Notes under the pieces: generated by a model | The model's input: only the letters and a program-made list of their open reading frames with translations | What the model was told of the DNA's origin: nothing | Database searches by the model: none | From: a virus | Direction: 5' to 3' (one strand) | IMG/VR virus record: IMGVR_UViG_3300030101_000718 | Span: 1-22,334 of that record | Length of the DNA stretch: 22,334 nucleotides | Program-made: the position numbers and the translations under genes | Part shown: positions 1-22,334 of the stretch, one piece after another | How the letters are laid out: each line of letters starts with the position of its first letter | Position numbering within the stretch: position 1 is the first letter of the stretch

Positions 1-2
1 CA

Positions 3-680
3 GATACGATGTATTGTGTATTTTTAGGAAGAGCATTACAAACTGTAACACCTGCAACTAATAGTATTACAGCTGCTATGGTTGGTAATGATTTAATATC
101 TGGTAAAACTGCTTTAGGTGAGACTCCAGCTGATACTGATGAACTTCTTGTAAGTGATGCTGGAACATTAAAAAGAGTTGATTTTAGTCATGTTAAAGGT
201 GGTGGAATAACAAATGCACAAGAATTTTTATTAACATCTAATAAGTCTGGTACAAACTCAACAGATAATTTTATTACATCAAATATTTCAGAGAATGCAA
301 CTGCTTCTTATGGTGCTATTGGATCAAATGTTTCTCAATCAAGTGGGGTATTTTCTTTTAGTGCAACAGGAATTTATTTAGTAACTTTTGAAATTACAGG
401 TGCAACATCCTCAACAGATGATTTTGATGCTTCTATAGACATCACAACAGATAACTCAACTTTTGAAAATAGAGCAAGAAAATGGTTTAATCCTAGAACT
501 TCTGAACCAGATAAATTTCAAGGTACAATACAAACGATAGTTGATGTTTCAAATACAACAAATGTAAAAATAAAATTTAATATTGGGCCAACTAATCCTC
601 CTTCAAGTAATGTAACTTTTTATGGTAGTTCAGATGAGATTATGACAGGATTTAGGTTTATTCGATTAGGCGACACATAG
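3..680 (+). CDS. Tail fibre / receptor-binding protein, 5'-truncated by window edge (fibre 1)
   Basis: The reading frame is open to the left edge. The first ATG, at 9, is probably internal: the residues read DT-MYCVFLGRALQT, the kind of strand seen inside marine phage fibre N-terminal domains (compare TGDVIDFVQILGN in the fibre at 2664). The gene therefore most likely starts upstream. Next comes a linker with the motif ADTDELLVSDAG and then SHVKGGG, nearly identical to one in the second fibre. The C-terminal ~140 residues are beta-rich, with a GIYLVTFEI strand and a final TGFRFIRLGDT, which looks like a C1q/TNF-type jelly-roll tip. The likely role is host-surface binding at the virion tail. 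A good AGGAG ribosome site follows for the next gene. The fibre assignment is fairly confident; the fold is inferred. Confidence 0.72.
   Translation, partial: DTMYCVFLGRALQTVTPATNSITAAMVGNDLISGKTALGETPADTDELLVSDAGTLKRVDFSHVKGGGITNAQEFLLTSNKSGTNSTDNFITSNISENATASYGAIGSNVSQSSGVFSFSATGIYLVTFEITGATSSTDDFDASIDITTDNSTFENRARKWFNPRTSEPDKFQGTIQTIVDVSNTTNVKIKFNIGPTNPPSSNVTFYGSSDEIMTGFRFIRLGDT
108..209 (+). repeat. Fibre linker module, copy 1
   Basis: This 34-codon segment encodes the ADTDELLVSDAG...SHVKGGGI linker of fibre 1. It matches 3024-3125 in fibre 2 at 31 of 34 residues by eye, while the C-terminal domains that follow are unrelated. It marks the junction at which different tip domains appear to be joined to a common stalk. 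Confidence 0.8.
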
Positions 681-689
681 GAGTAACCC

Positions 690-1340
690 ATGGCACTCTC
701 TAAGGTTAACTTTAATAGTTTAAATGTAACACCATCTGCTAGTAAGGTTTTAAAATTTAATTCTAATAATAATGGATTAGAGGCAGGAGATGTTGGTGGT
801 AGTCTAGTATTAATATCTACATCAACAGCTTCAAGTTCATCAACTATTGATATTACAAGTGGTATAGACTCTACATATAAAGAATACATTGTAAAGTTTA
901 TAAATATACACCCAGCAACTGATAGTGTTCATTTTCTTTTTCAGGGTGATACAGGAACAAATACTAGTTATAATCAAACTATTACATCTGCATCTTTTAG
1001 AGCATATAATTATGAGGGTTCAGGAACACCAACTCTTCAATATTATACAAGTGGAGATTTAGATCAAGATACAGATTTTCATTATATGACAGGAAATGCT
1101 GGTGTAGGTAATGATAGTGATCAAGACTTTAACGGCACTATGCACTTATTTGATCCTAGTAATACAACATTTGTAAAACATTTTTTTATAGACACACATA
1201 GTCATGGCCCATCAAATTATACCATGCGATTTTTTGCAGGTGGGTATTTTAATACTACAACAGCGATAACTAGATTACGTTTTAAATTTAGTAGTGGTAA
1301 TATAGACTCAGGAACAATAAAATTATATGGAGTATCATAA
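690..1340 (+). CDS. Fibre-associated paralogue A (cassette 1, position 1)
   Basis: This 216 aa protein is the first of six paralogues in the window. Shared landmarks are MAL-K-NFNS at the N-terminus, TASSSSTI near residue 50, GIDSTYKEY, an IHPATD motif, a GNDSDQ motif, HLFDPSNTTFVKHF near residue 155, GY-NTT, and a C-terminal SGNIDSGTIKLYGVS. It is rich in Ser, Thr, Asn and aromatic residues with no signal peptide, as expected for an all-beta virion surface domain. Its body and its LYGVS end match the paralogue at 3768. An AGGAG site lies 7 bases upstream of the ATG. It abuts fibre 1 and overlaps the next gene by one base (TAATG). No function is established; a receptor-binding or decoration subunit is the best inference. 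Confidence 0.75.
   Translation: MALSKVNFNSLNVTPSASKVLKFNSNNNGLEAGDVGGSLVLISTSTASSSSTIDITSGIDSTYKEYIVKFINIHPATDSVHFLFQGDTGTNTSYNQTITSASFRAYNYEGSGTPTLQYYTSGDLDQDTDFHYMTGNAGVGNDSDQDFNGTMHLFDPSNTTFVKHFFIDTHSHGPSNYTMRFFAGGYFNTTTAITRLRFKFSSGNIDSGTIKLYGVS
711..739 (+). repeat. 29-nt perfect direct repeat, copy 1 (with 2032-2060)
   Basis: The 29 bases encoding the FNSLNVTPSA region of paralogue A are identical to 2032-2060 in paralogue C. The surrounding sequence is clearly diverged. This suggests recent local exchange or gene conversion limited to the N-terminal segment. Confidence 0.85.
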
Positions 1341-2011
1341 TGGCACTTACAAAATTTAATTTTAATAGTTTTGATATAACATCAGCTGCTAGTAAAGGGA
1401 TTGGATTTAACGCCAGTGCTAATGGTTTTAGTACATTTGATGATACATCAATGGTATTAATTAAAACCATAACAGCTAGTTCTGATTCAACAATATCTTT
1501 TGTTAATGGAAGTTCAGATGTTGTTTTTGATAACACATACCCTGTGTATTTATTTAAATTTATAGCTTGTCATCCATCAGGAAGTGGAGACTCAGCAGCA
1601 CAGTTTCAATTTAATTTTAGTGCTGATACTGGTAGTAATTATAATGTAACTAAAACATCATACGCATTTGAGGCAAGAAACTCTGAGGGTGGGGGAACAG
1701 GTGTTTTATCATATAATACAGGTAGAGACTTGGCACAAGGTACAGGTTTTCAATATTTATCAGATAGAATGGATAGTCTCGGCAATGATTATAATATTAG
1801 TGGAGAGTTATATGTATTTAATCCGTCATCAACAACATTTGTAAAACACTATATAGCTAGAACAAATTTTATAAATAGTAATATAAATTATTTATATCAC
1901 ATAGGTGGTTATGGAAATACTACATCTGCAGTAGATGCTATTCAGTTTAAATTTGATCCACAAAATATTGATGCTGGTACAATTAAACTTTATGGAATAA
2001 AGGATAGTTAA
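1340..2011 (+). CDS. Fibre-associated paralogue B (cassette 1, position 2)
   Basis: This 223 aa protein is the second paralogue of the first cassette. It starts MALTKFNFNS like its neighbours but has a distinct body type. Instead of GIDSTYKEY it carries GSSDVVFDNTYPVYLFKF, then FNFSADTGSNYNVTKT, GRDLAQGTGFQYL, FNPSSTTFVKHY and a C-terminal GTIKLYGIKDS. The same variants, including the IKDS ending, recur in the paralogue at 4369, its positional counterpart. The start codon shares an A with the previous stop, as at its own 3' end, so expression is probably translationally coupled. The role is inferred from context as a surface or tip protein of the tail fibre apparatus. Confidence 0.75.
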   Translation: MALTKFNFNSFDITSAASKGIGFNASANGFSTFDDTSMVLIKTITASSDSTISFVNGSSDVVFDNTYPVYLFKFIACHPSGSGDSAAQFQFNFSADTGSNYNVTKTSYAFEARNSEGGGTGVLSYNTGRDLAQGTGFQYLSDRMDSLGNDYNISGELYVFNPSSTTFVKHYIARTNFINSNINYLYHIGGYGNTTSAVDAIQFKFDPQNIDAGTIKLYGIKDS

Positions 2012-2655
2012 TGGCACTTAATAAATTAAAATTTAATAGTTTAAATGTAACACCATCTGCAAATGAAGCTATAAAATTTAATAGCAGTGCTAATGGATTT
2101 GAGACAGGATCTGCAGGTGGATCTATGAAGTTTATCTCAAAAGCAACTGCATCATCTTCATCTACTATTAGCATTACTTCTGGAATTGATAGCACATATA
2201 AAGAATATCTATTTATTTTTAAAGATATACATCCAGGTACAGATGGATCTAGATTTACATTTCAAGGAGATACTGGTACTAATACTAATTACAATCAAAC
2301 AATTACTTCATTATTTTTTTACGCACAACAAGGTGAAAGTGATGACACACTTTTAGCTTATGGCCCATCACAAGATCAATCACAAGGAACTGGGTTTCAA
2401 GATTTATCTTTAGGTATAGATAGTGATGGAAATGATAGTAGTCTTTGTGGATATTTACATATATTTAATCCATCATCTTCAACTTTTGTAAAACATTTTA
2501 TAGGTACAACTCAATTTGTAGGTAATGGATATTATAGTTATGGTAATTATTCAGCTGGATATTTTAACACCACTACTGCAATTACAAGATTTCAATTTAA
2601 AATGTCTTCAGGAAATATAGATTCAGGAACAATAACATTATACGGAATTAATTAA
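2011..2655 (+). CDS. Fibre-associated paralogue C (cassette 1, position 3)
   Basis: This 214 aa protein is the third paralogue. The N-terminus (MALNKLKFNSLNVTPSA) is nearly that of paralogue A and includes a 29-base identical stretch. The body has GIDSTYKEYLFIFKDIHPGTD, QGDTGTNTNYNQT, LHIFNPSSSTFVKHFIG and KMSSGNIDSGTITLYGIN. The HIFNPSS, KMSSGNID and LYGIN variants are shared with its positional counterpart at 4989. Both genes close their triplet. An AAGGAGG ribosome site directly follows the stop and serves the next fibre gene. A virion surface role is inferred. Confidence 0.75.
   Translation: MALNKLKFNSLNVTPSANEAIKFNSSANGFETGSAGGSMKFISKATASSSSTISITSGIDSTYKEYLFIFKDIHPGTDGSRFTFQGDTGTNTNYNQTITSLFFYAQQGESDDTLLAYGPSQDQSQGTGFQDLSLGIDSDGNDSSLCGYLHIFNPSSSTFVKHFIGTTQFVGNGYYSYGNYSAGYFNTTTAITRFQFKMSSGNIDSGTITLYGIN
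2032..2060 (+). repeat. 29-nt perfect direct repeat, copy 2 (with 711-739)
   Basis: This is the second copy of the N-terminal coding repeat described at 711-739, located about 1.3 kb downstream in paralogue C. Confidence 0.85.
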
Positions 2656-2663
2656 GGAGGAAC

Positions 2664-3518
2664 ATGCCCTATATAGGAAAAACACCCACTGTGGGAAACT
2701 TTCAAGATGCGATATCAGTCGTAAACGGACAGGCAGCTTACACCCTACAGGTAGGGGGTGTTAACGTTGCACCAGAATCAGCTAATCATATGTTGGTTAG
2801 TTTAAATGGTATTTTACAAAAACCAGGTAGTTCATTTACTATCTCTGGTTCTACTATGACTTTTGCTTCAAATTTAGCAACGGGTGATGTTATCGACTTT
2901 GTTCAAATATTAGGTAATGTGCTCGACCTAGGTCAACCCTCTGACGATACTGTAAAAACTGCAACTATACAAGCTAATGCAGTTACAGGGGCAAAATTAA
3001 ATACAGATGTTATTTCGGCACAAACTGCTCTCGGTGCAACTCCAGCAGATACAGATGAACTTTTAGTTTCTGATGCAGGAGTTTTAAAACGAGTTGACTT
3101 TAGTCATATTAAAGGTGGTGGTATAGTTGCTCAACTTGGTTTTGAAACTGATCCACCATCAACAACATCTTCGACTAATACTAGTTTTGTAGATGTAGGT
3201 TCTGATATTACATTCACACCAACTACATCAGGAAGTAAAGTTTGGATAAATGTTTTTTTTAAAGGTAGTATTGGTGGTGGTGCTGGTCAATATAAAATTG
3301 TTAGAACTGTTGGGGGATCTGCAACTGATGCAGTTACATATGATATTAGTGCAAGTCAAACAAGAATTTTTAATAGATGGTACGAAGATAGTCCAAACAC
3401 TACATCACAAATAACTTACAAATTACAGATGAAAAGCACAAATGGTAATCAAGGTCATACAATTTACGTTGAAGAGACCCATAGTGTAAACTGGTTTTTA
3501 ATAGAAGCAACATCATAA
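2664..3518 (+). CDS. Tail fibre protein (fibre 2)
   Basis: This 284 aa protein appears complete. It begins MPYIGKTPTVGNFQ, an opening I recall from marine phage fibres. Residues ~1-90 form a beta-rich attachment domain ending TGDVIDFVQILGNVLDLGQPSDD. Residues ~105-120 contain the NAVTGAKLNTDVIS segment typical of phage fibre linkers. Residues ~121-154 are the ADTDELLVSDAG...SHIKGGG module shared with fibre 1. The C-terminal ~130 residues (VDVGSDITFTPTTSGSKVWI to VNWFLIEATS) are a different predicted beta-sandwich tip. The start is set by AAGGAGG at 2654-2660. It opens the second cassette and likely provides the stalk that docks tip proteins to the tail. Confidence 0.8.
   Translation: MPYIGKTPTVGNFQDAISVVNGQAAYTLQVGGVNVAPESANHMLVSLNGILQKPGSSFTISGSTMTFASNLATGDVIDFVQILGNVLDLGQPSDDTVKTATIQANAVTGAKLNTDVISAQTALGATPADTDELLVSDAGVLKRVDFSHIKGGGIVAQLGFETDPPSTTSSTNTSFVDVGSDITFTPTTSGSKVWINVFFKGSIGGGAGQYKIVRTVGGSATDAVTYDISASQTRIFNRWYEDSPNTTSQITYKLQMKSTNGNQGHTIYVEETHSVNWFLIEATS
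3024..3125 (+). repeat. Fibre linker module, copy 2
   Basis: This is the second copy of the 34-residue linker described at 108-209. It differs at only three residues (Glu/Ala, Thr/Val and Val/Ile), while the downstream tip domain is unrelated. Confidence 0.8.
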
Positions 3519-3530
3519 TAGGAAATAATA

Positions 3531-3764
3531 ATGGATAAAATAAGTAGAGCAATATCTTCAATAGAAAGTGGTAGATTATTCTCTTACAGAGGTGATGATC
3601 TAGATAGTATTATTTGGTACGATTTAGATACTAAATCTGCTATTTCAAAAGAAGATATACAAACTGCAATTAACGGATTAGATATTAAAGTTAGTGCTAG
3701 AAATAAATTAATGAAAGGTGAACCATTAACTGAAGAAGAAGCTAATGCATTAACAGGGGTCTAA
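3531..3764 (+). CDS. Small fibre-associated protein, possible assembly chaperone
   Basis: This 77 aa acidic protein lies between fibre 2 and the second paralogue triplet. The C-terminal pattern ARNKLMKGEPLTEEEANALTGV resembles the tails of small proteins found next to phage fibres. The WYDLDTKSAISKEDIQTAI segment suggests a compact fold. AGGA is placed just upstream of the ATG. Its position inside a fibre cassette, with no equivalent in cassette 1, suggests a chaperone or accessory role in fibre assembly. I recognise no family with confidence. Confidence 0.6.
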   Translation: MDKISRAISSIESGRLFSYRGDDLDSIIWYDLDTKSAISKEDIQTAINGLDIKVSARNKLMKGEPLTEEEANALTGV

Positions 3765-3767
3765 CAC

Positions 3768-4382
3768 ATGTCAATCAATGTGTGCAACAACAACTCCATG
3801 TCAGCAATCACGAGTCTACCCAGTGGTGTCGGTGGTGGATCGTTAAATCTTATATCTACTACAACTGCATCAAGCAGTTCAACAGTTTCTATTGCTAGTG
3901 GAATAGATTCTACTTACAAAGAGTATATTGTAAAATTTTTTGATGTGCATCCTGCTACTGATAATAGCACCTCTACAAATTATTTTGAAGTTAATTTTAG
4001 AGATGGTTCAACAGATTATGATGCTACTAAAACCACAACTATTTTTAGAGCATATCATTTTGAAGATGGTTCTGGTGGTGTTTTACAATATCAAGACGAC
4101 CATGATTTAGCACAAAGTACAGGGTTTCAAAGACTTGCACAAGGAATGGGTAATGATAATGATCAATGTGTAGCAGGAATGTTGCATTTATTTGACCCTA
4201 GTAGCACAACTTTTGTAAAACATTTTTTATGTGAAACTAATAATATTCATGCAGATAATGCAAGTTATAGGTGGAATGTAGCTGGTTATTGTAATACTAC
4301 AACTGCTATTGATGGTATTCAATTTAAAATGACTACAGGTAATATAGATTCGGGAACATTTAAATTATATGGCGTTAGTTAA
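3768..4382 (+). CDS. Fibre-associated paralogue D (cassette 2, position 1)
   Basis: This 204 aa protein is the positional counterpart of the paralogue at 690. Shared variants are GSL-LIST-TASSSST, GIDSTYKEYIVKF, HPATD, LFDPSSTTFVKHF and an LYGVS ending. Its N-terminus (MSINVCNNNSMSAITS) is shorter and belongs to the NN-S-VTS type of cassette 2, not the FNS type of cassette 1. Landmarks DLAQSTGFQRLAQ and GNDNDQ are clear. The ribosome site is weak (GGGGTCTAACAC), so coupling to the upstream gene, which ends 3 bases earlier, is likely. The last 14 bases overlap the next gene's start. Function is inferred from the family's context. Confidence 0.75.
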   Translation: MSINVCNNNSMSAITSLPSGVGGGSLNLISTTTASSSSTVSIASGIDSTYKEYIVKFFDVHPATDNSTSTNYFEVNFRDGSTDYDATKTTTIFRAYHFEDGSGGVLQYQDDHDLAQSTGFQRLAQGMGNDNDQCVAGMLHLFDPSSTTFVKHFLCETNNIHADNASYRWNVAGYCNTTTAIDGIQFKMTTGNIDSGTFKLYGVS

Positions 4383-4989
4383 ATATAACAATAATAGTTT
4401 AAGTAGTGTAACAAGTGCTGCTGGTTTTCCTGCTGGTGCAATGACATTAATTAAAACTTTGACAGCTAGTTCTAGTTCTACATTGTCTTTTGTTGATGGA
4501 TCATCAGATGTTGTTTTAGATAGTACATATCCAATTTATATGTTTAAGTTTATAAATATTCATTGTAGTAATGATGATGAAAATTTTCAATTTAATTTAA
4601 GTGCAGATTCAGGAAGTAATTATAATGTTACTAAAACAACAAGTCTTTTTACAGCAGATCATCATGAAGGTGGTGGAGCAAATCTTCAATATAATCCATC
4701 AAGAGATTTAGCACAAAGCACAGGAAATGTAAATCTTGCACATAGATTAGGTTCAGACAATGATCAATCAGCAAGTGGTACTCTACATCTTTTTGACCCT
4801 TCAAATACAACTTTTGTAAAACATTTCTTTGGTATATTTAATCATTCTTTAGCTGGAGATACTTCGATTAATAATTATGTTGCTGGTTATGCAAATACAA
4901 CTTCAGCTATTGATGCAGTTCAATTCGTAATGTCAGCAGGAACTATAGACTCTGGTACAATAAAACTATATGGAATAAAGGATAGCTAA
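4369..4989 (+). CDS. Fibre-associated paralogue E (cassette 2, position 2)
   Basis: This 206 aa protein is the counterpart of the paralogue at 1340. It shares GSSDVVLDSTYPIYMFKF, FNLSADSGSNYNVTKT, RDLAQSTG and the LYGIKDS ending. Its ATG lies inside the previous gene: TATGGCGTTAGTTAA reads Tyr-Gly-Val-Ser-stop in one frame and Met-Ala-Leu-Val in the next. The conserved C-terminal motif of one paralogue therefore supplies the start and MAL opening of the next. No separate ribosome site is evident, which implies reinitiation or coupling. The role is probably a tail-tip surface protein. Confidence 0.75.
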   Translation: MALVKYNNNSLSSVTSAAGFPAGAMTLIKTLTASSSSTLSFVDGSSDVVLDSTYPIYMFKFINIHCSNDDENFQFNLSADSGSNYNVTKTTSLFTADHHEGGGANLQYNPSRDLAQSTGNVNLAHRLGSDNDQSASGTLHLFDPSNTTFVKHFFGIFNHSLAGDTSINNYVAGYANTTSAIDAVQFVMSAGTIDSGTIKLYGIKDS

Positions 4990-5603
4990 TGAGTATTGTT
5001 AAATTAAATAATAGGGGAGTTAGATCAGTAACTTCATTCGGTAGTCTTACCAGTGGCTCCACAACTTTTATTAAAAAGTTAACTGCTTCTAGTTCTTCAA
5101 CTATAGATTTTGTTGATGGTTCTAGCGATGTTGTATTAGATAATACTTACAAAGAATATTTGTTTACTTTTAAAAATATACATCCAGCAACAGATAATGT
5201 TTTTCTTGGTCATCAAGCAGATGTAGATGGTCAAACTACTTATGGACAAACTTGCACTAATACAATGTTTTATGCAAGGCACTATGAAAATGATTCTTTA
5301 GCAAATGTATCTATTTATTCTTCTGATGATCAAGCACAAGGAACGGCAGTAAATAAAATGGTTCAATTAGGAAATGATAACGATCAAGCTGGAGCTGGAT
5401 TTTTACATATATTTAATCCAAGTTCTACAACATTTGTAAAACATTTTATAAGTAGATTTAATGGGGCACATCCTTCAGATACTACTTTTGAAATATATAA
5501 TGCTGGTTATTATAATACAACATCTGCTTTAAATACATTTAGATTTAAAATGTCTTCAGGGAATATAGATGCTGGAGATATTTGTTTATACGGAATTAAT
5601 TAA
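4989..5603 (+). CDS. Fibre-associated paralogue F (cassette 2, position 3)
   Basis: This 204 aa protein is the last paralogue and the counterpart of the one at 2011. The two share YKEYLF-FK-IHP-TD, LHIFNPSS-TFVKHFI, KMSSGNID and an LYGIN ending. It is a mosaic: the upstream FVDGSSDVVLDNTY is of the second-position type (as in B and E), while the following KEYLFTFKNIHPATD is of the first/third type. Its N-terminus (MSIVKLNNRGVRSVTS) is of the cassette 2 type. The start shares an A with the previous stop. The gene is followed by a short TAA-rich spacer and AGGAG for the next gene. Confidence 0.75.
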   Translation: MSIVKLNNRGVRSVTSFGSLTSGSTTFIKKLTASSSSTIDFVDGSSDVVLDNTYKEYLFTFKNIHPATDNVFLGHQADVDGQTTYGQTCTNTMFYARHYENDSLANVSIYSSDDQAQGTAVNKMVQLGNDNDQAGAGFLHIFNPSSTTFVKHFISRFNGAHPSDTTFEIYNAGYYNTTSALNTFRFKMSSGNIDAGDICLYGIN

Positions 5604-5624
5604 TAATAATAATAAGGAGAAACA

Positions 5625-5912
5625 ATGCCAAGATATCATAATATAAATGGTGAGAGGGTACAGTTCACAGCTGCAGAAGAAGCAGCTAGAGATGCTGAGG
5701 AACAAGCATGGGCAGATGGTGCTCTTGCTAGAGCACAGGCTAATCTTAGATCTAGAAGAAATCAATTACTAGCTGAGACTGACTTCTATGCTTTATCTGA
5801 TGTTACTATGTCGGATGACATGAGAACATACAGACAGGAGTTAAGAGACCTGCCTGAGGGTAAAGATACTGTTGACAAATGTAATAATGTTACATGGCCA
5901 ACTAAACCATAA
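5625..5912 (+). CDS. Phage tail assembly chaperone-like protein
   Basis: This 95 aa protein has the signature of the small tail-fibre assembly proteins often annotated as phage tail assembly chaperone (the Phage_tail_APC type). Key elements are RSRRNQLLAETDFYALSD near residues 41-60, TYRQELRDLPEG near residues 69-80, and a C-terminal VTWPTKP. The N-terminal third is a charged Ala/Glu-rich helix. An AAGGAG site precedes the ATG. In related phages such proteins help fold or attach the fibres encoded just upstream, which fits the position at the end of the fibre cluster. Family membership is assigned from memory of the motif pattern. Confidence 0.75.
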   Translation: MPRYHNINGERVQFTAAEEAARDAEEQAWADGALARAQANLRSRRNQLLAETDFYALSDVTMSDDMRTYRQELRDLPEGKDTVDKCNNVTWPTKP

Positions 5913-6037
5913 TGGCTCGAAAGTTTAAGTCATTTGAGGAAAGACCTAAACCTAGGAAACGACCAAGGGTACATAAAAAAAATAAAAATAAATCAGAAAA
6001 AAGGATGTTTAAAAAATATAATCGACAGGGGAGATAA
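5912..6037 (+). CDS. Small basic protein, 41 aa
   Basis: The translation is MARKFKSFEERPKPRKRPRV followed by a lysine-rich tail ending YNRQGR. About half the residues are Lys or Arg. The start shares an A with the upstream stop, and its own stop shares an A with the next start, so it sits snugly in the operon. This spacing, plus a composition unlike random AT-rich frames, supports a real gene. It could bind nucleic acid or neutralise DNA charge in the virion; no family assignment is possible. Confidence 0.65.
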   Translation: MARKFKSFEERPKPRKRPRVHKKNKNKSEKRMFKKYNRQGR

Positions 6038-7434
6038 TGGCAACACCAGATGAAGTAAAACTACAAAAGGGTACTATAGCACCTACACAAAAAGAACAAA
6101 CAGGTAGTGCTAAAGCCGTAAGTTTAATAGAAAGTTTGGCTGCTGGTACACCTAGTTTACCTAAAGGTACAACTATTAATCCACAGTTACAACAAGCGTC
6201 AACACAAGAATTATTAGGACAACCTGGTCAAGCTGCAGTAACAGTATCTGGACAAACACCAGGTACAGGTTTAGCAGCATCAATACCTACAACTTCAGCA
6301 GCACCAACTATAGCTGCACCAGGTGCATTAACAGCTGCAACAAGTACAGCACCAACTGCACAAGCTGCTCAAACTATGACTGCTGCAACTGTTGGTTCAA
6401 ATATCCCTACAGTGACTGCTGCAACTGGTACTGTATCTCAACCTATGACTGCTGCACAGGGCACTATTACATCTGATGCTACAGTAAAAGGTCAATTAGA
6501 AAGTTTACAAAATGAAGTATCAACAGCTTTAGCATCTGGTAATCCTTTACCAGTATGGGCTAGAGGTGCTGCAAAAGCTACTGAAGCTGCAATGGCCAAT
6601 AGAGGTCTAAGTGCAAGTTCAATGGCTGCTGAGGCATTAGCAGAAGGTATCATGCAATCTGCTATACCAATAGCTGCAGCTGATGCTGCTACATATAAGC
6701 AGATGATATTTCAAAACTTGTCTAATAATCAACAAGCAAATATTACTAATGCACAAGCATATCTTAAAATGGATATGGCTAACTTGTCTAACAAACAACA
6801 AGCTAATTTAGCAAACTTACAAACAAGACAAACATTTTTATTATCAGACCAAGCAGCTGCAAATGCTGCATTTCAATTTAATGCATCTAGCCAAAATCAA
6901 GTTAATCAATTTTATGACAAACTAAGTGCAACTATATCTGAACAAAATTCTGCTAGAGTAGATGCGATGAATAAATTTGCAGAAGCAGAGACAAGTAAAA
7001 TTAATGCATTGAATGCACAGAATGATATTGCAGTAAACGAAGCTAATGCAAAAAGAGAAGCTAGTTTAAATCAATACAATGCAACACTAGAGAATCAAAG
7101 ACAACAGTTTAATGTTAATAATCAAAAAGAAATAGACCAATCAAATGTGGTCTGGAGAAGAGCAATCAATACAGCTAATACAGCTGCAGTAAATGCTGCT
7201 AACCAAGCTAATGCACAAAATATATTAAACCTATCTAACTGGGCCCTATCATCATTATGGCAACAGTGGAGAGATGAAGCATCTTGGGTTAATACTTCTT
7301 CAGAGAATATGGAAAATAGAAATCATAACTTAGCTATGGCAGCTATGGAAAGATCTACAGCTTTTGAATTACAAGATCAATCATCTAAAGATGCATTATA
7401 TCAATTGATTGGTAAATTTGGATTTGATTTATAG
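6037..7434 (+). CDS. Probable internal virion / structural protein, Ala-Asn-Gln rich
   Basis: This 465 aa protein has three zones. Residues ~50-150 are low-complexity Ala/Thr/Pro. Residues ~165-215 (PVWARGAAKATEAAMANRG, LSASSMAAEALAEG, IPIAAADA) form a helical segment that I recall from marine phage structural proteins. Residues ~220-390 are a long Asn/Gln/Ala coiled-coil-like helix with many repeats of the type NAQN and ANAKRE. A tryptophan-containing segment (NWALSSLWQQWRDEASW) follows, then an amphipathic end. There is no signal peptide or TM. Its position between fibres and the giant ejection-type protein suggests a virion-internal or tail-channel protein. The exact role is not known. Confidence 0.65.
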   Translation: MATPDEVKLQKGTIAPTQKEQTGSAKAVSLIESLAAGTPSLPKGTTINPQLQQASTQELLGQPGQAAVTVSGQTPGTGLAASIPTTSAAPTIAAPGALTAATSTAPTAQAAQTMTAATVGSNIPTVTAATGTVSQPMTAAQGTITSDATVKGQLESLQNEVSTALASGNPLPVWARGAAKATEAAMANRGLSASSMAAEALAEGIMQSAIPIAAADAATYKQMIFQNLSNNQQANITNAQAYLKMDMANLSNKQQANLANLQTRQTFLLSDQAAANAAFQFNASSQNQVNQFYDKLSATISEQNSARVDAMNKFAEAETSKINALNAQNDIAVNEANAKREASLNQYNATLENQRQQFNVNNQKEIDQSNVVWRRAINTANTAAVNAANQANAQNILNLSNWALSSLWQQWRDEASWVNTSSENMENRNHNLAMAAMERSTAFELQDQSSKDALYQLIGKFGFDL

Positions 7435-7442
7435 GAGTAATA

Positions 7443-7793
7443 ATGATTAGAGATATATTAAAAACAGCAACTAAAACAGCAGTAAATTGGGTAGGAAGTA
7501 AACTAGGAGTTCCTTCAGGTATAACCGAAAAAGTAACTGATGTTACAGATAGTTTATTTACAAAATCACGTGAAGGTGGTGGTGATTTTCAAATAATAGA
7601 TACAAGTTTAAAAACAATGCCAAGTTTTGGTGGTAGAATGAGATTTAATGCAGCTAGAATGTCAAAAGGTGCTTCAGGTTACGCACAAACAGTAAATCCT
7701 GAAACACTATATGCTTCATGGGATAGAAGACTAAGTAAATATTATTCTGATAAATATAAAGTTGCAAGAACAGTAAAAGGTAAAGTAGTATAG
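7443..7793 (+). CDS. Hypothetical phage protein, 116 aa
   Basis: This protein is not recognised. The N-terminal ~40 residues (IRDILKTATKTAVNWVGSKL) are an amphipathic helix. A Gly-rich centre (EGGGDFQ) and a basic C-terminal half rich in Tyr and Arg (YASWDRRLSKYYSDKYK) follow. It has no TM or signal peptide. TAGGAGTAATA gives a good ribosome site 8 bases after the previous gene. It lies within the probable ejection-protein block, so a minor virion component is plausible. Confidence 0.6.
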   Translation: MIRDILKTATKTAVNWVGSKLGVPSGITEKVTDVTDSLFTKSREGGGDFQIIDTSLKTMPSFGGRMRFNAARMSKGASGYAQTVNPETLYASWDRRLSKYYSDKYKVARTVKGKVV

Positions 7794-7801
7794 GAGATAT
7801 T

Positions 7802-8287
7802 ATGGATGAATTTGGAGAAGGAATAGGTAACCCATTTGATACACCAATCCCTGGACAATCATTAACAGATGAGCCAGGTAACTATCCATGGGAACACCCA
7901 GCTCAGTATGTGACAACAGATGGTGCTGCTGACCATTTATGGAATAGAATGTCAGAACCAGAGTTTGCTGAACAGATTATAGCTATGCTAGATGCAGGTG
8001 TGCCTGTAGAGGCTATAGGTAGAACTGTATTATTTGGTGGATTTTTAAAAGGTAAATTTTCTCCAGATGTAGCTTTTATAATTGCAGAACCTGTAATGAA
8101 AATGATTGCAACTATAGGTGTTATTGCAGGTGTTAAAAATATTAAAATGTCTATGGATGATATTACAAATAAAAAAGAAATTAGATCAGCTGTTAGATTA
8201 AATGTTGAAGCTGAAAAAGTTGCAAAAGATATTCAAGAAGAAGTAAAACAAAAAGGTTTAATGTCTAAACCAGAGGAGGCTGAATAA
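7802..8287 (+). CDS. Conserved phage structural-block protein, 161 aa
   Basis: The N-terminus GNPFDTPIPGQSLTDEPGNYPWEHPAQY is a pattern I recall from many marine phages, where the protein sits among virion genes without known function. The centre (MLDAGVPVEAIGRTVLFGGFLKGKFSPDVAFII) is a helical segment also recalled as conserved. It contains hydrophobic helices but no certain membrane span. The C-terminal third is a charged helix. TAGGAGATATT precedes the ATG and the stop shares an A with the next start. A virion or assembly role is likely by association. Confidence 0.65.
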   Translation: MDEFGEGIGNPFDTPIPGQSLTDEPGNYPWEHPAQYVTTDGAADHLWNRMSEPEFAEQIIAMLDAGVPVEAIGRTVLFGGFLKGKFSPDVAFIIAEPVMKMIATIGVIAGVKNIKMSMDDITNKKEIRSAVRLNVEAEKVAKDIQEEVKQKGLMSKPEEAE

Positions 8288-9423
8288 TGGCAATAGATTT
8301 TGGAAGAGCAGCTAGAGGTATAGCAACAGGTTATCTTACAGCAAAAGTACAAGATACTGCAGCACAAGATGAGCTTAACAGAGATTTTATTTTACAGGCA
8401 AGAAATCAATACTTTAATGTAGACAAACCTAATTTTATAGCAGATGAAAGAAAGAGATCTGCTAATATAAGTTACATATCTACTGAATTAGGCCCAGTAT
8501 ATGCTAACTATGCAGATGCACAGAATATAACATTAAGTGATGTAAACAGTAGAGGCTTTGTAGACAGTGTGGGTAATTTAAGCAATGAAGATAAATATAA
8601 ATTAGAAACCACAATAACACAAAGAAAGAAAGAGAGAACTAAAACATTTGATGAAAATAATGCATTCATAACAGAACAATTTAATAATCTCAAAGGTGGC
8701 TTTGGATCTATGAATATGACTAAAATGTTTTTTCCAAACGAAGGCGAAGACATTGCTGAAGTAGGAGTTCAACAAACTACTGCATCTATACCATCATTAA
8801 AAGAGATTAAAGGTGAAGGCACTATATATGACGTTACTATTAATAGACATGCAATATTACAAGGCCAATTCGATGATGACTTTAGAAGATTTTTTGTAAA
8901 TGATATGAGACAGCCTTCAATAAGTTTTGCAAAAAATACACCTCAATTTATGTTATTAAACGAACTATTAATAGGTTACGATGAAGCTGTTAAGAATGGT
9001 TTTAAAAAAGGTAAGTATGAATATGCAAGACTTAATCACATAGATCGAGAATTAAGAAGAGAAGGAATAACTGGATATAATACAGGATTTCCTACTGTTG
9101 AAGAAGTTAAGACTGAGGTAACACAAGATACTAAAGCTGTACCACAGGATGGTAAAAAATTTGATACAACTGACACTAGTCAGATAGGTGTTACAGAGAA
9201 AGTTGAACCAATTGCAGCAGGAGAAGCTGTAACTACAGGGGCAGCTACTGCATCTTCATCAGAACTAATCAATGACTTTAGAGACTTTAGAGCTAAAATA
9301 AATGATAGCCCATCATTATCGGAAGATGAAAAAATTAAAAAAATAGAACAAGCAAAAGAAAGACTAGTAAACAGACTTACTGAATTAGGAACATTTAATG
9401 AGTCTATATTAAGACAACTTTAA
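8287..9423 (+). CDS. Hypothetical virion-associated protein, 378 aa
   Basis: This protein is not recognised by sequence. It opens with MAIDFGRAARGIATGYLTAKVQDT, an amphipathic helix typical of channel or ejection components. A central soluble domain with mixed charge runs to about residue 270. A Thr/Ala/Gly-rich linker covers ~270-315, and a charged coiled-coil-like C-terminus (SEDEKIKKIEQAKERLVNRL) ends the protein. A GAGGAGG ribosome site lies in the end of the upstream gene. It sits immediately before the 1262 aa protein, and together with the 465 aa protein it forms a three-large-gene set comparable in arrangement to podovirus internal virion proteins. That comparison is an inference from order only. 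Confidence 0.6.
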   Translation: MAIDFGRAARGIATGYLTAKVQDTAAQDELNRDFILQARNQYFNVDKPNFIADERKRSANISYISTELGPVYANYADAQNITLSDVNSRGFVDSVGNLSNEDKYKLETTITQRKKERTKTFDENNAFITEQFNNLKGGFGSMNMTKMFFPNEGEDIAEVGVQQTTASIPSLKEIKGEGTIYDVTINRHAILQGQFDDDFRRFFVNDMRQPSISFAKNTPQFMLLNELLIGYDEAVKNGFKKGKYEYARLNHIDRELRREGITGYNTGFPTVEEVKTEVTQDTKAVPQDGKKFDTTDTSQIGVTEKVEPIAAGEAVTTGAATASSSELINDFRDFRAKINDSPSLSEDEKIKKIEQAKERLVNRLTELGTFNESILRQL

Positions 9424-9432
9424 TTTAAGGCT

Positions 9433-12400
9433 ATGGCTGAAAATATATTTAGTGATCTCTTACCTGAAGAGGAAAAAGGTTTTGAAAATAAACCTAAGAC
9501 TAATGATATATTTAGTGATCTCTTACCTGAAGAAGAAAGAAATTTACCTGTAAAGAATGAATTTAAACTATCAGATACACCTGATGATAAGTATGAATTA
9601 AAAGATAAAGGTTTGTTTGATGACTTGTTACCTGAAAATGAACAAGAAAAATCTTTAACTAAATTATATACAGATCCAGATACAGAGTTTGGTATAGGTG
9701 ATGCTTTTGTATTAGGTCTTACAGATACATTTAGAGGTGTTACTCAGTTTCTTGGTGGTGAAAAAGTATTCTTAATGGATGATGATTTAAAAACACAACA
9801 AGCTAAATTGAATGCAGCATTACAAGGTGAAGGTGGTGGGTTAATAGCTGCAGCTTATTTTGGTGGTGCTATATTAGATCCTGTAACTTGGTTAATACCT
9901 GTACTTAGAGGTAGAAAACTTTATCAAATGGCTATGGCTGGTGGTGTTTCTGGTGGACTTGCAGGTGCACTAGGATATGTAGATGAAAGTAGTTTACTGT
10001 TTGATGAAAGATACAAACAAGCAGCTGCTGGTGCTGTAGGTGGTGCTATTTTATCTCCACTAATAGGTAAAACTTTAGAAGCTGCAGGTGTTAGAAAAAT
10101 TAATAAACTATTAGAAGATCAAAGACCCTCTGATGCTGATATAGCAAAATTACCTGATAATTTAAAAAGAACTATATCTCTACCTGGTGAAGAGGATATT
10201 TTTAAAGGCACAGAAAAAGCATTAAAAAAAAGTAAAAGAAAAGGTAAGATAAAAGGTAGAGGTAAAGTAGAGGCTATTGTTAGAGAAAAAATAGAATTTA
10301 AAAAAATAGATAGGTTAGATGGTAGACCTGGAAAAGATAGTAATAGAGATTATCTATTAAGAGGGCCCAGAGAATTTTTTAAAACTATATTAGGTTCTTA
10401 TGTAAAACCAGTTACAGATCCCATAGTAAAACCCACAGGTAAAGTTTTACAAGCTGTTACCAGACCTATAGCCGAAGGTACAGAAAAAGTTAAAGGTGCT
10501 TATACTAAAAAAGCACAAAAAATTTACAGTGATTATTTTTCAGTAGGGCCTAAAGCTGGTGAGTTTGGAACAGGTGCTGCAGGTGCATTGTATGGATTTG
10601 CATTACCTGACGATGGTGAATTATTTGGAGTAGAACTACCCGAAGAGTTACAAGGTGGTTTAACTGAAAAATTTTCAAGAGCAGCCTTAGGTTTTATGAT
10701 GGGTTATGGGGGTGTAAAGTTAGCTAAAAAAACTCAAGTTCCTGATTTTGTAAAAGAAGCTAGAAGAGTAAAATTAGGTATTGATAATGTAGAACAAGAT
10801 CTAAGTATAGCTAGTTTCTTAGCTAAAGCATTTGTTGATGGTTTTAAAGTTCCTAAAGTTGTAAAGGATTTAGAGACAAGAGATTTAGAAGGTTTAAGAA
10901 ATAAAATTGAATTAGAATTTTTTAGAATATACCAACAAGCAAATCAATTAACTATTGACGAAAGAAAAGTGTTATATAATTTATTAGAAGGTGATATTAA
11001 ATTTAATGATGTTCCAAAAGATTTAGGAAAATTAGGTAAAAAAGCTAGAAATCAAATTACTAAAATAACTCAAATGTATATTGATGCAGGTTTAATTACA
11101 GAGGAAACTGCACAAAGAAATATAGAGAGATATATTAAAAGAACTTATGGTGGTAAAGAAACATCTAAGATTGGTTCTGAGCTAAGAGCTAGAGGTGTTT
11201 TAGAAAAAATAACACCTAGAGATTGGGTTAATTCATTTAGTAAAAATAAAGCATTTAAAATAAATAATGAAGGTAAACTTGTACGTGTAAATGAACATAA
11301 AGGTTGGGAATTATTTGGTAATGTTAATAAGGTACAGGGTGTAGACAAAGTAGGTGAAGAATTTGAAAAAGCAACACCTGAACTAGTAAAAAAATTAGCT
11401 AAAGATCCTAAAAAAGCAAACCAAGATATATTAACTGTTAGGTGGGAATATACTAAACAAGAACGTCTTGGTATGTCCGAGATAGAAGATGGTGCATTTG
11501 CTATTATGGAAACTGGTAGATTAATGGCACAAACTTTACCTAGATATAAATTTTATGGTGATTTAGCTGCACAAACTTTTACTAAGACTGCACCATCAGC
11601 TGATGAGATAAACAGATTAGATTTGGTAAAAGTTCCTGATAGTACAAGATCAGGTACTATACAAAAAACTTATGGTGCTTTAGCAGGTAAATATATACCA
11701 AGAGAAATATATGAAAATATATTTCAAATAAATAAAACTGCAGAAGGCCCTAGAAGCACTTTTGGTAAAGGTTATAGAGCATTAAATCAAGTATGGAAAG
11801 CTAGTAAAACTGCATGGAATCCTACTGTCCATGTTAATAATATGGTTAGTAATTTAGTATTACTAGATTTAGTTGATGGTAGTGCCAGTTTATTACCATC
11901 TGCAGTAACAGCATTTAAAAATCAAAGTAGAGGTAAGTCTGTTAAAATATTAGAAGAAGCTAGTAATCTTGGTGTATTTTCTAGTAATTATGTAAAACAA
12001 GAATTAAAAGGTGGTATACTAGATCCAGACAATATAAAACCTGCATACTATAATGTTGATCCAAAAAAAGATGTTTTTGAAAATGGTGTAGACTTAACAG
12101 GTTTTATATACAAAGATTTAATTGTAAAAAATAAACTTGGATTATCAAAATTATCTGAGTATTATGCTTTAGAGGATTCTATATTTAGACTTGCTCTATA
12201 TATGGATAGAAAAAATAAAGGTTATAGTAAAGTTAGAGCAGCACAAGATGCAAGAAAATCCTTTATTGATTACAACATTCAAGCACCAGGTATAAATGCT
12301 TTAAGAAATTTACCAACACCTTTCTTAGCTTACACATACAGGGTTGTACCAATACTTGCAGAGACAGCTGTAGTTAGACCTTGGAAGTTTGCTAAGTATG

Positions 12401-13221
12401 CAGTTTTAGGTTACACGTTAAATAACTTAGGTGAGATACTGGGTGAAGGGGATGCAGATGCAGAACGTGCAGCCATGACAAAAGAAATACAAGGTAAGAT
12501 AGGTGGACTACCTTTTTTACCACATAAAAATATAAAAATTCCTACTACAGATAAAGCTAGATATGTTAATGTAACTAGGTATGTACCAGGTGGAGATATA
12601 TTTGATTTAAACTCTGGAACAATACCTTTAGTTCCACAGCCTTTACAAGCTAATTTTGGTTTAGCTGGAGAAGTTCTTTTCCCTATGTTAGGTTTTGATT
12701 TATTTAGAGGTGACAAAATAAAAGGTCAAGGTATATCTGAGTTTGATGATTTTTCTGTTAGAGCAAAGTTTGCATTAAAAAGATTAATACCTAACTTTCC
12801 TTTTATACCAGGATCATATTCTACAGAAAGAATAAGAAAAGCTAGAGAAGATAAATCTACATTAGCAAGAAGTGAATCAGAATTTTTAGCATTTTTAAAT
12901 ACTGTAGGTGTAAAGATCGAAGAGGCAGATATAGCTAGACTAAGAACCATAAAAGGTTTAGAATATAGAAGAAGGTTAAAAGGGGTACAGGAGCAAATAA
13001 GAGGAGTGTATGCTAAGTTTAGAAGTGGTTCAATTGACGAAGAAAAAAAATTTAAAGAGCTAGAAGAATTAAATAAAAAATTTAGAAAACTAAATGATGA
13101 ATATAGTGAAGCACTAAATATGGAAATAAATTATCAAGAGGGTGCAGAGTTAAGTGAAGTAATACCTAGAATAGTAACTGCTGTTAAAGGGCAAACAGAA
13201 AAATTATTTGGTAAAAATTAA
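9433..13221 (+). CDS. Giant internal virion / DNA-ejection-type protein, 1262 aa
   Basis: The N-terminal ~75 residues hold three copies of an acidic motif (IFSDLLPEEE twice, LFDDLLPENE once). Glycine-rich hydrophobic segments follow at ~137-158 (AAAYFGGAILDPVTWLIPVL), ~166-183 and ~197-212, suited to membrane insertion. A basic region with KPVTDPIVKPTGK repeats lies around 320-345. At ~793-813 the motif AWNPTVHVNNMVSNLVLLDLV resembles the helical segment of large polyvalent phage proteins. The C-terminal ~80 residues form a charged coiled coil. The size, absence of a signal peptide and position after structural genes fit a protein ejected into the host at infection. No enzymatic motif was identified, so the function is inferred. 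Confidence 0.7.
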   Translation: MAENIFSDLLPEEEKGFENKPKTNDIFSDLLPEEERNLPVKNEFKLSDTPDDKYELKDKGLFDDLLPENEQEKSLTKLYTDPDTEFGIGDAFVLGLTDTFRGVTQFLGGEKVFLMDDDLKTQQAKLNAALQGEGGGLIAAAYFGGAILDPVTWLIPVLRGRKLYQMAMAGGVSGGLAGALGYVDESSLLFDERYKQAAAGAVGGAILSPLIGKTLEAAGVRKINKLLEDQRPSDADIAKLPDNLKRTISLPGEEDIFKGTEKALKKSKRKGKIKGRGKVEAIVREKIEFKKIDRLDGRPGKDSNRDYLLRGPREFFKTILGSYVKPVTDPIVKPTGKVLQAVTRPIAEGTEKVKGAYTKKAQKIYSDYFSVGPKAGEFGTGAAGALYGFALPDDGELFGVELPEELQGGLTEKFSRAALGFMMGYGGVKLAKKTQVPDFVKEARRVKLGIDNVEQDLSIASFLAKAFVDGFKVPKVVKDLETRDLEGLRNKIELEFFRIYQQANQLTIDERKVLYNLLEGDIKFNDVPKDLGKLGKKARNQITKITQMYIDAGLITEETAQRNIERYIKRTYGGKETSKIGSELRARGVLEKITPRDWVNSFSKNKAFKINNEGKLVRVNEHKGWELFGNVNKVQGVDKVGEEFEKATPELVKKLAKDPKKANQDILTVRWEYTKQERLGMSEIEDGAFAIMETGRLMAQTLPRYKFYGDLAAQTFTKTAPSADEINRLDLVKVPDSTRSGTIQKTYGALAGKYIPREIYENIFQINKTAEGPRSTFGKGYRALNQVWKASKTAWNPTVHVNNMVSNLVLLDLVDGSASLLPSAVTAFKNQSRGKSVKILEEASNLGVFSSNYVKQELKGGILDPDNIKPAYYNVDPKKDVFENGVDLTGFIYKDLIVKNKLGLSKLSEYYALEDSIFRLALYMDRKNKGYSKVRAAQDARKSFIDYNIQAPGINALRNLPTPFLAYTYRVVPILAETAVVRPWKFAKYAVLGYTLNNLGEILGEGDADAERAAMTKEIQGKIGGLPFLPHKNIKIPTTDKARYVNVTRYVPGGDIFDLNSGTIPLVPQPLQANFGLAGEVLFPMLGFDLFRGDKIKGQGISEFDDFSVRAKFALKRLIPNFPFIPGSYSTERIRKAREDKSTLARSESEFLAFLNTVGVKIEEADIARLRTIKGLEYRRRLKGVQEQIRGVYAKFRSGSIDEEKKFKELEELNKKFRKLNDEYSEALNMEINYQEGAELSEVIPRIVTAVKGQTEKLFGKN
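9443..9470 (+). repeat. 28-nt direct repeat encoding FSDLLPE, copy 1
   Basis: Positions 9443-9470 are identical to 9506-9533, offset by 63 bases (21 codons, in frame). They encode the IFSDLLPEE motif twice in the N-terminus of the giant protein. A third, diverged copy (LFDDLLPENE) lies around 9612-9643. Confidence 0.85.
9506..9533 (+). repeat. 28-nt direct repeat encoding FSDLLPE, copy 2
   Basis: This is the second in-frame copy of the repeat at 9443-9470. The spacing is a whole number of codons, consistent with an internal motif duplication. Confidence 0.85.
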
Positions 13222-13243
13222 ATTAATAATAATAATATTGCTT

Positions 13244-13765
13244 ATGGATATAAATCAACAAACTAATGAATTATTTAAGCCTAATAATGTTTATAATAAT
13301 CCAGGTAATGTAGAGATAGGTCAAGGTTTTGCAGGTGGGTATGAAGTTACAAATCAAACATATGCTAATGATAGAAAGAGACCTTTTGTAGTTTTTGACT
13401 CACCTGAGATGGGCATGAGAGCTTTAGCTATGGATATTAATTCTAAACTAACACAATTTAATGGCAATGTGTCTGAAATAATTAAAAAATATGCACCTGA
13501 AAAGGATGAGAATAAAACAACAGAATATATATTATATGTTCAAAATAAAGTAGGTAAAAAAAATATAACACAAAATGATATAGGTGCAACAATGAGTGCT
13601 ATGATAGAATTTGAAAATAAGTCTGAGGTTAGAGATTATTATTTAAGTGATCCTAAAAAAATGGAAATAGCTTTAGCATTAGCATTTGATAAAAATGGAG
13701 AGAATAGACAGTTACCAAGTAATATGTCTTTTGAAGATGCTAAAATTGCAGCAGGACTAGAATAA
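13244..13765 (+). CDS. Virion protein with NNPGN motif, possible cell-wall-associated component
   Basis: This is a 173 aa protein from the ATG at 13244. An upstream in-frame TTG at 13208 would add a hydrophobic run but would overlap the previous gene, so I prefer the ATG. Early residues show NNPGNV, then FAGGYE, FVVFDSPEMGMRALAMDI, and IIKKYAPEKDENKTTEYI. This pattern is familiar from phage virion proteins of the PRD1 P5 or transglycosylase-like type (NNPGNI..F.SPEAGIRAL..D..WAP..EN.T..YI). No catalytic glutamate can be assigned with certainty. It may help cross the peptidoglycan at entry or be purely structural. It ends with TAATG coupling to the next gene. Confidence 0.6.
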   Translation: MDINQQTNELFKPNNVYNNPGNVEIGQGFAGGYEVTNQTYANDRKRPFVVFDSPEMGMRALAMDINSKLTQFNGNVSEIIKKYAPEKDENKTTEYILYVQNKVGKKNITQNDIGATMSAMIEFENKSEVRDYYLSDPKKMEIALALAFDKNGENRQLPSNMSFEDAKIAAGLE

Positions 13766-13980
13766 TGGCTAAACAACCTAAAACAACTAACGAACACATT
13801 ATATCCTTATATGGATATATCACAGGATTAAAAAGAGAGGTCAGCAGTATAAAAAATAATCATCTAAAACATATGCATGAGGATATAGATAAACTACATG
13901 GTAAAATAGATAAAGTTCTATATGCTATACTTGGTGGTTTAGGTGCAACTATACTAACATTAATAGGTTTATTTAATTAA
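13765..13980 (+). CDS. Small coiled-coil protein with C-terminal TM segment
   Basis: This 71 aa protein has residues ~8-50 as a charged heptad-like helix (EHIISLYGYITGLKREVSSI, then HMHEDIDKLHGKIDK). Residues ~51-70 form one membrane span (VLYAILGGLGATILTLIGLF). This tail-anchored design resembles XhlA-type or other holin-partner proteins found in phage lysis blocks. It is the first of a run of small membrane proteins. Placement in the lysis block is an inference. Confidence 0.6.
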   Translation: MAKQPKTTNEHIISLYGYITGLKREVSSIKNNHLKHMHEDIDKLHGKIDKVLYAILGGLGATILTLIGLFN

Positions 13981-13989
13981 GGAGTAAAC

Positions 13990-14094
13990 ATGATAGAAGA
14001 ATTAAAAATAAAAGTAAAAGAGATATGGGAAAAGAACTATCACTGCGTCATTTGTGCAGTTGCAGGTTTTATCCTAGGTGCTATAATATTATAA
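13990..14094 (+). CDS. Single-TM miniprotein, 34 aa
   Basis: The translation is MIEELKIKVKEIWEKNYHCV followed by ICAVAGFILGAIIL. The N-terminal half is a charged helix and the last ~15 residues are hydrophobic. AAGGAGTAAAC gives a good ribosome site immediately after the previous stop. The strong initiation site and membrane-protein neighbours support a real gene. It may be an accessory lysis or membrane-anchoring peptide. Confidence 0.55.
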   Translation: MIEELKIKVKEIWEKNYHCVICAVAGFILGAIIL

Positions 14095-14106
14095 TATACA
14101 CCACAA

Positions 14107-14322
14107 ATGTCTAAACCTGAATATCAGGATATTATCCAAGAGTACAAGGAGCAAGTCAGAATCCTAAAGCAAGAGGTTGCTGAATTGCAAGACGCTGGTA
14201 AAAGTAAAGACAGTGCAAATAAACGTACTCTGCAAAAGCTAGAGCATGTAACACAAGATCTAGAAGATGCGAATAAAAAAATAAAAGAACTAGAATCAAA
14301 TCAACCAAATACAAAGGAGTAA
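14107..14322 (+). CDS. Soluble coiled-coil protein, 71 aa
   Basis: Almost the whole protein is predicted coiled coil: EYKEQVRILKQEVAELQD, then RTLQKLEHVTQDLEDANK and KKIKELESN. It has no TM or signal peptide. Codon use is a little less AT-biased than its neighbours. The ribosome site is poor (TACACCACAA). It may partner the coiled-coil membrane proteins nearby. It is not a recognised family. Confidence 0.55.
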   Translation: MSKPEYQDIIQEYKEQVRILKQEVAELQDAGKSKDSANKRTLQKLEHVTQDLEDANKKIKELESNQPNTKE

Positions 14323-14324
14323 CA

Positions 14325-14756
14325 ATGCCATTTGAAATGATTACAATGCTAGGATCCACTGTACTTGGTGGTGTGATGAGTATATGGTCACAAAGCATTA
14401 AGGCAAAACAAGCAGAACAAAAGATGCTTTTGCAAAGAGCAGAAGTTCAGCAACAAGGTTTTAAAGACGCTAGAGAATATGAGAACACAGGTTTTCAATG
14501 GACTAGAAGAATTATAGCTTTAGTAGCTGTCTTTGCAATAGTATTATTACCAAAACTAATGCCTGTACTATCACCAGATACTAGTGTGATTGTAGGCTAC
14601 TTAGAATTTAAACCTGCATTCTTCTTCTTACCAGAAAAAGAAGTAATGAAATGGATAACTTTATCATCTAATAGTTTAGTAATTACGCCATTAGATACCA
14701 ATTTAGTATCAGCAATTATCGGATTATACTTTGGGGGATCTTTAGTTAAAAAATAA
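14325..14756 (+). CDS. Holin-like membrane protein, 3 TM
   Basis: This 143 aa protein has hydrophobic segments at about residues 5-20 (MITMLGSTVLGGVMSIWSQ), 58-80 (WTRRIIALVAVFAIVLLPKLMPVL) and 122-140 (LVSAIIGLYFGGSLVKK). A charged KAKQAEQKMLLQRAEVQQQG helix lies between the first two. The FQWTRRIIAL motif before the second span recalls the 3-TM holin group found in gene transfer agents and marine phages. A holin would permeabilise the inner membrane at the end of infection. AAAGGAGTAAC gives a good ribosome site. I am fairly confident of the topology and less so of the holin label. Confidence 0.62.
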   Translation: MPFEMITMLGSTVLGGVMSIWSQSIKAKQAEQKMLLQRAEVQQQGFKDAREYENTGFQWTRRIIALVAVFAIVLLPKLMPVLSPDTSVIVGYLEFKPAFFFLPEKEVMKWITLSSNSLVITPLDTNLVSAIIGLYFGGSLVKK

Positions 14757-14772
14757 TATATGAGGGCTAATT

Positions 14773-14850
14773 ATGAACTATTACTTTACAGGAGTACTAA
14801 TAATACTTTTAGTATTAATTGCTTTGTTCTTAGAACCAGGCTATAGATGA
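14773..14850 (+). CDS. Single-TM miniprotein, 25 aa
   Basis: The translation is MNYYFTGVLIILLVLIALFL followed by EPGYR. A single hydrophobic span fills nearly the whole peptide. GAGGG is about 7 bases upstream. The stop overlaps the next start as ATGA. Such miniproteins are common in phage lysis blocks as holin regulators or antiholins, but nothing specific can be assigned. Confidence 0.5.
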   Translation: MNYYFTGVLIILLVLIALFLEPGYR

Positions 14851-15071
14851 AGTTTGGATTAGCTTTTTTACTATGCTCCTATGTAGCAGAATCTTGTTTA
14901 CCTCCACATATTTATGAATTTGAGTTTAGTAATGAATATGAGTGTATGGTTACAGGCTATTCTGAGTCTCTTAAAAAGATAGAGGAGATTGGCCCTATGG
15001 ATGTAAATCAATATCGTATGTACATAAAATTTGGCTGCTTTGAAATACCAGAAACAGAACAAAATACTTAA
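14847..15071 (+). CDS. Small exported protein with conserved cysteines
   Basis: This 74 aa protein begins MKFGLAFLLCSYVAESC, a short signal-peptide-like hydrophobic stretch. A mature part with several Cys (residues at SCLPP, YECMV and FGCFE) follows, suggesting a disulphide in the periplasm. The start overlaps the previous stop (ATGA). It lies between the holin candidate and the lipoprotein, so a role at the envelope is plausible. It is not a recognised family. Confidence 0.55.
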   Translation: MKFGLAFLLCSYVAESCLPPHIYEFEFSNEYECMVTGYSESLKKIEEIGPMDVNQYRMYIKFGCFEIPETEQNT

Positions 15072-15073
15072 AT

Positions 15074-15763
15074 ATGAAACACCCCTTAACATTGTTAATA
15101 TTACTATTAATACTTTCTGGCTGTATGTCAGCAGCAGTAATGGCAGGATCTACTCAAACAAATACTAGTGGATCTAATACTGCTATTGAGGGAGGTTACA
15201 CTTCAACTGCTACAACAACTTATCAGTCTGGGTCTAGCTCTAATAGCACTACGAGTAATACAACTAACTCTAATATTAGATCTGCCCCACCAAGTTCTAG
15301 TGCACCCTCGTACAATTCGATGACACAAGATGTTTGTGCTGTAGGTATGTCATTGGGTGTTCAAACATTCGGTATAGGTATTAGTGGTGGTAAACATGCA
15401 ATAGATAAGAATTGTGAAAGATTGAAACTAGCTAGAATACTTAATGATTTTGGTATGAAAGTAGCAGCTGTTGCAATACTTTGTCAAGATGAAAGAGTAT
15501 TTGAGTCTATGATACAAGCAGGTACACCTTGTCCTATTGATGGTAAGATAGGTAAAGAAGCAGAGGCCCTATGGTCTAAGTATGATCATGAAAGACCAGA
15601 CTATAACACATATGTTAAACGTATGGAAGATAGAAAAAAAGCTGATAAAGAAATACAAAAAAAAATTACAGCAGAATTAGAAGCAATGGATAAATATAAC
15701 GCAGAACAATTAATTAAAAAGGAAAAAGCAAAAAAAATGAGTGAATGGAGTTCACCTAAATAA
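15074..15763 (+). CDS. Phage lipoprotein, 229 aa
   Basis: A clear lipoprotein signal, MKHPLTLLILLLILSGCM, has the lipobox LSGC with Cys17. A Ser/Thr/Asn-rich linker covers ~20-80. A conserved folded domain follows (CAVGMSLGVQTFGIGISGGK, KNCERLKLARILNDFGMKVA, ILCQDERVF, AGTPCPIDG) with four to five Cys. The C-terminal ~60 residues are a basic coiled coil. I recall close relatives of the NCERLKLAR...CQDERVF part in marine phage genomes, where function is unknown. It is probably anchored in the outer or inner membrane. It could act in lysis (spanin-like), superinfection exclusion or particle release; the sequence does not decide. Confidence 0.7.
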   Translation: MKHPLTLLILLLILSGCMSAAVMAGSTQTNTSGSNTAIEGGYTSTATTTYQSGSSSNSTTSNTTNSNIRSAPPSSSAPSYNSMTQDVCAVGMSLGVQTFGIGISGGKHAIDKNCERLKLARILNDFGMKVAAVAILCQDERVFESMIQAGTPCPIDGKIGKEAEALWSKYDHERPDYNTYVKRMEDRKKADKEIQKKITAELEAMDKYNAEQLIKKEKAKKMSEWSSPK

Positions 15764-15894
15764 TGGCAAAACCAAGTAAATTTTTTAAATGGGTTGTCAA
15801 ACTAAGAATGTGGTGGGCAGATATAAGAGGTCATCATGGTAAAAGATGGAATTATGAACCTGGTGATTGGTATATGGGGCGTAAGAAAAAATGA
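15763..15894 (+). CDS. Small basic Trp-rich protein, 43 aa
   Basis: It begins MAKPSKFFKWVVKLRMWWAD and ends with EPGDWYMGRKKK. It has five tryptophans and a high Lys/Arg content, suggesting an amphipathic, membrane-peripheral peptide. It starts at a TAATG junction and ends in an ATGA overlap with the next gene. This tight packing supports that it is translated. Confidence 0.55.
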   Translation: MAKPSKFFKWVVKLRMWWADIRGHHGKRWNYEPGDWYMGRKKK

Positions 15895-16046
15895 ATTTAT
15901 TAAGAGATTTAGAAAAAATAAAAAAACAAAGACAGTTAAAAGATTCTGCTATGGCACAATTAAGAAAGCGAAGTAAAGATTCTATGGCTAGGCCTAAAGC
16001 TGTAAGAAATATAACAAGTAAAGACCCTAGATTACAGGGCATATAA
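15891..16046 (+). CDS. Small basic helical protein, 51 aa
   Basis: The translation opens MNLLRDLEKIKKQRQLKDSA, continues with basic helix, and ends ITSKDPRLQGI. It is entirely charged and helix-forming without a membrane span. It is coupled at both ends (ATGA and TAATG). There is no known family. Confidence 0.55.
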   Translation: MNLLRDLEKIKKQRQLKDSAMAQLRKRSKDSMARPKAVRNITSKDPRLQGI

Positions 16047-16447
16047 TGTCGAATAAACCATTAAAGATATCGGAACAGGCAGCCGTACAGATGCCTATGA
16101 AGACAGTTGCTAGTTTGATCGCACTTGTGGCAATTGGCACTTGGGCTTTTTTTGGTGTGCAAGAAACTCTAAATCAACATTCAACAAAAATAGAGTTGAT
16201 GCAAAAAGATTTAGAACAAAACTCAGAGTTTAGAATTAAATACCCAAGGGGTGAGCTAGGCCAATCAAGTGGAGAGGCAGAGCTCTTCATGCTAGTGGAA
16301 CATATGGCAGGTCTTATAGAGTCTATGGATGAAGAATTAAAAGGTATGAGAAACAATAAAATAAATATTGATTTCTTAAAAGAACAAGTTGGAAAACTAC
16401 AAGTAGATGTAGAAAAATTAATTAGAAATGGTAATGGTGAACATTAA
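16046..16447 (+). CDS. Membrane-anchored coiled-coil protein, 133 aa (spanin-like topology)
   Basis: Residues ~1-18 are cytoplasmic and residues ~19-40 form one span (TVASLIALVAIGTWAFFGVQ). A long coiled coil follows (HSTKIELMQKDLEQNSEF, then a conserved-looking FRIKYPRGELGQ, then LVEHMAGLIESMDEELKGM). I recall this arrangement, including FRIK-PRGE, from many marine phages as a conserved protein of unknown role. N-in topology with a periplasmic coiled coil is that of an inner-membrane spanin, but no Rz homology is visible. Both junctions are TAATG. Confidence 0.6.
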   Translation: MSNKPLKISEQAAVQMPMKTVASLIALVAIGTWAFFGVQETLNQHSTKIELMQKDLEQNSEFRIKYPRGELGQSSGEAELFMLVEHMAGLIESMDEELKGMRNNKINIDFLKEQVGKLQVDVEKLIRNGNGEH

Positions 16448-16662
16448 TGATAGAATTAGTTTTTGCTCTTTTACTTATACAAGACCACAAAATTGTAGAG
16501 CATCGTATACAAGATAGCCTTTCAAAATGCCTCAAGGCCAAGCGTTATGCTATGAAGGGTAAGACTAGTGAAGACAGGGTAGTATATAAATGTATTCAAT
16601 CTAAGGCAAACATAGAAATATACATGGGTGAGAAAAAAATAACTTCTTTAATATTAGAATGA
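16447..16662 (+). CDS. Small exported protein with two cysteines, 71 aa
   Basis: A short hydrophobic start (MIELVFALLLIQ) is followed by DSLSKCLKAKRYAM and VVYKCIQSKANIEIYMG. The two Cys may form a disulphide. I recall short proteins with a similar SLS-CLKAKR pattern next to the coiled-coil membrane protein in other marine phages. It is coupled to both neighbours. Function is unknown; the envelope is the likely location. Confidence 0.55.
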   Translation: MIELVFALLLIQDHKIVEHRIQDSLSKCLKAKRYAMKGKTSEDRVVYKCIQSKANIEIYMGEKKITSLILE

Positions 16663-16772
16663 TTTGGACACTAATTTTTATTATAGGAATATCATATGCG
16701 TATTATATTATTGATAAGTTTGCTGATAACATTAACCCTTACAACTTTAGCAGAAGAGATAACAACAGATAA
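16659..16772 (+). CDS. Possible single-TM miniprotein overlapping the next gene, 37 aa
   Basis: The frame reads MIWTLIFIIGISYAYYIIDK and continues to SRRDNNR. One hydrophobic span is followed by a polar tail. It starts in an ATGA overlap with the preceding stop, but it overlaps the start of the secreted protein at 16696 by 77 bases and has no ribosome site of its own. The alternative is a chance frame in AT-rich DNA. Confidence 0.35.
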   Translation: MIWTLIFIIGISYAYYIIDKFADNINPYNFSRRDNNR

Positions 16773-18042
16773 TTTAGTTACTAATGGTAACTTTGAAACT
16801 GGTAATGCTAATGGTTGGAATACATCAGGGGATGTACAGGTATTAAATGATTGTTGTAGATTAAACAATATACCTAGTAATTATGATTTAGAGTTTGGAG
16901 ATAGTGGGTCTATTAATCAAAACTTTGATTTGAGTTCAGACACAATTACACAGAATATGTTGGATAATGGTATTACACTAGATTCAACAATTGAAGTACA
17001 AAATGGCGAGTGCAACGTCACTGGGTGTTGGGGTGGGCAAGGTAATGCTGATACATTTACAAATGTATTAACAATTAAAGATGAAGATGGTAATACGTTA
17101 GCATCTAATACTACTATTAGGACAGATGTAACTGATATAAATGGTGCTAATTTTACAGATAGATTAATCTATAATGGAACAGGATCATATACAGGTAATA
17201 TAAATATATCTGCAACAGATGCAAATGCACCTGCAACTTTAGGTGGGCCAAATGTAGATAATATATCTGTTACTATGACTTATGATAACACAGTCATAGC
17301 ACCAACTATAGCACAAGAAATAGAAGATATATTTGAAAGTGTTGAAGAAGTATTTGAAGAATTAGAATTTGTAGAGATTGAAGAGTTATTTGAAGAGTTA
17401 ATAACTTTTTTTGAAGAACCTGCTTTAGAAATGGAAGCAGTAGAGGAGTTTGAAGAAGTTACTTTTGAACCTACTCCAATGATAGTTGAAGAAATGCCAG
17501 AAGAAATGCTAGAAGAGGAGATGGTAGAGGAAGAAATAGTAGAAGAGTTTACAGAGGAAGAAGTAATAGAAGAAGCACCTACTAAATTAGCAGAGGCCCC
17601 AAGTGAAAAAGAAGAAGTTAAAGAAGAGAAACCTAATAGCGAAACTACTAAGACTGCCACTATTAAGAATGAGAATAATAAAAAACAAAAAACTATACAA
17701 CAGAAAGAAACAATCAAAAATAATCTTGTAAAAATTATGGATAAAATTGATAAAGATATAAAAGATATATCAAAAAATTTACAAATAAAAAATATAATTA
17801 AATTAGATGCTATGGTAAATAACCAAGTATCACTTGAATTATACGATGTACCCTTCTATAAAAGTAAAGATATTTATTTAGATCAAGTAGAGATACAGGA
17901 TTTAAGACAGCTATATGAAGAAAAAACTTTAGCTAATTATACATCAACAGATCCTATAGCTATCGTAAACGAAAAACTAAATAAAATAAATTTAAAGAAA
18001 AAACAAATACTAATAGAACTGGAGCAATTAAAAAATGGATAA
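16696..18042 (+). CDS. Secreted acidic phage protein with N-terminal beta domain
   Basis: The 448 aa protein has a classical signal peptide (MRIILLISLLITLTLTTLA with cleavage near residue 19). Residues ~20-195 form a beta-rich domain opening NLVTNGNFETGNANGWN, a pattern typical of carbohydrate-binding or galactose-binding-like modules. It includes paired Cys (CC, C, C) near 52-113. Residues ~205-305 are an extreme Glu-rich stretch (EELFEELITFFEE, EEEMVEEEIVEE). A Lys-rich segment and a charged helical C-terminal domain (SLELYDVPFYKSKDIYLDQV) follow. AGGAA at 16685-16689 sets the start. It is probably exported by the host. Cell-surface modification or virion attachment are guesses. Confidence 0.65.
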   Translation: MRIILLISLLITLTLTTLAEEITTDNLVTNGNFETGNANGWNTSGDVQVLNDCCRLNNIPSNYDLEFGDSGSINQNFDLSSDTITQNMLDNGITLDSTIEVQNGECNVTGCWGGQGNADTFTNVLTIKDEDGNTLASNTTIRTDVTDINGANFTDRLIYNGTGSYTGNINISATDANAPATLGGPNVDNISVTMTYDNTVIAPTIAQEIEDIFESVEEVFEELEFVEIEELFEELITFFEEPALEMEAVEEFEEVTFEPTPMIVEEMPEEMLEEEMVEEEIVEEFTEEEVIEEAPTKLAEAPSEKEEVKEEKPNSETTKTATIKNENNKKQKTIQQKETIKNNLVKIMDKIDKDIKDISKNLQIKNIIKLDAMVNNQVSLELYDVPFYKSKDIYLDQVEIQDLRQLYEEKTLANYTSTDPIAIVNEKLNKINLKKKQILIELEQLKNG

Positions 18043-18358
18043 AATAAAAAATCAATTAGCAGGTGTAGCAGCATTACTTGGAGTTATAGCAGCAATAGGT
18101 GGTGGGTTTGTAAAATATGGTGAGATAACTACAAAGCTAAATGCACTTGAGTCTAAAAAATCTACAGATTATTCTGCAGAAATAGCTGTGTTAGAAGAAA
18201 AAGTTACAGCACTAGAGAATGCAGACACTGCACATACTCACGACTTTGATCATACACATGATGATTCAGCTGTTAAAATACTTGAGAAAGAAATAGAATT
18301 ATTAAAAGTACAAATAGAAGAAATTAAAGTTAAATCTTCTAACCCACTAGCAAACTAA
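18035..18358 (+). CDS. Membrane-anchored coiled-coil protein with double HTH (His-x-His) motif
   Basis: This 107 aa protein has residues ~9-27 as a span (AGVAALLGVIAAIGGGFV), then a coiled coil (EIAVLEEKVTALENAD). HTHDFDHTHDD at residues 67-77 is followed by a second coiled coil (KILEKEIELLKVQIEEIKVK). Paired His-x-His motifs in phage trimeric coiled coils and fibres often bind a metal ion along the axis, so an oligomer knot with bound metal is possible here. Its start overlaps the previous gene by 8 bases and its end couples by TAATG. Confidence 0.6.
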   Translation: MDKIKNQLAGVAALLGVIAAIGGGFVKYGEITTKLNALESKKSTDYSAEIAVLEEKVTALENADTAHTHDFDHTHDDSAVKILEKEIELLKVQIEEIKVKSSNPLAN

Positions 18359-19026
18359 TGTATTTAAATGCTAATATACCACCCATAGAATGTTATGTGC
18401 GTGGTAATTATCTAAGAGATCAGAAAGATTCTCATGATAAATATTTTGAGTGTGTTGTATTTGGTTTTACATCTATACCAAAACAAGTACCATTGTTTCA
18501 TTACATGATGACAGATGGTGGTATCTGGTGGAGAGCACCTGTATCTGCATTTTGTAAAAAACCTGGAGTAAAAGAATTACCATTAAATGAATTAATGTTA
18601 TGGGATTCATTTAGCTACAATGTAAGTGTTACTAGATTTTATCAATTACAGGGATGTAAAATGATGTATACATCTAGAAGACGTAAACAAAGAGAAGGCA
18701 CATACTTATTTACAATAGACTGGTGTGCAGGTGATTATAATGAATTAGATTTTGGTTATGCAGAAAAACCAGATCAACATAAATGTGGGCATGTAATAGA
18801 ATTAGATGATGGTAATTATGCTATACAACCTAATAATAGACTAAGGATATTTGATCCATCTATGGCAGCTGATCCAAGCAAACCTCTTATACATAGATTA
18901 GTTAATACTAGAATATGGTCTGTAGAAGACACATCTAAATGGATAACTGATGAGAATGAAGAAGGCAGTTATGACTATGATTATAAGGAGATAAAAAATG
19001 GCGAAGAAAAAGTCGACAGTAAATAA
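18358..19026 (+). CDS. Conserved marine-phage protein of unknown function, 222 aa
   Basis: It opens MYLNANIPPIECYVRGNYLR, then has YFECVVFGFTSIP, FHYMM-DGGIWWRAPVSAFC, LMLWDSFSYNVSVTRF, TIDWC, QHKCGHVIELDDGNYAIQPN and NRLRIFDPS. This sequence is recognisable to me from many environmental marine phages, usually among the small genes before the packaging genes. No catalytic motif is evident. The high content of Trp, Tyr and Cys suggests a compact cytoplasmic fold. The C-terminus is acidic. The last 29 bases overlap the next gene, which has its own AAGGAG. Confidence 0.7.
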   Translation: MYLNANIPPIECYVRGNYLRDQKDSHDKYFECVVFGFTSIPKQVPLFHYMMTDGGIWWRAPVSAFCKKPGVKELPLNELMLWDSFSYNVSVTRFYQLQGCKMMYTSRRRKQREGTYLFTIDWCAGDYNELDFGYAEKPDQHKCGHVIELDDGNYAIQPNNRLRIFDPSMAADPSKPLIHRLVNTRIWSVEDTSKWITDENEEGSYDYDYKEIKNGEEKVDSK

Positions 19027-19177
19027 AGCAGGTAACTATACAAAACCTGGTATGAGGAAGAGAATGTTTAACTCTATCATGGCTGGGTCAAAGGGTGGAA
19101 AACCTGGACAATGGTCAGCAAGAAAAGCCCAGATGTTAGCTAAAAAATACAAAGCTGCAGGTGGGGGTTACAAATAA
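18998..19177 (+). CDS. Small basic phage protein, 59 aa
   Basis: The translation begins MAKKKSTVNKAGNYTKPGMR and contains GGKPGQWSARKAQMLAKKYK, ending AAGGGYK. I recall the NKAGNYTKP and GKPGQWSARKAQMLA pattern from many tailed phages as a conserved short protein. An AAGGAG site lies 8 bases upstream, inside the previous gene. It is the first of eight compact genes, most of them very basic, and may bind DNA or be packaged. Confidence 0.7.
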   Translation: MAKKKSTVNKAGNYTKPGMRKRMFNSIMAGSKGGKPGQWSARKAQMLAKKYKAAGGGYK

Positions 19178-19278
19178 TGTTGAACTTTATTAAAAAAATT
19201 TTAGGTATATCTGACCTAGAGTATCAAATACGATTAATACAAAGACAAAACTATTGGAGGAATAAATACAAAAGATGA
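19177..19278 (+). CDS. Small basic protein, 33 aa
   Basis: The translation begins MLNFIKKILGISDLEYQIRL and ends NYWRNKYKR. The amphipathic start and Arg-rich helix are consistent with a peripheral membrane or nucleic-acid-binding peptide. It starts in TAATG and ends in an ATGA overlap with the next frame. Support rests only on this coupling. Confidence 0.5.
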   Translation: MLNFIKKILGISDLEYQIRLIQRQNYWRNKYKR

Positions 19279-19406
19279 AAAAATCACGAGCAAAAATAAA
19301 AAAAGTTATTAAGGGTTTAAAGGGTGCTGTTAAGGCACACACTGGCCAACACAAATTATTAGCAAGTGCTTTAAAAGGTAATGGCAAGAAAAAGAAAAGA
19401 GCCTAG
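19275..19406 (+). CDS. Small Lys-rich protein, 43 aa
   Basis: It begins MKKSRAKIKKVIKGLKGAVK, continues AHTGQHKLLASALKG, and ends KKKKRA. The central HTGQHKLLASALKG resembles a short motif seen in small proteins of similar phages. A GGAGG site lies about 14 bases upstream, which is rather far, so ATGA coupling may dominate. It overlaps the next start by 26 bases. Confidence 0.55.
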   Translation: MKKSRAKIKKVIKGLKGAVKAHTGQHKLLASALKGNGKKKKRA

Positions 19407-19674
19407 TAAAGGCACAGGAAAACACCCAGGAAAAAAACATGGTAGAAGGCTTTACACTGACGAAAACCCTCGTGACACTGTTGGAATCAAGTTCGCAACG
19501 ACAGCAGATGCGAGGAAAACAGTGGCAAAAGTTAAAAAGATTTCTAAACCATTTGCTAGGAAAATTCAAATCCTAACTGTTGGCGAACAAAGAGCTAAAG
19601 TCATGGGTAAATCGCAGGTAGCATCTATATTTAAAAAAGGTAAAGAGGCTATACGAAGGGGGAGAAAAACATAA
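19381..19674 (+). CDS. Conserved basic phage protein, 97 aa
   Basis: Residues ~1-22 form an Arg/Lys/Gly tail (ARKRKEPSKGTGKHPGKK). A conserved-looking domain follows: GRRLYTDENPRDTVGIKFAT, DARKTVAKVKKISKPFARKI, LTVGEQRAKVMGK. I recall the YTDENP-DTV and ILTV-EQRA pattern from marine phage genomes next to the following gene. No function is known. The net charge is strongly positive, and it could be a nucleic-acid-binding or packaged protein. It is coupled to the next gene by TAATG. Confidence 0.7.
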   Translation: MARKRKEPSKGTGKHPGKKHGRRLYTDENPRDTVGIKFATTADARKTVAKVKKISKPFARKIQILTVGEQRAKVMGKSQVASIFKKGKEAIRRGRKT

Positions 19675-19922
19675 TGGCACTAGCAAAACGTCAAAGGAGT
19701 TTAAAAGCATGGGGAAAGCAAAAATGGAGAACGAAATCTGGCAAGAAATCTTCGGAGACTGGGGAAAGATATTTGCCAGAGAAAGCTATCAAGAGTCTAT
19801 CATCTGCAGAGTATGCAGCAACGACAAAAGCAAAACGCCAAGGAACAAAAAAGGGCAAACAGTTTGTGAAGCAACCGAGAGGGATTGCAAAAAAAACAGC
19901 TAAATATAGGAGATATAGTTAA
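19674..19922 (+). CDS. Conserved basic phage protein, DUF5872-like
   Basis: This 82 aa protein shows the sequence KWRTKSGKKSSETGERYLPE, KAIKSLSSAEYAATTKAKRQ and GKQFVKQPRGIAKKTAKYR. This TGERYLP-KAI...EYAAT-KAKR pattern is well known to me from phages and some large viruses, and I believe it is the DUF5872 family, though the accession is from memory. No biochemical role is established. It is strongly basic and coupled to neighbours on both sides (TAATG). Confidence 0.7.
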   Translation: MALAKRQRSLKAWGKQKWRTKSGKKSSETGERYLPEKAIKSLSSAEYAATTKAKRQGTKKGKQFVKQPRGIAKKTAKYRRYS

Positions 19923-20056
19923 TGTACGGAATGAAAAAAATGAAGAATAAAAAAAAAGTAACAGGCAATAGAAAAAAATTAGATATGGACAGAGATGGTA
20001 AACTTACTAAAAGAGATTTTGCTATGTTAAGAAATAAAAAAAAAGGTAGAGCATAA
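19922..20056 (+). CDS. Small basic protein with EF-hand-like loop, 44 aa
   Basis: The translation begins MYGMKKMKNKKKVTGNRKKL, then DMDRDGKLTKRDFAML, and ends RNKKKGRA. Residues 21-32 (DMDRDGKLTKRD) fit an EF-hand loop, with Asp at positions 1, 3 and 5, Gly at 6, a hydrophobic residue at 8 and Asp at 12. The flanks are not long enough for a full two-helix hand. Calcium binding is plausible but unproven. Both ends use TAATG. Confidence 0.65.
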   Translation: MYGMKKMKNKKKVTGNRKKLDMDRDGKLTKRDFAMLRNKKKGRA

Positions 20057-20190
20057 TGCCAGGTAAGGGTTTATATGCTAACATACATGCTAAAAGAAAG
20101 CGTGGTGGCAAAATGAAAAAGAAAGGTGCTAAAGGTGCACCTACTGCTGCAAACTTTAGAAGAGCAGCAATGACAGCAAAGAAAAGATAA
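20056..20190 (+). CDS. Conserved small basic phage protein (GLYANIHAKRKR), 44 aa
   Basis: The translation begins MPGKGLYANIHAKRKRGGKM and continues KKKGAKGAPTAANF. GLYANIHAKRKR and KGAPTA are highly characteristic of a short protein I have seen in many tailed phages. Its role has not been assigned to my knowledge. It is coupled at both ends by TAATG. Confidence 0.75.
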   Translation: MPGKGLYANIHAKRKRGGKMKKKGAKGAPTAANFRRAAMTAKKR

Positions 20191-20423
20191 TGGTAGCAAA
20201 AAAATATCAGAACCCATCAGGTGGACTGAATGAGGCAGGTCGTAAGTATTTTAAAAGAACGACAGGTGCTAATTTAAAAAGACCTAGTAAAAAAGTTGGA
20301 AACAAACGTAGAGCTAGTTTCTGTGCACGAATGAAAGGTATGAAGAAAAAACTTACATCAGCTAAAACAGCAAGAGATCCTAACAGTAGAATTAATAAAG
20401 CATTAAGGGCTTGGAACTGTTAA
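20190..20423 (+). CDS. Conserved basic phage protein, DUF6321-like
   Basis: This 77 aa protein has the pattern NPSGGLNEAGRKYFKRTTGA, NLKRPSK, RASFCARMKGMKKKLTSAKT and a terminal KALRAWNC. I recognise the GLN-AGR-YFKR-TGANLK...RASFCARM layout as a widespread phage family, which I believe is DUF6321 (number from memory). It is the last gene of the + strand operon, and the hairpins and terminator follow within 60 bases. No function is known. Confidence 0.72.
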   Translation: MVAKKYQNPSGGLNEAGRKYFKRTTGANLKRPSKKVGNKRRASFCARMKGMKKKLTSAKTARDPNSRINKALRAWNC

Positions 20424-20436
20424 TATAAAATAAAAA

Positions 20437-20458
20437 GGGGGAGCCACAAGACCCCCCC
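20437..20458 (+). other. G/C hairpin after the last + strand gene
   Basis: GGGGG at 20437-20441 can pair with the C run at 20452-20458 across a 10-base loop. No U tract follows, so it is not a complete intrinsic terminator. It could protect the 3' end or slow polymerase before the terminator 20 bases downstream. Confidence 0.45.
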
Positions 20459-20476
20459 ATCGCAGGTAACAACAAC

Positions 20477-20515
20477 AAAGACATTTAGAGTTTTACTCTA
20501 AGTGTCTTTTTTTTT
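20477..20515 (+). terminator. Intrinsic terminator between convergent operons
   Basis: AAAGACATTTAGAG (20477-20490) pairs with CTCTAAGTGTCTTT (20496-20509) through a 5-base loop TTTTA. That is a 14-bp stem with one G-U pair, followed by a T run to 20515. The strong T tract serves + strand transcription. In the other direction the hairpin also forms, but the tract is weak. The right arm and loop also encode the C-terminal residues and stop of the - strand gene at 20493. Confidence 0.85.
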
Positions 20516-20624
20516 GGGTTGATTGATACAAAGATCTATCTCCCCATCTTTTTGTCCAGAGATAACTATTAAATCTTGAAGTACATCTCTCAACAAAATC
20601 TATAATTCTATTATGCCAAAACAT
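20493..20624 (-). CDS. Small basic aromatic protein, 43 aa, ending in the terminator
   Basis: The translation begins MFWHNRIIDFVERCTSRFNS and continues YLWTKRWGDRSLYQS, ending KKRHLE with TAA at 20495-20493. It starts 4 bases after the stop of the upstream - strand gene (20629-20865), with a weak AGAAAG site. Composition (Trp, Arg, balanced charge) is protein-like and unlike AT-rich noise, and it fills an otherwise unexplained gap. It may be the last gene of the - strand operon. No family is recognised. Confidence 0.6.
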   Translation of the reverse strand: MFWHNRIIDFVERCTSRFNSYLWTKRWGDRSLYQSTQKKRHLE

Positions 20625-20628
20625 CTTT

Positions 20629-20865
20629 CTAAATTTTTTGTATAATTTGTCTGATATCAGTTTCAAGTTTTTTACCTACAGAGTTAGCATGATTAATTAC
20701 AGCAGCACATAAGTTGCCATGGTATGGATAAGATTTTAAAGCCTCTCTAATTTTACCCACAGGCTTACCCCCATAATCAATCACGATTGCATTGTCTTTA
20801 TTTAATCCTATCTTTAATTCAAATAATATGCCAGTAAATTTATCTAAATTATTTTTTTCCAACAT
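20629..20865 (-). CDS. Hypothetical phage protein, 78 aa
   Basis: I start it at MLEKNNLDKFTGILFELKIG, because AGGGAGATAAAG (- strand, complement of 20866-20877) directly precedes that ATG. A longer frame would add 15 residues (to 20910) without a ribosome site and would lengthen the overlap with the upstream gene. The body (IVIDYGGKPVGKIREALKSY, HGNLCAAVINHANSVGKKL) is a mixed alpha/beta domain with no motif I can name. It belongs to the convergent - strand operon. Confidence 0.65.
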   Translation of the reverse strand: MLEKNNLDKFTGILFELKIGLNKDNAIVIDYGGKPVGKIREALKSYPYHGNLCAAVINHANSVGKKLETDIRQIIQKI

Positions 20866-21013
20866 CTTTATCTCCCTCTGGATTAAAAGGTTTAAGTTTA
20901 GCCATCTCACTCATTATGTGAAATACCTCACCATATGGCCTTGTCATTAAATATTTCATAATGTCTTGTAATTGACTAGCAGTAACAAGATATTGTTTTT
21001 GTTTTGGTTCCAT
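20849..21013 (-). CDS. Small protein, 54 aa
   Basis: Reading on the - strand from 21013 gives MEPKQKQYLVTASQLQDIMK, then YLMTRPYGEVFHIMSEM, and ends at TAA (20851-20849). A strong AGGAGG site lies just upstream (complement of 21019-21024). It overlaps the start of the next gene by 17 bases. The ribosome site, fit to the operon and protein-like composition make it a likely real gene. Function is unknown. Confidence 0.65.
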   Translation of the reverse strand: MEPKQKQYLVTASQLQDIMKYLMTRPYGEVFHIMSEMAKLKPFNPEGDKDVGKK

Positions 21014-21025
21014 CTTTACCTCCTA

Positions 21026-21247
21026 TTAAAATGGTATATCGTCTTCATTAGGGTAGTGTGTATCTATTGCTTTTATTTTATCATTTGCACATGATATTGC
21101 ATTTAATTGTTTATCTATCTCTTCAGCAAACTGTGGATGTTCTCCTATACCTACAGGTTTATCTAGGTATATTTGTATTGTAGCTTTTGCTATATCTACT
21201 TCTGCTTCATACTTTTTTTTCAAAGCATCTAATATATCTCTACTCAT
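21026..21247 (-). CDS. Hypothetical helical protein, 73 aa
   Basis: MSRDILDALKKKYEAEVDIAK opens a helical domain with NAISCANDKIKAID later and an acidic end DDIPF. The middle YLDKPVGIGEHPQFAEEID recalls a conserved pattern of short marine-phage proteins (YL--P-GIGEHP). The start shares an A with the upstream stop, and TAGGAGC lies in the end of the upstream gene. A cytoplasmic role in early or middle phage metabolism is inferred from the operon. Confidence 0.6.
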   Translation of the reverse strand: MSRDILDALKKKYEAEVDIAKATIQIYLDKPVGIGEHPQFAEEIDKQLNAISCANDKIKAIDTHYPNEDDIPF

Positions 21248-21432
21248 TACTCTGCTCCTATAAATTGATAATATTTATTTTCTATTAAATCCTCATCATC
21301 GAAATAAGGATTTGTTTTTGCTGCTTTGCATTCTCTAGCATCTCTTATGGTTTGATTTAATGTTCTACCATCACGCAGACAACCTGCAACAAAATCTTCT
21401 ACTGCTAGTATTGAATGTTTAACTTGACCCAT
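21247..21432 (-). CDS. Hypothetical protein, 61 aa
   Basis: The protein opens MGQVKHSILAVEDFVAGCLR, then has NQTIRDARECKAAKTNPYFD and ends YYQFIGAE. GGGAGG precedes the ATG. The 5' end overlaps the DUF3310-like gene by 14 bases, and the 3' end couples by TAATG to the next gene. It is a small soluble protein without a recognisable family. Confidence 0.6.
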   Translation of the reverse strand: MGQVKHSILAVEDFVAGCLRDGRTLNQTIRDARECKAAKTNPYFDDEDLIENKYYQFIGAE

Positions 21433-21718
21433 TACTAACCTCCCTGACTAATCTATTTAAATACCACTGTCCTTTCTGTAAATCTTCTAATGGTTCTCCT
21501 TTAAATTTATATCTAGAAACATATTTTAATATATTACCTTTTAGATATCCATGAAACTCATCACTAGTCATGCAATCACGAATGACATCAATAGTTTCTT
21601 TTTTACCATGTAGATAGTGTGGAGGTGCATTTACATTATCATATACAGTTTCATTCTCATATGATATATCATGACCATGATCTTTTTTATGTATGTATGT
21701 TCTTTTATCTTTTACCAT
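21419..21718 (-). CDS. DUF3310-like protein (SaV / T7 gp1.7-related family)
   Basis: This 99 aa protein matches the family pattern known to me as DUF3310: VNAPPHYLHGKKETIDVIRD near residues 29-48, then GYLKGNILKYVSRYKFKGEP near 57-76 and EDLQKGQWYLNRLVRE near 77-93. The family includes phage proteins; T7 gp1.7, reported as a nucleotide kinase, has been annotated with this domain. No P-loop is visible here. AGGAGAG (- strand) supports the ATG. The overlap with the upstream phosphoesterase gene (14 bases) places both in one operon. A role in nucleotide metabolism is possible. Confidence 0.72.
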   Translation of the reverse strand: MVKDKRTYIHKKDHGHDISYENETVYDNVNAPPHYLHGKKETIDVIRDCMTSDEFHGYLKGNILKYVSRYKFKGEPLEDLQKGQWYLNRLVREVSNGSS

Positions 21719-22334
21719 ATTCTCTCCTAACAGTTTTTATATCTATTAACTCCATATTATAATTACCATCTTTCACTTCTCTTTTAACAATTAAACCACT
21801 CCACCACATATGTTGAGTATCTCTAGCAAAGTGTTCAGTGTGATTTAGATAACATCCTGCAGATAGTGCATGTAATTTTTTACCACTAGGTAATGTAGAT
21901 ACTGCATAATCTAACAAATGACTATGCCCTACTGTAGCAGAAACTTTATGTTTTGTCAATATACTTCGAGCAATATTCTCACCTGATATTGCAGATCCCA
22001 TGATACCAGAGGGTAAGTGATGTGAATAATGCACACCATCTACAACTTTTATAGCTTTATATTTAACTTCTTCCCAACCATGTTGTTTAAATTTAAGATC
22101 ACTAATCTTTAAAGTACCATCAAGTTCTGGATTCTCATCTACAAATCTGTCAATCCTATCCTCATGATTACCATGAATCATAATCTTCTTAGGTCTATGC
22201 TTACCTAATCCTCTGTTAAATAAAGATAATGCTTCATGTGAATGATCCATATCTTGTTGATATCTTCTACCTTCAAAAGATTTTTTACCTCTATCATAAG
22301 AGGATAAAGAATCCATACTACAAAAGTCACCCAT
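21705..22334 (-). CDS. Calcineurin-like metallophosphoesterase, 5'-truncated by window edge
   Basis: The frame is open to the right edge, and its Met at 22334 is probably not the true start. GDFCSMDSLSSYD corresponds to the GD of the second metal motif in this family, so an upstream D-x-H motif is missing. Also seen are SFEGRRYQQD, HGNHEDR near residues 54-60 (GNHE metal motif), VHYSHH near 101-106, and GHSH near 136-139 (final metal motif). Such enzymes hydrolyse phosphomonoesters or diesters using two metal ions; the substrate (nucleic acid, nucleotide or phosphoprotein) cannot be read here. It overlaps the next gene by 14 bases and heads the visible - strand operon. Confidence 0.82.
   Translation of the reverse strand: MGDFCSMDSLSSYDRGKKSFEGRRYQQDMDHSHEALSLFNRGLGKHRPKKIMIHGNHEDRIDRFVDENPELDGTLKISDLKFKQHGWEEVKYKAIKVVDGVHYSHHLPSGIMGSAISGENIARSILTKHKVSATVGHSHLLDYAVSTLPSGKKLHALSAGCYLNHTEHFARDTQHMWWSGLIVKREVKDGNYNMELIDIKTVRREYGKR

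Follow-up and report, generated by a model that had tools for sequence, protein, structure and literature searches.

The 22,334-nucleotide stretch of viral DNA analysed here (the window; IMG/VR record IMGVR_UViG_3300030101_000718) begins with two tail fibre genes, each followed by three paralogous genes, and the arrangement raises the question of whether the second set is a tandem copy of the first and what three different paralogues do beside each fibre. The six paralogues, A to F, lie at the positions given for them in an original prediction made from this DNA, as gene positions and translations in the window bear out (Table 1). All six match the profile of PHROG_14820, a family of unknown function, with E values from 4e-58 to 7e-85. 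The cassettes lie next to genes for tail fibres and for a chaperone of fibre assembly. The backbone of the genome is not close to that of a cultured phage, since its 1262-aa internal virion protein matches the nearest phage record at only 23% over 37%.

Table 1. Features of the window that make up, or adjoin, the two cassettes.
Feature	Position	Strand	Remarks
Fibre F1	3..680	+	Runs off the 5' end of the window; linker ISGKTALGETPADTDELLVSDAGTLKRVDFSHVKGGGI followed by its own, unrelated tip
A	690..1340	+	Alpha cassette, position 1; class I, putative tip protein
A, residues 1-45	690..824	+	Alpha-type N-terminal tail, cassette address
A, residues 53-75	846..914	+	First part of class frame; contains YKEYIVKF
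A, residues 76-205	915..1304	+	Exchangeable core, putative recognition role
A, residues 209-216	1314..1337	+	Class frame, C-terminal strand TIKLYGVS
B	1340..2011	+	Alpha cassette, position 2; class II, LYGIKDS end
C	2011..2655	+	Alpha cassette, position 3; class III, LYGIN end
Fibre F2	2664..3518	+	PHROG_18673 tail fibre protein; linker as in F1, unrelated tip
77-aa gene	3531..3764	+	Between F2 and beta cassette
D	3768..4382	+	Beta cassette, position 1; class I
E	4369..4989	+	Beta cassette, position 2; class II; start overlaps end of D by 14 nt
F	4989..5603	+	Beta cassette, position 3; class III
Tail fibre assembly chaperone	5625..5912	+	Pfam Phage_tail_APC

The six proteins had been paired by position on the strength of common motifs, and most of these are present as described: IVKF and LYGVS are found in A and D, LYGIKDS in B and E, and YLF.FK.IHP, HIFNPSS, KMSSGNID and LYGIN in C and F. 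The exception is SSDVV, which occurs in F also and is not diagnostic for B and E. Only residues 53-75 and a final stretch of ~8 residues show this pairing by position.

The arrangement was compared across 289 related loci with PHROG_14820 family members. Essentially all complete runs of these genes (316) consist of exactly three, and each run has a single N-terminal type: 80 are alpha, the type of A, B and C; 165 are beta, the type of D, E and F; and 54 are delta, 16 gamma and 1 epsilon. In all triplets but one gamma the N-terminus predicts position in the triplet, in order. Cassettes always follow one another along the genomes in the order alpha, gamma, beta. The arrangement of alpha ahead of beta, found in 52 loci and in 6 more with gamma in between, is widespread and fixed. 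The chaperone lies directly downstream of the beta cassette in 125 of 130 loci and of the delta cassette in 43 of 44, and 87 fibre-type ORFs of the relatives end in a PHROG_14820 family domain; both findings fit a role at the fibre tip.

The exceptions to three were looked at locus by locus. In L147 beta1 forms an in-frame fusion with a short upstream gene, which occupies the place of the window's 77-aa gene but differs from it; L282 has three genes with unusual tails, in L211 one of the genes lacks a usable start codon, and L358 is a chimeric MAG contig. The only real candidate exception is L196, in which a single beta1/beta3-like chimera lies ahead of the chaperone; if that contig is correct, three genes may perhaps not be strictly essential.

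Across the N-terminal types, residues 53-75 and 209-216 mark three classes of protein, I, II and III, and the class signal was located at residues 53-75, 149-153 and 209-216. When class was called across other N-terminal types the frame gave the correct answer in 96.5% of cases and the core in 49.7%. Because frame residues recover class this well across unrelated N-terminal types, the position motifs go far beyond chance, and those of the original prediction are this class code. With models trained on beta triplets, in a test that forces three different classes per triplet (calls made free of this constraint give the same picture), alpha was called I-II-III in 76 of 76 triplets, delta II-I-III in 51 of 51 and gamma III-II-I in 13 of 15. 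Every triplet type holds one each of I, II and III, whatever the gene order. That the three bodies have non-redundant roles, as had been proposed, agrees well with this finding, and from gene content three different subunits, one per class, appear always to be encoded together in complete triplets. An explanation of the C-terminal signatures as mere overlap with the next gene was rejected, since delta and gamma carry the same ends at other positions.

The class code also bears on how the alpha and beta types came about. It is a real, if tentative, possibility that an ancient I-II-III triplet was duplicated once, long ago, to give alpha and beta, after which the tails diverged and reshuffling erased the likeness of the cores. 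The gene order and the class frames common to alpha and beta fit such an event without proving it, as does a weak same-position signal in the N-termini of the two types (23% against 20%). However, gamma and delta arrange these three classes differently, so that order is not generally preserved, and selection together with class-matched recombination could also keep the frame.

We consider it probable that the window holds two pre-existing cassettes with exchangeable cores whose products form tips with one protein of each class, likely as I-II-III heterotrimers that would bind receptors. Alpha and beta would on this proposal be host-recognition cassettes, each with three paralogous tail-fibre tip proteins built in three layers. 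The N-terminal tail (about 30-45 aa) sets cassette and position and probably docks the protein on its own fibre or on a partner. Two body strands, the first (residues 53-75) and the last (209-216), make up the class frame that marks the protein as I, II or III, and the hypervariable beta-sandwich core (residues 76-205) may recognise the host surface. Tail and frame together would hold a heterotypic tip, most likely the heterotrimer. A more exacting form of the proposal, in which the I+II+III heterotrimer is obligate, coded tails direct each set to its own fibre and the cores belong to a community-wide pool moving singly or as a full set, is put forward with more reserve. An AlphaFold2 model of the monomer is a beta-sandwich (pLDDT 88) with a poorly predicted N-terminal tail (pLDDT 51-73); this model is silent on how subunits meet. 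Viral structural neighbours of the predicted fold include tail-fibre and Stf proteins. The best galectin match among solved structures was galectin-8, a weak one (E 2.6e-3, prob 1.00, TM 0.34/0.45), and a sequence search of solved structures gave nothing significant. In the literature accessible for this analysis, no precedent matching a heterotrimeric phage fibre was found.

Known phage fibres are mostly homotrimers, and I, II and III might instead each form their own homotrimer, stacked in series or placed at separate sites as alternative receptor binders, with no heterotrimers. A chain running from proximal to distal would also suit ordered genes whose tails are position-specific, and the cores move independently. 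Nevertheless, the presence of exactly one of each class per triplet type in any gene order is a better fit to a shared interface, and a class signal in the body strands, beyond the tail, is a better fit to an interface inside one assembly, although both would also allow a chain. We regard homotrimers as possible but rather doubtful.

Evidence for exchange of the cores comes from other phages. The nearest relatives of A, B and C outside alpha cassettes lie in another phage's beta cassette, at 90-91% identity and with a different N-terminus. Measured over residues 64-205, A's core matches the beta1 cores of L011 and L239 at ~91% identity, and that of C is 90% identical to L011 beta3 and 84% to L046 alpha1. 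Between contigs there are 352 core pairs of at least 70% identity, 200 of them in different slots, and 75 of 180 shared-core clusters span more than one slot. Along exchanged proteins identity is 15-34% over the tail and jumps to about 90% at the TAS motif and beyond it. Conversely, where N-termini in the same slot are at least 95% identical, 82% of the cores are less than 60% identical. Whole sets have been exchanged with all tails kept between L275 alpha and L257 beta (0.99/0.99/1.00), the window alpha and L011 beta (0.91/0.90/0.90) and L098 alpha and L239 beta (0.94/0.90/0.95). Most cores move singly, with just one core in common in 71 of 78 cross-type triplet pairs, and cores therefore need not be co-adapted. 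Cores that have crossed into another class have the frame of the new class. The triplets thus combine one protein of each class, fixed tails and exchanged cores, and their conserved N-terminal module and divergent, horizontally exchanged C-terminal module are those of modular receptor-binding proteins. Recombination at two conserved points, the TASSSS motif and the GTIKLYG end, would replace the core and leave assembly undisturbed.

These results leave a tandem duplication of [fibre, I, II, III] in this phage lineage, the simplest reading of the locus in the original prediction, very unlikely as the source of the second set. The I-II-III order, the position-specific frame residues and a linker are common to both sets. 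However, the linker, thought to be near-identical, is a 58-aa segment of 67% identity and is all that F1 and F2 have in common, the fibre tips being unrelated; a similar one is present in 71 of the 289 loci, which makes it a general fibre module. The second block also has the 77-aa gene, which the first is without. Core identities of matched pairs (A-D 46%, B-E 46%, C-F 45%, against 49% for A-C; residues 64-205) are at the between-phage background of ~45-46% (sd 6). The N-terminal tails of A, B and C group together, at 36-61% identity to one another compared with 34% for A-D, 41% for B-E and 22% for C-F. A tree of the bodies recovered none of the predicted sister pairs A+D, B+E and C+F; by the AU test A+D with close relatives was rejected as a clade (p = 0.005), while B+E (p = 0.065) and C+F (p = 0.24) were neither recovered nor rejected. 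Beta cassettes of other phages supply some of the close relatives of A, B and C, and alpha ahead of beta is a standing arrangement in many phages. No within-contig core pair exceeds 66% identity, but by chance only about one such pair would be expected; the absence is uninformative, and the suggestion that a genome avoids two similar cores was dropped. A recent tandem duplication is largely refuted: the two sets are old, fixed cassettes found in many marine phages and not a fresh copy.

That the slot changes are metagenome assembly artefacts, chimeric joins at conserved motifs, is highly improbable. It is true that all slot-change loci examined are metagenome contigs, that the bodies repeat in units of ~450 bp whose ends are conserved, and that one contig (L358) is clearly chimeric. 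However, L257 and L275 were sampled separately, and their exchange would take six consistent in-register mis-joins; several slots are spanned by so many of the shared-core clusters, and gene order and class frames stay intact.

Few receptor binders are known for phages of SAR11, which is among the most abundant marine bacteria. The family-wide rule of three classes, fixed tails and exchangeable cores allows proteins now annotated as hypothetical to be called as probable fibre tips and narrows each putative recognition core down to about 130 residues; variation in host range could be followed as core exchange, apart from genome ancestry. Confirmation of the heterotrimer would give a natural example of adhesion by a phage through three non-identical subunits, each with a different binding surface.

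The cassettes resemble the hypervariable host-recognition islands of pelagiphages, which likewise contain recognition genes, lectin- or C1q-like, that are associated with fibres and differ among close relatives, and which have been characterised by low read recruitment (PMC3909814, PMC10504331); the portions of these papers available to us report no triplets, slot tails, class frames or slot-to-slot core exchange. Modular receptor-binding proteins of, for example, Klebsiella and E. coli phages likewise have a conserved N-terminal anchor and a specificity module swapped by horizontal transfer (PMC8262889, PMC10408124, PMC6872550). In those systems a single protein together with its anchor is what is exchanged, whereas the family in the window has three paralogues per cassette, a separate class frame and one protein of each class. 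A further likeness is to the cultured pelagiphages HTVC010P (gp30-32), HTVC034P (gp35-37) and HTVC019P (gp45-47), which have a single beta triplet of PHROG_14820 proteins, in the same order as in the window, followed by a small gene for a fibre or for fibre assembly. Their triplet proteins are annotated as hypothetical, and the window differs in having, further upstream, an additional triplet of alpha type that comes with its own fibre.

The six paralogous genes of the original prediction, with their coordinates and listed motifs, were all found in the window, and all six products (A to F) match the profile of PHROG_14820, a family of unknown function; a Pfam search gave no match for any of them. 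Relatives were gathered from IMG/VR scans, genome contigs and three phage records, giving 289 non-redundant loci (L numbers below) with 1164 family ORFs. These are nearly all metagenome contigs, and part of the loci were retrieved by N-terminal peptide patterns, which biases the set towards varied cores behind like tails. A run of three PHROG_14820 genes, one per phage, is present in the cultured Pelagibacter phages HTVC010P, HTVC034P and HTVC019P, and the small gene after it carries a tail fibre or fibre-assembly annotation except in HTVC034P, where it is called hypothetical. The window lineage is distant from the cultured phages, since its 1262-aa putative internal virion protein has a nearest annotated-phage record of only 23% identity over 37% of its length.

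Features of the window and of three related loci
Location	Position	Strand	Feature
Window	690-1340	+	A (alpha1)
Window	1340-2011	+	B (alpha2)
Window	2011-2655	+	C (alpha3)
Window	3531-3764		short gene
Window	3768-4382	+	D (beta1)
Window	4369-4989	+	E (beta2)
Window	4989-5603	+	F (beta3)
Window	9433-13221		1262-aa putative internal virion protein
Window	16696-18042		448-aa protein, signal-peptide-like start, Glu-rich over a long stretch; PHROG search at E 0.01 without a match
Window	18358-19026		PHROG_3704 match (E 1e-56), given as ferredoxin in the moron / auxiliary gene category
Window	21705-22334	-	metallophosphoesterase (PHROG_221), cut by window end, among a cluster of minus-strand genes
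L147	4054-4923		beta1 fused with short gene
L282	1322-3104		three family genes
L196	748-1350		lone family gene

Five types of N-terminal tail were distinguished among free-standing genes: alpha (A, B, C), beta (D, E, F and the cultured phages), gamma, delta and epsilon. Exactly three genes are present in all 316 runs counted as complete, and position within the run (the slot, as in alpha1) is also predicted by the tail, with the exception of one gamma triplet. Cassettes follow the order alpha, gamma, beta along the loci, and L035, L058 and L208 carry all three together, with up to nine tip genes in total. A fibre module precedes alpha in 43/43 cases with visible upstream DNA, and a chaperone lies directly 3' of beta in 125/130 and of delta in 43/44. 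Departures from the three-gene rule were inspected by eye. L358 is a chimeric MAG contig, and one gene of L211 has no usable start codon. The three genes of L282 have tails unlike all five types and possibly represent a sixth. In L147 beta1 is fused in frame with an upstream short gene sitting where the window has its own, which suggests that the two products act together. The sole real candidate exception is L196, in which one gene stands alone ahead of the chaperone, its tail of beta1 type and its C-terminal end like that of beta3, as if the rest of the triplet had been lost by recombination between paralogues.

It had been proposed that a block of one fibre and three tip genes was duplicated in tandem, making A+D, B+E and C+F sister pairs. 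None of these pairs was recovered in a likelihood tree of the cores (residues 64-205 of A). In an alignment of 1003 family genes, core identity within the matched pairs (A-D 46%, B-E 46%, C-F 45%) stands beside a background between genes of different phages of about 45-46% (mean; sd 6) and 49% for the unmatched pair A-C. Placing A, D and their close relatives in one clade was rejected (AU p 0.005), and the B+E and C+F groupings were without support (AU p 0.065 and 0.24). Recombination within cores makes a single core tree inexact; the nearest relatives are nonetheless unambiguous, being beta1 of L011 and of L239 for A (both 91%; L239 and L010 are one contig), the beta2 genes of L011 and L239 for B (90% and 87%), and L011 beta3 (90%) and L046 alpha1 (84%) for C. 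The alpha slots of L098 hold an A-like (94%) and a B-like (89%) core. Tails group in the opposite way to cores, with mutual identities of 36-61% among A, B and C as against 34% for A-D, 41% for B-E and 22% for C-F. The fibre linker is indeed similar in both blocks (67% over 58 aa) but is also present in 71 of the 289 loci. The IVKF, LYGVS, LYGIKDS and LYGIN motifs of the original prediction are class-frame residues.

Movement of cores between slots was assessed from 352 close pairs (at least 70% identity, different contigs), which include related phages and are not independent events. The same slot was occupied in 152 (44 expected from random labels) and another slot in 200, comprising 89 of other type and same position (73 expected), 52 of same type and other position (88) and 59 in which both differ (146). 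This indicates a slot memory of cores beyond chance, yet frequent moves, and more than one slot is represented in 75 of 180 shared-core clusters. Along exchanged same-position pairs identity stays at 15-34% as far as residue 40, rises to 76% over residues 41-45 and reaches about 90% at the conserved TASSSS motif, holding that level beyond it. Where same-slot tails are at least 95% identical, 82% of the cores are nevertheless below 60%. A single core only is common to 71 of the 78 cross-type triplet pairs that share cores. In three cases the whole set of three is common to an alpha and a beta cassette, every tail remaining in place, most cleanly in L275 alpha and L257 beta (cores 99, 99 and 100%); the flanks of these two phages are about 80-83% identical, and their DNA is 97-100% identical within cores and mostly far lower in tails.

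A third layer is the frame (residues 53-75 and 209-216), which marks classes I, II and III. Profile models trained on beta, with triplet assignment forcing three different classes, scored alpha as I-II-III (76/76), delta as II-I-III (51/51) and gamma as III-II-I (13/15). Free single-gene calls agreed, for example for delta1 (II in 58/61) and gamma3 (I in 15/16), class III being often called I in such calls. When unrelated cores of different types are compared, only residues 53-75, 149-153 and 209-216 carry a class signal, which is essentially absent elsewhere in the core. By nearest neighbour among other N-terminal types only, class was correct for 96.5% with the frame and 49.7% with the core, and frame identity between alpha/beta and gamma/delta genes is higher for like class (64.7%) than for like gene position (55.4%). 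A core moved into another class carries the frame of the new class.

The tip proteins are likely to recognise the host surface, since they are encoded between fibres and the fibre-assembly chaperone (Phage_tail_APC, next after F in the window), their domain forms the C-terminal part of fibre-type ORFs in related phages (87 ORFs classed as fibres), and AlphaFold2 predicts for A a confident beta-sandwich (pLDDT 88) behind a poorly predicted tail. Some of the viral models among the structural neighbours bear the names tail fibre or Stf repeat. In solved structures the best neighbours of good probability are carbohydrate-binding domains of galectins (a weak match, E 2.6e-3). Each cassette holds one protein of every class whatever the gene order, and the class residues lie on two strands, the first of the body (65-75) and the last (205-215). 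A heterotypic tip is the best explanation of these two features, and we infer that it would most simply be a I-II-III heterotrimer. The main rival is three homotrimers in a serial chain.

No description of a three-subunit, three-layer code with set-wise core exchange was found in the open-licence literature searched. Hypervariability of pelagiphage recognition genes was already known (PMC3909814, PMC10504331). For phage receptor-binding proteins it is well established that specificity modules are swapped while the anchors stay conserved (PMC8262889, PMC10408124, PMC6872550).

Follow-up and report, generated by a model that had tools for sequence, protein, structure and literature searches.

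A late-operon cluster of small basic genes in an HTVC033P-like virus, probably encoding head-internal proteins, shares families with cyanophage string proteins

Introduction

In phage T4, the protease gp21 cleaves after L/I-x-E, and the internal proteins of the head carry a 10-residue targeting sequence (PMC9026906). Many T4-like cyanophages encode proteins of 200–800 aa that are composed of short basic units and end in the domain DUF6321 (PF19846), here called string proteins (T4-GC119 / phrog_727). The Pfam entry of DUF6321 leaves the function blank, and our literature search returned no paper naming the domain. Regarding virion composition, 45 proteins of S-SCSM1 virions were detected by mass spectrometry in the paper on that phage, a SAM hydrolase and a cytidylyltransferase were detected in virions of S-CREM2, and Sullivan et al. 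(PMC3037559) detected 41 proteins in virions of S-SM1.

Here, we analysed a virus stretch of 22,334 bases (the window; IMG/VR record IMGVR_UViG_3300030101_000718), in which an original prediction, made from the letters alone, had pointed out a tight cluster of eight small genes (g1 to g8; 18998-20423) and had proposed a shared task of their products, such as DNA coating or packaging, charge balance in the capsid interior or RNA binding.

Results

Eight basic genes close the late operon

The source phage is an HTVC033P-like pelagiphage: in a 5.3 kb query from the right part of the window, 95% aligned with Pelagibacter phage HTVC033P, at an identity of 79.8%. The genes g1 to g8 close the late operon, and the genes past the terminator run in the opposite direction (Table 1). 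Indeed, all eight Lys/Arg-rich open reading frames of 33–97 aa that had been predicted were found, they are coupled by overlaps of 1, 4, 26, 1, 1, 1 and 1 bases between consecutive genes from g1 to g8, and stem-loops with T runs follow them, as had been proposed. In the whole stretch, four terminator-like sites were found, with 1.4 expected.

Table 1 Features of the window, with positions in the whole stretch.
Feature	Position	Strand	Description
Structural region	690-5603		Six tandem or near-tandem paralogues of ~210 aa, with SASSSSTI..STYKEY-like and FxPSxTTFVKHF motifs in common
Gene just upstream of the basic cluster	16696-18042		448 aa; signal-like N-terminus and long Glu-rich middle (EELFEELITFFEEP...)
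Gene overlapped by g1	18358-19026		phrog_3704
g1	18998..19177	+	59 aa; KGGKPGQWSARKAQ...GGGYK family (phrog_17747)
g2	19177..19278	+	33 aa; least basic of the eight; placed by position only
g3	19275..19406	+	43 aa; KASKxHxxQ family
g4	19381..19674	+	97 aa; LYTDENPxxT...EQRAxxxGK family
g5	19674..19922	+	82 aa; GERYLPxKAI family (phrog_14910); partner of g1
g6	19922..20056	+	44 aa; single EF-hand/dockerin-type loop DMDRDGKLTKRD within a basic peptide
g7	20056..20190	+	44 aa; GLYANIHAKRKR family (phrog_16028)
g8	20190..20423	+	77 aa; DUF6321 (PF19846)
Terminator-like stem-loops	20437..20509	.	Between the operon and the convergent genes
Stem-loop with T run	20437-20458	-	
Stem-loop with T run	20477-20509	+	

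The family of the gene overlapped by g1 bears the label 'ferredoxin' without evident reason, and a DNA relative found in phage 023Pt_psg01 carries the annotation of an enzyme of purine synthesis.

The predicted isoelectric points of the eight proteins range from 10.4 to 12.0 and their net charges from +0.18 to +0.37 per residue, g2 being the least basic. HTVC033P has a counterpart of seven basic genes, gp42-gp36, in which the order is kept and g2 is absent; the place of g6 is taken by another basic peptide, gp38, and g6 itself is not recognisable there. Of the 66 annotated HTVC033P genes examined, eight carry +0.20 net charge per residue or more, and seven of these eight lie in the cluster, which exceeds chance expectation (hypergeometric ~1e-8). 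In comparison with HTVC033P, g1, g4, g5, g7 and g8 showed dN/dS values of ~0.04-0.2, and g3, which forms a divergent pair, a value of 0.39; in comparison with contig L083, the values were ~0.07 for g3, ~0.11 for g6 and ~0.44 for g2. Every gene compared thus showed more silent than replacement change, the excess being smallest in g2 and in the g3/HTVC033P pair. Since HTVC033P keeps the gene order and the substitutions are mostly silent, we conclude that the eight reading frames are real genes under purifying selection.

Families of the individual proteins

g8 belongs to DUF6321 (E 9.9e-23, 81 bits with a cut-off of 28.5, profile positions 2-72 of 72), a domain which was matched in 518 phage records, mostly of cyanophages and pelagiphages. 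g1, g5 and g7 match PHROGs that are all labelled as of unknown function, so that the motifs quoted in the original prediction for g5, g7 and g8 do lie in widespread families, as it had stated. g3, g4 and g6 form clear families among environmental contigs, and g2 occurs in about 18 of 80 contigs seeded with g4. DUF6321 was also present in 49 contigs (L183-L231) from genome bins of many phyla, including archaea, which are probably phage contigs binned with hosts.

Several more distant assignments were tried and not adopted. g6 scored above the cut-off of Dockerin type I (PF00404; 25.9 vs 22.9), but only over profile positions 21-55 of 57, and it contains one loop in place of the duplicated Ca-binding loop-helix repeat, so that it was rejected as a dockerin or EF-hand member. 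The view of g1 and g5 as a split DUF5872 (PF19197) stays a lead: window g1, window g5 and their concatenation gave no match to this profile, and the g1+g5 fusion gp97 of S-CRES1 aligned with nearly the whole profile, weakly and below the cut-off (E 0.046). The equation of g5 with the 'module B' family of the strings is unproven, g5 matching an intermediate family over 15 residues at 31% and this intermediate matching module B at 95%. Iterated g5 profiles drift, and g5 counts were therefore taken from strict matching.

Linkage and fusion of the families

Among 50,697 public phage records, g1 was found in 17, g5 in 19 and both in 16. In IMG/VR, 41 g5-seeded loci include 3 kb or more of upstream sequence, and every one of them has g1 no more than 3 kb upstream of g5. 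At least one other family was present within 3 kb in 69 of 80 g4-seeded loci, and five or more in 28, in variable orders (g1-g2-g3-g4-g5-g6-g7-g8, g7-g8-g4, g6-g8-g4, g8-g3-g4); these loci are non-independent, since their seeds were picked by similarity to the window, and some are on overlapping stretches of the same contig. The co-occurrence check thus came out in favour of shared neighbourhoods.

In addition, five pairs of families occur fused in single reading frames, namely g1+g5 (L031, L077, L080, L182), g1+g3 (L140, L141, L145, L154), g3+g8 (cyanophage string proteins of L044, L050, L054 and L058), g7+g8 (L049, L213, L229) and g4+g8. The string proteins of L039, L041, L057, L065, L160 and L204 include g4 among their units. 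Among 80 g8-seeded contigs, g8 was fused in 44 and stand-alone in 36. g7 adjoins g8 in P-SCSP1c, S-SBP1 and Jormungand; in three T7-like podoviruses, a stand-alone g8 with neighbouring g7 lies within the capsid operon, next to the scaffold and coat genes. In MEP401, the pair g1-g5 stands immediately before terL, and in CRP-13 and HMO-2011 it has terminase genes in its vicinity.

These data bear on the explanation that unrelated small genes merely gathered at the operon end and that their basic charge is coincidental. The variable order and content of the loci, the sporadic occurrence of g2 and g6, and the presence of g8 in hundreds of records mostly devoid of g1 or g5 would agree with it; however, the concentration of seven of eight strongly basic genes at one place, the relinking of the same families in other orders and as fusions, and the near-complete coincidence of g1 and g5 in public records disfavour this explanation to the point that we consider it highly improbable. 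The proposal that joint presence implies a shared task was in part borne out, namely by common neighbourhoods, by reordering under maintained linkage and by fusions, but g1 to g8 are found as a full set in HTVC033P-like contigs only, and subsets (g1-g5, g7-g8 and others) take its place elsewhere.

Relatives in cyanophage string proteins

The string proteins hold units homologous to g8, g4, g3 and g7. In S-SM2, T4-GC119 is encoded between gp16 and gp17 (small and large terminase subunits) and near gp20-gp23; in S-P4 and S-SCSM1, the string protein gene likewise lies between the terminase genes, and the S-P4 protein is annotated as 'structural protein'. S-PM2 gave no DUF6321 match. SSZBM1_53 was first suspected to be a string protein and was excluded by its own sequence.

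Some unit-bearing proteins include recognised enzymes or other domains. The string protein SSZBM1_194 (L172:15253-17376) contains an S-adenosylmethionine lyase domain (Pfam E 6.8e-08), a protein encoded on a contig from the genome bin of an uncultured bacterium (L231:4471-6108) joins a cytidylyltransferase to a C-terminal DUF6321, and DUF192 is present in unit-bearing proteins of L065 and L190. Together with the enzymes of S-CREM2 virions, this hints, as a lead only, that the units travel with injected proteins. Thus, the units could be address tags that bring effectors into the head rather than DNA condensers, stand-alone copies being adaptors or relics. Most strings, however, are devoid of a recognised enzyme, the window contains no enzyme fusion, and each effector link is represented by a single or few examples, which makes address tags a rather improbable account, below the one of nucleic-acid binders weighed further below.

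Putative processing signals

Of 77 non-redundant unit boundaries of the strings, 82% have a [LIVMF]xE motif, which resembles the L/I-x-E site of the T4 prohead protease, within the 14 residues before them. The motif was less frequent after shuffling (41%, z 8.5) and in random 14-mers (22%), the z scores overstating significance because the linkers are acid-rich and the sequences related. [LI]xD, [LI]E and Ex[LI] were not enriched at the boundaries, and neighbouring spacings were not or weakly enriched. In a test of each unit by itself, units B, C and D gave a strong signal, and DUF6321 itself did not. gp21 is encoded in S-SM2 and S-SCSM1.

N-termini like those of T4 internal proteins (MKTFKQYITE|A and similar) were found in 20 of 3045 reading frames of at least 100 aa, and 19 of the 20 are string reading frames or belong to two families encoded near strings; SSZBM1_192 is among the proteins that start in this way. 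A family of ~110 aa that starts with MKSFxQFLSES[VI]NI, an N-terminus like that of T4 internal proteins, is encoded beside DUF6321 in those annotated genomes that were read (members in L024, L027, L028, L043, L048, L062, L068, L069 and others; SSZBM1_191, SSCSM1_30). All eight cluster proteins lack a targeting N-terminus ending in hydrophobic-x-Glu. In HTVC033P, no gp21-type protease is annotated, and the uncharacterised head-region genes gp72 and gp74-gp76 gave no protease PHROG match.

Virion data and predicted structures

The S-SCSM1 record MK867354 contains, by our own count, 48 '(virion protein)' labels, which omit both terminase subunits and take in NMNAT, named as detected by mass spectrometry in the S-SCSM1 paper. 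The label tracks the published virion data closely, not exactly; some labels may be carry-over, since their number exceeds the 45 reported proteins and RegA is labelled. One of the labelled proteins, SSCSM1_29, is a string protein of 517 aa in which several units can be recognised and DUF6321 occupies residues 445-515; SSCSM1_89, 92 and 93 are labelled as well and have other string units in common. The 30 proteins detected by mass spectrometry for S-SZBM1 include neither SSZBM1_192, which carries DUF6321, nor the related string SSZBM1_194. For the source phage and for HTVC033P, our search returned no virion proteome. Lys/Arg-rich peptides would tend to escape trypsin-based proteomics, which may explain why they went unnoticed. 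A term search of the main text of the P-SCSP1u cryo-EM paper returned no passage on the gene in question.

The AF2 model of g8 is all helical (pLDDT 86), and that of g4 has three helices in residues 41-96, its C-terminal half (pLDDT ~90). Fold searches with both models matched no solved structure; the named viral matches of g8 at E < 0.001 were DUF6321 proteins, an S-SCSM1 'Virion protein' being the exception. PDB sequence searches gave no match for g8, g4 and SSM1_115, and for g5 designed proteins only, over ~13 residues.

With regard to a role outside the head, the cluster genes could encode late, non-packaged nucleic-acid binders with a function in infected cells, for example on mRNA or on phage DNA that is yet to be packaged, their neighbourhood with head genes being due solely to shared late timing. 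The small size, basic charge and late-operon position of the genes, the N-termini of the window proteins and the results for S-SZBM1 virions are all consistent with this, but it fits poorly with the virion label of the S-SCSM1 string relative, the resemblance of the linkers to cleavage sites and, in three T7-like phages, the proximity to the scaffold and coat genes, and we regard it as unlikely. Nothing in the present evidence favours an RNA-binding role.

Discussion

We favour, with moderate confidence, the explanation that the cluster encodes small basic proteins which are packaged in the head with the DNA, as split genes here and probably as cleavable strings in cyanomyoviruses. This is based on the unit fusions, the position of the strings among head and packaging genes, the virion label and the [LIVMF]xE boundaries, further on the T4-like N-termini near strings and on g8-g7 in the capsid operon of T7-like phages, and on g1-g5 near terminase genes in MEP401, CRP-13 and HMO-2011. 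We infer packaging in the source phage, string cleavage, DNA binding and ejection. The place of g1 and g5 in a head kit is suggested by linkage and that of g2 and g6 by position, so that the proposed shared task has its backing in the head-region relatives of g8, g4, g3 and g7, one of them virion-labelled, but for g2 and g6 in little beyond their location.

In the pelagiphage, each protein would be made from its own gene, presumably translated off one late message, and in T4-like cyanophages, units of g8, g4, g3 and g7 would be joined with other Cys- and Lys-rich units into strings, which a prohead protease probably cuts between the units, resulting in a similar peptide cargo. Inside the head, the most likely place of the peptides would be on the DNA, where they would serve as counter-ions or tethers, and they may exit with it at infection.

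A wider and more tentative reading, which we consider possible but doubtful, is a mobile kit of basic units across marine phage morphotypes, serving as capsid-interior address or DNA-tethering tags in the form of tiny-gene operons or of cleavable strings that may bear enzymes in addition. If true, strings could bring a SAM lyase or a cytidylyltransferase into the host. With a head location of DUF6321 and its partners, several so far unexplained families would gain a function, and marine podovirus counterparts of T4-style internal proteins would be suggested.

Compared with the Pfam entry of DUF6321, the present analysis adds the context of head operons and string proteins. With regard to IPI, IPII and IPIII of T4, no sequence family common to them and the window proteins was found, and the window and HTVC033P differ from the T4 system in the targeting N-terminus and the annotated protease, respectively. 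The likeness lies in the small size, basic charge and proposed capsid-internal location of the window proteins and in the T4-like N-termini borne by the neighbours of cyanophage strings; by analogy, the cluster proteins would most likely work like T4 internal head proteins, without being homologous as far as tested. In T4-GC119 / phrog_727 strings, one long protein combines the units with additional Cys-rich ones and with linkers of acidic character, whereas the window holds its units as separate reading frames free of linkers and is therefore not a string protein locus itself. The cluster and the cyanophage strings thus offer a split-versus-polyprotein comparison that is open to testing.
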